50,776 nucleotides of DNA. Origin: an alpha proteobacterium AAP38. Its GTDB lineage: Bacteria > Pseudomonadota > Alphaproteobacteria > Azospirillales > Azospirillaceae. This document shows, piece by piece, positions 1 to 50,776 of this stretch. Made by a program: the position numbers and the translations under genes. Position 1 is the stretch's first letter, and each line of letters starts with the position of its first letter. The stretch is from positions 1 through 50,776 of the forward strand of contig LJHR01000032.1 of assembly GCA_001296005.1 (NCBI GenBank), written 5' to 3'. The notes under the pieces are model-generated. The model ran no database searches and had not been told where the DNA came from. It worked only from the letters and a program-made list of their open reading frames with translations.

Positions 1-285
1 GAACAGCATCTGCGCGTCCCAGTCATCGGCTGACAGCGGCCAGCCATGGTGGAAGACGATAGCCTGCGCATCGCGCGGCCCCCAATCCTTGTAGAAAATT
101 TCCGTGCCGTCCTTGGTCTTGACCGTGCTCATGATCCGGGTTCCTTCAGGGGGCGTGCCGGCCTCTGCCGACGCCAGGGGGAAGAGGGTGGTGGAAAGCA
201 GGCCGGCGGCGTACAGGCCTATACCGCCGGCCAGGACGTCACGGCGGGTGGCGCCGGTGACGGCGCGGGTCACCATGCTTTTCAT
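1..285 (-). CDS. Tat-exported alpha/beta hydrolase, chloroperoxidase/arylesterase type (partial)
   Basis: The first 95 codons of a gene that runs off the left edge of the window. The N-terminus has a twin-arginine signal (TRRDVLAGG, Arg14-Arg15, then a hydrophobic stretch ending near ALA-SA at 37-40), so the product is probably exported folded to the periplasm. From residue 52 the sequence [18 protein letters not shown] followed by [18 protein letters not shown] is the typical start of the non-haem chloroperoxidase/arylesterase branch of alpha/beta hydrolases; HHGWP is the oxyanion-hole strand. The Ser-Asp-His triad lies outside the window. Start chosen at the ATG ending at 285, which has GGAG six bases upstream. 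In the family the MST at 52 is often the start, so the Tat leader is an added export signal. Substrate unknown. Confidence 0.85.
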
Positions 286-683
286 GATGGGCTCCGATTG
301 TCCGATAGGGCCGGCGGTGCCGCCGGTGGCCGAGTTGCTCGACCGGAAAGCCAGCACAGAATGGACCCAAGCCGGGCATTGGACAATTATCCGCGTATTT
401 CAGGCCTCTAACACGTTGGTATAGGTTTATTAACCATGGTGCTGGTGACAACGACACGGGTGCGACGGGCCGCACCTATCGCTATGACACCCGCTCTATG
501 CAGGTGGGGCCCAACGCGCCCGGCTTGGCGACGAGCTCTGGCCAATAGGGCGGGCCTGGAACAGTTGAACAGCATCACGACGCTGTATCAGGAGTTGGAC
601 GGGATCGAGTGGGGCAGTTACGACCCTGCCGGCACCCTAAAGCAACGCACCATCCGCGCCCCTGTCGCTGGCGATGTTGTGGT
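286..683. other. Region without an intact gene upstream of the integrase remnant
   Basis: Roughly 400 bp between the hydrolase start and the recombinase remnant. The first part must hold the hydrolase promoter. Between about 430 and 546 one plus-strand frame reads NHGAGDNDTGATGRTY and on to a TAG near 546; it looks like the tail of a coding sequence but has no start and I cannot assign it. From about 550 another frame is open and runs into the recombinase remnant, but its residues do not match the recombinase family before AIDSKLRG. Confidence 0.35.
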
Positions 684-1102
684 GGCCATCGACAGCAAGC
701 TACGTGGTTGTGACCTTGTCCGGATGAAGATCAGCGACATTGTTCGTGGTGGAGAAATCCGGTCCCGTTCCTCTGGTTGTTAAAAAGAAAACGGGACGGC
801 CAGTTCAGTTCGAGTTGCTGGAGACGGCCCGCAAAAGCCTGAAGGCTTGGCTGGAACGGCGGGGCGGGTCGTTGACTGATTATGTTTTTCCCAGCCGAGA
901 CGATCATGCAAAACCCACCAGCACCCGCCAGTATGCGCGCCTTGTTGAGGAATGGGTGATTGGGACCGGCCTGCGCCGCGAGGATTATGGAACCCATTCC
1001 CTGCGGAGGGCCAAGGCTGCCCTCATTTAAAAGCAGACCGGCAACCTGCGCGCCGTGCAAATCCTGCTGGGCCAGACCAAGATCGAGACGACGGACATAT
1101 AG
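684..1102 (+). pseudogene. Degraded tyrosine recombinase (phage-type integrase) remnant
   Basis: Two frames together spell the C-terminal catalytic part of a tyrosine recombinase common in Alphaproteobacteria. The first frame gives AIDSKLRGCDLVRMKISDIV, containing the first catalytic Arg region. A frameshift between about 745 and 785 moves the match to another frame, which reads KKKTGRPVQFELLETARKSL and later [14 protein letters not shown], containing the His-x-x-Arg box. That frame is cut by TAA at 1028, where the family has Tyr-Lys-Gln-Thr-Gly. The text continues as KQTGNLRAVQILLGQTKIETT and stops again at 1100. The second conserved His is Gln here (LLGQTKIE) and the region with the nucleophilic Tyr is gone. 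The N-terminus is also missing, so the gene cannot work. It marks past mobile-element activity at the left edge of the lasso cluster. Confidence 0.8.
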
Positions 1103-1360
1103 CCGGTGTATCCGCTGGTAACCACCGGGGCGGGCGGGAATGGCCGGAATCCCAGATTTGTCGCCATAAACCCGCCCGTCCGCTTCCGGCCCGATTTGGC
1201 CGCTTCGCACCCCGTTTCGGTCATTCTCACACTGGTGCGCGCCCACCATAAGCGGACTGTCAGCTCGCATGACTATTTGACGCGGCTGGACGCCTTGAAA
1301 TGGTGGTAAGCGGACACTCATTGGGCGATGCAGTAGATCAACCAGAGGGAGCAGTACGCG
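1103..1360 (+). promoter_or_regulatory. Upstream region of the lasso cluster
   Basis: No gene recognised. This 258-bp stretch separates the recombinase remnant from the cyclase gene and must contain the promoter of the cluster if it is transcribed on its own; I cannot pick convincing -35/-10 boxes. A good ribosome-binding site, AGGGAG at 1346-1351, lies nine bases before the cyclase ATG at 1361. Confidence 0.35.
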
Positions 1361-3217
1361 ATGTTTGCGGGCGTGATGTCGGTCGGGCGCAAAGGCTGGC
1401 CCATGCCCCGGCCGACTGCCGCCAGCATGGCGATTCCCTTCGCGGTGTTCGGACAGGCTGACGCTGAAGGCATGGCAGTATCGGAAACAGCGGTCCTGCT
1501 CGAGCGCAGGCGCTTCGTCAGCGCACAGAACCGCGACTTGGAACTGCCGCGTTGCTGCCCTAAGTCAGGAGCTTGGATCAGCTTTTGGGGGCGGATCGAC
1601 AACCGCGCCGATTTGGCCCGAGCACTTGGCCTCGTCGGCGTTGGTGACGAAACGACCGATGCTGCCTTGGTCGTAGCGGCTTGGGCACGGTTCGGTCGTG
1701 ATCTGCCTGCGCAGTTGATTGGTGATTTCACGCTCGCTGTGATCGACGATGCGCGCCGCCAAGTCTTTCTCGCCCGCGATCCCATGGGGTCTAGGCCGCT
1801 CTATTATCGATACGACAATGGCGTCTTTGCCTTCGCGTCCACGGCCGCGGCGCTGAAGTTTCCAGGCTTGCCGCTCACGCCTGACCGTGGCTGGATCGCG
1901 CGGTCTCTATGGGGAGGGCTGTCCAAGCATATCGAACGGACTGCTTATGTCGAGTTCCAAAAATTGCCCGGCGGACACACACTGTTCCTGGAGGCTGATG
2001 GTACACCACAGGTCGAGCGCTGGCACCATTGGCGCGATGATGCTCCCTTCGCCACACGGCGCGATTCTGCGCATGTCGACGCCTATCGCGCCATGCTCGA
2101 AGAGAGCGTGAATTGCCGTCTGACGAGCGATTATCCCGTGGGCGTCGAGACATCAGGTGGCATCGATTCATCAATCGCAGTGGCGCTTGCTGCGCGGACC
2201 CTTGGCTCGGGCGACCGGCTGCGGACGTTTGGATTTGCTAATTTTGAGGATGAACCTGAATTGATCCTGGCGACCAGCCAAGCGTACCGGATCGAGCATA
2301 ACTATCTGGCCACTGGATATGCGGTATGCGAGGCGGAATCCGCCCGCGTACTCGCTGCGATCGGCTATCCTGCCGAACATGGAAATGCCGATTTTCATGT
2401 GCCCTTTTATCGCGAGGCCACACTGCATGGCGTGCGCACGTTGATTTCAGGATTCGGAGGCGACGAGGTTGTCTCCAATCAAGGCCAACACGCACTGATT
2501 GAAATGCAGCGGGCAGGAGCCTATCGTCAGCTTCTGGAAATGCTAAAGGGCAATGCACTGATGCGGACCGCACGGCTGGCCAAGCGCATTCTGATGCCTC
2601 CCCGTGCGCAGACACACAATTCGGCATACCTTACTGACTGGCGTCAGCGTTGGCCTCACTGCCCGCTGACCAATTCGGTAATCGACGAACATCAAGTTGA
2701 GCGCGATTATTTCAACTCAGCAAGGTTCGATGGCCCTTATGAGCGCGTCAATGACTTCATTCTCGGTCACCACCTAGGCCCGATGGATTCGACCACCCGG
2801 CTGGAAAATTGCACCCTCGCCGCTGCTGCCTGGGGAATCGAATATCGTTGGCCGTTGTGGGACGCGCGTTTGGTGCAGCTGTATCTTTCAACGCCCACGA
2901 TCGAGAAATTTGGCCCAAGGGGCATCGGCCGCTACCTTCATCGCCGCGCGATTGATGGGATCGTGCCATCAAAAGTCGCGTGGCGGATGACCAAATGGAT
3001 GGGATCACCCGTTGGCAGGCACCTTGATCCGCGCGATCTGGCCGATTGGGGGCGTGTTCTAAGAGACAAAATGCCCTCCGACGTTGCTGCGGTCATCGAT
3101 CCAGAGAAGCTGGATCGCCTGATTGACGGGCTGGAAGGCACTCCAGACTATGAATACAGAGCACTTTGCAGAAGGACGTTCACCTCGCTGTCTTCGGTCA
3201 GTCGGTGGTTGGAGTAG
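1361..3217 (+). CDS. Lasso peptide cyclase (C protein, asparagine-synthetase-like)
   Basis: Predicted to adenylate the side chain of the ring-forming acidic residue of the precursor and let the new N-terminal amine attack it, closing the isopeptide bond. The 618 residues show an N-terminal class II glutamine-amidotransferase-like domain (about 1-215, including GRIDNRADLARAL at 77-89 and LARDPMGSRPLYY at 137-149), then the ATP-pyrophosphatase domain with PP-loop SGGIDSS (265-271) and SGFGGDE (363-369). The protein begins MFAGV where true asparagine synthetases have MCGI, so the glutaminase Cys is absent, as in lasso cyclases. Start supported by AGGGAG nine bases upstream. It is the first gene of the cluster, whereas in most proteobacterial clusters the precursor comes first. 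Codon use is noticeably less GC-rich than in the flanking chromosomal genes. Confidence 0.9.
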   Translation: MFAGVMSVGRKGWPMPRPTAASMAIPFAVFGQADAEGMAVSETAVLLERRRFVSAQNRDLELPRCCPKSGAWISFWGRIDNRADLARALGLVGVGDETTDAALVVAAWARFGRDLPAQLIGDFTLAVIDDARRQVFLARDPMGSRPLYYRYDNGVFAFASTAAALKFPGLPLTPDRGWIARSLWGGLSKHIERTAYVEFQKLPGGHTLFLEADGTPQVERWHHWRDDAPFATRRDSAHVDAYRAMLEESVNCRLTSDYPVGVETSGGIDSSIAVALAARTLGSGDRLRTFGFANFEDEPELILATSQAYRIEHNYLATGYAVCEAESARVLAAIGYPAEHGNADFHVPFYREATLHGVRTLISGFGGDEVVSNQGQHALIEMQRAGAYRQLLEMLKGNALMRTARLAKRILMPPRAQTHNSAYLTDWRQRWPHCPLTNSVIDEHQVERDYFNSARFDGPYERVNDFILGHHLGPMDSTTRLENCTLAAAAWGIEYRWPLWDARLVQLYLSTPTIEKFGPRGIGRYLHRRAIDGIVPSKVAWRMTKWMGSPVGRHLDPRDLADWGRVLRDKMPSDVAAVIDPEKLDRLIDGLEGTPDYEYRALCRRTFTSLSSVSRWLE

Positions 3218-3284
3218 CAATGTGATGTCGCCTGCCGCGTGCGACGACGTGCGACTGCGGGAGGGCCGCGGAGCGAGGAGTGAA

Positions 3285-4439
3285 ATGCCGATCAGGACCC
3301 TGAGTGATCTCGTCACTACTGCGAACATGGCTGCCTTTTCCGTCGCCTTTGCCACCAAGGCCCGCTGGCATGCGGAAATGCCGATGCGTACGGATATATC
3401 AGAACTGTGTCCTTGGCCGACGTTCGACGCATTGATCGCAACAGGCGCAATTCCAGCCGATAAGTTCGCTGTACTCCTCAACGCAAAATCGATGCTGAAG
3501 TCGTTTTATGTTGACGAACGAGGCCAACTCCGGCCGGACGCGATCCAGGCATTCGCAGCCCAGGGTGCGACGCTGACTGTCAACAATATCGACCGCTTCG
3601 TGCCCGCGATCGGCGAGTTGGCAACGGCGATCGAGCGTGAGCTGTGCTGCAAAACCGGGGTCAACGCGTATATCAGCTTTGGCACGAAGTCCGCATTTCT
3701 GGCGCACTCCGACGACCATGATGTGCTGATCGTTCAGCTTCAGGGCGTCAAGCATTGGCGCACGTACGGAGTGCCGGAACCGTTTCCAACAAGAAGCGTG
3801 CATATGGGAAGCCCCCCCCCTTGTGAATGGGAAGGGCGAATGACGCCGGGTGACCTACTCTATCTTCCGCGCGGGGAGGTCCACGCCGCGGTTCCCGAAG
3901 AACAGCCGTCGATGCACCTTACGATCGGAATCGCCGAGCAGACGGGGGTGGATTTCATCGCGTGGCTGGCAACGAAAGCGAAAGAGGTTGTCGCATTACG
4001 TCGTGACCTGGGCGCCACGCTGCCCCGAGAAGCGCGCGTTGCCCGTGACCGCGAACTTATTCAGTCAATCCTTGACCTGCTGGAAACCGCAACGGTTGGC
4101 GAATTCGAGGCTCTCCAGGCCACTCAACGTTCGCTCCGACCACTTGCCAGTTTCGGAATTGCCGGCAGGCTGACGCCCACGAGCCGCCTGGTCAGTGCTT
4201 TGCGGCGAGAGGTCGATCTGATGGTCGAGCGAGAGGGGGCTGCCCAATTAGTAATCGGAGAACAACGTTTTAGGTTATCTCTGAATGGACGTCTTGCACT
4301 TGCTAATATCAACCATCTTGGCACCGTGTCCTTCGGTGCGCTTACAGAAGAATTGGCAGGCAAAATGTCGGTTAACGATTTGGCCAAGGCTATTCAGGAG
4401 TTGGCAGAAAAATCCTTGGTCGCTATCGCGGAGGATTAA
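3285..4439 (+). CDS. JmjC/cupin-type 2-oxoglutarate Fe(II) hydroxylase
   Basis: Member of the ribosomal-oxygenase-like JmjC family (YcfD/RoxA, MINA53/NO66 type), enzymes that hydroxylate amino-acid side chains using 2-oxoglutarate, O2 and Fe(II). The iron-binding facial triad is visible: His141-x-Asp143 in AHSDDHDVLIVQLQGVKHW and the distal His200 in GDLLYLPRGEVHAA. The C-terminal ~160 residues resemble the dimerisation/winged-helix part of the family. Start chosen at ATG 3285, preceded by GAGGAG (3275-3280). An upstream GTG at 3222 or ATG at 3225 is possible, with GGAG at 3211-3214, and would add about 20 residues. It sits between cyclase and precursor, so the substrate is probably the lasso precursor; this is inference. 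A run of nine C at 3812-3820 lies inside the coding region and could be a slippage site. Confidence 0.85.
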   Translation: MPIRTLSDLVTTANMAAFSVAFATKARWHAEMPMRTDISELCPWPTFDALIATGAIPADKFAVLLNAKSMLKSFYVDERGQLRPDAIQAFAAQGATLTVNNIDRFVPAIGELATAIERELCCKTGVNAYISFGTKSAFLAHSDDHDVLIVQLQGVKHWRTYGVPEPFPTRSVHMGSPPPCEWEGRMTPGDLLYLPRGEVHAAVPEEQPSMHLTIGIAEQTGVDFIAWLATKAKEVVALRRDLGATLPREARVARDRELIQSILDLLETATVGEFEALQATQRSLRPLASFGIAGRLTPTSRLVSALRREVDLMVEREGAAQLVIGEQRFRLSLNGRLALANINHLGTVSFGALTEELAGKMSVNDLAKAIQELAEKSLVAIAED

Positions 4440-4503
4440 CGCTTGCGCTTCATCCCTATCTTTGCGTAGTTTTCTCCCCAAGTATCACATGAAGGGCCAG
4501 AAT

Positions 4504-4665
4504 ATGACCAGCCAAGTCGAGACCAATGAAGGCGTTGTGGCTCCGCTGACCACCAAGGAAGCATGGGAAACGCCGCGGGTCACGTCTGCTGCGGTCTCTG
4601 AGATCACCAAGGGTGGCCCTACCCGTGGCACTGAAACCGGCGGCGACATTGGCCCTACTAGCTGA
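4504..4665 (+). CDS. Lasso peptide precursor (A)
   Basis: A 53-residue precursor. The leader (1-36) contains W21-E-T-P24-R-V26, matching the Tyr-x-x-Pro-x-Leu box bound by B1 proteins with Trp in place of Tyr, at the normal distance from the cleavage site. Thr35 is the conserved Thr at -2. Cleavage after Lys36 would release the core GGPTRGTETGGDIGPTS (37-53): Gly1 for the isopeptide, Glu8 for an 8-residue ring, a 9-residue loop and tail, one Arg (5), one Asp (12), and a C-terminal Ser (17). If the ring began at the second Gly the acceptor would be residue 7. The terminal Ser is the residue phosphorylated by lasso precursor kinases, and such a kinase is encoded downstream. Start chosen at ATG 4504 with AAGGG just upstream; ATG 4489 would add five residues. 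Confidence 0.88.
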   Translation: MTSQVETNEGVVAPLTTKEAWETPRVTSAAVSEITKGGPTRGTETGGDIGPTS

Positions 4666-4811
4666 TGGCTTCAGCCTAGCTGGGCCTCAATATGGGGGGT
4701 GGATTGGATCCTTCCCTCTCAATCGGCGCGGGGGAACATTTGCCTGTGGTGCGTTATGCCACACGCAAGGAGGGAAGCGTCCAACGTTGAAATTGCTGAG
4801 GTTTGGACTGA
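4666..4811 (+). promoter_or_regulatory. Structured spacer between precursor and tailoring genes
   Basis: A 146-bp spacer inside an otherwise tight gene series. It can fold: CTTCCCTC at 4711-4718 pairs with GAGGGAAG at 4770-4777, and inside it TGTGG at 4745-4749 pairs with CCACA at 4759-4763. There is no U-tract, so it is not a classical terminator. Such spacers behind RiPP precursor genes often protect the 3' end or thin out read-through, giving more precursor than enzyme. That role is inference. Confidence 0.45.
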
Positions 4812-5717
4812 ATGTTGTCCCTAGAGAGGCGACTTCGAGGTTGGACGCCCATCGCCTTTCATGGCGGTCACGAAGCTGTCATTGAATGGGCTGATTTGCG
4901 CGATCAGTCGTTCGACAGACCTTTCTTTTCTCAAACCCTGAAGGCACGGAGCGCAGCGTCGAACGACGCCATCGTGCAGTCCGGCCTGTCAACACTTTCA
5001 TCACTCGATTCCGAGCCGTCACTCGATCCCGATGTGATCATCGCTCACCCGTCGCGGTCCGGATCGACGTTGCTTTCGCTGCTGACAGCCGCAATGCACG
5101 AACAATCGGTTCTTGTTGGTGAGCCCGAGATCGTTTTTCAGCTTCTTCAGGCCAATTTGCAACGCCCGCTCGAGGCGCCGGATAAAGCCCTACGGCAATT
5201 GATCCGGGCGCTCGGTCGCAGACGCTTTGGTACAGAGCAGCGCTTTGTCGTCAAACTTTCCAGCCGGACCAGCCATTTCCTTGCGCTGTTCCGTCGGGCC
5301 TTTCCCAAGACCCCGATCGTCTGGGTGCAGCGGGAGCCGACAGAGATCGTCGAGTCAAACCTCAGGAGACCGCGCCGGGCGCTTGCAGGATTGGATCCGG
5401 AATCGGTCGCTCGACTGGCACTGCGCGATGTGTCCTGGGCGTTTCTGGCGGCGACTGGTTTCGAAGATGCCAATTTTCACGTTGTCGACTATCGCAACTT
5501 GCCCTGTGCAGCGTGGACCCGTGTAGCGCCGCTTATGCAGGTGCAGATCGGAGAGGATTGCTTGTTGCGGATGCACAATGTGAGTCGCACTCATTCGCAT
5601 AGCGGCGAACCCTACTTGTGGCGTACGCCAAGCCCGTTGCCTAAGAATGTGCAAGATATTGTTAGCAATACGCTCGACCCACTCTATGAGGCACTTGCAA
5701 GGCGGGCGCAGCTTTGA
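4812..5717 (+). CDS. Sulfotransferase in the lasso cluster
   Basis: A 301-residue PAPS-dependent sulfotransferase-like protein, cytoplasmic with no signal peptide. The 5'-phosphosulfate loop is HPSRSGSTLL (79-88) after the first beta strand (DVIIA), and the 3'-phosphate region is IVWVQREPTEIVESNL (169-184) with the usual Arg and Ser-like positions. The N-terminal ~45 residues (WTPIAFHGGHEAVIEWADLR, PFFSQTL) form a small leading domain. The gene follows the precursor by 146 bp and its stop overlaps the start of the kinase gene (TTGA), so the two are translationally coupled. In context it probably sulfates a hydroxyl of the precursor or mature peptide, possibly one installed by the upstream hydroxylase. 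A role on a small molecule cannot be excluded. Start ATG 4812 has GAGG about ten bases upstream. Confidence 0.82.
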   Translation: MLSLERRLRGWTPIAFHGGHEAVIEWADLRDQSFDRPFFSQTLKARSAASNDAIVQSGLSTLSSLDSEPSLDPDVIIAHPSRSGSTLLSLLTAAMHEQSVLVGEPEIVFQLLQANLQRPLEAPDKALRQLIRALGRRRFGTEQRFVVKLSSRTSHFLALFRRAFPKTPIVWVQREPTEIVESNLRRPRRALAGLDPESVARLALRDVSWAFLAATGFEDANFHVVDYRNLPCAAWTRVAPLMQVQIGEDCLLRMHNVSRTHSHSGEPYLWRTPSPLPKNVQDIVSNTLDPLYEALARRAQL

Positions 5718-6649
5718 CCCTGCATTTTTATCGCATCTGCGGCTTGGTTGTCGCGTCCGAAATAGAACTGGCTGGTTCATTACCGCTCAAGGCATCGAAC
5801 CAGAGCCACGACGTGGTCATGCGTTTGGGCGGGGTTCCTCAAACCTTATTGAACGCTACGACATCCAGGCCAGGGTGGAACGCTCATGGAGACCAATTCC
5901 TACTCCGCGCGCCTGGCACCGGGCGATTTCTGATCAAGCGCGGCCAGGAGGTTGTGTTCGAACTCGAGCCGGGCGTTCCTGCACAAGCCTGTGCGGCCTA
6001 TCTGCAAGGCACAGTTATGGGCGCTTTGCTTCACCAGCGCGGCGGCATTGTTCTCCATTCGAGCGGCATCGAAGCCGACGGTGGGGCAATTCTATTTGCG
6101 GGCGCATCGGGAGAAGGCAAGTCGACCCTGGTAGCGGCGCTTTCGACCCGGGGCTATCCCGTGATTTGCGACGACGTGAGCCATGTTTCGTTTAATCAGG
6201 AAGGTCGTCCGCTGGTTAGCTCAGATGCACGGAGAATAAAGCTCACCGATGAATCCATACATGCCACAGGATTGGAGATGGGACGTCGCGAAGCTGTGCT
6301 GGCCAATACTGAAAAGACCTATGTGAAGCCAGCAAAGCATTGGACGGGTTCCGATCTACCACTGAGGGCGATTTATCTACTGCAATCGGCGGCGATCAAC
6401 GATGCGGTCGTAGCGCGCCTTCCGTCTGCCATGGCGCTCAACGAATTACGGGGAAATGCACATCGCCCAAACATCGTGCTTCACACTGGGCAGCTCCCCC
6501 GCTATTTTCAGGCCTCAGCAAAAATTCTGGAGCATGCGCCAGTCTACGTTGTTAAACGTGGGCGCGACCTGTCGAAACTCGCATCAACCATGGATATTCT
6601 GGAAGCGCACTGGCGAGCGTGTGCCTGGACTGTACTCAAGAGGAACTAA
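5714..6649 (+). CDS. HPr-kinase-like lasso precursor kinase
   Basis: A 311-residue protein of the HprK-related family. Relatives in the paeninodin type of lasso cluster phosphorylate the C-terminal Ser of the precursor. Walker A is GASGEGKST (130-138), followed by CDD at 152-154, where HprK proteins have acidic metal-binding residues. His107 and His115 in LLHQRGGIVLHSS match the conserved segment before the P-loop. The start is TTG at 5714 inside the stop of the sulfotransferase (CTTTGA), giving MTLHFYRICGLVVASEIEL, the usual first strands of the family. PqqD starts five bases after the stop. The precursor here ends in Ser, matching the expected substrate. Together with B1 it makes the cluster paeninodin-like in part. 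Confidence 0.85.
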   Translation: MTLHFYRICGLVVASEIELAGSLPLKASNQSHDVVMRLGGVPQTLLNATTSRPGWNAHGDQFLLRAPGTGRFLIKRGQEVVFELEPGVPAQACAAYLQGTVMGALLHQRGGIVLHSSGIEADGGAILFAGASGEGKSTLVAALSTRGYPVICDDVSHVSFNQEGRPLVSSDARRIKLTDESIHATGLEMGRREAVLANTEKTYVKPAKHWTGSDLPLRAIYLLQSAAINDAVVARLPSAMALNELRGNAHRPNIVLHTGQLPRYFQASAKILEHAPVYVVKRGRDLSKLASTMDILEAHWRACAWTVLKRN

Positions 6650-6653
6650 CGGC

Positions 6654-6926
6654 ATGATAATTGCGCACAACGGCGAGTGGCTAAGCGCTATGATCGGCGC
6701 AGAATGTGCGCTGATGTGCATCGACAACGGCAACTACATCGTGGTCTCGCGAGTAGGCGCTCGAATTTGGGAATTGATTGCGGAACCTCAAGATCTATCG
6801 GATATTTGCGCTCAGCTCTGCAAAGAGTTCGATGTTGCAGAGCATACCTGCCGGAATGAAGTCGAATCATTTGTCATGACACTTCGAGAGGAAGGTGCCG
6901 TAACGTGTTCGGTGCCAGATGCGTGA
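6654..6926 (+). CDS. PqqD-like leader-recognition protein (lasso B1, RRE)
   Basis: A 90-residue stand-alone RiPP recognition element of the PqqD family. The pattern GAECALMCIDNGNYIVVSRVGARIWELI (14-41) is the beta-strand/turn and first helix of the fold; LSDICAQLCKEFDV and EVESFVMTLREEGAV are the following helices. In lasso clusters this protein binds the leader box (here W21-x-x-P24) and presents the precursor to the B2 protease. Start ATG 6654 is preceded by AAGAGGAAC. The partner B2 normally follows directly, often fused; here it is absent. The stop (6924-6926) overlaps a GTG at 6923 that opens a 37-codon frame, possibly the former coupled start of the next gene. Confidence 0.85.
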   Translation: MIIAHNGEWLSAMIGAECALMCIDNGNYIVVSRVGARIWELIAEPQDLSDICAQLCKEFDVAEHTCRNEVESFVMTLREEGAVTCSVPDA

Positions 6927-7259
6927 CTGTCTCGGCGCACTATGCTGTCAGGGCAAAATTGTCGCTCTTCAGTCCATCACGCCCAACGCGTGGCGTAGCG
7001 TCGCGGAGTAGCGACCTCGCCAGAGGCATATGTTAGGCGGCGACGTGGCGCTTGTATATTCCGATGATGTCGGTGCCGCGTTCGAAACGCCGTTACGATC
7101 GCCACTTCATCATCTGTAGGAAGCGCTGGATGATGCGGCGCTGGATCGTCACCCAAACGTACTTGTTGAGCGGCGAAAACTTCGCTACTGGCTGTAGTGG
7201 TCCGCATTGGATGCGGGACGGTGCCATCAAGGCCGGGAACGTTCGTCCGGAGCGCAAAT
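6927..7259 (+). other. Gene-less stretch where the B2 leader protease would be expected
   Basis: 333 bp between B1 and the methyltransferase with no intact recognisable gene. A GTG at 6923 overlaps the B1 stop and opens MTVSAHYAVRAKLSLFSPSR, which ends at TAG 7034-7036. The same frame then stays open to a TGA at 7265-7267, but I cannot match either part to the transglutaminase-like B2 family (no Cys, His, Asp triad context such as a HAWVE-like segment). A short inverted repeat, GTCGC...GCGAC, lies near 7002-7017. Minus-strand frames also carry short protein-like stretches. The region looks like rearranged sequence. Confidence 0.4.
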
Positions 7260-8327
7260 GTGACTGACGACATTTTCTCCCGCTACCCGAGCGTCCGAGG
7301 AAATTCGCGCTCCATGGCGATGCTGAGCGCGGTGCTGCATGAGAAGGGGCTTGTGGACGACGCCGTGGCAATGGCGACCGCCGCGATCGAAGCAGCGCCG
7401 GAGAGCATGGCGGTACGGGATATCATCGGCTATGCCCTCTCAAACGGTGTGCAGTCCTTTCATGTCCCCATGCTGCTCGACCATGCCCGCAACGCTGCCT
7501 ATGCTCGCGCAATACGCCGGATGGTACATCCGGGCATGCGCGTGCTCGAGATTGGAACCGGGGGCGGTTTGTTGGCGATGCTGTGCGCGGAGGCCGGCGC
7601 TATCGTCACGACATGCGAAGCCCAGCCGACAATCGCCGCGACAGCACGCGCGATCGTCGATCGCAATGGCTTCTCGGATCGCGTGCGGGTGATTTCGAAG
7701 CGTTCCGATCTGTTGAGTATCCCTGAAGATATGGATGCGCCCGCCGAACTGGTGGTCCATGAGATTTTCGGTAGGCGTCTTTTCGACGAGGGCGTCACCG
7801 CTGCCCTACGTGATGCGCGCGCGCGGCTACTCGTAGCGGGTGCGCCGGCGCTGCCCCCGCGCGCAGAAATCCGTTGCGCCCTCGCCCGATCGGTGGATGC
7901 GCGCCGGCGGGTTGTGACGATCGAGGGTTTCGACATGTCCCTGTTCAATCTGCTTACCGTGCCGGGGCGGCAGTTGAGACTGAAGAAGAGGGAGCATGTC
8001 GATTACTGTTCGGAAACCGCTTCCGTGCTGCGCATGGATTATGACGCCCCCTCGCCCTTCGGCCCTCAGACCGAGACGGTTTCCCTAGTCTCGACGGGGG
8101 GGCGGATAGACGGAGTAATGCAATGGATCCGTCTCGATTTCGGCGCAGGTGAGACATTGGAAAGCGATCCGTTCAGTGAGGACGGTGCGAGCTCGTGGGG
8201 AGCGACGTTGTTCGATTTCGCTGCGCCACTCGAAACGGCGCCGGGAGATATCGTCGAAGTCACCCTCTCTCACAAGGATATGCGGTTGCTGGTCGATGCC
8301 GTGGTCCGGCCTCGCAGCACCATGTGA
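7260..8327 (+). CDS. PRMT-like SAM methyltransferase
   Basis: A 355-residue class I methyltransferase. Motif I is RVLEIGTGGGLLAMLCAEAGA (94-114), with the ribose-binding Glu at 120 (TTCE). VVHEIFGRRLFDEG holds Glu168 and Glu177, nine apart, which is the spacing of the double-E loop that grips the substrate guanidinium in protein arginine methyltransferases. The C-terminal half is a beta-rich PRMT-like barrel. The N-terminal ~60 residues are helical and TPR-like. Start chosen at GTG 7260; an in-frame Met at 7314 would drop 18 residues. The predicted lasso core has a single Arg (position 5, in T-R-G), a plausible target; the leader also has one Arg. It is the last gene of the cluster before the IS. 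Whether it acts on the peptide is inference. Confidence 0.72.
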   Translation: MTDDIFSRYPSVRGNSRSMAMLSAVLHEKGLVDDAVAMATAAIEAAPESMAVRDIIGYALSNGVQSFHVPMLLDHARNAAYARAIRRMVHPGMRVLEIGTGGGLLAMLCAEAGAIVTTCEAQPTIAATARAIVDRNGFSDRVRVISKRSDLLSIPEDMDAPAELVVHEIFGRRLFDEGVTAALRDARARLLVAGAPALPPRAEIRCALARSVDARRRVVTIEGFDMSLFNLLTVPGRQLRLKKREHVDYCSETASVLRMDYDAPSPFGPQTETVSLVSTGGRIDGVMQWIRLDFGAGETLESDPFSEDGASSWGATLFDFAAPLETAPGDIVEVTLSHKDMRLLVDAVVRPRSTM

Positions 8328-8361
8328 AGAAGTCATGATGTGTTATTCGGCGTGGAAAAGT

Positions 8362-10016
8362 GGCTCTGACTCAATTTTGATGAAATTCGGGATTCCTCTG
8401 GAGTGGATTTTCCATAGGGATCAGCATGATGGGATTGGGCTTTCCACACTCGATGTTCGATGTTGCCGTCATGGCCATCAAGGACATCACCGATGATGAT
8501 GGGATGGTGCGCCTCACCATCAGCCCGGTCACGGCGATGAGCGCCTGTCCCGGATGCGGGACGCGGTCAGGTCGGATCCATAGCCGATATCATCGGCGGC
8601 TGGCGGACCTGCCGACCAGCGGTCGTCTGGTTGAGCTTGTGCTGCTTGCCCGCCGGTTTTTCTGCTATGCTGTGCTGTGCAGGCGCCGCGTATTCACGGA
8701 GCGCTTTGATCCGAATGTTCTCGCACCTTGGGCTCGCCGGACGGCCCGGCTGGATCAGGTTGTCCACCATCTGGGTCTGGCGCTGGGAGGTCGTCCGGCT
8801 GCTGCCCTGGCCCGTCGCTTGATGCTACCGGTGAGCAACGACACCTTGTTGCGGGTAGTTCGCCGTCGAGGCAGCCCGCGCATCGTGCCGCCTACGGTGA
8901 TCGGCGTGGATGATTGGGCGTGGCGACGCAATCACCGCTATGGAACCCTGATCTGCGACCTGGAGCGGAGGCGCACCATCGCCCTGCTGCCTGATCGTGA
9001 GCCGGCGACGACGCAAGCCTGGCTGGAACAGCAGCCGCAGGTCAGCATCGTGGCCCGCGACCGCGCAAGTGGCTACGCCCTGGCTGTCTCCAAGGCGTTG
9101 CCGACTGCCACGCAGGTGGCCGACCGCTGGCACCTGATGGAGAACGCAAGTCGAGCCTTTCTAGACGCAGTCCGGAAATCCATGCGGCAGATACGCACCG
9201 CGGTCGGCGCCACCAGCATCGATCCGGCCCTTCTCACGGCGGCAGAGCGCTTGCAGTACGAAGGATATCTGCGGCGTGAGGATACCAACAATGCGGTCCA
9301 ACGCCTGGCCAAGGAGGGCATCCCCATCAAGGAGATCGTTCGCCGGACCGGCCACAGCCGAGGGCTGGTGCGCAAAATCCTCCGGGGTCAGGGGACGGAC
9401 ATCTTCCGGACAAGGGAAAGTTCCCTGGAACTGCATCTTCTCTGGCTCGACCAGCAATGGCAGGCGGGCCATCGCAACGGTACTGAACTTTGGCGGCGGC
9501 TCAGGAAGGAGGGTTTCCAAGGCTCGCTGCGCGTCGTCACGGAATGGGCGACCCGCCGGCGCCGGGCCGACCAGATGGGAGTAGAGGCTCTCAAACGGAC
9601 ACCATCCGCCCGGATCATCGCCCGGCTCATGACCTTGGGACGCGATGCGCTGACAAAGGCTGAGACTGTCCTGGTTGCCGCCATTGAAAAGGGGGTCCCG
9701 ACCATTGTCGAAGCCAGGACCATCATCGCCGATTTCCAGGGCATGATCCGGCGCCGGTCGTTGGCTGACCTGGCCCCCGGGCTGGAACGGGCAAGCCCAT
9801 CCATGGTGGCGTCTTTCGCCAATGGCATCGTCAGGGATCGGGCCGCTGTGGAGGAGGCTATCACTTCCCCATGGTCCAACGGCCAAACCGAAGGCCAGAT
9901 AACCAAGCTCAAACTCGTCAAGCGCCAGATGTATGGCCGCGGAAAACTCGACCTGCTCCAGGCCCGCGTCATCGGTGCAGGGTAGAAAGGCACTTCACCA
10001 AAACTGCGTCAGAGCC
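8362..10016 (+). mobile_element. ISL3-family insertion sequence
   Basis: A 1655-bp element with 23-bp imperfect terminal inverted repeats. The left end GGCTCTGACTCAATTTTGATGAA (8362-8384) matches the reverse complement of the right end (9994-10016) at 20 of 23 positions. It carries one transposase gene. ISL3 elements usually make 8-bp target duplications; the flanking octamers here (GGAAAAGT and AAACTTCA) do not match, which points to a rearrangement or deletion after insertion. It marks the right end of the lasso cluster. Confidence 0.85.
8426..9985 (+). CDS. ISL3-family transposase
   Basis: A 519-residue transposase with the ISL3 architecture. It has an N-terminal zinc-finger-like part (CPGCGTRSGRIHSRYHRRLADLP, about 36-58) and a helix-turn-helix region, then the DDE catalytic domain beginning IGVDDWAWRRNHRYGTLICD (first Asp near 160), DRASGYALAVSKALP (second Asp near 210), and SPWSNGQTEGQITKLKLVKRQMYGRG near the C-terminus with the catalytic Glu. 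A long helical insertion with a second HTH (EIVRRTGHSRGLVRKILRG) separates the last two, as in longer ISL3 members. The frame is intact, so it may be active. The start ATG 8426 lies 41 bp inside the left inverted repeat. Confidence 0.9.
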   Translation: MMGLGFPHSMFDVAVMAIKDITDDDGMVRLTISPVTAMSACPGCGTRSGRIHSRYHRRLADLPTSGRLVELVLLARRFFCYAVLCRRRVFTERFDPNVLAPWARRTARLDQVVHHLGLALGGRPAAALARRLMLPVSNDTLLRVVRRRGSPRIVPPTVIGVDDWAWRRNHRYGTLICDLERRRTIALLPDREPATTQAWLEQQPQVSIVARDRASGYALAVSKALPTATQVADRWHLMENASRAFLDAVRKSMRQIRTAVGATSIDPALLTAAERLQYEGYLRREDTNNAVQRLAKEGIPIKEIVRRTGHSRGLVRKILRGQGTDIFRTRESSLELHLLWLDQQWQAGHRNGTELWRRLRKEGFQGSLRVVTEWATRRRRADQMGVEALKRTPSARIIARLMTLGRDALTKAETVLVAAIEKGVPTIVEARTIIADFQGMIRRRSLADLAPGLERASPSMVASFANGIVRDRAAVEEAITSPWSNGQTEGQITKLKLVKRQMYGRGKLDLLQARVIGAG

Positions 10017-10176
10017 AAACTTCAATGCCGATTGACATGCAGGGCCAGCGCAAGACCGTTCTGGGGGGATTGAAGCCCACGTGGCACAGCATTAGAGACG
10101 CCGGCACCGTGCATATCCGCACCGATGTCCCCAGCCGGAGCAGATCATCTAAGACTACTGCCTATCGAAAACATCT
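10017..10176. other. Short gap between the IS and the SDR gene
   Basis: 160 bp with no recognised gene. One plus-strand frame (ATG 10025 to TAG 10178-10180, 51 codons, beginning MPIDMQGQRKTVLGGLKPTW) is open but has no clear ribosome-binding site and no family I recognise. It could be the tail of a gene cut by the IS. Confidence 0.25.
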
Positions 10177-11037
10177 CTAGACATTGGTCATTGATCGCAG
10201 CTCCCGCAGCGACGGCACGAAGAAATCAGGTGTCAGATCGATATCCGCGACACCAGGCGGGCCATAGTCGGATAGGTCGGTGACGCCATTTGCCGCCAGC
10301 AGTTCGTCGTCGATGTAGAAGTTGCCGGTATTGATCCGGGCGTCGGAGGTCATGATCAGATAGGCAGCATCCGCCACAATTTCCGGGCGACGCAGTGCGC
10401 CCAGGCCGACATGGGGGCCGAACTCCGTCATTGCGGCGGTGTCGATGGCCGTGCGCGGCCAGAGGCAGTTGATCCCGACCCTGCCACGATATTCGCCGGC
10501 AACACCCAGGGCGATGATGCTCATGCCGTATTTTGCCAAGCTGTAGGCGACATGGGGAGCAAACCATCGCTCCTCCATGTGCAATGGCGGGGATATGGAG
10601 AGAATGTGCGGATTGTTCGATGCCAGCAGGTGCGGGAGGGCCGCTTGCGTCACCACAAAGGATCCACGCGCATTCACCCCATGCATCAGATCGAAACGCT
10701 GAACCGGCGTTTCCAGGATCGGCGTCATACGGATGGCGCTGGCATTGTTGATGCAGATGTCGATGCCGCCAAACGTGTCCACGGTGCGGGCGACCGCAGC
10801 GGCAACCTGATGTTCATCGCGGATGTCGCACAGGATAGGCAAGGCGTTCCCGCCAGCGGCCTCAATCGCGTCCGCAGCGGTATGGATGGTACCCGGCAAC
10901 TTGGGGTGAGGCTGGTCTGTCTTTGCGGCAATCGCAATATTGGCACCGTCCTTGGCCGCCCGCAGCGCAATTGCCAGCCCGATACCGCGCGATCCGCCGC
11001 TGATGAACAAGGTCTTGCCTTTGAGGGGACGGGTCAT
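10177..11037 (-). CDS. SDR family oxidoreductase (HSDL2-like)
   Basis: A 286-residue classical-type short-chain dehydrogenase. The NAD(P)-binding GGSRGIG is at 14-20, DIRD at 71-74, NNAS at 97-100, and the catalytic Tyr165-x-x-x-Lys169 is in VAYSLAKYGMS. The long insert AAKTDQPHPKLPGTIHTAADAIEAAGG (37-63) is typical of the HSDL2/citronellal-dehydrogenase-like subgroup, linked to fatty-acid or terpenoid aldehyde and alcohol metabolism. The ATG has AAGGAACG just upstream. Its promoter region carries the same 18-bp operator as the TonB receptor promoter at 19381-19409, so it belongs to the regulon of the adjacent TetR protein although it has a separate promoter. Exact substrate unknown. Confidence 0.82.
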   Translation of the reverse strand: MTRPLKGKTLFISGGSRGIGLAIALRAAKDGANIAIAAKTDQPHPKLPGTIHTAADAIEAAGGNALPILCDIRDEHQVAAAVARTVDTFGGIDICINNASAIRMTPILETPVQRFDLMHGVNARGSFVVTQAALPHLLASNNPHILSISPPLHMEERWFAPHVAYSLAKYGMSIIALGVAGEYRGRVGINCLWPRTAIDTAAMTEFGPHVGLGALRRPEIVADAAYLIMTSDARINTGNFYIDDELLAANGVTDLSDYGPPGVADIDLTPDFFVPSLRELRSMTNV

Positions 11038-11055
11038 TGGTCGTTCCTTTTTTAT

Positions 11056-11073
11056 ATTACAATGTAAACTTTA
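11056..11073 (-). promoter_or_regulatory. Probable TetR operator upstream of the SDR gene
   Basis: ATTACAATGTAAACTTTA contains the perfect palindrome TTACA-A-TGTAA (11057-11067). The identical 18 bases occur at 19385-19402 in front of the TonB receptor. On the minus strand a TAATAT -10-like box overlaps the site, so binding would block transcription of the SDR gene 19 bp downstream. Confidence 0.65.
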
Positions 11074-11110
11074 TGAGCGCCACATGGGTGTGGACGCAGC
11101 GCAGGCGGTA

Positions 11111-11773
11111 TCAGGCCAGTGCCGTCAGACCGGCCATGATCGACCGAATGGCCGGTCTGGCCAGATGCTTGAGATTGCGCCCGAAAACCAGCTTGCGCGC
11201 CAGATGCAGCGATGCCAGGCCGTGCAGCCCGCTCCACACGATGTCGGTTGCTTGGCCCAGATCCGCGCGTTCAGCGCGGGGCCCCAGGAACAGGGACACT
11301 GAGGCCTGTATCTCAAGCCAGGACGCAGACTGCCGCCGTACCTTCTCGCCGAATTCCTTCTTCATAGCTTCCGGGTTTTCAAAGGCCCACATGTCAAACA
11401 TCAACCGGTAGTCATGGGGGTTGGCATAGGCAAAAACCAGATAGGCACCACAGACCAGGGGCAGCGCGTCGGCATCCCGTCGCGCCCGCCGCCGCCAGCG
11501 AGCCAAGGCCTGGGTGAAGCGCGCAAACGCCCGGATGCGCAGTTCCATCAGCAGGTGGTCTTTGCTGGGGAAGTAGCGGTAGGCCATCATCTGCGAGGTG
11601 CCCAACAGACGCCCCACATCCCGCATATTGATCGCGTCAACGCCGCCTTGCTGAAACAGGGTTAGGGCAGCGGCACAGATGCTGTCGCGCGCTTCCTGTA
11701 CAGACGCGGCCAGAATCTTTGGATCAGCCGGCGGGCGGCCCCGGCGACGGGGAAGGGGAGCCTCTGTTGTCAT
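11111..11773 (-). CDS. TetR/AcrR family transcriptional regulator
   Basis: A 220-residue TetR-type repressor. After a basic Pro-rich tail (PRRRGRPPADPK) the HTH domain reads ARDSICAAALTLFQQGGVDAINMRDVGRLLGTSQMMAYRYFPSKDHLLMEL (about 29-79), with recognition-helix pattern GTSQMMAYRYF. The C-terminal all-helical ligand domain is of the WHG/TetR_C type. The gene begins 7 bp after the acyl-CoA ligase stop, as the last gene of the acylglycerol operon. It is the obvious candidate for binding the shared TTACA-N-TGTAA operator before the TonB and SDR genes. The ligand may be an acyl-CoA, fatty acid or acylglycerol; this is inference. Confidence 0.88.
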   Translation of the reverse strand: MTTEAPLPRRRGRPPADPKILAASVQEARDSICAAALTLFQQGGVDAINMRDVGRLLGTSQMMAYRYFPSKDHLLMELRIRAFARFTQALARWRRRARRDADALPLVCGAYLVFAYANPHDYRLMFDMWAFENPEAMKKEFGEKVRRQSASWLEIQASVSLFLGPRAERADLGQATDIVWSGLHGLASLHLARKLVFGRNLKHLARPAIRSIMAGLTALA

Positions 11774-11780
11774 GTCGTCT

Positions 11781-13316
11781 TCAACCGCTCAACGAGACGC
11801 GCCGGAGAATAGCGGTGTCCAGGGCGCGTTTCATGATCTTGCCTGTCGTGTTGGTGGGCAGCACCGGCAGAATAGCGATCAGCCGGGGGTATTTGTACAG
11901 CGCAATGCGGGCGCGGCACCAGGCTGCGAGTTCGTCAGCCGACAGCATATGTCCTTCGCGCGGGGAAACATAGGCCGCCACCTCCTGCCCGACCTGTTCA
12001 TCCGCCACGCCGATCACCGCCACATGCAGCACACCCGGATGGCTGGCAAGCGCCGCCTCCACCTCCGACGGATAGACATTGTAGCCGTTGCGGATGATCA
12101 TTTCTTTCTTCCGGTCACAGAGAAACAGCGTGCCCTCTGCATCGCGGCGGACAATGTCGCCGGTGGCGAACCATTCATCGTCGCCGCGTGGCTGGAACGT
12201 CCCGTCGATGTAATAGCCGCGCAGCAGATTGGGTCCGGCCAGCTGCAATTCACCTTGATCGGGGTCCGCCGGGTCCAACGGCACGATACGGTGGGACAGG
12301 GGCGTGCAGAGGGCCCCGACACCACCCGTCGGCATCGTTCCGGGCCGTTCCAGCGCGATGCAGCAGGCCACCTCCGTCATGCCATAGCCCTGATGGACAG
12401 GTACACCGAACCTATTCTGAAACACGGTGCCAGTGGCCGCCGGCAGGGGCGCGCCACCGGCCAGCACGAAGCGCAAACGGCCCGGTTCCGGGTGGTGTCC
12501 CGTCTGGCGCGCCTGTTCCGCCACGGCGGCCAGACTGGCGGGCACGGCGGCGATGATGCTGGGCCGGCGCTGAACCATCGCGTCAAACAGCGCGGCGGGA
12601 CCGGGGCGGGGGACGAGCGACAGTTCCGCCCCCGCCGACAATCCGCCCAGCATCATCACCATCTGTCCGAAAACATGGCTCAACGGCAAAGGGCATAACA
12701 GGACGTCGTCGCGGGTGATCGAGAATACCGCGTTGGCGTGACGGGCGTTGGTGATCAACGCTGCCTCGCGGTGTGATGCGCCCTTTGGCCGGCCCGACGT
12801 GCCGGAAGTGAACAGGATCAATGCTTCGTCCCTGCCATCCCGGCGCACGGGTGGCAGATCGGTACGGGCACGGGCCATGGCGCGGTCGAACGGTTGATCC
12901 GGGCCGCTGCGCAGGACCAGACAGCTCAACCGCAGGTCAGCCACCAGACCGTCCAGCGCTGACAGTACCGGATACGGCCCGTCTGCCGGTGCGGCGATGA
13001 TGGCCGCCGGCCGCATGCTGTCCAGAATGTGGCGGACCTCATCAGGACCCAGCAGCGGGTTCAGAGGCATGACCACCAGACCCGCCCGATGAGCCGCGAA
13101 ATAGGCGGTGACGAACTCCACCGATGTCGGCAGCAACAGCAGCACCCGTTCACCCGGACGCAGCCCAAGAGCGGCCAGGGCGCCCAACGCCGCCTGGATA
13201 CGCGCGTCAAGCTGGGCATAGGTGACGCTGGCGCCGATCCCGGACAGGGCAATGCCGTCGCCCGGCACGGCATGTGCCGCCACCACATCACAAAGGCCGG
13301 TGATATCTGCATGCAT
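11781..13316 (-). CDS. AMP-dependent acyl-CoA ligase
   Basis: A 511-residue ANL-superfamily ligase that would activate a carboxylic acid with ATP and CoA. Motifs: P-loop TSGTSGRPKG (170-179), LPLSHVFG, FVLAGGAPLP, A5 motif YGMTEVACC, TGDIVRRD, DRKKEMIIRNGYNVYPSEVE and the C-terminal lysine box TNTTGKIMKR. No signal peptide. Start chosen at ATG 13316, two bases after the glpK stop, with GGAAGGAA upstream. In this operon its substrate is most likely the fatty acid released by the lipase, feeding beta-oxidation. The sequence alone does not fix chain length. Confidence 0.88.
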   Translation of the reverse strand: MHADITGLCDVVAAHAVPGDGIALSGIGASVTYAQLDARIQAALGALAALGLRPGERVLLLLPTSVEFVTAYFAAHRAGLVVMPLNPLLGPDEVRHILDSMRPAAIIAAPADGPYPVLSALDGLVADLRLSCLVLRSGPDQPFDRAMARARTDLPPVRRDGRDEALILFTSGTSGRPKGASHREAALITNARHANAVFSITRDDVLLCPLPLSHVFGQMVMMLGGLSAGAELSLVPRPGPAALFDAMVQRRPSIIAAVPASLAAVAEQARQTGHHPEPGRLRFVLAGGAPLPAATGTVFQNRFGVPVHQGYGMTEVACCIALERPGTMPTGGVGALCTPLSHRIVPLDPADPDQGELQLAGPNLLRGYYIDGTFQPRGDDEWFATGDIVRRDAEGTLFLCDRKKEMIIRNGYNVYPSEVEAALASHPGVLHVAVIGVADEQVGQEVAAYVSPREGHMLSADELAAWCRARIALYKYPRLIAILPVLPTNTTGKIMKRALDTAILRRVSLSG

Positions 13317-13318
13317 GG

Positions 13319-14803
13319 TCACGTTCCTTCCGGAGGTGGTGTGGAGGCCAGGAGATGGTGGACGGCGGCGCGCCATCCGGTCAGACGCCGTTGACGGAGA
13401 GCATCATCAATGGATGGCGTGAACCGATCCAGCCCGGACAGAACAGGCACGCGTCGCGGGTCGGGCCAGATGCCAGCCGCGAACCCGGCCAGCCGTGCGG
13501 CCCCCCAGGCCGTGGCCTCATGATTGCGTGACCGGTCCACGCACAGGCCCGTCATATCCGCCAGATATCCCGCGAACCAGTCGTTCGACGCCATGCCGCC
13601 ATCGATGCGCACATCCTGTGGCACCAGCCCGTCGGCCTGCATGGCCTGGATCAGATCGCAGGTCTGGAAGGCCGCAGCCTCCAATGCTGCGCGCACGATG
13701 GTGGCCGGACCGGTATCCAGCGTCAGGCCGGTCAGGCTGGCCCGCAGGTCGCTGCGCCAATAAGGGGCGCCCAGCCCCACAAAGGCCGGAACCAGATGCA
13801 CGCCATGGTCATCGGGCACACTGGCGGCCAATGAAGCGATCCCATCATAACCGTGGACGATGCCCAGCCCATCGCGCAGCCAGTTCAATGCCGCCCCTGC
13901 CACGAAGATCGACCCTTCCACGGCATAGGCGGCCTCGCCATCAACCAGACAGGCCAAGGTCGTCAGCAGCCGGTGACGTGACAGCAGCGGCTTGTCACCG
14001 GTATGGGCCAGCAGAAAACAGCCAGTGCCATAGGTCGCCTTCATGCGCCCCGGCAGAACGGACCCCAACCCGATCATGGCCGCCTGCTGATCGCCGGCCA
14101 TGGCCGTGATGGGAACCGGCCGCCCCGTCACCCGGATATCGGTTTGCCCGAAATCATGACAGTTGCCGGCCACGGTGGGCAGGATACAGGCCGGTATATC
14201 AAACAGCGTCAGCAGGTCCGTATCCCAACATCGTCGATGGATATCAAACAGGGAGGTACGGCTGGCGTTGGTGGCATCGGTCAGATGGGACCGGCCCCCC
14301 GTTAACCGCCAGAGCAGGAAACTGTCGACCGTGCCGGCGACCAGCCTTCCTTGTGCCGACAAGGCGGCGGCACCGGGCACATGGTCCAGCAGCCAGCCCA
14401 GCTTGCTGGCGGTAAAGTAGGGGTCGAGCAGCAGACCGGTGCGCGCCCGGACCAGATCTTCCGCGCCATCGGCCCGCAGCGCCTCGCATTGCGCTGCTGT
14501 CCGCCGATCCTGCCAGATGATGGCAGGGTGCAGGGCGCGGCCGCTGTCGCGGTCCCAGAGCAGGATTGTTTCACGCTGATTGGCAATGCCGATGGCCGCC
14601 ACCCTTTCATCCATGACCTGACGCACACAATCCTGCACGCCGGCCCAGAGATGTTCGGCATCCGCCTCAACCCACCCTGGCTGCGGATGGGCAAGGCGCA
14701 GGGGCTGGCTGGCCACCGCCAGCACGCGGCCATCGGCGGCATACCGGACCGCACGGGTCGATGTCGTGCCCTGGTCGATGGCGATGATCTGATCCCGGAT
14801 CAT
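13319..14803 (-). CDS. glpK: Glycerol kinase
   Basis: A 494-residue FGGY carbohydrate kinase that phosphorylates glycerol to sn-glycerol 3-phosphate with ATP. Typical glycerol-kinase segments are AIDQGTTSTRAV (8-19), ANQRETILLWDRDSG, IIWQDRRTA, TNASRTSLFDI, AGDQQAAMIG, KATYGTGCFLL and DGGMASNDWF. Length and order match GlpK. Start chosen at the ATG ending at 14803, which overlaps the glpD stop as ATGA; longer starts upstream would lie inside glpD and do not fit the family. It is the fourth gene of the acylglycerol operon. No glpF facilitator gene is seen, as expected if glycerol is made inside the cell envelope by the lipase. Confidence 0.95.
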   Translation of the reverse strand: MIRDQIIAIDQGTTSTRAVRYAADGRVLAVASQPLRLAHPQPGWVEADAEHLWAGVQDCVRQVMDERVAAIGIANQRETILLWDRDSGRALHPAIIWQDRRTAAQCEALRADGAEDLVRARTGLLLDPYFTASKLGWLLDHVPGAAALSAQGRLVAGTVDSFLLWRLTGGRSHLTDATNASRTSLFDIHRRCWDTDLLTLFDIPACILPTVAGNCHDFGQTDIRVTGRPVPITAMAGDQQAAMIGLGSVLPGRMKATYGTGCFLLAHTGDKPLLSRHRLLTTLACLVDGEAAYAVEGSIFVAGAALNWLRDGLGIVHGYDGIASLAASVPDDHGVHLVPAFVGLGAPYWRSDLRASLTGLTLDTGPATIVRAALEAAAFQTCDLIQAMQADGLVPQDVRIDGGMASNDWFAGYLADMTGLCVDRSRNHEATAWGAARLAGFAAGIWPDPRRVPVLSGLDRFTPSIDDALRQRRLTGWRAAVHHLLASTPPPEGT

Positions 14804-16311
14804 GGCGCCTGCTCCCGCAGATAGGCATCCAGACGGGCGACCTGACCGGCGTCGAACCGCAGGCCCAGCCGCGTTCGCCGCCACAGGATGTCATCGCTGC
14901 TGCGCGCCCATTCGGTCTGCACCAAATAATCGACCTCCCGCTGGCTCAGCCCATGGCCGAAATCGATGCCCAGATCGGCAATCGTGCCGGCCCCCTGCAT
15001 CCATCGTTCCAGCCGCGTGCCATAGGCGCCGGCCAGGCGGTCCAGCGTCTGACCATCCAGGAATGGCCAGCGACACCGGGCAGCCTGCCGGAACATGTCG
15101 AAATCCGCCATGTCGCCGCCGGGCAGCGGCAGGGCTGACGTATCGCCGCCGTTGATGCCCAACCGGCCCAGAACCATGTCGGCCAGATGCCGGGCCGTGG
15201 TCAGCTTTCCCCCGAAGACGCTGAGCAGCGGCGGGCCGTCGGCGTCCAGTTCCAACCGGTAATCACGCGTGACCGCACTGGCTTCGTCCCGTCCATCATC
15301 GAACAGGGGGCGGATGCCGGCAAAGTCACCGACAATGTCCGCCTGTCCGACCGGATCGCGCAGATATCGGTTGGCAGCCGCCAGCAAATAGGCCGTTTCC
15401 TGCGCCGAGATGCGGTTGTCCGACGGATCGTCCACGGCAAAGTCGGTCGTGCCGACCAGGGTCCAATCCCCCTGATAGGGAATGATGAAGATGATGCGCC
15501 GGTCGGGTTGCTGGAGGATCAGGGCATGGTGATGGGGGAGCTGGCGTCGCAGGATAAGATGGCTGCCGCGCACCAGGCGGATACGATATTGGCCCCGCCG
15601 GTCCAGTCCATTGGACAGGACTTGTTCCACCCAAGGACCTGCCGCATTCACCACGCGCCGGGCCGCGACAGTGACTTTGTTGTCCGCTGTTTGCAATGCC
15701 GCCCGCCAGACCGGCCCCTGCCGCACGGCATCGACAAACCGGGTACGGGTCTGAATGTCTGCGCCTGCCTCTGCCGCGCCAAGCGCATTCAGGACGACCA
15801 GCCGACTGTCATCAACCCAGGCATCCCAGTAACTGAAGCCTGTTCCGTGATCCGCCGCCAGGATGGCATCGTCCAACGGTACCGCGCGTGACCGGGGCAG
15901 ACCACCGCCCGCCGCGAACAGGTCGTACAGATAAAGGCCAATACGCACCATCCACCAGGGCCGCATGGAGGGCGCATGCGGCAACCTGAATTCCATGGGC
16001 CGCACCAGATGGGGGGCTGTTCGCAGCAGGATGGCCCGTTCCGCCAGCGCCTCCCGCACCAGCTTGAACTGCCGGTGTTCCAGATAGCGCAATCCGCCAT
16101 GGATCAGCTTGGTGGACGCCGAGGAGGTGGCCTGCGCCAGGTCATCCCGCTCCACCAGCAGCACGCGCTCACCGGCCAAGGCGGCGGCCCGAGCAATGGC
16201 GGTGCCATTGATGCCGCCGCCGATAATCAGCAGGTCATAAGGCCGGTCATCCGGGATCAGCCCGGCGGGTGTGGCGGGGCAGGGTGGCGATGGTTCGCAC
16301 AAGCCAGGCAT
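14800..16311 (-). CDS. glpD: FAD-dependent glycerol-3-phosphate dehydrogenase
   Basis: A 503-residue enzyme oxidising glycerol 3-phosphate to dihydroxyacetone phosphate, passing electrons to quinone at the inner membrane. The FAD-binding motif DLLIIGGGINGTAIARAAALAG lies near 26-47, followed by LVERDDLAQATSSASTKLIHGGLRYLE, the GlpD signature. The middle part has VNAAGPWVEQV and FIIPYQGDWTLVGTTD, and the C-terminal DAO_C-like helical domain ends the protein. The start ATG 16311 lies 65 bp inside the preceding hydrolase gene. No ATG or GTG closer to the stop of that gene is in frame before the FAD motif, so the overlap is probably real. The stop overlaps the glpK start. Confidence 0.94.
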   Translation of the reverse strand: MPGLCEPSPPCPATPAGLIPDDRPYDLLIIGGGINGTAIARAAALAGERVLLVERDDLAQATSSASTKLIHGGLRYLEHRQFKLVREALAERAILLRTAPHLVRPMEFRLPHAPSMRPWWMVRIGLYLYDLFAAGGGLPRSRAVPLDDAILAADHGTGFSYWDAWVDDSRLVVLNALGAAEAGADIQTRTRFVDAVRQGPVWRAALQTADNKVTVAARRVVNAAGPWVEQVLSNGLDRRGQYRIRLVRGSHLILRRQLPHHHALILQQPDRRIIFIIPYQGDWTLVGTTDFAVDDPSDNRISAQETAYLLAAANRYLRDPVGQADIVGDFAGIRPLFDDGRDEASAVTRDYRLELDADGPPLLSVFGGKLTTARHLADMVLGRLGINGGDTSALPLPGGDMADFDMFRQAARCRWPFLDGQTLDRLAGAYGTRLERWMQGAGTIADLGIDFGHGLSQREVDYLVQTEWARSSDDILWRRTRLGLRFDAGQVARLDAYLREQAP

Positions 16312-17146
16312 GAAGGTCTCTCACCACGTCATCGCGGTTGATTTCATTCAGAATTTCGTGGCGTCCGCCGGGATACGATGCCAGCACCGGGGCAAGGCCC
16401 GCCGTGCGGTAACGGTCCAGCAGGGGCGGCAACTGCCCGAACTGCGTTGTCAGGCTGTCCTGATCGCCGACCAGCACATAGAGGGGCAAACCGGATGGGA
16501 TGCGTGCCAGTGCCGCCGGGTCGGCCAGCCGCGCGCCCTGCGACAGCAGCGACATCATGGAATGCGGGACCAGGGAGAAGCCACACAGCGGATCAGCGAT
16601 GTAGGCATCGACCTGGGCTTCGTCACGGCTCAACCAGTCGCAGGGCGTGCGGGCGGGTTCGAACGGTCGGTTCAAGGCCGCCAGCGCATCGCTTTCCGCC
16701 GCCATGGCCGCCGCCAGCAGATCGACCGCCGTTGTCCCGACCAGGACAGCCCCGTCGATCAGATCGCCGTGATCGATCAGGAACGCCTGACCGATGAAGG
16801 AACCCATGCTGTGCCCCAGCAGGAACAGAGGCAAGTCCGTCTGGTCCGCCCTGGCCCGGTCAACCAGGGCGGCCAGATCGGCCACCACCGCCGCAAAGCC
16901 GCCGGGGCCGAAATCGCCGGCCCCCCGCTCGGACAGGGAGATGGTGGCACCATGGCCGCGGTGGTCGAGCGCATACACGATGTAGCCGGCATCAACCAGG
17001 GCGGCCAAGGCCGGTCGGTAGCGCAGGGCATGTTCGCCCATGCCGTGCGCCACCACGATCACAGCCCGGAACGGCCCGTCCTTGGACCAGCGATAACAGG
17101 CCAGCCTTTGCCCATCAGGGCGCGTGAGGGTGAATTGCGTGTCCAT
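16247..17146 (-). CDS. Monoacylglycerol lipase-like alpha/beta hydrolase
   Basis: A 299-residue serine hydrolase of the monoacylglycerol lipase/lysophospholipase (PldB) family. VVAHGMGEHALRY (31-43) gives the oxyanion-hole HGMGEH typical of monoglyceride lipases. The nucleophile elbow is GHSMGS with Ser113; the Asp is in LVGDQDSL and the His in GGRHEIL. No signal peptide, so it should act in the cytoplasm. It sits 14 bp after the TonB receptor and overlaps glpD, and products of monoacylglycerol hydrolysis (glycerol and fatty acid) are the substrates of the next three genes. That chain is the main argument for the function. Confidence 0.88.
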   Translation of the reverse strand: MDTQFTLTRPDGQRLACYRWSKDGPFRAVIVVAHGMGEHALRYRPALAALVDAGYIVYALDHRGHGATISLSERGAGDFGPGGFAAVVADLAALVDRARADQTDLPLFLLGHSMGSFIGQAFLIDHGDLIDGAVLVGTTAVDLLAAAMAAESDALAALNRPFEPARTPCDWLSRDEAQVDAYIADPLCGFSLVPHSMMSLLSQGARLADPAALARIPSGLPLYVLVGDQDSLTTQFGQLPPLLDRYRTAGLAPVLASYPGGRHEILNEINRDDVVRDLHAWLVRTIATLPRHTRRADPG

Positions 17147-17160
17147 GGACGGGTCTCCGG

Positions 17161-19335
17161 TCAGAATTTTCCAGACAATTCTATCCCGAAGCGGCGCGGA
17201 TAGGGGACGGTCGCAAAGCGTGTCTGGCTGGTCGCATCGACGACGATGCCCGTGACCTGCCGGTTATCGGTCAGGTTCTTGGCATATACCGACAATTCAT
17301 AGCGATCATCGGGTGCGCGATAGGCGATGCGGGCGCCGACATCCCAGAAGGCCTCGCCCCGCGACAGGACGGAATTGTTGGCCTGGAAATATTGCTTGCC
17401 GACATGCGTGGCATCGGCATGCAAAAGAATGGCGCCGTCATTATCCAGATCGATACGGTAATCAGCACCCAGATTGACGGTATGGTGTGGCGCCTCGATC
17501 ATGTCGTTGCCGCTGAGATTGACGCCATTCAGGACCAGCCGCCGATATTCGGCGTCCAGCAGGCCAAGGCCGGCATTGACCGTCAATTGGGGCGTCACCC
17601 GCGCCGACAGTTCCAGTTCCACACCCTTGGTCCGCGACTTGCCGGCGTTTACCAGTTGCTGATTATTGATGCCGACCAGATTGATGAATTGCTGGTTGCT
17701 GAAATTATAGAGGAAGGTCGACACATTGGCCGTCAGGCGCCGGTCGAACCATTGCGATTTCAGGCCGATCTCGTAGGCGTCCAGCTTTTCCGGGTCGGCG
17801 ACGTTGAGGTCGGCCGCATTGGTCAGGGCGCCACCGTTGAAGGCGGAACTGCGGTAGCCACGGGCAAACTGCCCGAACAGCATGACATCATCCTCCAGCT
17901 GCGCGCGCAGGCCGATACGGCCCGTCGGCTTGGCATCGTGATAGGTCAGGGTCGGTTGCCGGACGATGACGGGCGTGACCTGGAAGTTGGAAAGCCGTCC
18001 CTTGTCATCGGTGTAGCGCAGGCCGCCATAGGCCGTGAACATGTCCGACAGTTCCAGGGTGCCGTCGATATAGGCCGCATAGGAGGTGCGGCGCTGATCG
18101 AAGCTCTGGTTCAGGATGGGCAGAACGGGCGGGCCACCGAAAATCGTGTAGGTCGTGTCGATATCGATATCGTCGCGGAAATAATACAGGCCCGCGATGA
18201 CATTGAACGCACCGGACCCGTTGGTGGCAATACGCAGATCCTGGCTGGTTTCCTTGTTCTTCGCCCGAAAGTCGATGTGCAGCAGGTTCCTGGTCGTACC
18301 ATCGGCGTCAACATTGTTGAGGAACCGGCCCCGCAGGTGGGAGGTGATGGACGTGATAGAGACGGGCCCCAGATCCTTCTGAACATTCAGATAAAGCCCG
18401 CTGCCCCTCACCTCTAGGTCGCCATCGCGGTCGGTTGCCATCTGATGGCGGGTCATGCGCTGGCCCGTATAGGGGTTGACGCGGGGATCGACACCCAGGG
18501 CATTCAACCCGCCCGGTGCCGTACCGGTATTGATGACGCCGATGGCCTTGGCATCCGATCCGTTATGGAAGACTCGCAGCGTGGCCTTCAGGTCATTCTC
18601 ATCCTGATAACCCAGGGTCAGGCGGCCGGCCTTACGGTCGATATTGGACCGGTCGGAAATGGCCGGGTTCACATTCTCGATATAGCCTTTGGAATGGGCG
18701 ACATTGAAGGCAAAGCGGGCGGACAGACGGTCTTCGACCAGGGGCACCTCCGCCACGCCTTTGGCTTCAACATAGCCATAGCTGCCGGCCCCGATGCTCA
18801 TTTCCGCTTCCTGCGTGAAGCTGGGGCCGCGGGAGATATAGTTGACGGCGCCTGCCGTGGTGTTTTTGCCAAACAGCGTACCCTGCGGACCGCGTAGCAC
18901 CTCGATGCGTTCGATATCGAACACCTGGGCGCCGCCCAGATACTGCGCACCGACATAGACCTCATCATAGAAGACACCGGTCGGCGACACGGCATTCAGA
19001 TTGAACTCCGACGTGGAGATGCCGCGCAGGGCGAATTTCGGCTGGTTCTCGTTACCCAACACCGAAACCCGCAGATTGGGCGTCTGACGTGCGATTTCGG
19101 TCCCACTGTCGATCTTGGCCATTTCCAGGCCCTGCGCGCCGAAGACGGATACAGAGACCGGCACTTCCTGAAGCCGTTCATCGCGCTTCTGTGCGGTGAC
19201 GATGATCTCCTCCAACACCATCTCGTCCTTAGCGGGCGGCGTGGGTGTCGATTGGGCATAGGCGATGGTTGCCGTGGACATGCAGGCAGCCACGCAGGCG
19301 ACGCGAAGCGTCGCTGCCTTTGAACGCGATCCCAT
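17161..19335 (-). CDS. TonB-dependent outer-membrane receptor
   Basis: A 724-residue receptor. It has a signal peptide (MGSRSKAATLRVACVAACMSTATIAYAQ, cut after Ala-Gln) and a TonB box with plug start EEIIVTAQKRDERLQEVPVSVSV. The plug domain holds IERIEVLRGPQGTLFGKNTTAGAVNYISRGP, and the 22-strand barrel ends in PRRFGIELSGKF with terminal Phe. It resembles the Proteobacteria-wide IacA/CirA-like group with TAQKR boxes used for non-iron substrates. It is the first gene of the acylglycerol operon. Start chosen at ATG 19335, with GGGAGAG upstream, because the signal peptide begins there; upstream in-frame codons fall in the promoter. In context it probably imports an acylglycerol or related lipid. 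Confidence 0.9.
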   Translation of the reverse strand: MGSRSKAATLRVACVAACMSTATIAYAQSTPTPPAKDEMVLEEIIVTAQKRDERLQEVPVSVSVFGAQGLEMAKIDSGTEIARQTPNLRVSVLGNENQPKFALRGISTSEFNLNAVSPTGVFYDEVYVGAQYLGGAQVFDIERIEVLRGPQGTLFGKNTTAGAVNYISRGPSFTQEAEMSIGAGSYGYVEAKGVAEVPLVEDRLSARFAFNVAHSKGYIENVNPAISDRSNIDRKAGRLTLGYQDENDLKATLRVFHNGSDAKAIGVINTGTAPGGLNALGVDPRVNPYTGQRMTRHQMATDRDGDLEVRGSGLYLNVQKDLGPVSITSITSHLRGRFLNNVDADGTTRNLLHIDFRAKNKETSQDLRIATNGSGAFNVIAGLYYFRDDIDIDTTYTIFGGPPVLPILNQSFDQRRTSYAAYIDGTLELSDMFTAYGGLRYTDDKGRLSNFQVTPVIVRQPTLTYHDAKPTGRIGLRAQLEDDVMLFGQFARGYRSSAFNGGALTNAADLNVADPEKLDAYEIGLKSQWFDRRLTANVSTFLYNFSNQQFINLVGINNQQLVNAGKSRTKGVELELSARVTPQLTVNAGLGLLDAEYRRLVLNGVNLSGNDMIEAPHHTVNLGADYRIDLDNDGAILLHADATHVGKQYFQANNSVLSRGEAFWDVGARIAYRAPDDRYELSVYAKNLTDNRQVTGIVVDATSQTRFATVPYPRRFGIELSGKF

Positions 19336-19380
19336 GGTTCTCTCCCTTGAATGGCCATTTGTTTGGTTGGCCTGGGATTT

Positions 19381-19409
19381 ATTTATTACAATGTAAACTT
19401 TAATGTCAA
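19381..19409 (-). promoter_or_regulatory. Promoter and operator of the acylglycerol operon
   Basis: On the minus strand TTGACA (19409-19404) is followed after 17 bases by ATAAAT (19386-19381), a good -35/-10 pair. The palindrome TTACA-A-TGTAA (19386-19396) fills the spacer, and 18 bases around it are identical to the site before the SDR gene. This is the layout expected for a TetR-repressed promoter. Confidence 0.7.
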
Positions 19410-19435
19410 TGCGGAATCCGACAGCAAAATGGAGC

Positions 19436-20047
19436 CGCGACTTCAATCAGCCTGTCAGCATCATCACCAAATCAGCCAATGTCCTGCGCGATCTGGATAT
19501 CCTGGCGCCCATGGCGGTCCAGGGGCTGGCGCGGGTGGCCATGTCCATCACCAGCCTGGACCGCGATCTGGCCCGCACCATGGAGCCGCGCACCAGCACG
19601 CCGGGCAAGCGTTTGGACGCTGTCCGGGCCCTGTCAGGGGCGGGGGTGCCGGTGGCGGTGCTGACAAGTCCCATGATCCCGGCCCTGAACGACCATGAGA
19701 TGGAAGCCATCCTGGAGGCAGCGGCGGACGCGGGGGCGACGCCGGCCAGCTACATCTTGCTGCGCCTTTCGCTGGAGATTGCTGACCTGTTCGGGGAATG
19801 GCGGCGTGAACATTACCCCGACCGCGCGGAACGGGCGCTGTCGCTGGTCCGGCAGACGCGGGAAGGGGCGCTGTACCGGTCGGACTTTGCAACCCGGATG
19901 AAGTGGACGTGCGTCTATGCCGAATTGCTGCGCAGCCGGTTCCGGCTGGCCATCAAACGGCTCGGCATGGACCGCCGGACCTGGGATATGGATTGTTCGC
20001 GTTTCAGGGTGCCTGACGCGCCGGTGAAGCAGCTTTCCCTGTTTTGA
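19436..20047 (+). pseudogene. PA0069-type radical SAM protein, N-terminal half missing
   Basis: The reading frame encodes FNQPVSIITKSANVLRDLDI, then VAMSITSLDRDLARTMEPRTSTPGKRL, PMIPALNDHEMEAILEAAADAG and ends VKQLSLF, the C-terminal ~200 residues of the PA0069/SplB-like radical SAM family. The first ~150 residues, including the Cys-x3-Cys-x2-Cys cluster, are absent. Upstream of about 19436 the frame runs into the promoter of the acylglycerol operon and only a few unrelated residues can be added back to ATG 19403. A radical SAM protein without its cluster cannot be an enzyme, so this is a broken gene whose remaining part is undamaged, implying a recent break. It marks the right boundary of the inserted region. 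Confidence 0.8.
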
Positions 20048-20048
20048 C

Positions 20049-20612
20049 CTATGCCCGGCGCAGGCGTTCGCGCAGGGCCAGAACGCGTTCGCCATAGTCA
20101 CGGCCCCGCGCATCGTCCATCCAGGTATGGTACCGGCCAATGGCGCGGGCCGTGTCGCCGGGCAGGCTGTCCAAGGCCTCCCGCAGGATGCCGGCCCCGA
20201 TACGCAGATTGATGCCAGGATGCAGCAGGTGGCTGATATCGGCTACGCGCTGGCCATGCCAGCGTACATTCACCTGCATCCAACCCAGATCGGCATCCTT
20301 CACCTCGTCGCTGGGCAGACGGTGGATCAGGTCCATGGCCGCCTTGAAATCTTCTGGGAAGTAGGACTCGACAGTCGTGCGCACGGCATAGGGCCAGGGA
20401 CCGGTGCGGCCCTTGCGGTCCTGCCGGCTTTCGACATAGGAAACGGCGTAGAGCAGATAGGGGTCCAGCTTTGCCAGACGGCCCGTCTCCTCCCAGATGG
20501 TGCCGGCTAGGGTGAAGGCACGGGCAGGCGTTGCGGCCAGACATAAACCACCCGCCGCCAGACCCAGCAGGGCTCGGCGCGACAGAGCAGGGCTGAAGGA
20601 CATGGTCGTCAT
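20049..20612 (-). CDS. Lytic transglycosylase-like protein (SLT fold)
   Basis: A 187-residue periplasmic protein with a Tat-like or Sec signal (SRRALLGLAAGGLCLAATPARA) and an SLT/lysozyme-like domain. YLLYAVSYVESRQD places the catalytic Glu at 61, and DLGWMQVNVRWHG matches the conserved G-x-M-Q-x-N block; the terminal AIGRYHTW block is also present. It would cleave peptidoglycan glycan strands. Proteins of this size often serve conjugation or secretion systems, but no such genes are nearby. Its stop lies 1 bp from the stop of the broken radical SAM gene. Confidence 0.82.
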   Translation of the reverse strand: MTTMSFSPALSRRALLGLAAGGLCLAATPARAFTLAGTIWEETGRLAKLDPYLLYAVSYVESRQDRKGRTGPWPYAVRTTVESYFPEDFKAAMDLIHRLPSDEVKDADLGWMQVNVRWHGQRVADISHLLHPGINLRIGAGILREALDSLPGDTARAIGRYHTWMDDARGRDYGERVLALRERLRRA

Positions 20613-20654
20613 GCCCTTTTCTTACGCCGCCCGTGGCGTCCCGTCCAGATACGC

Positions 20655-20978
20655 TCAGCGTTTACGCCGTGTTGGCTGCGCATGCGCCCAAGCCATCCGC
20701 AGGGCAGCCTCCAGTTCAGGTTCGGTCAGGTTGGCAAGTGTCGCCTGGGTCCAGCCCTGCCGTCCCCAGCCGTTAGGAATGGCGGCGAACGCATTGGCGG
20801 CCACCAGGCATTTCAGTTCCTGCTCCTCCGGCGTGAACTTGAAATTCGCACTTTTGCCATCCGGCCCCAGGGTCACAAAGATACGGGCGACGCGGAAGGC
20901 CGCGCGGTCCATATGCGGCTGCTCCTCCACTCCCGGCAGCGCCAGGGCCAGCCGCCGCAGATCATCCCCCGTGGCCAT
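20655..20978 (-). CDS. MmcQ/YjbR family protein
   Basis: A 107-residue protein of the MmcQ/YjbR (DUF419/CyaY-like fold) family. Visible marks: LRRLALALPGVEEQPHMDRAAFRVARIFVTL at the N-terminus, FKFTPEEQELKCL in the middle, and WGRQGWTQATLANLTEPELEAALRMAWAHA at the end. Members are small DNA-binding-like proteins of unknown role. Transcribed away from kup; the two share the 130-bp region 20979-21108. Confidence 0.85.
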   Translation of the reverse strand: MATGDDLRRLALALPGVEEQPHMDRAAFRVARIFVTLGPDGKSANFKFTPEEQELKCLVAANAFAAIPNGWGRQGWTQATLANLTEPELEAALRMAWAHAQPTRRKR

Positions 20979-21108
20979 CCGCCATTACCCCCTGTTTCGT
21001 GCGCAATTTATAAAGCACTTATTAACCAATGACGCCGATTTCTTGCGCCCCGCCGCCGAAAAGGGTAGCCTTTGCAGCGCAGCATGATGGGCACAGGGGT
21101 ATTTCAGC

Positions 21109-23007
21109 GTGGGGCATTCGGCCAGTGCGGCGCATGACGCGCCGCGTTCCTCCTTCGGCGCCCTGTTTCTATCCGCCATTGGCGTGGTGTTCGGCGATAT
21201 CGGCACCAGCCCGCTTTACGCCATGAAAGAGGCCTTTGCCGGCCCACACCCGCTGCCGGTGGACCGGATGCATGTGCTGGGTGTGCTGTCGCTGGTCTTC
21301 TGGACGGTGATGCTGGTGGTGTCGATCAAGTATGTCGCCATCATCATGCGCGCCGACAATGAAGGCGAGGGCAGTTCCTTTGCCCTGCTGGCCCTGTTGC
21401 AGAAGGCCTTGTCCAGCAACCCGAAGATGACGGCACTGGCCGGCACGCTCGGCGTGTTTGCGGCGGCCCTGTTCTATGGCGACAGCGCCATTACGCCGGC
21501 CATTTCCGTTCTATCGGCGGTGGAGGGGTTGCAGGTCGCGGCCCCAAATCTGGCGCCATGGACGGTACCCATCGCCATCGCCATCCTGGTGGCCCTGTTC
21601 GCGATCCAATCGAAAGGCTCGGCGGCGTTGGGCGGCGCGTTCGGCGTCGTCATGCTGATCTGGTTCGTGGTGCTGGCCGTGCTGGGCATCAGCAATATCG
21701 GCAAGGCGCCGGGGGTGTTGGCGGCCCTGTCGCCGCATTATGCCGTGGCCTTCCTCGCCCATGATGGCTGGATCGGGTTCCTGGCGCTGGGCTCCGTCGT
21801 CCTGTCGGTCACGGGTGCCGAGGCGCTTTATGCCGATATGGGCCATTTCGGGCGCGGGCCGATCCGGCTGGCTTGGTACATGCTGGTCTGGCCGGCCCTG
21901 ATGTTGAACTATTTCGGGCAAGGCGCGCTGCTGCTGACCAATCCTGAAGCGGCGGCGAACCCGTTCTTCTTCATGGGGCCTGCCTGGTCGGCCATGCCAA
22001 TGGTGATGCTGGCCACACTGGCAACCATCATCGCCAGCCAGGCCGTGATCTCCGGCGCTTTCTCCGTCACGCGGCAGGCGATCCAGCTGGGCTATCTGCC
22101 GCGTATGAACATCATCCACACGTCCGAGAAGGAGATGGGGCAGATCTATATGCCCTTCGTCAACTGGGCGCTGATGCTGGCCGTCGTGGCCCTGGTCCTG
22201 GGCTTCGGCAGTTCAACCAATCTGGCGTCGGCCTATGGCGTGGCCGTCACCGGGACCATGTTGATAACCACCACCCTGGTGGCGCTGCTGGCTTTCAACC
22301 GCTGGGGCTGGAACGGTAAGTTCGCCATCGGGTTCTTCGTGCTGCTGCTGGCCGTGGACATGGCCTATTTCCTGGCGACTGCGACCAAGATCACGCATGG
22401 CGGCTGGTTCCCGCTGGCGGCCGGTCTGCTGGCCTTTACCCTGATGACCACCTGGAAGATGGGGCGCAAGCTGCTGCACGCCAAGCTGCGCGACAGTGCC
22501 ATGCCCCTGCAGGAATTCCTGGGCACCCTGTCGTCGCGCATTTCCCGCGTGCCTGGCACGTCGGTGTTCCTGACCTCCGATCCCGATGGCGTGCCGCTGG
22601 CCATGCTGCATAACCTGAAACACAACCATGTCCTGCATGAGAGGGTGGTGGTGATGACGGTGAAGGTGGTGGAGCGACCGCGTGTGCCGATTGGCGAACG
22701 CATCGTGTCGGAGAAGCTGCGCGACGATGTGTTCCGCGTCACCATGGTCTGCGGCTTCATGGACGATCCCGATGTGCCGAAGGCGCTGGCCAATGCCAAG
22801 CGCACGGATCTGGGCTTTGATTATGAACCGCTGCGCTTCTCCTATTTCCTGACCCGCGAAACGGTGGTGCCGTCGGCGGAGCCGGGGATGGCGCCATGGC
22901 GCGAGGAACTGTTCGCCTTCATGATGCGCAGCGCCACCACCACCGCCGACTTCTTCCACCTGCCGCTGAACCGGGTGGTGGAACTGGGTGGTCATGTGGA
23001 GATATGA
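21109..23007 (+). CDS. kup: Kup-type potassium transporter
   Basis: A 632-residue inner-membrane K+/H+ symporter of the KUP/HAK/KT family. The signature FGDIGTSPLYAMKEAF is near residue 28, followed by about twelve hydrophobic segments to about 460. The C-terminal ~170-residue cytoplasmic domain contains GTSVFLTSDPDGVPLAMLHNLKHNHVLHERVV, the conserved KUP tail. The start is GTG at 21109 with AGGGG upstream; no in-frame ATG is close. It is a single-gene unit. Confidence 0.95.
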   Translation: MGHSASAAHDAPRSSFGALFLSAIGVVFGDIGTSPLYAMKEAFAGPHPLPVDRMHVLGVLSLVFWTVMLVVSIKYVAIIMRADNEGEGSSFALLALLQKALSSNPKMTALAGTLGVFAAALFYGDSAITPAISVLSAVEGLQVAAPNLAPWTVPIAIAILVALFAIQSKGSAALGGAFGVVMLIWFVVLAVLGISNIGKAPGVLAALSPHYAVAFLAHDGWIGFLALGSVVLSVTGAEALYADMGHFGRGPIRLAWYMLVWPALMLNYFGQGALLLTNPEAAANPFFFMGPAWSAMPMVMLATLATIIASQAVISGAFSVTRQAIQLGYLPRMNIIHTSEKEMGQIYMPFVNWALMLAVVALVLGFGSSTNLASAYGVAVTGTMLITTTLVALLAFNRWGWNGKFAIGFFVLLLAVDMAYFLATATKITHGGWFPLAAGLLAFTLMTTWKMGRKLLHAKLRDSAMPLQEFLGTLSSRISRVPGTSVFLTSDPDGVPLAMLHNLKHNHVLHERVVVMTVKVVERPRVPIGERIVSEKLRDDVFRVTMVCGFMDDPDVPKALANAKRTDLGFDYEPLRFSYFLTRETVVPSAEPGMAPWREELFAFMMRSATTTADFFHLPLNRVVELGGHVEI

Positions 23008-23053
23008 AGTTGCAGTAATGTGTATGGCCGATACTAGGCGGTATCTGCATTAA

Positions 23054-23075
23054 AAACCCATGTCACAACGGGTTT
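23054..23075 (+). terminator. Weak hairpin after kup
   Basis: AAACCC (23054-23059) pairs with GGGTTT (23070-23075) around a ten-base loop, 46 bp after the kup stop. There is no strong T-tract, so terminator activity is uncertain. Confidence 0.35.
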
Positions 23076-23089
23076 CATGGTATAAAAAT

Positions 23090-23103
23090 TTCCATATATG
23101 GAA
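23090..23103. promoter_or_regulatory. 14-bp perfect palindrome upstream of the RlpA-like gene
   Basis: TTCCATATATGGAA is a perfect palindrome in the AT-rich 185-bp space between kup and the RlpA-like gene, about 90 bp before the start of the latter. It could be an operator. The regulator is unknown. Confidence 0.35.
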
Positions 23104-23192
23104 TGAAATCACCAGTATAAACGAGTTTTTATTTGCTGGTCTGTGGCGGTTGGGCGCAGAGCAGTGCCGTTGATAACGAACGGAGCACCATC

Positions 23193-23624
23193 ATGCGGTC
23201 CCTGTGCCTTGGGGTCGTCCTTGCCCTTCCCCTGCTGTTCATCCGCCCGGCGGTGGCCGGCTGTCCGCCACAGGCGGCGGAGATCGTCACCGCCTCCTGG
23301 TATGGCCCCGGCCATCACGGACGGCCGACCGCCAGTGGGGAAATCTTCGACAGCGCCGCCTTGACGGCGGCCCATCCCTGCCTGCCGTTTGGCACCCTTG
23401 TCGATGTTCAGGATGTGGGCAGCGGACGTTCTGTCCTGGTGCGTATCAATGATCGCGGGCCCTTCGTGCCCGGTCGTCAGATCGACCTGTCACAGGCGGC
23501 GGCGGCCCGGTTGGGCCTGATTGGCCGGGGTATCGGTCGGGTCCGGCTGTCGCGCGTCGATCCCGTCACCATCTGCCCGCCGCAGCGTCCCTGTGCGCCG
23601 GGTGTCAGGGCGGCAGCCCGTTGA
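23193..23624 (+). CDS. RlpA-like septal ring protein (double-psi beta-barrel)
   Basis: A 143-residue secreted protein with signal peptide MRSLCLGVVLALPLLFIRPAVA and a mature part that is almost entirely an RlpA-type double-psi barrel. It shows ASWYGPGHHGRPTASGEIFD, HPCLPFGTLVDV, and VRINDRGPFVPGRQIDLSQAAAARLG. These are the family motifs, including the Asp of INDRGPF. RlpA proteins act on peptidoglycan lacking stem peptides. There is no SPOR domain and no lipobox Cys, so it is a short soluble variant. Start ATG 23193 has GGAG eight bases upstream. Its 3' end overlaps the convergent AraC gene by 20 bp. Confidence 0.87.
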   Translation: MRSLCLGVVLALPLLFIRPAVAGCPPQAAEIVTASWYGPGHHGRPTASGEIFDSAALTAAHPCLPFGTLVDVQDVGSGRSVLVRINDRGPFVPGRQIDLSQAAAARLGLIGRGIGRVRLSRVDPVTICPPQRPCAPGVRAAAR

Positions 23625-24621
23625 GGCGGCGGTATCGCGCCGGTGTCGTTCCTGTCCATTGCCGGAAGGCACGGTTAAAGGCGGCAGGTTCGGCAAAGCC
23701 CAACTGTGCCGTGATGTCGGCAATGGACAATTCCGGTCGGGCCAGGGCCTGACGGGCCAGATCCAGGCGCAGCCGGTCCTTGACGGCCTGATAGGAGGTG
23801 CCTTCCTGGCGCAGCATGCGGCGCAATGTGGCGGGAGAGCAGCGCAGCAGTCCCGCCGCCTCGTCAGCGCCCGGCCAATCCGGGGGCGGGCGGCGGCGCA
23901 GCAGGTTGGCGACGCGGCGACCGAATCCGTCCGGATTGCGGTACTTAACCAGGAAATTTTCCGGCGCCTGGTTTAGAAAGGTCTTCGCCGAGCGCCTGTC
24001 CTGTGCCACCGGCAGGGATAGGGTTTCAGCGTCGAACCAGAGCTGGCATTGGTCGTGTGAGAAGCGCAGTTGCGTACTGAACAGTACGAAATATTCCGCA
24101 CCATGCGCCGGTTCGGGATAGGGAAAGCAGGCTTCCTCAATCACGATGCGCCGCCGCGCCAGCCAGCAGGCGATGCCATGCATATAGACGAACAAGGTCT
24201 CTACCGCGAAGACGGGCAGGCGGTGGCCGGGCCTTGTCGGCGCGATTTCCAGAGCCGCCCGCCGCCCGTCGCGCCGCACGGCCACGCGCAGATCGTCGAA
24301 GATGGTGTTGTAGGCGCGGCAGAGCAGACTGAGGGCGCCCCCGACATCACCGCCCCCTTCCAGTGCCAGCAGGCAGGACAGGGCAAAGCTGCCCACCTTC
24401 ATGCGGCGGCTATCCTGGCCGAAGAACTCATCATCCAGCAGCTGCGCTACGATGCGCAGCAGGGTGGCATGGGCCTGCACCGGTACGCGGGCCGATGGCT
24501 GATGCAGCAAGGAGGGGTCGATTCCTGCCTTGCGCAGGATGGATGCTGGCTCCATACCCCGCGCCATCGCGCCGTTCAGGGCGGCGGCCACGAAATGGAT
24601 GGAAACGCTGCCCTTCTCCAC
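23605..24621 (-). CDS. AraC family transcriptional regulator
   Basis: About 338 residues. An N-terminal arabinose-binding-like domain of the OruR/ArgR type (VSIHFVAAALNGAMARGMEPASILRKAGIDPSLL) precedes a C-terminal AraC DNA-binding domain with two HTH motifs (EAAGLLRCSPATLRRMLRQEGTSYQAVKDRLRLDLA and LSIADITAQLGFAEPAAFNRAFRQWTGTTPARYR). The start is uncertain: no ATG is available, and GTG 24621 gives the best fit to the family, while TTG 24672 would add 17 residues. It is divergent from the thiolase gene and is a good candidate to control the two beta-oxidation genes. Confidence 0.85.
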   Translation of the reverse strand: MEKGSVSIHFVAAALNGAMARGMEPASILRKAGIDPSLLHQPSARVPVQAHATLLRIVAQLLDDEFFGQDSRRMKVGSFALSCLLALEGGGDVGGALSLLCRAYNTIFDDLRVAVRRDGRRAALEIAPTRPGHRLPVFAVETLFVYMHGIACWLARRRIVIEEACFPYPEPAHGAEYFVLFSTQLRFSHDQCQLWFDAETLSLPVAQDRRSAKTFLNQAPENFLVKYRNPDGFGRRVANLLRRRPPPDWPGADEAAGLLRCSPATLRRMLRQEGTSYQAVKDRLRLDLARQALARPELSIADITAQLGFAEPAAFNRAFRQWTGTTPARYRRLNGLPP

Positions 24622-24744
24622 CTGATCTGCCCATTCGCTCTTGACATAAGTGATCAAGAAATTTGATTGCAACGGTTATGGCTGATCGTAAGCGACAAGT
24701 CTACGCTATGCACAACCAATCAATATCGACGCCAGAGGAATGCC

Positions 24745-25926
24745 ATGACCGACCCCATCGTGATCGTGTCCGCCGCCCGTACCGCCATGGGCGGCATGAT
24801 GGGCGACCTGTCCGGCCTGACGGCGGCCCAGTTGGGCGCAGTTGCCGTGAAGGCCGCCGTGGAGCGGGCCGGGATTTCCGGCGACAGCGTTCAGGAATTG
24901 CTGATGGGCAATGTGCTGCAGGCGGGGCAGGGCCAGGCACCAGGCCGTCAGGCGGCATTGGGCGCCGGCCTGCCTTTGTCGGTCACTTGCTCAACCATCA
25001 ACAAGATGTGCGGCAGCGGCATGAAGACCACCATGCTGGCCCATGACCTGATCCTGGCCGGCAGCGCCGATATCGTGGTGGCGGCGGGCATGGAGAGCAT
25101 GTCGAACGCGCCCTACCTTCTGGACCGGGCGCGCGGCGGCTACCGTTACGGCCATGCCACCATGTATGATCATATGGCGCTGGACGGTCTGGAAGATGCC
25201 TATGAACGTGGCCGCGCCATGGGCACCTATGCGGAGGATACGGCGGCGCATTTCGGCTTCACGCGGGAGGCGCAGGACGCCTATGCCCTGGAAAGCCTGC
25301 GCCGCGCCAAGGCAGCCGTGGAGGATGGTACCTTCGATCTGGAGGTGGTACCGGTCACGGTCAAGGGCCGGGGCGGTGACAGTATCGTGTCCCGCGACGA
25401 ACAGCCCGGCAAGGGCCGTCCCGACAAGATCCCGACCCTGAAACCTGCCTTCCGCAAGGATGGCACGGTGACGGCGGCCAACAGCAGCTCCATCAGCGAC
25501 GGGGCTGCGGCCCTGGTCCTGATGCGCGCCAGCGAGGCGGAAAAGCGCGGCCTGTCGCCACTGGCCCGGATTGTCGGCCATGCCAGCCACGCCCGTGCCC
25601 CGGCCTGGTTTACGACGGCCCCGGTCGGTGCCATGCAGACCCTATTCGCCAAGACCGGCTGGACGGCCAAAGATGTTGACCTGTTCGAGATCAACGAGGC
25701 GTTTGCCGTCGTCGCCATGGCGGCCATGAAGGAATTGGACCTGCCGCATGACAAGGTGAATGTGCATGGCGGGGCCTGCGCGCTTGGCCACCCGATCGGC
25801 GCGTCGGGTGCGCGCATCCTGGTGACCTTGCTGCACGCGCTGAAGAAGCATGGGCTGAAGCGCGGCGTCGGGTCGCTGTGCATCGGCGGCGGCGAGGCGA
25901 CGGCCATGGCGGTGGAGCTGGTTTAA
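24745..25926 (+). CDS. Acetyl-CoA acyltransferase (thiolase)
   Basis: A 393-residue thiolase that cleaves 3-ketoacyl-CoA, or joins two acetyl-CoA. Catalytic residues are visible: Cys89 in [10 protein letters not shown], His in [16 protein letters not shown], and the second Cys in [16 protein letters not shown]. The NEAF box ([11 protein letters not shown]) is present. The substrate loop [16 protein letters not shown] resembles acetoacetyl-CoA thiolases of the PhaA/AtoB type, so biosynthetic use is possible. Start ATG 24745 with AGAGGAA upstream. Followed by an acyl-CoA dehydrogenase after a 185-bp spacer holding a large inverted repeat. Confidence 0.92.
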
Positions 25927-25948
25927 CCGACCGTTTCCCCCTCCTCCC

Positions 25949-26070
25949 CGTCATCCCGGCGGAAGCCGGGACCCAGGGGCCACAAGCACCACCCTTATCG
26001 GCAGCGGCGTTCAACGCGGCTGCACTGTCGGGCACGCCGCCCCTGGGTCCCGGCTTTCGCCGGGATGACG
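25949..26070. repeat. Large inverted repeat (REP-like dispersed element)
   Basis: Two 31-bp arms, 25949-25979 and 26040-26070, are complementary at 30 of 31 positions and are separated by 60 bp. Each arm contains CCCGGC and GCCGGGACCCAGG, the motif of a dispersed repeat well known in alphaproteobacterial genomes. It lies between thiolase and acyl-CoA dehydrogenase and would form a strong hairpin in the mRNA. Confidence 0.85.
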
Positions 26071-26111
26071 GGCGTAGAAGCGTCAGCCGCTTTCCAAAAG
26101 GACCAACCCCC

Positions 26112-27239
26112 ATGATCCTCACCGAAGAACAGACCATGATCCGCGACATGGCCCGGCAGTTCGCGCGCGAGCGGCTGGCGCCCGGTGCTGCCAAGCGTGA
26201 CCGGGACAGCCGTTTTCCCGCCGAAGAGCTGCGGGAGATGGGCGAGCTCGGCCTTTTGGGCATGGTGGTGCCCGAGGAATGGGGCGGGGCGGGGGCCGAT
26301 GCCGTCTCCTATGCCCTGGCGATTGAGGAGATCGCGGCGGGCGATGGCGCCATTTCCACCATCATGAGCGTGCATAATTCCGTCGGCTGCGCCCCCATCC
26401 TGAAGTTCGGCAATACCGAACAGAAGGAGCGCTATCTGCGGCCCATGGCGGCGGGCCGGATGCTTGGCGCCTTCTGCCTGACGGAGCCGCAGGCGGGCTC
26501 GGACGCGTCGGCGTTGAAGACGCGGGCGGTCAAGGATGGCGATCACTATGTGCTGAACGGTGCCAAGCAGTTCATCACCAATGGCCAGAATGCGGGCGTT
26601 GCCCTGGTCTTTGCCGTCACAGATCCGGCGGCGGGCAAAAAAGGGATTTCCGCCTTCCTCGTGCCCACCGACAATCCGGGATACAAGGTGGCCCGGCTGG
26701 AACATAAGCTGGGTCAGCGCAGTTCCGATACTGCGCAGATCCTTCTGGAGGACGCGCGCGTACCCGCCTCTGCCATGCTGGGCAATCCGGGGGAGGGATA
26801 CCGTATCGCACTGGCCAATCTGGAAGGTGGGCGCATCGGCATTGCGGCACAGGCCGTCGGCATGGCACAGGCAGCGTTCGAGGCGGCGCGCGATTATGCC
26901 CGTGACCGGACCTCCATGGGTGTGCCGATAATCGACCATCAGGCCGTATCTTTCCGTCTGGCCGATATGGCGACCCGGATCGAGGCTGCGCGGCAGCTGG
27001 TCCTGCACGCCGCGAGCCTGCGTGGGGCGGGGCAGCCCTGCCTGAAGGAAGCGTCGATGGCCAAGCTGTTTGCGTCGGAAATGGCCGAACGCGTCTGCTC
27101 CGACGCTATCCAGACCTTCGGCGGCTATGGCTATGTCGAGGATTTCCCGGTGGAGCGCATCTACCGTGATGTCCGTGTCTGCCAGATTTATGAGGGGACC
27201 AGCGATATCCAGCGTCTGGTGATCGCCCGCAATCTGTGA
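26112..27239 (+). CDS. Acyl-CoA dehydrogenase
   Basis: A 375-residue flavoprotein of the short/medium-chain acyl-CoA dehydrogenase family, catalysing the first step of beta-oxidation. It shows [48 protein letters not shown], and the C-terminal [33 protein letters not shown], with catalytic Glu361 in YEGTS. This pattern is that of butyryl/isovaleryl-type enzymes. Start ATG 26112 with AAAGGA upstream. It probably works with the preceding thiolase. Convergent with the ABC permease gene. Confidence 0.92.
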
Positions 27240-27246
27240 CGGGGAT

Positions 27247-27276
27247 GGCGGGCGGACCAGTACCGCACCGCCCGCC
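27247..27276. terminator. Bidirectional hairpin between convergent genes
   Basis: GGCGGGCGG (27247-27255) pairs perfectly with CCGCCCGCC (27268-27276) in the 42-bp space between the acyl-CoA dehydrogenase and permease stops. There is no T-tract; the GC stem suggests a shared terminator. Confidence 0.55.
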
Positions 27277-27281
27277 TCTCA

Positions 27282-28814
27282 TCAACCTTCCCCGCGCCTT
27301 TGCAGCAGCAACCCGGCCAATGCGCCCGCATTCGCCACCAAAAGCAGTGGTATCGCCCAGAACGGGGCCAGGAATTTCAGGGCCAGCCAACCCAGACCGA
27401 ACAGGGCAAAGCCCAGCAGCATTTCACCAAATAGGGCGATCATGTTGCTTTGGTACCGCTTCTGGAAGGCCTTTCGCCCGCCCAGCGCCGGTCCCTGCCG
27501 CATATCCATCAGCAAATAGAGGCTGACCGACAGCAGGCAGATCAGCCAGAGGATCAGGCCGGACCAGGGCGTTTGCGTGATCACATACAAACTGACCGCC
27601 GTCGCGATGATCAGGGATGGAACGGCGGCGGCCAGAAGACGGTCACGCAGCATGCGCCGTGCGCTGACGGGGGCGGTACCTAGCAGGTCAGGCGCATCCT
27701 CGCCCGCGAACGCCAGCCAGACCAGGGCACCGGCCAGCAGGCCCGCAACCGGGATAACGCCCATCCAGCCCACGGCCATGACCTCCCCCGATGCGGTACT
27801 GATGCTTTTGCCCATGGTGGGCAGCACGATGGGGGCGGCGACCAGAAGGATGGAGGCGACCTGCGTCAGCAGGCTGGGGTCGCGCAGGATGAGGCGCCAT
27901 TCCTTCCACAGGATGGAACCAGTCACGCCACGCAGATGCATGGAGAGCGGGCGCGTGTCATTAACGCCCTTACGCCGGGCCGTCAGGTCGGTACCGGCGG
28001 CGGCGTTGACGCTGCGCACGAAGGCCGGTCCCAGCAATGTCGTCACCAGCAGGAACCCGCCGAATGACAGCAGGGCCAGCAGCAGAAACGGCCCTGTCTC
28101 CCCCGTAATGGCCGCGCCGAACCAGCGGATCGGTGCCATCGCGGGATTATCGGCCATCGTGGCCATTGCCTGGAAATTCTTGGCCTTGGTCGCCTGATCG
28201 GCGGCATTATTCATGTTGGGGATCTGGGCCGCCAGGGCCGCACCGATGCCGATGACCCCGCCCAGAACCTGGGCCACCGTCCGTGCCCGCCGCGCCCCGA
28301 TCATCTTCACCAGCCCCAGAACAATCAGGAAGGATACGGTGACCGTCAGCAGGCACAGGGCTGGCAGGGTGACATAGCCGATCAGCCAGCGCGCCGAAAT
28401 CATGATGGCGCTGGGGTTCATGAAGCAGGTGGCCATGGCCAACGTTGTGCCCATCACCGCCAGGGCGATGGCCAGCAGCCGGATCGGCAGGATGGCACCG
28501 GGCCGCAGCGGCGAGGACAAAAGCAGGTCCATGTCACCGCGCGTGTAGATGGAGTTGACCGTCAACTGCATCGAAACCGATAGCATGATGGCCATGCTGA
28601 ACAGGCCGATGCCGCCAAAGACCATCTGCACATTCTCCGGCTCCAGCTTCATCTTTCCGAACCCGAAGGCGGAAAGGAAACCGATGCCGTGCATGAACAG
28701 GATGCCGACAATCAGAACAGCCCAAGCCCAGGGCCCCGTCTTCTTTGTCCGGAACGCCAGGCGCAATTCATGCCGCAGCAGCCAGGGCATGCTGCCCGGT
28801 GTCAGGGCGATCAT
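27282..28814 (-). CDS. ABC-2 type transporter permease
   Basis: A 510-residue inner-membrane protein with about ten to twelve hydrophobic segments and an interior soluble part around 290-320 (GTDLTARRKGVNDTRPLSMHLRG, SILWKEWRLILRDPSLLTQ). That duplicated RHELRLAFR.../WKEWRLILR layout is typical of large ABC-2 exporters made as one long permease. The start ATG overlaps the stop of the ATPase gene as ATGA (28811-28814), so the pair is translationally coupled. Exported substrate unknown. Confidence 0.85.
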   Translation of the reverse strand: MIALTPGSMPWLLRHELRLAFRTKKTGPWAWAVLIVGILFMHGIGFLSAFGFGKMKLEPENVQMVFGGIGLFSMAIMLSVSMQLTVNSIYTRGDMDLLLSSPLRPGAILPIRLLAIALAVMGTTLAMATCFMNPSAIMISARWLIGYVTLPALCLLTVTVSFLIVLGLVKMIGARRARTVAQVLGGVIGIGAALAAQIPNMNNAADQATKAKNFQAMATMADNPAMAPIRWFGAAITGETGPFLLLALLSFGGFLLVTTLLGPAFVRSVNAAAGTDLTARRKGVNDTRPLSMHLRGVTGSILWKEWRLILRDPSLLTQVASILLVAAPIVLPTMGKSISTASGEVMAVGWMGVIPVAGLLAGALVWLAFAGEDAPDLLGTAPVSARRMLRDRLLAAAVPSLIIATAVSLYVITQTPWSGLILWLICLLSVSLYLLMDMRQGPALGGRKAFQKRYQSNMIALFGEMLLGFALFGLGWLALKFLAPFWAIPLLLVANAGALAGLLLQRRGEG

Positions 28815-29566
28815 GCGGCCACCGCCTTGCCCGAAACGAGATCAAGGAACAGTTCTTCCAGCGAGGCACCGTCGCGGCCATGCTTCTGCCGCAACTCCGC
28901 CAGAGTGCCCTCGGCCAGCAACTGCCCATGCTGGATGATGCCGATACGGTCCACCAGCCGTTCCGCGACCTCCATGATGTGGGTGGTCAGGATGATGGTG
29001 CAGCCGGCCCTGGCCCGTTCGGCCAGCAGGTCCTTCACCTGCCGGGCGATGGCGGCATCCAGGCCGGTCAGCGGTTCGTCCAGGATCAGCAGGCGCGGAT
29101 CATGGATCAGGGCGCCAGCAAGCGCCGCCTTCTGTTTCATGCCGCGCGAGAAACCTTCGCAGCGTTCATTGCGGTGTTCGTGCAGTTCCAAACGGGTCAG
29201 CAGTTCATCCGCACGCGATGCGGCGGTGCGGGCGTCAATGCCCCAAAGGCCCGCCACGAATTCAAGATATTCCAGCGGCGTCAGCTTGTCATACAGCATC
29301 GGCTCATCCGGCAACCAGGCAGTCTGGCGCTTGGCGGCCACAGGATCGCGCTGATTATCAACGCCAAACACGCTGATGCTGCCCGATGTCGGGGTCAACA
29401 GGCCGACAACCATTTTCAGGGTTGTGGTCTTGCCGGCGCCGTTGGGACCCAGAAGGCCGCAGAATTCCCCCGGCTGGATGGTCAGATCAATGCCCTTGAC
29501 CGCCTCCTTCTCTCCGTAGGATTTACGAAGTCCGCGAATTTCAAGGGCAGGGCTGGTCGTGGTCAT
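28811..29566 (-). CDS. ABC transporter ATP-binding protein
   Basis: A ~251-residue ATPase with Walker A GPNGAGKTT, Q-loop region ...AWLPDEPMLYDKLTPLEYLEFVAGLWG, signature FSRGMKQKAALAGALIHDP (Ser-Arg-Gly-Met in place of SGGQ, common in ABC-2 drug, copper or Na+ exporters of the CcmA/NatA type), Walker B LLILDEPLTGLDA and switch His in LTTHIMEVAE. Start taken at ATG 29566 (MTTTSPALEIRGLRKSYGEKEAV); ATG 29572 or 29590 are alternatives and no ribosome-binding site decides. Forms an exporter with the downstream permease. Confidence 0.9.
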   Translation of the reverse strand: MTTTSPALEIRGLRKSYGEKEAVKGIDLTIQPGEFCGLLGPNGAGKTTTLKMVVGLLTPTSGSISVFGVDNQRDPVAAKRQTAWLPDEPMLYDKLTPLEYLEFVAGLWGIDARTAASRADELLTRLELHEHRNERCEGFSRGMKQKAALAGALIHDPRLLILDEPLTGLDAAIARQVKDLLAERARAGCTIILTTHIMEVAERLVDRIGIIQHGQLLAEGTLAELRQKHGRDGASLEELFLDLVSGKAVAA

Positions 29567-29661
29567 GCGCATCAACCGGGGTAACGCCATCGGGAAGACA
29601 TAGTTAACAATAAATGAGTGTGGATAGAAGTCTTCTCCGCTTCTTCACCGGTTTCCCGGTG

Positions 29662-30291
29662 ATGAGGAGAAGAGAAAAGGGGGGGGTCTTGAAGGGATCG
29701 ATTTTCAACGGATGGCGGCTGACGGCGGGTATCGCGGCGGTGCTTGTGCTGTTGTCCGCCGTCATGGTGCAGATGGCACCTGATCCGGTGCATCAGGCGC
29801 GCTGGGTGATCCAGCTGACGGCCTGGACATCGCTGCTGCTGTTCGGGCTGGCCTTCACGGCCTCCAGCCTTGTGCGCCTGTCACCCTCACCCGCGACGCG
29901 CTGGCTGCGGCGGCAGCGGCGCTATCTGGGCGTGTCGTTCGCGGTGTCGCATCTGATCCATCTGTTCGGCATCTTTGCCTTGATGGATCTGGATTATGCG
30001 CTGTTCCAGCAATTGACCAACCGGATGACGGTGGTCGCCGGCGGCGGTGCCTATCTGCTGATCATGGCGATGACGCTTACATCCTTCGACCGGATGGTAC
30101 GGCTGATGGGACCCGCGGCCTGGGGCTGGCTGCACCTGATCGGCGGCTGGTATATCTGGGCATCCTTTGCGGTCAGTATGGGCAAACGCCTGGGGCAGGG
30201 ACCGCTCTACTGGCTGGGCCTGGGCGTCGTCCTGTCTATGCTGGCACTGCGTCTGTTATCACGACGGGCGGCAACCGCCAAGGTGGCATAG
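29662..30291 (+). CDS. Ferric-reductase-like membrane protein (YedZ/MsrQ-like)
   Basis: A ~209-residue integral membrane protein with about six transmembrane helices. His residues in the pattern SFAVSHLIHLFGIF and WGWLHLIGGWYIW are the likely haem ligands of the ferric-reductase-like/YedZ family. No MsrP partner gene is seen here. The start is uncertain: ATG 29662, ATG 29614, or TTG 29689, which follows a run of eight G (29679-29686). The upstream stretch 29632-29672 can form an imperfect hairpin (CTTCTCC...TCACCGG with CCGGTGA...GGAGAAG) that would cover the ATG 29662 region. Confidence 0.75.
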   Translation: MRRREKGGVLKGSIFNGWRLTAGIAAVLVLLSAVMVQMAPDPVHQARWVIQLTAWTSLLLFGLAFTASSLVRLSPSPATRWLRRQRRYLGVSFAVSHLIHLFGIFALMDLDYALFQQLTNRMTVVAGGGAYLLIMAMTLTSFDRMVRLMGPAAWGWLHLIGGWYIWASFAVSMGKRLGQGPLYWLGLGVVLSMLALRLLSRRAATAKVA

Positions 30292-30295
30292 GGCA

Positions 30296-30334
30296 CGACG
30301 GCGTTGCTACGGTAGAACCGCAACAACGCCGTCG
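30296..30334. terminator. Bidirectional terminator-like hairpin
   Basis: CGACGGCGTTG (30296-30306) pairs perfectly with CAACGCCGTCG (30324-30334), just after the YedZ-like stop and before the convergent dehydrogenase stop. Eleven-base-pair stem, no T-tract. Confidence 0.6.
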
Positions 30335-30349
30335 AAGGAATAGTTTATA

Positions 30350-31420
30350 TCACCCCAGCGCCTCTTCCACCGCCTTGCCGCAGGTACCTGTATCGGCGGT
30401 GCCTTTCAGGTCGCGGGTGCGCAGGGACGGTTTGGCCAGGACCCGTTCGATGGCGGCCACGATCGCGGATGCGGCCTGCGTCTCGCCCAGATGTTCCAGC
30501 ATCATGGCCGCCGACCAGATCTGACCCACCGGGTTGGCGATACCCTGGCCGGCAATGTCGGGGGCGGAACCATGGACCGGTTCGAACAGGGACGGGCCGG
30601 TGCGGTCGGGGTTGATATTGCCCGATGGCGCGATGCCGATTGTGCCGGTGCAGGCCGGCCCCAGATCGGACAGGATGTCGCCAAACAGGTTGGACCCCAC
30701 CACCACATCGAACCGGTCGGGGTTCAGCACGAACTGCGCCGTCAGGATGTCGATATGGTACTTGTCCCAACGCACGTCGGGATAATTGGCGGCCATCGCC
30801 TCCACACGGGCATCCCAATAGGGCATGGTGACGGCGATGCCGTTGGATTTGGTGGCAGAGGTCAGGTGGCGGTTCGGCCGGCTGTTGGCCAGTTCGAAGG
30901 CGTAGCGCAGGACACGGTCGACGCCCACCCGCGTCATCACCGTTTCCTGGATCACCACCTCGCGGTCGGTGCCGGGGAACATGGTGCCGCCGACGGAGGA
31001 ATATTCACCCTCCGTATTTTCCCGAACGATCCAGAAATCAATATCGCCCGGCTTGCGGCCCGCCAGCGGGCACGGCACGCCCGGCATCAGGCGCACGGGG
31101 CGCAGATTGACATACTGGTCATATTCGCGCCGGAACTGCAGAAGCGACTGCCAAAGCGAGATATGGTCCGGCACCTTGGCGGGCCAGCCGACGGCGCCGA
31201 AGAAGATGGCGTCGGGCTTGCCGATCTGCGCCTTCCAGTCCTCCGGCATCATGCGTCCATGCTTCAGGTAGTAATCGCAATGCGCGAAATCGTGCCATTG
31301 CTGTTCGATATTGAAGCCGAACAGGCGGGCGGCCTTTTCCAGGACGCGGATACCCTCGGGCATCACTTCATTGCCGATACCGTCGCCCGGGATCACGGCG
31401 ATCTTATAGGTGCGGGCCAT
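30350..31420 (-). CDS. Tartrate/D-malate dehydrogenase family protein
   Basis: A 356-residue beta-decarboxylating dehydrogenase of the isocitrate/isopropylmalate family. It shows IAVIPGDGIGNEV at the N-terminus, the substrate-binding segment LLQFRREYDQYVNLRPVRL, DFWIVRENTEGEYSSVGG, and the metal- and NAD-binding blocks VVVGSNLFGDILSDLGPACTGTIGIAPSGNI and FEPVHGSAPDIAGQGIANP. The WIVRENTEGEYS pattern fits the tartrate dehydrogenase/D-malate dehydrogenase (TtuC/DmlA) branch rather than LeuB. It starts 2 bp after the succinate-semialdehyde dehydrogenase stop, in one operon. Confidence 0.88.
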   Translation of the reverse strand: MARTYKIAVIPGDGIGNEVMPEGIRVLEKAARLFGFNIEQQWHDFAHCDYYLKHGRMMPEDWKAQIGKPDAIFFGAVGWPAKVPDHISLWQSLLQFRREYDQYVNLRPVRLMPGVPCPLAGRKPGDIDFWIVRENTEGEYSSVGGTMFPGTDREVVIQETVMTRVGVDRVLRYAFELANSRPNRHLTSATKSNGIAVTMPYWDARVEAMAANYPDVRWDKYHIDILTAQFVLNPDRFDVVVGSNLFGDILSDLGPACTGTIGIAPSGNINPDRTGPSLFEPVHGSAPDIAGQGIANPVGQIWSAAMMLEHLGETQAASAIVAAIERVLAKPSLRTRDLKGTADTGTCGKAVEEALG

Positions 31421-31422
31421 GG

Positions 31423-32895
31423 TTAGAGCGCCTCATGCAGTTTCAGGCCGCCAATATGGAAGGCCTTGGTTTCAAGATATTCCTCAATACCGGTCGGCCC
31501 GCCCTCGCGCCCCAGGCCGGATTGCTTGATCCCGCCGAAGGGTGCCATCTCCATGGCGATGGAGCCGGTATTCAGCGCCACCATCCCGGCCTCCAGCCCC
31601 TCGGCCACCCGGAAGGCGCGGTGCAGGTTCTCGGTATAGAAATAGGCCGCCAGGCCGAAGGGCGTGGCATTGGCGATGTCCAGCGCCTCCCGTTCATCCG
31701 TGAACCGGAACAGCGGGGCGACGGGACCGAACGTCTCCTCCGAGGCCAGCCGCATGTCGGTGCTGGCCCCAGTCAGGATGGTGGGGGTGGCGAAGCGGCC
31801 CGTGCCGGGGCCATCGGCTTGTGCGAAGATTTTGGCACCCTTGGACAGCGCGTCATCGACATGAGCGCTGACCTTGGCCACGGCGGCATCATTGATCAGG
31901 GGACCGATGGTTGTGCCGGGCGTGAAGCCGGGGCCGACGCGCAGGGCCGCGACGGCGGCGGCCAGCTTGTCCGCGAACCTTTCATAGACGCTATCCTGCA
32001 CCAGGATGCGGTTGGCGCAGACACAGGTCTGGCCGGCATTACGAAACTTGCTGGCCATGGTGGCGGCCACGGCAATGTCCAGATCGGCATCGTCGAACAC
32101 GATCAGGGGGGCATTGCCGCCCAGTTCCAGCGACAAACGCTTCACACTGTCCGCGCACTGCCCCATCAGCAGCGCGCCGATGCGGGTGGAGCCGGTGAAG
32201 GACAGCTTGCGCACCAGCGGGGACCCGGTCAGGGCGGCGCCAATCCCGGTGGGCCGGCCCGTGACGACATTGAACACGCCCGCCGGAATGCCGGCCCGTT
32301 CGGCCAGCACGGCCAGGGCCAGGGCGGTGAAGGGCGTCAGGTCCGACGGCTTGATCACCACCGGGCAGCCGGCGGCCAGGGCCGGAGCGCATTTGCGGGT
32401 GATCATGGCGGCGGGGAAGTTCCAGGGCGTAATGATCGCCGAGACGCCGACCGGTTCCTTCCAGGTCAGAATGCGGCGGTCGGTATCGGGCGCGGGGATC
32501 ATCCCGCCATAGATACGCCGCCCTTCACCCGCGAACCATTTCACGAAGGTGGCAGCATAGCGGATTTCGCCGGTGGCCTCGGCCAAGGGCTTGCCCTGTT
32601 CCACTGTCATGATGCGGGCCAGATCATCGATATGGGCCAGGATCAGGGCGTGCCAGCGTTCTAGAAGATCGGCGCGGGCACCCGCCGTCAACGCCCGCCA
32701 GGCCGGCCAGGCGGCATTGGCGGCGGCAATGGCTTGTTCGGTATCCGAAGCATCGCAGTCAGGCACGCTGCCGATGATGGAGCCGTCGGCGGGATTGTCC
32801 ACGGTCAGCATGGACAGGTTGCCGGCCTGACGCCATTCACCGCCGACGAAGGCGGACTGACGGAAAAGAACGGGATCGGAAAGGGTCAGCGTCAT
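31423..32895 (-). CDS. gabD: NAD(P)-dependent succinate-semialdehyde dehydrogenase
   Basis: A 490-residue aldehyde dehydrogenase of the GabD type. It shows ITPWNFPAAMITRKCAPALAAGCPVVIKPSDLTPFTA, FTGSTRIGALLMGQCA, the catalytic Glu in LELGGNAPLIVFDDADLD, the catalytic Cys in FRNAGQTCVCANRILVQ, and the C-terminal PFGGIKQSGLGREGGPTGIEEYLETKAFHIGG. The ELGGNAP and CANR strings are hallmarks of succinate- and glutarate-semialdehyde dehydrogenases. Adjacent genes suggest it ends a route for amine or amino-acid carbon into succinate. It follows the GNAT gene by 2 bp. Confidence 0.9.
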   Translation of the reverse strand: MTLTLSDPVLFRQSAFVGGEWRQAGNLSMLTVDNPADGSIIGSVPDCDASDTEQAIAAANAAWPAWRALTAGARADLLERWHALILAHIDDLARIMTVEQGKPLAEATGEIRYAATFVKWFAGEGRRIYGGMIPAPDTDRRILTWKEPVGVSAIITPWNFPAAMITRKCAPALAAGCPVVIKPSDLTPFTALALAVLAERAGIPAGVFNVVTGRPTGIGAALTGSPLVRKLSFTGSTRIGALLMGQCADSVKRLSLELGGNAPLIVFDDADLDIAVAATMASKFRNAGQTCVCANRILVQDSVYERFADKLAAAVAALRVGPGFTPGTTIGPLINDAAVAKVSAHVDDALSKGAKIFAQADGPGTGRFATPTILTGASTDMRLASEETFGPVAPLFRFTDEREALDIANATPFGLAAYFYTENLHRAFRVAEGLEAGMVALNTGSIAMEMAPFGGIKQSGLGREGGPTGIEEYLETKAFHIGGLKLHEAL

Positions 32896-32897
32896 GA

Positions 32898-33755
32898 TTA
32901 CCCCAGCGCCTGGGTGACAAGGGAGAATGTCTGGAAATCCGGATCGTGGGCCGGCGGCGTGCCCCGGATCATGCGGGTGACGCGACCGACACGTTGCAGG
33001 CCCAGTTCATCCAGCCACGGGGAAAGGCCGCTTGCCTCCGTCACGTCCACGCGACAGAACATGCCGGCATTGGTGCCCAGCCAGTGGGAGATCAAGGCCT
33101 TGGCACCGCCCAGGTCGGGGGCCACCGTGGGGCCGACGACATAGCCACGTCCGAATTTGCGGAACAGGGCGAAGCCCGCCACCTCATGCTCGCGCGTCAG
33201 CATGACGCCCAGCGCGTTTTTATCCATGGTGTCGATCAGGCGGCGGCGGTCCATGCCGGTGGCACGGGCGTCCAGTTCGGGAATGATCTCCATGTCCCGC
33301 TGCCCCATAGGACGGACCCGTTCATCGGGCAGAAGGTCGGGCAGCGGGACGGAGAAGGCCGTACCCTGGTGTTGCAGAACATCGCCGACAGGCCTGAACC
33401 CCAGGCTTTCATAAAGCGGCATCCCCTCCGGCGTGGCGTGCAACATGATGGTGCGGTCGCCCAGGATCTCCATGACACCGGCCATCAGCCGACGACCGAT
33501 TCCCAGCCCCTGTGCCGCCGGTGAAACGATGACCATGCCCAGCGTACCCGCCTGTTCCCCGAACAGCCAGCACATGGCGGTGCCGATCACGGCCCCATCC
33601 CGTTCCGCAACCAGCCCCTGCCCGAATTCCAGAAAGAACTGCCAGTCCTCCATACGGTGCGGCCAGTTCAGTTCGCGCGACAGGGCATGGGCCTGTTCCA
33701 GGTCCGCCTCGGTCATCGCCCGCAAATTCACGGCGGGCCGGGTCGGTTTTTCCAT
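32898..33755 (-). CDS. GNAT family N-acetyltransferase
   Basis: A 285-residue protein with two GNAT-like halves: an N-terminal acetyl-CoA-binding domain (VSPAAQGLGIGRRLMAGVME holds the Q/R-x-x-G-x-G/A loop) and a degenerate C-terminal half (MLTREHEVAGFALFRKFGRGYVVGPTVAPDL) of the acetyltransferase-18 type. Start chosen at ATG 33755 with GAGGGGAT upstream; a start at 33809 would add 18 residues. It is the first gene of the operon with the succinate-semialdehyde and tartrate/malate dehydrogenases, and divergent from the aldehyde dehydrogenase. It may acetylate an amine intermediate or substrate; this is inference. Confidence 0.82.
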   Translation of the reverse strand: MEKPTRPAVNLRAMTEADLEQAHALSRELNWPHRMEDWQFFLEFGQGLVAERDGAVIGTAMCWLFGEQAGTLGMVIVSPAAQGLGIGRRLMAGVMEILGDRTIMLHATPEGMPLYESLGFRPVGDVLQHQGTAFSVPLPDLLPDERVRPMGQRDMEIIPELDARATGMDRRRLIDTMDKNALGVMLTREHEVAGFALFRKFGRGYVVGPTVAPDLGGAKALISHWLGTNAGMFCRVDVTEASGLSPWLDELGLQRVGRVTRMIRGTPPAHDPDFQTFSLVTQALG

Positions 33756-33976
33756 CACGTCATCCCCTCGGATACCGGTTTGCGGCGGCATGAACTGCTG
33801 CGGCCGCAAACCCAGCTGTCATGCGGACATATTAAGCATGGGCGCATGGCATTCGCTGCCGGGATGCGGGTGATTTCGGAAGATTGTGGCGTGGCTCTTC
33901 CGGGTGATCCCGACCAAATGCCGTGCCATCGGGATTATCCATGGCGCATGTGGAATGCCAGCCGGAGTTGCCGTTC

Positions 33977-35452
33977 GTGAGCGCCTTTGACCCCAACAGC
34001 TTGACCCTGCCCGCCGCATCCAACTTCATCAATGGCGTCCGCGTGGCCGGCGTCGGGGCCGAAATCCCCGTGCGCCGCCCGTCGGACGGACAGGTTTATG
34101 CCCAGTTGGACAGCGCCGGTCAGACACAGGTGGATGCTGCCGTCCAGGGAGCCTATGACGCCTATCGGAACAGCGGCTGGGCCAAGGCCGATCCGCGTCA
34201 GCGCATGCGGGTTCTGCGCCGCTGGGCCGACCTTCTCGATGCCCATGTCGCGGAACTGGCGGCACTGGAGGCGGTGGGGTCCACCCGCACCATTACGGAG
34301 GCGACGGCCTGGGACATTCCCTATTCGGCGGAATGCATCCGCTTTTACGCAGAATTCGCGGACAAGGTGGGGGGAGAGGTCGCGGCTACCACGCCGGACA
34401 AGCTGGGCTTGACCATCACCGAGCCCTATGGCGTGGTGGCGGCGGTTGCCCCTTGGAACCTGCCCATCGTTATGGCGATGTGGAAGGTGGCTCCCGCGGT
34501 GGCGGCGGGGAATTCTGTGGTGCTGAAACCGTCGGAGATGACGCCCTTTTCTATCGTGCGGGTGGCGGAACTGGCGATTGAGGCGGGCCTGCCGCCCGGC
34601 ATCTTCAACATTGTACAGGGCGATGGAAGGTCGGTGGGCGATACGCTTTGCCGGCATCCGCTGGTCGCCAAGGTGACCTTCACTGGGTCCACCCGTACCG
34701 GTGCTGCCATCATGACGGCGTGCGCAGAGACGGGGCCGAAGCCAGTTACCCTGGAACTGGGGGGGAAAAGTCCGCAGCTAGTCTTTGCTGACTGCGCGGA
34801 TATGGAGAAGACGGCGGCAATCGTAGCCCGCGCCATCACGCTGAATGCCGGTCAGGTCTGTGTGGCGGGGTCGCGTCTGATCGTACAGGAAAGGGTTGCT
34901 GGACAGGTGGTGGACCTGATCACCGCCCGGTTCCGCGCCCTGAACCCGGCACCGACCTGGGACCCAGCGGGCACCCTATCCCCGATCATCAGCCATCCGC
35001 AGCTTGACCGCATTCACGGCATTGTCGGGCGCACGGTGGCGGCGGGTGCAACCCTGGTAACGGGCGGGGGACGCGCCGCGGGGCCACAGGACGGATCGTT
35101 CTTTCAGCCGACCATCCTGGCCGGTTTGGACGCAAATGCCGAGGCGGTGCGGGAAGAGATTTTCGGCCCCGTCCTGACGGTCCAGACCTTCCGGGATGAG
35201 GAGGAGGCCCTGGCCCTGGCCAATGACACACAGTTCGGCCTGGCCGCCGGCGTGCATACGGGCGATGTGGGCCGCGCCTTGCGGGCCGTAAGGGGCCTGG
35301 AGGCCGGGACCGTGTGGGTCAACCGCTATGGCCGCTCCAACGATTTCATGCTGCCCACGGGTGGGTTCAAGCGATCCGGTATCGGCAAGGATCTCGGGCG
35401 CGAGGCCTATATGGCGAATTTGAAGGTGAAGACGGCGCTGGTGGAGTTTTAA
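33977..35452 (+). CDS. Aldehyde dehydrogenase family protein
   Basis: About 491 residues, NAD(P)-dependent. Motifs: VAAVAPWNLPIVMAMWKVAPAVAAGNSVVLKPSEMTPFS, FTGSTRTGAAIM, catalytic Glu in LELGGKSPQLVF, catalytic Cys in LNAGQVCVAGSRLIVQ, and C-terminal GGFKRSGIGKDLGREAYMANLKVKTALVEF. It is closest in style to betaine-aldehyde or gamma-glutamyl-gamma-aminobutyraldehyde dehydrogenases (PuuC). Start uncertain: GTG 33977 has GGAG nine bases upstream; ATG 33941 or 33923 are alternatives. Divergent from the GNAT operon and convergent with the FAD-oxidase operon; it likely oxidises the aldehyde released by one of those amine oxidases. Confidence 0.88.
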   Translation: MSAFDPNSLTLPAASNFINGVRVAGVGAEIPVRRPSDGQVYAQLDSAGQTQVDAAVQGAYDAYRNSGWAKADPRQRMRVLRRWADLLDAHVAELAALEAVGSTRTITEATAWDIPYSAECIRFYAEFADKVGGEVAATTPDKLGLTITEPYGVVAAVAPWNLPIVMAMWKVAPAVAAGNSVVLKPSEMTPFSIVRVAELAIEAGLPPGIFNIVQGDGRSVGDTLCRHPLVAKVTFTGSTRTGAAIMTACAETGPKPVTLELGGKSPQLVFADCADMEKTAAIVARAITLNAGQVCVAGSRLIVQERVAGQVVDLITARFRALNPAPTWDPAGTLSPIISHPQLDRIHGIVGRTVAAGATLVTGGGRAAGPQDGSFFQPTILAGLDANAEAVREEIFGPVLTVQTFRDEEEALALANDTQFGLAAGVHTGDVGRALRAVRGLEAGTVWVNRYGRSNDFMLPTGGFKRSGIGKDLGREAYMANLKVKTALVEF

Positions 35453-35477
35453 GTATCTGAATACCCGAACCGGGTTC

Positions 35478-35511
35478 ATGACGTGCAGGCCTTGGAAAGC
35501 CTGCACGTCAT
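35478..35511 (+). terminator. Strong hairpin after the aldehyde dehydrogenase
   Basis: A perfect 13-bp stem (35478-35490 with 35499-35511) around an eight-base loop, 25 bp after the stop codon. No T-tract follows. The rest of the 215-bp gap to 35667 holds nothing recognised. Confidence 0.6.
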
Positions 35512-35667
35512 CGGTGCATGTTTCGAAGTCATGCACGAGCCCTGTGGTGGCGATCACCACATCTGCTGTGATGCGTGCCCTACCCGTTCCTTGTTGCGTG
35601 TTTGGTCACACGCAATTCTGGCATCAATTATCAGTCGCGCCTCCAGATATGGATGTCGGCGAGCTTA

Positions 35668-36819
35668 TCATTTTACGCCCGTAAACCGTTCCACCCGGTA
35701 ATGCGACAGGTCGATCCCCGTGGCCCCCGTGGCGATCAGTTCGGCCATGGTCTGGCCCACGCCCGGCCCGATCTGGAAGCCGGAGCCGGAGAAGCCGAAG
35801 GCGTAGAACAGGCCACTGGTGGTGCCGCTTGGTCCCATCACAGGTAGGCTGTCATCCATATAGCCTTCGATACCGGTCCATACCCGGATGATGTTCAGCC
35901 GGGCCAGGGCCGGGGCGAGGCGGCGCAGTTGCTGCAACTGGGTCAGCGTGTTCTGCGGCTTCACGAAGGAGCGGTAGGTTTCCGCCACCGCCGGCCCGCG
36001 CGTGGACCCGCCCAGCACAATATTGCCGCGCGCCACCTGCCGGAAATAGACGGTTTCCACCTCCAGCGGCGTCATCACCCCGACGGCGGGGGCGATGGCA
36101 TAGGGGACAGGTTCGGTGACCGACATGGTGGGGCTGCGCGCCGTCAGCTTCACCGGTTCCCCGAACTGCGCCGACAGTTCCCCAGCCCAGGCACCGGCGG
36201 TGATCAACAGGATGGGGGCCTTAAACACCCGCCCATCCTTCGCCGTGGCGATGAAATCGGTACCCGCCTTGGTGACATGGCTGATGCGGGTATTCTCGAA
36301 AACCTGCGCGCCCAGCTTCTGGGCCGCGCGCGCGAAGGCCGGGGCCGCAAGACGGGGGTTGGCATGGCCATCCAGGGCGGAATAGGACCCGGCCACCACA
36401 TCGGTGCCGAAGAACGGGAACCGGTCGCGCAGCGTATTGCCGGTCAGGATTTCCAGATCCAGGCCGTTTTGTCGGGCGTCGGCAGCATATTCCTCCATCT
36501 TGGCGATGTTTTCCGACCGCTCCCGGTAACAGACGCGGATATGCCCGGATTGCAGATATTCGACATCCGATCCCAGCAGTTTGTTGGCCTTGCGCCAGAT
36601 TTCCAGCGAGCGGTTGGCGAGGTGCAGTTGATGGATGGGCCGCCCCTGACGGCGGACATTGCCGAAATTGGTACCGCTGGCCTGCCGCCCCACCAGATCG
36701 CTTTCGATCAGGGTTACGGACTTGCCATGGGCATGGCGCAGGAAGAAGGCAGCCGACGAGCCCATCAGACCGCCGCCGATGATCAGAACATCGCTATGCG
36801 TCACAGGGTTGGTCATCAT
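35668..36819 (-). CDS. FAD-dependent oxidoreductase, DadA/sarcosine-oxidase-beta-like subunit
   Basis: A 383-residue D-amino-acid-oxidase-fold flavoprotein. The N-terminal Rossmann motif is DVLIIGGGLMGSSAAFFLR (10-28), and C-terminal GIEGYMDDSLPVMGPS and FGFSGSGFQIGPGVGQTMAELI complete the FAD site. It resembles HcnC/OoxB and the beta subunit of D-hydroxyproline dehydrogenase. Its start overlaps the stop of the alpha-like subunit (ATGA, 36816-36819), and a [2Fe-2S] subunit precedes that one, so the three form a heteromeric membrane-linked amine or imino-acid dehydrogenase. It is the last gene of the operon. Confidence 0.85.
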   Translation of the reverse strand: MMTNPVTHSDVLIIGGGLMGSSAAFFLRHAHGKSVTLIESDLVGRQASGTNFGNVRRQGRPIHQLHLANRSLEIWRKANKLLGSDVEYLQSGHIRVCYRERSENIAKMEEYAADARQNGLDLEILTGNTLRDRFPFFGTDVVAGSYSALDGHANPRLAAPAFARAAQKLGAQVFENTRISHVTKAGTDFIATAKDGRVFKAPILLITAGAWAGELSAQFGEPVKLTARSPTMSVTEPVPYAIAPAVGVMTPLEVETVYFRQVARGNIVLGGSTRGPAVAETYRSFVKPQNTLTQLQQLRRLAPALARLNIIRVWTGIEGYMDDSLPVMGPSGTTSGLFYAFGFSGSGFQIGPGVGQTMAELIATGATGIDLSHYRVERFTGVK

Positions 36820-38192
36820 TCCGGCTCCCCGATGGCGATGGGCAGGGGTTTCACCGGGGCCTGACCGCGCAGGCGCCCGGCATCGGCCACGGGAAAATCA
36901 CCATGGGCGGCAATCACTTCGGCTGCCGCATGCCCGCAATAGCGGCCCTGGCAGCGGCCCATGCCGATCCGGCTGAATGCCTTGGCGCGGTTGGTTTCCG
37001 CCGCCCCCGTCACATCCATGGTCCGGCGCACATCCCCCACCGTCACGCATTCGCAGCGGCAAAGGATTGTATCATCGGCAAGCGCCGCCGCGTGGCTGTG
37101 CGGCCAGGGAAAGGCCTTGGCCAGACCGCGCGCGAAACGGCCATAGCGCCCGACCTCCCGCCGCAGCATGATCATGGCCCCCTTGTCGACCGGCAATCCC
37201 AGATCACGCAGCGCCGCCAAGGCGGCAAGCCGGCCCGACGCCTCTGCCGACCGCGCGCCCAGCACCTTGGCCCCATCGCCGGCCAGATAGAGCGGTATCG
37301 GCGCATCCGCCCGCCCATCACCGTCGCGCACCGGCAGGTACTGGCGCGTCAGATCATCAAAGGCAAAGATACAGCGGGCCAGATCAGCCAGCTGCGTTTC
37401 GGGCCGCAGGTGGTAACCCATGGCCACTGCATCCGCCGCGAAATGCCGTTCCTCGCCATTGCCCAGCCGCACCGTCACCCCGGTGACACCCGTTTTGGCA
37501 TCCCCCTGAATGGCCACCGGTGTGACCCCGGTCAGCAGCGGCACGCCCGCCGCCTTGATGGCGCGGGTCAGGGCGATGCCGTTCCACAGCACTGATGGCA
37601 GGGCCAGAAGGTCGGGGAGGGCGGTGATGCGCGCGGTGAAGCTGGACGTATCCAGTACCGCCGCCACCCTGGCCCCCGCCTTGATATACTGCGAGGCCAC
37701 CAGATACAGCAGCGGGCCGGTGCCCAGGAACACCACCTGCGACCCGATGGACACGGCCTGTGCCTTCAACGCCACCTGCGACCCGCCCAGGCTGTAGGTG
37801 CCGGGCAGGTCCCATCCCGCCATGGGCATCAACCGGTCCGTGGCCCCGGTACACAGGATCAGGGCGTCATAGGGCAGGGCCTCCTGCGCCTTGCCGCTGG
37901 CGGTCCAGACATGGCCGTCGGCAATGTTCCAGACCAGGGTTTCGGCCCGGTAGTCGATGCTGTCGCCCAGGGCGTCGAACCCGTCATGCACCGCCTTGGC
38001 GCGTTCTGCCTCAGTGCCATACAGGTCGCCGTAGGGCCGGCGGAAATTGTCCGGCTGCCGGCGATAAATCTGTCCCCCGGCCCGCCGCCCCTCATCAATC
38101 ACGATGGGGGTCAGGCCGGCGGCGGCGACGGTTTCGGCGGCCCGCACACCGGCGGGACCGGCGCCGACGATGATCACCCGTGGTTCGGCCAT
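36816..38192 (-). CDS. FAD/NAD(P)-binding oxidoreductase, opine-oxidase-alpha/HcnB-like subunit
   Basis: A 458-residue two-dinucleotide-fold flavoprotein. FAD motif VIIVGAGPAGVRAAETVAAAG is at the N-terminus, GGQIYRR follows, a second GTGPLLYLVA dinucleotide site is near 175, and YLAGDGAKVLGARSAEASGR is the C-terminal FAD motif. The last ~100 residues carry Cys pairs CRCECV and CQGRYCGH, a BFD-like Fe-S or zinc module found in OoxA/HcnB. Start chosen at ATG 38192, 19 bp inside the [2Fe-2S] gene. Together with its neighbours it forms an opine oxidase, D-hydroxyproline dehydrogenase or HCN-synthase-type complex; substrate unproven. Confidence 0.86.
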   Translation of the reverse strand: MAEPRVIIVGAGPAGVRAAETVAAAGLTPIVIDEGRRAGGQIYRRQPDNFRRPYGDLYGTEAERAKAVHDGFDALGDSIDYRAETLVWNIADGHVWTASGKAQEALPYDALILCTGATDRLMPMAGWDLPGTYSLGGSQVALKAQAVSIGSQVVFLGTGPLLYLVASQYIKAGARVAAVLDTSSFTARITALPDLLALPSVLWNGIALTRAIKAAGVPLLTGVTPVAIQGDAKTGVTGVTVRLGNGEERHFAADAVAMGYHLRPETQLADLARCIFAFDDLTRQYLPVRDGDGRADAPIPLYLAGDGAKVLGARSAEASGRLAALAALRDLGLPVDKGAMIMLRREVGRYGRFARGLAKAFPWPHSHAAALADDTILCRCECVTVGDVRRTMDVTGAAETNRAKAFSRIGMGRCQGRYCGHAAAEVIAAHGDFPVADAGRLRGQAPVKPLPIAIGEPE

Positions 38193-38485
38193 GATGCCCC
38201 CGGCTGGCTGGTGGTGACGGACATGCCATCCTCGGCGACGGTGGAACAGGCGCGCAGCCGGTGACCGCTTTCGGTCCAGACCCAGCAGTCCTGGCACGCC
38301 CCCATCAGGCAGAACCCCGCCCGGTTGCCCTCGGTAAATTCCGATTGGCGCAGCGTGCCGCCCGCCGCCAGCATGGCGACCATCAGCGTGTCGCCTTCCA
38401 TTGCCCGCACGCGGGTCCCGTCGATACTGATATGGATGGCGGGCCGGTCCCTTTCGGCCAGCCGTACGAAACGCCCTTGGCTCAC
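38174..38485 (-). CDS. [2Fe-2S] ferredoxin-like subunit (HcnA/OoxC-like)
   Basis: A 103-residue plant-ferredoxin-fold protein. RAMEGDTLMVAMLAAG is followed by CLMGACQDCWVWTESGHRLRAC, the C-x4-C-x2-C...C arrangement of the small subunit of HcnABC-like dehydrogenases. It carries electrons between the two flavin subunits. Start is GTG 38485, which overlaps the stop of the ABC ATPase gene as GTGA; a start at 38521 would lie inside that gene without support. Confidence 0.86.
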   Translation of the reverse strand: MSQGRFVRLAERDRPAIHISIDGTRVRAMEGDTLMVAMLAAGGTLRQSEFTEGNRAGFCLMGACQDCWVWTESGHRLRACSTVAEDGMSVTTSQPGASWPNHG

Positions 38486-40245
38486 GATGCCCCCTCCGAT
38501 GCGCCCTCTGGCCGATGGCAAAGGATGATATTGCCGCCCGGCGTCACATGCCGGGGCGGGGTGAACTCTTCACAGGTGCCGCAGATACGCCAGGAACAGC
38601 GCGGCAGGAACCGGCACAGATCGGCCCCGTCCTTGGGCTGGCCGATGACGGGCGGGGCAGGGCGCGTGCCCTGTTCCTCCAGCCAGCCGGACCGCAATTC
38701 CGGCACCGACCCGATCAGCAGGTCGGTATAGGGATGGCGCGCCACCCCGTCATATCCCTGCCGCCGGCCCGTCTCCACCTGCGTACCGGCATACAGCACC
38801 ATGATATCGTCCGCGATGGCGCGGACCGTGCCGATATCATGGCTGATGAACAGGTAGGCCAGACCCAGTTCCCGCTTCAGTTCCGCCAGAAGGTCCAGGA
38901 TGGCCGCCCCCACCACCGTATCCAGCGCCGATGTCACCTCGTCGCACATGATCAGGTCGGGTTTGGCGGCGAGCGCGCGGGCCAGGTTGATGCGCTGCTT
39001 CTGCCCGCCCGACAGGCCGCCACAGGGCCGGTCGGCCAGGGATGCGGGCAGCTTGATCAGGTCCAGCAGTTCCGCCACGCGCTTCGCCGCCGCCGGCCCT
39101 TTCAGCCCGTGATAGAAGGCAAGCGGCCGCCCAATGATCTCCCCCACGCAATGGGCGGGGTTCAGGGCCGTGTCGGCGTTCTGGAACACCAGCTGGATAC
39201 GCCGGAACTGTTCCTTGTCACGCATGGACAGTGAGGGCGGCAGGCGGGCGCCGTCGAAACTGATCGCACCGGTGGAGGGCGGCAGCATGCCGGCAATCAC
39301 CCGGGCCAGCGTCGACTTGCCCGACCCGCTCTCCCCGATCACGCCCAACGTGGCGCCCCGCGCGATGGTCAGGTTGATATCGCGCAGGATGGGCGTGGTG
39401 CCATAGCTTGCGCACATGCCCTTGATTTCCAGCAACGGGGCTGCTGTCACCTTCGGCGCGTCCACCGCCGCCCGTTCCGGGCGCGCCGCCGCCATCAGGG
39501 TACGGGTGTACTCATCTTCGGGCTGTTGCAGCACCTGCACCGCACGGCCATTCTCCCGGATGCGGCCCTTGTTCAGCACAACGATGGCATCAGCCATCTG
39601 TGCGACAACGGCCAGATCGTGGGAGACATAGACGGCCGTCGCGCCTTGTTCGCGCACCGCCTGCTTGAAGGCGCGCAGCACCTCGATCTGGGTGGTGACA
39701 TCCAGGGCCGTGGTCGGTTCGTCCAGAATGACCAGTTCCGGCCCCGTGATCAGGGCCATGGCCGCCATCAAGCGCTGCAGCTGCCCGCCCGACAACTGAT
39801 GCGGATACCGTTCGCCGATAGTGTCGGGGTATGGCAGGGCCAGCGACCGGAACAGGGCCACCGCCTTCTTCTCCGCTGCCGCGCGGTCCATCCTTCCATG
39901 GATCAGGGCGGGTTCCACCACCTGATCCATGATGCGCCGCGACGGATTGAACGATGCCGCCGCCGATTGCGCGATATAGGACACCCGGTCCCCACGCAAG
40001 GCCGCCAGCCCATCCTCATCCAGCGCCAGGACATCGGTATCGCCCACCCGCACCGATCCGCCCGCGATGCGGCAGCCAAGGCGGGCATAGCCCATGAGCG
40101 CCATGGCGATGGTGGTCTTGCCCGAGCCGCTTTCCCCGATCAGGGCCAGCACACCGCCGCGCGGAATGCTGAAATCCACATCCGCAACGATGGTATGGGC
40201 ACCGGCGGTGACGCACAGGTCGCGCACTTCGACATGGGTCTGCAT
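38482..40245 (-). CDS. Fused double ATPase of a peptide/opine-type ABC importer
   Basis: A 587-residue protein with two complete nucleotide-binding domains, equivalent to DppD and DppF joined. NBD1: Walker A GESGSGKTT, signature LSGGQLQRLMAAMALI, Walker B LVILDEPTTALD. NBD2: Walker A GESGSGKST, signature LSGGQKQRINLARALA, and LIMCDEVTSALD. A Cys-rich oligopeptide-transporter tail (CRFLPRCSWRICGTC) ends the protein. Start chosen at ATG 40245, 2 bp after the permease stop. The second Walker B has Cys-Asp-Glu-Val in place of the common Asp-Glu-Pro, which is also found in Dpp relatives. Confidence 0.92.
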   Translation of the reverse strand: MQTHVEVRDLCVTAGAHTIVADVDFSIPRGGVLALIGESGSGKTTIAMALMGYARLGCRIAGGSVRVGDTDVLALDEDGLAALRGDRVSYIAQSAAASFNPSRRIMDQVVEPALIHGRMDRAAAEKKAVALFRSLALPYPDTIGERYPHQLSGGQLQRLMAAMALITGPELVILDEPTTALDVTTQIEVLRAFKQAVREQGATAVYVSHDLAVVAQMADAIVVLNKGRIRENGRAVQVLQQPEDEYTRTLMAAARPERAAVDAPKVTAAPLLEIKGMCASYGTTPILRDINLTIARGATLGVIGESGSGKSTLARVIAGMLPPSTGAISFDGARLPPSLSMRDKEQFRRIQLVFQNADTALNPAHCVGEIIGRPLAFYHGLKGPAAAKRVAELLDLIKLPASLADRPCGGLSGGQKQRINLARALAAKPDLIMCDEVTSALDTVVGAAILDLLAELKRELGLAYLFISHDIGTVRAIADDIMVLYAGTQVETGRRQGYDGVARHPYTDLLIGSVPELRSGWLEEQGTRPAPPVIGQPKDGADLCRFLPRCSWRICGTCEEFTPPRHVTPGGNIILCHRPEGASEGAS

Positions 40246-40247
40246 GC

Positions 40248-41087
40248 TTATTCCTTCCCGGCCATGCGGCGGCCCCGACCGGGCAGCGCATCGATCAGCA
40301 GGTTGACACCGACCGTCAGGGTGGCAATCGCGATGGCCGGCATCAGGATGGCGGGTGCGGCCTCTCCCAAACCGGAGATGTTCTCGCGCACCAGCGACCC
40401 CAGATCGGCATCCGGCGGCTGCACGCCCAAGCCCAGGAAGGACAGGCCCGACAGCAGCAGCACGATGAACACGAAGCGCAGACCGAAATCGGCCAGCATC
40501 GGGTGGATCATGTTGGGCAGGATTTCCCGGATGGCGATATAGGCCGCCCCTTCGCCCCGGCATCGGGCCACCTGCACATAATCCATCTGTGCCAGATTGA
40601 CGGCCAGCGAGCGGGCAATACGGAAGGAACCCGGCATATAGGTGATGGAGGCGACCAGCAGAAGCAGCGGCAGGGAGGAACCGACGACCGCCACAAGGAC
40701 CAGGGAGAAGATCTTCGACGGGATGGAGATCAGCGTATCCATGAACCGGCTGACCCCCTCATCCAGCCAGCGCGGGCTGACCGCCGTCAGCAGGGCCAGG
40801 GCGATGCCCGCCGTACTGGCCAGCAATGCTGCGGCGAGCGCCAGTCCGACAGAGTAGCGAGCCCCCGACAGCAGCCGGCTTAACACATCGCGGCCCAGAT
40901 AATCGCTGCCTAGCAGGTGAGCGCCGGTGAAGCTGGCGAACACGTCATGGGCCACGAAGGCGCCGGGATCATACGGGGCCAGGAATGGGCCGATGATGGC
41001 GATCAACAGCCAGAACACCACCAGCGCCAGACCGATGAGGCCACTGCCGGAAAGGGCTTTCACCCAGGATCGGATCGCGTTCGTCAT
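40248..41087 (-). CDS. ABC transporter permease, DppC type
   Basis: A 279-residue inner-membrane permease with about six helices. The N-terminal helix is followed by APYDPGAFVAHDVFASFTGAHLLGSDYLGRDVLSRLLSGARYS, the DppC/OppC signature, and the EAA loop region VQVARCRGEGAAYIAIREILPNMIHPMLADFG. Its start overlaps the DppB-type gene (ATGA, 41084-41087). Works with the neighbouring permease, double ATPase and binding protein. Confidence 0.92.
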   Translation of the reverse strand: MTNAIRSWVKALSGSGLIGLALVVFWLLIAIIGPFLAPYDPGAFVAHDVFASFTGAHLLGSDYLGRDVLSRLLSGARYSVGLALAAALLASTAGIALALLTAVSPRWLDEGVSRFMDTLISIPSKIFSLVLVAVVGSSLPLLLLVASITYMPGSFRIARSLAVNLAQMDYVQVARCRGEGAAYIAIREILPNMIHPMLADFGLRFVFIVLLLSGLSFLGLGVQPPDADLGSLVRENISGLGEAAPAILMPAIAIATLTVGVNLLIDALPGRGRRMAGKE

Positions 41088-42064
41088 CGGTTGCGCAGCC
41101 TCGGGTTGGCCAGGATGGCGACGGTATCGGCAATCAGCACCAGCAGCAGATAGGCGGTGCAGAAGATCATGGCGCAGGCCTGCAGCAGCGGCATGTCGCG
41201 GCTGGTGACGGCATTGACCATGAGGCTGGCCAGACCTGGATAATTGAAGATCGTCTCAACGATGATCGCCCCGCCCAGAAGGTATGACAGCGACAGTGCC
41301 ATAGCGTTGACGATGGGGCCGATGGCATTGGGCAGCACATGGGTCAGCACCACCCGCGCCGGCTTGATGCCCTTCAGCAGCGCCATCTCCACATAAGGCT
41401 GGCTCAACTGCTGGATGATCGCGGCACGGGTCATGCGGGCCATCTGGGCGATCACGATCACCGACAGGGTCAGGATCGGCATGGCCAGCGAGCGCAGAAT
41501 CAGCCACGGGCTGGCATCAGGCGGGATCAGGGCGATGGAGGGCAGCCAGCGCAGCTGAACCGAAAAGACCAGCACCGCCAGCGTGGCGACCAGGAACTCC
41601 GGCAGCGCCACCATGGACAGGGTCGCCACATTCAGGCCCCGGTCCAGGCGGGCATCGCGGTGCATGGCCGACAGGATGCCGATGGTCAGGGCCACCGGTA
41701 CCGACACCAGGGCCGACAGGGCGGCCAGCAGCAGCGAATTGGGCAGGCGCGCCGCGATGACATCGGAAACCGCCATGTTCGCGACCAGCGAATATCCCGG
41801 ATCGCCCGTCACCATGCCGACCAGCCAGCGGACATAGCGTTCAGGCGCAGGTCGATCCAGGCCAAATTTCTCCCGCAGGGCCGCGACCGCATCGGCGGTG
41901 GCCGCCTGGCCCAGCATCTCCTGGGCAGCGTCACCGGGCAGAAGCTGGGCGATGAAGAACACGACAAGCGAAACCAGCAGCAGCGTCAGCATACCCGACG
42001 CAATACGCTTGCCGATCAGGGGCAGGGCGGTGGCCAGCAGGCCACGGGTCGCGGGTCCGGCCAT
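41084..42064 (-). CDS. ABC transporter permease, DppB type
   Basis: A 326-residue inner-membrane permease. Its N-terminal IGKRIASGMLTLLLVSLVVFFIAQLLPGDAAQEMLG is the DppB/OppB start, and the EAA loop is VEMALLKGIKPARVVLTHVLPNAIGPIVNAMA. About six helices. Start chosen at ATG 42064, with GGAGGG upstream, directly after the binding-protein stop at 42070; ATG 42082 lies inside that gene. Confidence 0.92.
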   Translation of the reverse strand: MAGPATRGLLATALPLIGKRIASGMLTLLLVSLVVFFIAQLLPGDAAQEMLGQAATADAVAALREKFGLDRPAPERYVRWLVGMVTGDPGYSLVANMAVSDVIAARLPNSLLLAALSALVSVPVALTIGILSAMHRDARLDRGLNVATLSMVALPEFLVATLAVLVFSVQLRWLPSIALIPPDASPWLILRSLAMPILTLSVIVIAQMARMTRAAIIQQLSQPYVEMALLKGIKPARVVLTHVLPNAIGPIVNAMALSLSYLLGGAIIVETIFNYPGLASLMVNAVTSRDMPLLQACAMIFCTAYLLLVLIADTVAILANPRLRNR

Positions 42065-42069
42065 GATGA

Positions 42070-43593
42070 TCAGCCCTCCCACCAGACATGTTCGGGGAAT
42101 TTATAGCCCATGAAGCCGCCCAGCGGGATGGGCCGCAGGCCTTTGACCCGCTTGTCGAACCCATCGATCAGGGTGATGAAGACGGGGATCGCCGTGCCGC
42201 ATTCAGCCGCCACGATCTCCTGCATCTCGCCATAGATTTCCTTGCGCAGCGCAAAGTCCCCCTGGGCGCGGGCTTCCAGCAGCAGCCGGTCGAACCGTTC
42301 ATTCTTCCAGCCGCTTTCATTCCAGGCGGCGGTCGATTTATAGAACAGGCTGAACATCAGATCGGCGGTGGGGCGCGGGTTGGTATTGCCGAAGCCCAGC
42401 GGGTGCTTCATCCAGTGGGTGGACCAGTAGCCATCGGCCGGCATGCGGTTCACTGCCAGCTTCAGACCGACCTTCGATCCATATTCCTGCAGCACCGACG
42501 CCATGTCGACCGACCCTTCCGCCGCGGGCGAGCAATAGAGCGGCAACGGGGTAGAGGGCAGACCGGCCCGGGCGAAATGATAGCGCGCCCGGTCCAGGTC
42601 CAATGTTCGCTGCGGCAGGTCGGCCCGGTAGAGCGGGTCGAAGGGCGGGATCGGATGGTCATTGCCGATGGTGGCGTAATCACGGAACAGGGCGCGTTTG
42701 ATCAGTTCCCGGTCAAACAGATATTTCATGCCCAGCACGAAATCCGGGCTGCTCGTCGGTACTGCATCGCGGCGCATGATCAGGTTGGTGTACAGGCCCG
42801 ACGGCGTTACCAGCAGGTCATGCGTGCCGCTTTCCCGGATGCGGCGGGTGGAACGGGGATTGATGGCCAGGATCATCTGCACATCACCCGACAGCAGCGC
42901 ATTGACGCGCGCCACCTCGTCCGGGATGCCGATCAGTTCCAGACTGTCCAGATAGGGGCGGCCATCGCGGAAATAATCCTCGTTGCGCACACCCAGGGTG
43001 CGGACACCCGGCTGGAACGTCTGGCACCGGAACGGCCCGGTGCCGTTGGCCGTGCTGAAATTCGTCGTTCCGGCCTTGATGATGTAGAAATGCGACTGCG
43101 CAAGGATCGACGGCAGGTCGACATTCGGGCTGGTCAGCACAATCTCCACATCGCGCGGCGAGACGGCCCGAACAGACGCCATCTGCGATGCGATGGGCTT
43201 CACCTTCGATCCCGATGCCGGGTCCTGAAGGCGCAGCAGGGAGAAGACCACGTCATCGGCGGTCAGTTTGCTGCCATCATGGAACTTCACATCGTCGCGC
43301 AAGACGACGCGCCAGGTCATCTGGTCACTGCTGTCCAGGCTTTCAGCTAGGCTCAGGCGCGGCTGGGCATTGTCATCATAATCCGTCAGGCCGTTATAGA
43401 ACATGGCATGACGGCAGTAATCGGTGGACAGCGCGCCCTTGGCGGGGTCCAGCGTGTCGGCGGTGGAACTGGACATGCAGGCGGCGGTGACATGGCCGCC
43501 GCGTCGGGGTTGCGCGCTGGCCATCCGGGGGAGCAGCGGCATCATGCCGGCGGCAAAGCCCGTGCCCAGCATCTGTCGTCGGGAAAGGCGCAT
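42070..43593 (-). CDS. ABC transporter substrate-binding protein (SBP_bac_5)
   Basis: A 507-residue periplasmic cluster-C binding protein. A Tat-type signal (MRLSRRQMLGTGFAAGMMPLLPRMASAQ) precedes the mature protein, so it is probably exported folded. RRGGHVTAACMSS, DTLDPAKG, LAESLDSSDQMTWRVVLRDDVKFHDGSKLTADDVVFSLLRL and NGTGPFRC are conserved family blocks. Family members bind di/oligopeptides, nickel, opines or glutathione; the ligand here is unknown. Follows the FAD oxidase gene by 8 bp. Confidence 0.9.
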   Translation of the reverse strand: MRLSRRQMLGTGFAAGMMPLLPRMASAQPRRGGHVTAACMSSSTADTLDPAKGALSTDYCRHAMFYNGLTDYDDNAQPRLSLAESLDSSDQMTWRVVLRDDVKFHDGSKLTADDVVFSLLRLQDPASGSKVKPIASQMASVRAVSPRDVEIVLTSPNVDLPSILAQSHFYIIKAGTTNFSTANGTGPFRCQTFQPGVRTLGVRNEDYFRDGRPYLDSLELIGIPDEVARVNALLSGDVQMILAINPRSTRRIRESGTHDLLVTPSGLYTNLIMRRDAVPTSSPDFVLGMKYLFDRELIKRALFRDYATIGNDHPIPPFDPLYRADLPQRTLDLDRARYHFARAGLPSTPLPLYCSPAAEGSVDMASVLQEYGSKVGLKLAVNRMPADGYWSTHWMKHPLGFGNTNPRPTADLMFSLFYKSTAAWNESGWKNERFDRLLLEARAQGDFALRKEIYGEMQEIVAAECGTAIPVFITLIDGFDKRVKGLRPIPLGGFMGYKFPEHVWWEG

Positions 43594-43601
43594 GGGGCCC
43601 C

Positions 43602-44888
43602 TCAATGCAGGATGTCCTGGATACGATAGTAAAGACCGACCAGCGGCAAGAACCAGGGCTTGCCCAGATGGCCCGGAACCGGGGGCCAGGACAGGTCGGC
43701 CCAGGGGTTGGCGTCACGCTCGCCACCCATCACGCGGGCCATACGCTCGCCCATATGCACCGCCATTTGTGTGCCATGGCCGCTATAGCCCATCGCGTAG
43801 AAGATGCCGTCATGTTCACCGGCGCGAGGCAGGCGGTCGGCTGTAAGGTCGACCATGCCGCCCCAGCAATAATCAACCTTCACATCCTTCAACGCTGGGA
43901 ACAGCATGCGCAGCGTGGTGTCCAGGATGCGCCCGCTTTTGGCGTCTGACAGCGGGTCCGAAACGGCAAACCGCGCCCGCCCGCCGAAGATCAGGCGGTT
44001 GTCAGGCGACAGGCGGAAGTAGTTCCCGATATTCTTGCTGGTGACATAGTTCCGCTGGCCCGGAAACAGGCTTTGCGTCACCGCCTCTGACAACGGCTCG
44101 GTCGCAATCACGAAGGACCCGACCGACACGATGCGCCGCCGGAACCAGCCGAACGGACCCATCGGGCTGGCCCCGCCGGTAGCGACCAGCACCTGCTTGG
44201 CCTGCACAATACCCTTCGGTGTCCGAAGCTCCCAGCCGCCGCCGGCAGCGTTGGCCAAGCCGGTGACCGGTGCCCCTTCATGGATCAGGGCTCCCTTTCG
44301 TGCTGCTGCCTCCGCCAGGCCCACCCCGAACCTGCCGACATGCAACTGGCCGCTGGTGGTTTGCAGCAGGCCGCCGTGGAAATCGTCAGATTTGATTTCA
44401 GAGGCCAGATCGGCACGTGACAGCAGGTGGACATTGGGATCGACAGTCGCCAGCGTTTCCGCCGCGCGTGCCAGCTTGTCATAATGTTCGGGCTTGGCCG
44501 CCAGCTTCAACCGGCCACAGCGGCGGAAGGAACAATCGATCCCTTCCTCCCGCGCGATCCGCTCCACATCGTCCACGGCATCGACATGCGCCTGATAGTA
44601 TTTGCGCGCCGTCTCCACCCCGAACCGTCCTGCCAGGGCCGCAAAATCATGGGCGGTGCCGCTGTTGCACTGCCCGCCATTGCGGCCCGACGCCTCGCCC
44701 GCCACCCGGCCCGCCTCCAGCACCATGGTGCTGGCGCCTCGCTTGGCCAGCGCCAAAGCCGCCGATAGGCCTGTGAACCCGCCCCCGATGACCGCCACAT
44801 CCACCCGCCCCTCAACAGGCCCCGCCGTCCCACCGGTAAAGCGGGGGGCGGTGTCCAGCCAGTAGGAAAGGGTTTGCGATGCGGTCAT
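43602..44888 (-). CDS. FAD-dependent amine oxidase, PuuB-like
   Basis: A 428-residue DAO-fold flavoprotein. FAD motif DVAVIGGGFTGLSAALALAKRGASTMVLEA is followed by EASGRNGGQCNSG, the signature of gamma-glutamylputrescine oxidase-like (PuuB) enzymes. The C-terminal MVDLTADRLPRAGEHDGIFYAMGYSGHGTQMAVHMGE completes the FAD site. It would oxidise a primary or secondary amine to an aldehyde and release H2O2. No PuuA-type glutamine synthetase is in the window, so the true substrate may be another amine. It is separated from the upstream HAD gene by a 110-bp spacer with a large cruciform. Confidence 0.87.
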   Translation of the reverse strand: MTASQTLSYWLDTAPRFTGGTAGPVEGRVDVAVIGGGFTGLSAALALAKRGASTMVLEAGRVAGEASGRNGGQCNSGTAHDFAALAGRFGVETARKYYQAHVDAVDDVERIAREEGIDCSFRRCGRLKLAAKPEHYDKLARAAETLATVDPNVHLLSRADLASEIKSDDFHGGLLQTTSGQLHVGRFGVGLAEAAARKGALIHEGAPVTGLANAAGGGWELRTPKGIVQAKQVLVATGGASPMGPFGWFRRRIVSVGSFVIATEPLSEAVTQSLFPGQRNYVTSKNIGNYFRLSPDNRLIFGGRARFAVSDPLSDAKSGRILDTTLRMLFPALKDVKVDYCWGGMVDLTADRLPRAGEHDGIFYAMGYSGHGTQMAVHMGERMARVMGGERDANPWADLSWPPVPGHLGKPWFLPLVGLYYRIQDILH

Positions 44889-44900
44889 TTGGGTACCTAT

Positions 44901-44994
44901 CGTAGGTCAGGTCGAGCCAGAGGCGAGCCCTGACAGCATTGAATTTAAGACTTTTCTGTCAGGGCTCCGGCTTTCGCCTTCGACCTGACCTACG
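44901..44994. repeat. Nested inverted repeat (cruciform) in the amine-oxidase leader
   Basis: Two nested perfect stems: outer CGTAGGTCAGGTCGA (44901-44915) with its complement at 44980-44994, and inner GAGCCCTGACAG (44925-44936) with 44956-44967. Together they span 94 bp and fill the spacer between the HAD and FAD-oxidase genes. It could act as processing site, attenuator or be a REP-like element; a partly matching copy elsewhere in the window was not seen. Confidence 0.8.
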
Positions 44995-44998
44995 ACGC

Positions 44999-45667
44999 TC
45001 ACAACCCCAGCAGCGCCGGCAGGATGCCGATATGCGGGATTTCGTAATCGCGGTAATTGGGGTTGGTCGGCTCATGACCGCGCGCCACGAAGACACGGGC
45101 GCCGAAGCCCAGGTCGGTGGCGCTGTTCTGGTCATAACGGAAGCTGGAGGAGACATGCATCATGTCCTCCGGACCACAGCCCAGCTGATCGAACATATAT
45201 TCAAACGCCTGGAAGCGTGGCTTGTAGGCCTGCGCCTGCTGTGCCGTATAGACGCGGTGGAACGGCGCGCCCAGCAGGGCCACATTATGGTGGATCTGCT
45301 CGTTCATGGCGTTGGACAGGATGACCAGCGGGATTTCCTTGGCGACCTTGGACAGGCCTTCGGCCACATCCTGATGGGGGCCCCAGGTCGGGACGGCGTC
45401 ATAGATGCTGCGCGCTTCCTCGGGCCGGAACTCGACCTTCCACTTCTTGCACGTCCGCTCCACGGCATTGTGGATCACCTGATCATAGGGCTTCCAGGCG
45501 CCCAGCACCTCGTCCAGGCGATATGCTGCGAAGTCCTTGCAGAACTTCTCCATATGTTCGGGCGCGATACGGTCCGGGAACATCTCGCGCGCCATCTCCG
45601 ACATGCGGAAACGGGTCAGCGTGCCATAGCAGTCGAAGGAGATGTATTTGGGCCGGAAGGGGGCCAT
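44999..45667 (-). CDS. HAD-superfamily hydrolase, haloacid dehalogenase type II-like
   Basis: A 222-residue HAD hydrolase. ISFDCYGTLTRF puts the nucleophile Asp at 12, VILSNAMNEQ is motif II, AYKPRFQAFEYMFDQLG holds the motif III Lys, and HVSSSFRYDQNSATDLGFGARVFVARG is motif IV. The FDCYGTL start is that of (S)-2-haloacid dehalogenase-like proteins, but the family also covers phosphatases. Start chosen at ATG 45667 with GGAAAG upstream. It is the first gene of the amine/opine operon; possible role on a phosphorylated or halogenated intermediate is unproven. Confidence 0.85.
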   Translation of the reverse strand: MAPFRPKYISFDCYGTLTRFRMSEMAREMFPDRIAPEHMEKFCKDFAAYRLDEVLGAWKPYDQVIHNAVERTCKKWKVEFRPEEARSIYDAVPTWGPHQDVAEGLSKVAKEIPLVILSNAMNEQIHHNVALLGAPFHRVYTAQQAQAYKPRFQAFEYMFDQLGCGPEDMMHVSSSFRYDQNSATDLGFGARVFVARGHEPTNPNYRDYEIPHIGILPALLGL

Positions 45668-45841
45668 GGCGTCGTCTTTCCATTGCTGCGGTGAAGATCG
45701 GGAGGGGCCGTTCAGCCCCCTGCACAAGAGATATTAGGCCATGGTGAAACCGGAACTTCTGTCCGAAAGCGGGAAGGGGACAGCAGGGAATGCGGATTTG
45801 CCGGCCACCTGTGCGGCATGTTCTGCTGTACCCCGCGGGGC
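45668..45841 (-). promoter_or_regulatory. Probable promoter region of the amine/opine operon
   Basis: A 174-bp gap upstream of the HAD gene. On the minus strand TAATAT (45736-45731) is a reasonable -10 box about 64 bp before the start codon; the -35 is weak. No regulator gene or clear operator is seen in or near the operon. Confidence 0.35.
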
Positions 45842-46768
45842 TCAATATCCGCGCGAACGATCCACCTGTCCTTGCATCAGCTGGCCTGCCTGATGGCGGC
45901 GGATATTGCCGATCATAACCTCCACGGACGAATCATCTCTTGTCTGGCTGGCCACATGCGGGGTCAACAGGATACGGGGATGCGACCAGAATGGATGGTC
46001 CGCCGCCGCCGGTTCGGTATTCAGCACATCAATGACCGCCCCTGACAGCTGCCCACTGTCCAGAGCGCTCAGCAGATCATGCTCCACCAGATGCCCGCCG
46101 CGCCCGACATTGATGATGCCGGCACCGCGCGGCAGAAGATCGAAGCTTTTGCGGCACAAAATGCCGCGCGTCTCCCCGGTAAGCGGCAGCAGGCAGATCA
46201 GGACATCGCAGCCCGACAGAAAGGCGGGCAGGGCATCAGCGCCAGCGAAAATCTCCACCCCATTCACCGCGCTGCCCGACCGGCTCCACCCACGCAAGGG
46301 GAAGCCGAAGGGGCGCAGGGCGTTCAGCACCGCCATGCCCAGATTGCCCAGGCCCATCACCCCGACACACCGCTGTGCCGCCGGCAGGAGATGGCGTGGG
46401 GCCCAGCGATGGTCGGCCTGTGCGGTCCGGTAATCCAGCATGTCCCGGTGCAGGGCCAGGGTGGCGAAGGTGGCGTATTGCACCATGCCGTCGGTCAGGC
46501 CCGGTTCCATCATCCGCACCACCTGCACATGGGCGGGCACCTGCGACAGGTCCAACTGGTCCACGCCCGCACCCACGGAGAATAGGACCTCCAGGTTGGG
46601 CAGCCCCTCCAGCAGGTCACGCGTCACCGTCCAGGCCGCCATATAGTGGATATCGCCGGCGTCACCTACATCGGGCCAAGTACGGAATGGCATGTCGGGC
46701 AGCAGCCGGGTAAAGGCCTCACCCCAGACACGGCCACGTTCTGCCGATGATTTGAACAGGAAAGCCAT
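45842..46768 (-). CDS. ghrA: D-2-hydroxyacid dehydrogenase, glyoxylate/hydroxypyruvate reductase A-like
   Basis: A 308-residue NAD(P)-dependent 2-hydroxyacid dehydrogenase. The nucleotide-binding motif is GVMGLGNLGMAVLNALRPFGFPLRGWSRS, NVGRGGHLVEHDLLSALDSGQLSGAVIDVLNTEPAAADHPFW contains the catalytic Glu, and HPRILLTPHVAS the catalytic His. The GWSRS and short N-terminal domain fit the GhrA branch, which reduces glyoxylate and hydroxypyruvate. Start ATG 46768 with GGAG upstream; a start at 46819 would lie in the preceding terminator. Confidence 0.88.
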   Translation of the reverse strand: MAFLFKSSAERGRVWGEAFTRLLPDMPFRTWPDVGDAGDIHYMAAWTVTRDLLEGLPNLEVLFSVGAGVDQLDLSQVPAHVQVVRMMEPGLTDGMVQYATFATLALHRDMLDYRTAQADHRWAPRHLLPAAQRCVGVMGLGNLGMAVLNALRPFGFPLRGWSRSGSAVNGVEIFAGADALPAFLSGCDVLICLLPLTGETRGILCRKSFDLLPRGAGIINVGRGGHLVEHDLLSALDSGQLSGAVIDVLNTEPAAADHPFWSHPRILLTPHVASQTRDDSSVEVMIGNIRRHQAGQLMQGQVDRSRGY

Positions 46769-46786
46769 GATGATCGCTCCTGTCAG

Positions 46787-46830
46787 AACAAACAAAAACC
46801 CCCGCCCAGGGGGAACCATCGGGCGGGGGC
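46787..46830 (-). terminator. Rho-independent terminator of the siderophore receptor gene
   Basis: On the minus strand CCCCCGCCC (46829-46821) pairs perfectly with GGGCGGGGG (46807-46799) and is followed by TTTTTGTTTGTT, a textbook intrinsic terminator 29 bp after the receptor stop. It separates the receptor from the ghrA-like gene, whose own promoter must lie in the remaining few bases or be read-through. Confidence 0.9.
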
Positions 46831-46858
46831 GTGGAGTTTACAAGGAAGGAGCGCGAGA

Positions 46859-49006
46859 TCAGAAGTTGTAAGAAACCCGGCCCGTAACGGTGCGCGGCGT
46901 ACCGGGCGCCACCCACAGGCGGGCGTAGGAGGAAGCGTAGTAGCGCTTGTCGAACAGATTGTTCACATCGACCGAAAGCTTCACCTGCTCCATCGGCTCG
47001 TAAGAGGCCTGGAGCTTCACCAGCGTGTAGCTGGGCAGGAAGAAGTTGACACCCGTCTCGCCCAGACGCTTGGAGACATGGTTGATGCCGCCGCCGACAC
47101 TGGCCGTACCCGTGCCGACCTCGAAATCCTTGAACAGCATCAGGTTGGCCGTGTGCTTGGGCACATTGATCAGCGCGTCACCCTCGCGGATCGGCAGGGC
47201 GAAATTCGGATCGAGGAAATCCTCCGCCACCTCGGCGTCGGTATAGGCATATGTGATGAACAGGCGAGTATCGGCAGGCAGCTTGGCGTTCAGATCGAAT
47301 TCCATGCCCTTGCTGCGGGCGGACCCGACGGCCATAGAGAAGCCGGCATTGACCGGGTCGGCCGTCAGTACGTTGCTCTTCTTCATGGTGAACAGCGAGA
47401 CGGTACTGTTCAGGCGGCCATCCTCACTCTCATACTTGGCGCCCACCTCGTAGGACTTGGACTTTTCCGGCTCGAACAGGGTACCATTGGCGGCGCTGCC
47501 GCTGTTGGGACGGAAACCTTTGCCATAGCTGGCATAGAGGCTGATTTCGTCCGTGGCGTTATAGACGATGCCACCCTGCGGGCTGAATTCCGTATAGGAA
47601 CGGACCTTGGGATTGGTGGCCGACAGCGCTACGGCATTGTCGCGCAGGTTACGCTTGAAATCGTCATAACGGCCGCCGAAGCGGATCTTAAAATTCTCTG
47701 TGATGTCGATCTGGTCCTGCAGGTAGATGCCCCAGGCGTCCTGAACCTCGTGGGTGTTGGTCAAGACAGCATTGGGGGTGGCAAGATTGCCATAGACAGG
47801 GTTGAACACGTCGATGGCGTTGTTGGCGGTCGTGATCGGGCGACCGGCGGTGTAAGCCGGTGGACGATAACGGCGTTGCAGCGTGTCGATGGTGAACTTG
47901 TCCCAGTCGGCGCCGGCAATCAGGTGATGGGTGACAGCGCCCGTCGTGAAGGTGCCGGACAGTTCACCACGCACCACACCATGTTCGGTGTCATAGTCGC
48001 GCTGACGGCGCTGACGCGACAGATATTGATTGGTGGAATTCAGCGTCTGGCGCCCACCGGCTAGTTCCGCCTCGGTGGAGAAGCCCTCGAACGAAGTCTC
48101 CTTGTAGCTGCCACCCAGCAGCACAGCCCAATTATCGTTCAGATCATGCTGCAACTGTACCTGATGGCCCAGCACATCGATCTCGATAGGACCGTCGCCC
48201 GGTTCACCCAGGAAACGGGAGATGGGCAGGGCGCCAAGATCGCCGTTCACGGCCACGATACCGCGGTCAAACGGCACCTTCTGGTTCACATACTCCATCT
48301 CATAGGACAGTGTCGTATCCTCTGTCAGGACGGCCAGGATGGAGGGGGAGGCGACCAGCTTCTTGCTGTCCAGCGTGTCGCGGAAGCTGCCGGCATCCTC
48401 GTATGCCGCGTTCAGGCGCACGGCGATGCTCTGTGTGACGGGGCCGGTGATATCGCCTTCGACACGGTAGGTGTCATAGCTACCGGCAGAGGCTGCGACG
48501 CTACCCTTGGTCTTGAATTCAGGCTTCTTGGTGATGATGTTCACCGTACCGCCGGGCTCCCCACGACCGAACAGAGCGGAATTGGGGCCCTTCAGGACTT
48601 CGATCCGTTCCACGTTGGAGGCATCGCGGGGGCCGCCGTAACCACGGCCGCCATTGAAGCCATTGACCAGGAAGCCCGACGGGAAATTCTCGTCACCGGC
48701 AAAGCCGCGGACCGCAAAGCTGTCCCAGAGGCCGCCGAAATTATTCTGCTTGGCGATGCCAGACGCCAGTTCCAGGGCACCTTCCAGCTTCGTGATGCCC
48801 AGATCCTGCAACAAGGCACCATCCAGAACCTGGACGGCCTGCGGCGTGTCTTTCAAGGCGACGTCGCCGCGATAGGCCTGACGCTGGCCCACGACAATGA
48901 TCTCATCCAGGGCGCCATCGGCGGGCTGGGCGATCGCCACAGGCGCAAGGGCCACGCAGGCGGCGGTGGCGGCAAGCGCCAGGCGGAACTGGTTAGTCAC
49001 ATACAT
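46859..49006 (-). CDS. TonB-dependent siderophore receptor
   Basis: A 715-residue outer-membrane receptor of the siderophore (FhuA/Fiu/FpvA-like) family. Signal peptide MYVTNQFRLALAATAACVALAPVAIA is followed by DEIIVVGQRQ as TonB box, DTPQAVQVLDGALLQDLG (the DVPQSV-like plug motif of siderophore receptors), VERIEVLKGPNSALFGRGEPGGTVNIITKKP, and a barrel ending in GRVSYNF with terminal Phe. Start ATG 49006 with AGGGGAT upstream. No siderophore synthesis or ABC uptake genes are adjacent, so it may use foreign siderophores. The 273-bp upstream region probably holds an iron-regulated promoter, but I cannot point to a clear Fur box. Confidence 0.92.
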   Translation of the reverse strand: MYVTNQFRLALAATAACVALAPVAIAQPADGALDEIIVVGQRQAYRGDVALKDTPQAVQVLDGALLQDLGITKLEGALELASGIAKQNNFGGLWDSFAVRGFAGDENFPSGFLVNGFNGGRGYGGPRDASNVERIEVLKGPNSALFGRGEPGGTVNIITKKPEFKTKGSVAASAGSYDTYRVEGDITGPVTQSIAVRLNAAYEDAGSFRDTLDSKKLVASPSILAVLTEDTTLSYEMEYVNQKVPFDRGIVAVNGDLGALPISRFLGEPGDGPIEIDVLGHQVQLQHDLNDNWAVLLGGSYKETSFEGFSTEAELAGGRQTLNSTNQYLSRQRRQRDYDTEHGVVRGELSGTFTTGAVTHHLIAGADWDKFTIDTLQRRYRPPAYTAGRPITTANNAIDVFNPVYGNLATPNAVLTNTHEVQDAWGIYLQDQIDITENFKIRFGGRYDDFKRNLRDNAVALSATNPKVRSYTEFSPQGGIVYNATDEISLYASYGKGFRPNSGSAANGTLFEPEKSKSYEVGAKYESEDGRLNSTVSLFTMKKSNVLTADPVNAGFSMAVGSARSKGMEFDLNAKLPADTRLFITYAYTDAEVAEDFLDPNFALPIREGDALINVPKHTANLMLFKDFEVGTGTASVGGGINHVSKRLGETGVNFFLPSYTLVKLQASYEPMEQVKLSVDVNNLFDKRYYASSYARLWVAPGTPRTVTGRVSYNF

Positions 49007-49279
49007 CGTTGATCCCCTTTGTGAAGCTGCTCCGCTGTTCACTCATTGCGGCGCTGACCCTGAAGGGCCGTTATCTCGTGCCGCCTGTTATGTTATAACG
49101 TTCCTCCGGGGCAAGACCTTTTTTAAAAGACCCGAGGTCCTTGTCCCCTCACCCGATCAGCTTAGGCCGTACGGCAGATAATTTTGCTCGAAGCAGCCGG
49201 TTGCGGCGGTGTGTTCTATTGTTGTAAGGCCCAAATGCGCGGATTATGCCGGGGCGAAACCCGCGCTATTTCGGCGCTG
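49007..49279. promoter_or_regulatory. Upstream region of the siderophore receptor
   Basis: A 273-bp space without a gene. The palindrome GTTATAAC (49092-49099) lies about 90 bp before the receptor start in an AT-rich patch and could be part of a promoter or operator. Nothing else recognised. Confidence 0.3.
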
Positions 49280-50485
49280 TTACAGGTATTTCAGCCACCA
49301 GATGTCACGGCGGCGCTGCTTCAGGCCCGCGAACCAGCGGGTGGGCAGATAGAGCGGCACCAGCAGGATGGCGACCCAGATCCAGACGGTGGAAACATTG
49401 TCCACGCCGAAGAACTGACCCTTGTTCAGCCCATACAGGGCAACGGCGACCAAGTAGAGCGCCTTCAGCACATAAAGATGCAGCAGATAGAAGAACATGG
49501 GCGCCCCGCCTAACATGGCGAGATAGGGCATGATCCTGCTGTCCTGATACTTTTCAAACAGAGCCAGCAGTAGCACACCCGTGCCGACCGTCGGCAGCAG
49601 GAACAGCAGCGACGGCGGATACTTAGTCAGCGACAGGAAAGCCATGACGCTGTGCAGCGTGTCGACGCCCGGCACCCAGGGCTTGTCACCATAGACGTTC
49701 AAGGCGCGGATGATAACAAACCCGACCAGCATGATGCTGCCGGTCAGGATCAGGCGGCGGCGGCGGACCATCGCGTCGCTACCCTTTGCGAACCAGGGGC
49801 CGCTGGCATAACCCAGCAGGATAACACCGATCCAGGGCAGGATGGGGTAGGTGGTCTTGGCAATCAGGCCGCCGCCCAGTTGGATCACCGACCGCTGATG
49901 CAGCACGGCCCAAATCTCATAGAACGCATCGCCGGGCGCCAGCCGGATCGGGTCCAGCAGATTATGCCCCAGCACAATGACCAGCCCCAGCGCCACCTGC
50001 GCCGTGCGCGGCAGATGCAGCAGCCCGGCCAGCACGATCATCGAGATGCCGATGGCCCAGATTACCTGCAGCCAGAAGGTCTGCGGCGGAAACTGCGCCG
50101 ACCAAGCAAAGCCTACGAAAGTCAGTTCCAGGAAGATCAGAAAAAGCCCGCGCTTCAACAGGAACATCGACGTCTCGGCCTTGCTGTGCGACTGGCCGTA
50201 GAGCCAGGCCGACAGGCCGGTCAGCGCCACGAAAGTCGGGGCGCAGAAGGTGGACAGAAGCCGCGTGAAAAACAGGCCAGGGTCCGTCGTTGTCGTATCG
50301 ACCGGGTCCGTGACCTGCATGTGCAGGAACCAAGTCTCCCGCACATGGTCCACCAGCATGAAAACCATGACCAGACCGCGCAGCGCGTCAATCGCCACCA
50401 GACGCGCATGCGCCTTGGCGGCGGCCAGCGTCCTGCCGGCACCCGCTGCTTTGGCCTGTCCGTCCATACCCGTGATGCTGGTCAT
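49280..50485 (-). CDS. DUF1624-type membrane protein (heparan-alpha-glucosaminide acetyltransferase-like)
   Basis: A ~401-residue polytopic inner-membrane protein. RLVAIDALRGLVMVFMLVDHVRETWF near residue 28-53 is the DUF1624/acyltransferase-3-like opening, with the His of DHVR as probable active residue. About ten hydrophobic helices follow, with a short loop LGGAPMFFYLLHLYVLKALYL near the C-terminus. Family members are thought to transfer acyl groups from cytosolic donors to sugars on the outer side. Start chosen at ATG 50485 with a G-rich Shine-Dalgarno; ATG 50527 is an alternative. Substrate unknown. Confidence 0.82.
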   Translation of the reverse strand: MTSITGMDGQAKAAGAGRTLAAAKAHARLVAIDALRGLVMVFMLVDHVRETWFLHMQVTDPVDTTTTDPGLFFTRLLSTFCAPTFVALTGLSAWLYGQSHSKAETSMFLLKRGLFLIFLELTFVGFAWSAQFPPQTFWLQVIWAIGISMIVLAGLLHLPRTAQVALGLVIVLGHNLLDPIRLAPGDAFYEIWAVLHQRSVIQLGGGLIAKTTYPILPWIGVILLGYASGPWFAKGSDAMVRRRRLILTGSIMLVGFVIIRALNVYGDKPWVPGVDTLHSVMAFLSLTKYPPSLLFLLPTVGTGVLLLALFEKYQDSRIMPYLAMLGGAPMFFYLLHLYVLKALYLVAVALYGLNKGQFFGVDNVSTVWIWVAILLVPLYLPTRWFAGLKQRRRDIWWLKYL

Positions 50486-50763
50486 GCCGTGAACCCCCGT
50501 TCGCTGCGATGCGCCTTTTTGCGGCATCTTGGATCAGATTATCCCTGCATGCGGTGCGTATATGCGGAAATGCGGGGGGCGGCAGTCAATGCTGCCGAAA
50601 TGGGCGCGGCGGACAGCAGCAGGATATTTTTTGCGGCATCGATCTGCCTATCGTCGCCAGAACGAACAGTAATTTCCATAAGATATATTATCACGTTTTT
50701 ATGCGTAGGGGGTGGATTCTATTTTGAAGTGCGACTCTCTTTTATAATCAGATGGTTAGCAAT

Positions 50764-50776
50764 GGAGGCTGCCATG
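50764..50776 (+). other. Likely ribosome-binding site and start codon of the next gene
   Basis: GGAGG at 50764-50768 stands five bases before ATG at 50774-50776, the last three bases of the window. The AT-rich 240 bp before it (50530-50763) probably carry promoters for this gene and for the divergent DUF1624 gene. Confidence 0.5.

Follow-up and report, generated by a model that had tools for sequence, protein, structure and literature searches.

The 50,776-nt window (the whole stretch of DNA analysed: contig LJHR01000032.1 of alpha proteobacterium AAP38, assembly GCA_001296005.1) contains, at 1361-8327, a locus that we read from sequence comparison, with a probability of about 0.6, as a kinase-type lasso-peptide cluster with a split B protein (B1/B2), supplemented by a hydroxylase paired with a sulfotransferase and by a PRMT-like methyltransferase. 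Judged by the substitution rates given below, its seven genes are a selected unit under purifying selection.

Gene organization and predicted enzymes

The seven genes all lie on the + strand with intact frames, in the order C-JmjC-A-ST-K-B1-MT, and the coordinates and shared direction given in the first-pass annotation were confirmed. The features are as follows.

683..1110, no strand assigned: remnant resembling tyrosine recombinase genes (70-71% DNA identity to the best plasmid records)
1361..3217, + strand: lasso cyclase (C), asparagine-synthase-like, SGGIDS motif, 93% identical to L139 (see below)
3285..4439, + strand: JmjC_2 (PF08007) Fe/2-oxoglutarate dioxygenase, putative hydroxylase, HxD...H site
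4504..4665, + strand: lasso precursor (A), 53 aa, core GGPTRGTETGGDIGPTS, C-terminal Ser
4812..5717, + strand: PAPS-type sulfotransferase (ST), predicted tyrosylprotein-sulfotransferase-like fold
5714..6649, + strand: HPr-kinase-like lasso kinase (K), Walker A GASGEGKST, start TTG
6654..6926, + strand: PqqD-like leader-binding protein B1 (RRE), matching PqqD and lasso PqqD models
6948..7209, no strand assigned: extra stretch of ~262 bp between B1 and MT, missing in L139
7197..8327, + strand: PRMT-like methyltransferase (MT), GTG at 7260 being the likelier start
8362..10016, + strand: ISL3-family insertion element (transposase 8426-9985)

The open frame of the JmjC gene extends upstream to 3123, and the ATG at 3285 is favoured as its start. 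The tight spacing claimed earlier does not hold between B1 and MT, where ~330 bp precede the likely GTG start as compared with ~70 bp in L139.

The precursor consists of the leader MTSQVETNEGVVAPLTTKEAWETPRVTSAAVSEITK and the 17-residue core, and Thr-2, Gly1 and Glu8 can be read from it directly, as had been claimed. In profile searches, the cyclase matched Asn_synthase (E 2.5e-36) and the lasso cyclase model NF033535 (E 6.7e-66, 223 bits against a cut-off of 525), B1 matched PqqD (E 2.5e-17) and the lasso PqqD model NF033536 (64.2 bits against 80), and the kinase matched HprK_rel_A (E 3.6e-12, 46 bits against 200); a kinase profile also matched HPr kinase structures (E 1.5e-9). These three proteins and ST (Sulfotransfer_3, E 3.7e-5, 24.5 bits against a Pfam cut-off of 27) all score under the NCBIfam/Pfam cut-offs of their specific models. 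The cyclase, B1 and precursor matched as a lasso cluster requires, and the enzyme classes proposed for the extra genes are supported by motifs, profiles and one predicted fold.

The JmjC enzyme matched JmjC_2 (E 1.2e-21), and its iron-site residues H141, D143 and H200 are invariant among four homologues. In an alignment of 23 sequences, R82, G84-T86, E104, K148, R174 and S182 of ST are invariant, as fits a sulfotransferase with a PAPS-binding loop. The ST sequence profile matched no solved structure in the PDB and a fold comparison was required: the best PDB fold matches of the AF2 model (pLDDT 87.6) were tyrosylprotein sulfotransferases (E 5.1e-7, TM 0.57). For MT, the family-profile search gave general methyltransferase models only, and a profile of five cluster MTs matched PRMT7 in the PDB (E 1.9e-55). 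E184 and E193 of MT are invariant, and in our reading they may form the PRMT two-Glu loop. In a tree that carries a long-branch warning, the five labelled cluster rows were placed on one side (support 89/88) together with two unlabelled rows, including L118, which was left unlabelled although it is the same gene as the MT of L067. The grouping as labelled needs 3 changes against a shuffled mean of 4.8 (7 of 500 shuffles were equally low), which suggests that the cluster MTs form a separate lineage.

Conservation of the gene set and state of the AAP38 copy

The gene set also occurs in other bacteria. Contig L139 of a Sphingomonadales MAG has the same seven genes in identical order at 89-93% DNA identity; it stops within MT, so that nothing downstream of MT is visible. 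Homology between AAP38 and L139 starts only at 1274. The L139 core, GGPTRGIETGGDIGPS, keeps the lasso precursor features, and both cores have Arg5 and a C-terminal Ser. The dN/dS values between AAP38 and L139, which are averages over the whole divergence, are 0.12 (C), 0.23 (JmjC), 0.28 (A), 0.21 (ST), 0.22 (K), 0.12 (B1) and 0.20 (MT). The distant cluster G067:C24 contains A, JmjC, C, K, ST, B2, MT, B1 and an ABC transporter in ~11 kb. Three more loci (plasmid p1 of TSH100 and two contigs of G074) contain B1, ST, K, C, JmjC and A; MT is missing from them. Because L139 keeps all seven genes under purifying selection and these parts recur together in distant clusters, the lasso genes and the extra enzymes appear to belong together. 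Thus, the extra enzymes are not always absent from homologous clusters, and their assignment to the lasso cluster is supported; the gene set is not confined to AAP38.

The B2 protease was not detected in the whole AAP38 genome, either with Transglut_core3 (E limit 0.001) or with lasso_biosyn_B2 (E limit 10). This genome is rated 100% complete, and B2 was present in 14/14 other genomes searched, which had been selected for their kinase loci. The absence of B2 argues against function of the cluster in AAP38, which can probably mature the peptide only if an unrecognised protease replaces B2. No exporter gene adjoins the cluster; the first-pass annotation mentions neither this nor the lack of B2. 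Neither B2 nor a lasso-type exporter is among 20 of the larger frames at 10-38 kb; these frames encode, among others, a K+ transporter and a solitary ABC ATPase. The cluster starts 1.4 kb from a contig end. Directly downstream of MT lies the ISL3 element, of which Niveispirillum cyanobacteriorum plasmids carry copies with 94% identity; the ends of the element were set from these copies and from inverted repeats, and no target duplication was found around it. It occupies the place where B2 comes after MT in G067. Because the element abuts MT without a target duplication, the AAP38 copy is probably truncated; it is probably also horizontally moved, and it may be silent. The extra stretch that separates B1 and MT is single-copy in the genome and had no match in the plasmid collection, and a comparison of 1274-8340 of the window with plasmid records gave nothing similar.

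These observations would fit a dead or dying remnant, which arrived horizontally, lost B2 and its exporter by IS-mediated rearrangement and gives no product; we consider this possible, at slightly less than even odds. However, the seven frames are all intact and dN/dS is low, although it is averaged over the whole divergence. Furthermore, B2 and the kinase are on different contigs in several relatives (for example G058 and G074), and the draft AAP38 assembly may lack a piece. B2 was found in 11 of 19 loci. Loss of B2 from the gap between B1 and MT was considered and ruled out: MT lies close behind B1 in L139, which marks the gap as an insertion and places any loss of B2 elsewhere. The two B2 contigs of the Sphingomonadales MAG (L220 and L221) do not contain the exact eight-residue string of the AAP38 MT tail, which is a weak test of whether B2 continues L139.

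Proposed route and alternative substrates

For the kinase-type cluster with its added enzymes, we propose a route that rests on the genes and their joint conservation, on their motifs and on one predicted fold; in it we infer every substrate and the order of steps. B1 would bind the leader, and the JmjC dioxygenase would hydroxylate a core residue. ST would then place sulfate on the new hydroxyl, or on Thr/Ser, and the kinase would phosphorylate the C-terminal Ser17. MT may methylate the core, for which Arg5 is the obvious candidate. B2 would remove the leader and C would link Gly1 to Glu8. A rule coupling MT to Arg in the core was tried: AAP38, L139 and G067 fit, but the MT-bearing G072, whose core was assigned by eye, has no Arg, and the rule was dropped. 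Phosphate is placed on the C-terminal Ser by proteobacterial lasso kinases, as described in the relevant part of PMC8498205. In TSH100 a kinase is present, yet the predicted core ends in Gly. The TSH100 precursor is an annotated one; the precursors collected along with it were found by a pattern requiring a C-terminal Ser and therefore do not test that residue, and those of the comparison that included G072 were chosen by eye.

Of 80 ST loci, 72 have a hydroxylase gene no more than 2 kb from ST (52/52 in Pseudomonas and 20/28 in others); the 80 loci are mutually related, so that these are not 72 independent events. This proximity suggests that hydroxylation precedes sulfation. The predicted core of G067, AGGRVVADADPNRAS, has a single side-chain hydroxyl, on its C-terminal Ser. 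Therefore, unless the G067 ST uses this Ser, it would depend on the JmjC enzyme to create a hydroxyl. Kinase and ST could compete for the same Ser. If the two were strict alternatives, no molecule would carry both groups. The G067 core favours this idea, but the association of ST with a hydroxylase gene predicts a separate, newly made hydroxyl, and we regard strict alternatives as rather unlikely.

ST and an AspH-type oxygenase also occur together, often with collar genes, in loci of Pseudomonas, Verrucomicrobia and Acidobacteria in which our comparison detected no lasso genes. Accordingly, ST, the hydroxylase and perhaps MT might act on another substrate, such as tail-collar-like proteins, leaving only the kinase, B1 and C to serve the lasso peptide. 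This is unlikely, because the JmjC gene adjoins the precursor in AAP38, L139, G067, TSH100 and G074, and ST lies between precursor and kinase in AAP38 and L139, with no collar gene found on the window or L139. Tail-collar genes adjoin 12 of 19 related lasso loci; some Azospirillum strains, such as TSH100, carry a collar triplet as well as the lasso cluster. It is conceivable, but quite improbable, that three tail-collar-domain proteins form the centre of a wider surface system to which the lasso peptide, the kinase and the hydroxylase-ST pair all belong. The sulfated, phosphorylated peptide would then serve a tail-fibre-like assembly as a ligand or as a covalently attached decoration; we know of no lasso peptide with such a role. 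That unrelated enzymes came to lie next to a lasso cluster by chance, which the recombinase and IS debris on the flanks might suggest, is hardly credible, given that the arrangement is the same, at 89-93% identity, in a different bacterial order and that the parts recur in distant relatives at ~30% identity.

Significance and comparison with known systems

If the tailored lasso pathway works as predicted, its product would seemingly be the first sulfated lasso peptide (none is named in the review searched), perhaps bearing four kinds of modification, and the JmjC hydroxylase with ST and the PRMT-like MT would be new peptide-tailoring enzymes. The near-identical L139 and the complete G067 cluster, from which B2 is available, make the pathway testable. 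The frequent hydroxylase-ST pairing points to a general way to sulfated peptides, and the collar genes near many related loci may reveal the purpose of such peptides.

As far as PMC8498205 covers them, the kinase-type clusters of paeninodin, ThcoK and SyanK (Sphingobium yanoikuyae) share with AAP38 an HPr-kinase-like enzyme, a cyclase, a B protein and a precursor with a C-terminal Ser. AAP38 differs in adding a JmjC dioxygenase, ST and a PRMT-like MT, and in that B2 was not found. The same part of that paper mentions putative sulfotransferase genes in some Firmicutes lasso clusters, and describes the pseudomycoidin cluster (kinase and nucleotidyltransferase), which like AAP38 is kinase-type with a further tailoring enzyme. 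The nucleotidyltransferase has no counterpart in the AAP38 window; in the Sphingomonadales MAG, a nucleotidyltransferase-like gene (read by eye) is next to B2, on a contig other than L139. In Pontixanthobacter/Allopontixanthobacter, the relevant portion of PMC10040529 lists near-consecutive genes for B2, nucleotidyltransferase, sulfotransferase, aspartyl beta-hydroxylase, sulfotransferase, PqqD and asparagine synthase; there, these clusters are listed merely as co-occurring with halotolerance and no kinase is named. The canucin A cluster, in the account available, likewise has an Fe/2-oxoglutarate enzyme (the CanE hydroxylase), whereas in AAP38 the hydroxylase is a JmjC_2 protein paired with a sulfotransferase. 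Methyltransferases are present in the lassomycin/StspM and lihuanodin clusters as in AAP38; from the accounts available those enzymes are C-terminal or aspartyl O-methyltransferases, whereas the AAP38 MT matches PRMT7.

Gene content of the lasso cluster

The window is one entire contig (C26) of a 5.78 Mb genome assembled in 62 contigs. The reading frames and family matches place the genes of a lasso-peptide cluster in the following order.

1361-8327, + strand: cyclase, JmjC dioxygenase, precursor, sulfotransferase, HPr-kinase-like kinase, PqqD-like leader-binding protein (B1), PRMT-like methyltransferase

The first-pass annotation had claimed a precursor with Thr-2, Gly1 and Glu8, and the translated frame bears this out: the leader ends in ...SEITK, and the core, GGPTRGTETGGDIGPTS, has a C-terminal Ser. 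The score of the sulfotransferase is under the Pfam cut-off. Its predicted structure (pLDDT 87.6) gave tyrosylprotein sulfotransferases as top matches (E 5.1e-7, TM 0.57). In an alignment of 23, R82, E104 and K148 are invariant; we take these to be the counterparts of the catalytic residues of tyrosylprotein sulfotransferase. A profile built from five cluster methyltransferases matched PRMT7 (E 1.9e-55). In a tree that carried long-branch warnings, the cluster methyltransferases were separated from most of the chromosomal paralogues (support 89/88), and a shuffled-label test gave only a moderate result. The JmjC protein retains HxD...H and the kinase retains Walker A. The locus is a real, multi-enzyme lasso cluster under selection and a variant of the kinase-type clusters.

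Relatives and probable movement between orders

The genome_contigs collection was scanned with the sulfotransferase alignment; the best 80 of 183 relatives were kept, giving 79 loci. Among these best 80, one match was close, on contig JAIXZV010000213.1 of a Sphingomonadales MAG (L139), and the next was 36% identical. Gene content and gene order are the same in L139, with 89.1% identity over window 1274-6947 and 92.8% over 7210-8204; its contig stops inside the methyltransferase gene. Every frame of the cluster genes is open in this pair, and dN/dS is 0.12-0.28. The homology reaches upstream to window 1274. Beyond this point, L139 has a response-regulator-like frame (read by eye), whereas the window has a recombinase remnant. 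This remnant has matches in 136 plasmid records, the best from Sphingobium and Novosphingobium and the commonest from Sinorhizobium. The G+C content is 58.3% in the cluster versus 63.8% in the window from 10 kb on. The cluster is apparently mobile. Because the match lies in a Sphingomonadales MAG, the homology ends at 1274 and a recombinase remnant lies upstream, the sequences suggest that the cluster probably moved between bacterial orders. It is possible instead that the L139 contig was mis-binned into this MAG. Among 396 genomes drawn from the order of the MAG, 27 had sulfotransferase matches (E 1e-8 or better), and the best, except for the MAG itself (88%), were 35-36% identical.

In the family of the window (82 genomes, its own counted), the kinase was matched in 31 genomes, JmjC in 25 and the sulfotransferase in five. 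The other four sulfotransferase genomes are G047, Azospirillum sp. TSH100 (G032), G067 and G074. In the last three, the sulfotransferase lies alongside cyclase, kinase, B1, JmjC and precursor, and the G067 locus also has the leader-cutting protease B2, a methyltransferase and an ABC transporter. Sequence comparison on 15 kb around the G047 sulfotransferase found no lasso genes. We compared 19 loci with kinase and cyclase, drawn from the higher-scoring matches, a subset of all; two (L065, L066) are from one contig and two (L069, L070) are near copies within one genome. B1 was present in 18 of the 19, collar genes (for phage tail-collar-domain proteins) in 12, B2 in 11, JmjC in nine, the sulfotransferase in four and the methyltransferase in two. 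All four sulfotransferase-bearing loci have JmjC.

The 12 collar-bearing loci, with three collar genes in ten and one at a contig edge in two, are as follows.

L061, L063, L066, L067, L138, L069, L070, L071, L072, L073, L076, L077

Collar genes also occur in 34 of the 79 sulfotransferase loci (17 outside Pseudomonas), some of them without detected lasso genes. Another contig of the window's genome carries a collar triplet (L255, G000:C39, 5754-19998), beside a GNAT and a TPR/glycosyltransferase-like protein. L255 also encodes a giant DUF4347/Ig-domain protein, a weakly sulfotransferase-like protein (16.8 bits versus a cut-off of 27) and a 2OG oxygenase 59% identical to one on a B2 contig of G074. 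The region is similar to that half of the TSH100 locus which carries B2, but has no B2 itself.

Pairing of hydroxylase and sulfotransferase

We counted as a hydroxylase gene any gene similar to JmjC or to any of three 2OG oxygenases, in 80 loci (the window and the 79 from the best 80 of 183 relatives). In 72 of the 80 (Pseudomonas, 52/52; others, 20/28), the sulfotransferase had such a gene no more than 2 kb away; this count is inflated by kinship of the loci. Four of the eight loci without one sit on contigs shorter than 5.7 kb. As a crude background, a mean of 26% of the locus was within 2 kb of a hydroxylase-type gene in the 28 non-Pseudomonas loci. In the predicted core of G067, the sole side-chain hydroxyl is that of the C-terminal Ser. 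Because of this single hydroxyl and the adjacency of the two genes, we favour the idea that the sulfate would go onto a hydroxyl installed by the dioxygenase.

In G074, a second small gene, sulfotransferase-like by eye, lies between B2 and a 2OG oxygenase (L132, 1344-2018; L133, 1346-2128). No Pfam family matched the L132 protein. In TSH100, a gene of similar size occupies the same interval. The small gene and the 2OG oxygenase of G074 are possibly another hydroxylase-sulfotransferase pair.

The B2 protease and published lasso clusters

Neither Transglut_core3 (E limit 0.001) nor a lasso B2 model (E limit 10) had a match in the genome of the window, which is the chief reservation about this cluster. 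The B2 model was positive in 14 of 15 genomes searched jointly, the exception being that of the window; the other 14 had been selected for kinase loci. The Sphingomonadales MAG has two B2 matches. One forms a pair (L220, 2654-4374) with a gene that is nucleotidyltransferase-like by eye, on an 8.2-kb contig without cyclase, kinase or B1 matches. By eye, the other resembles B1 and B2 fused into one frame and belongs to a classical cluster, together with isopeptidase-like and receptor-like genes. In G067, B2 immediately follows the methyltransferase. At this place in the window, an ISL3 element starts 34 bases past the methyltransferase stop, and no target duplication was found for the ends tried. 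The element shares 94% identity with copies in Niveispirillum cyanobacteriorum. We infer a rearrangement, by which B2 may have been lost.

A family scan of 20 of the larger frames at 10-38 kb found no lasso-type genes; the frames encode metabolic enzymes, regulators, a K+ transporter, a TonB receptor, an acetyltransferase and one ABC ATPase, and two had no match. Two ABC frames of the window, at 28.8 kb and at 38.5 kb, are 31-33% identical to the G067 transporter.

Separately, the B2 frame at 12098-12529 of L062 (G071:C25) contains an internal TAG. It adjoins a kinase-type lasso locus that is otherwise well populated; this cluster, too, may be losing its protease.

Literature titles and abstract openings, covering few subscription papers, contained no description of a lasso cluster with this enzyme set. 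The word sulfotransferase does not occur in the main text of a 2026 review of lasso modifications, and sulfation is not named in the portion available (PMC13352647). Another paper gives the C-terminal Ser as the phosphorylation target of lasso kinases from Proteobacteria and mentions that some lasso clusters of Firmicutes have putative sulfotransferase genes (PMC8498205). A third lists near-consecutive genes for B2, nucleotidyltransferase, sulfotransferase, aspartyl hydroxylase, sulfotransferase, PqqD and asparagine synthase (PMC10040529).
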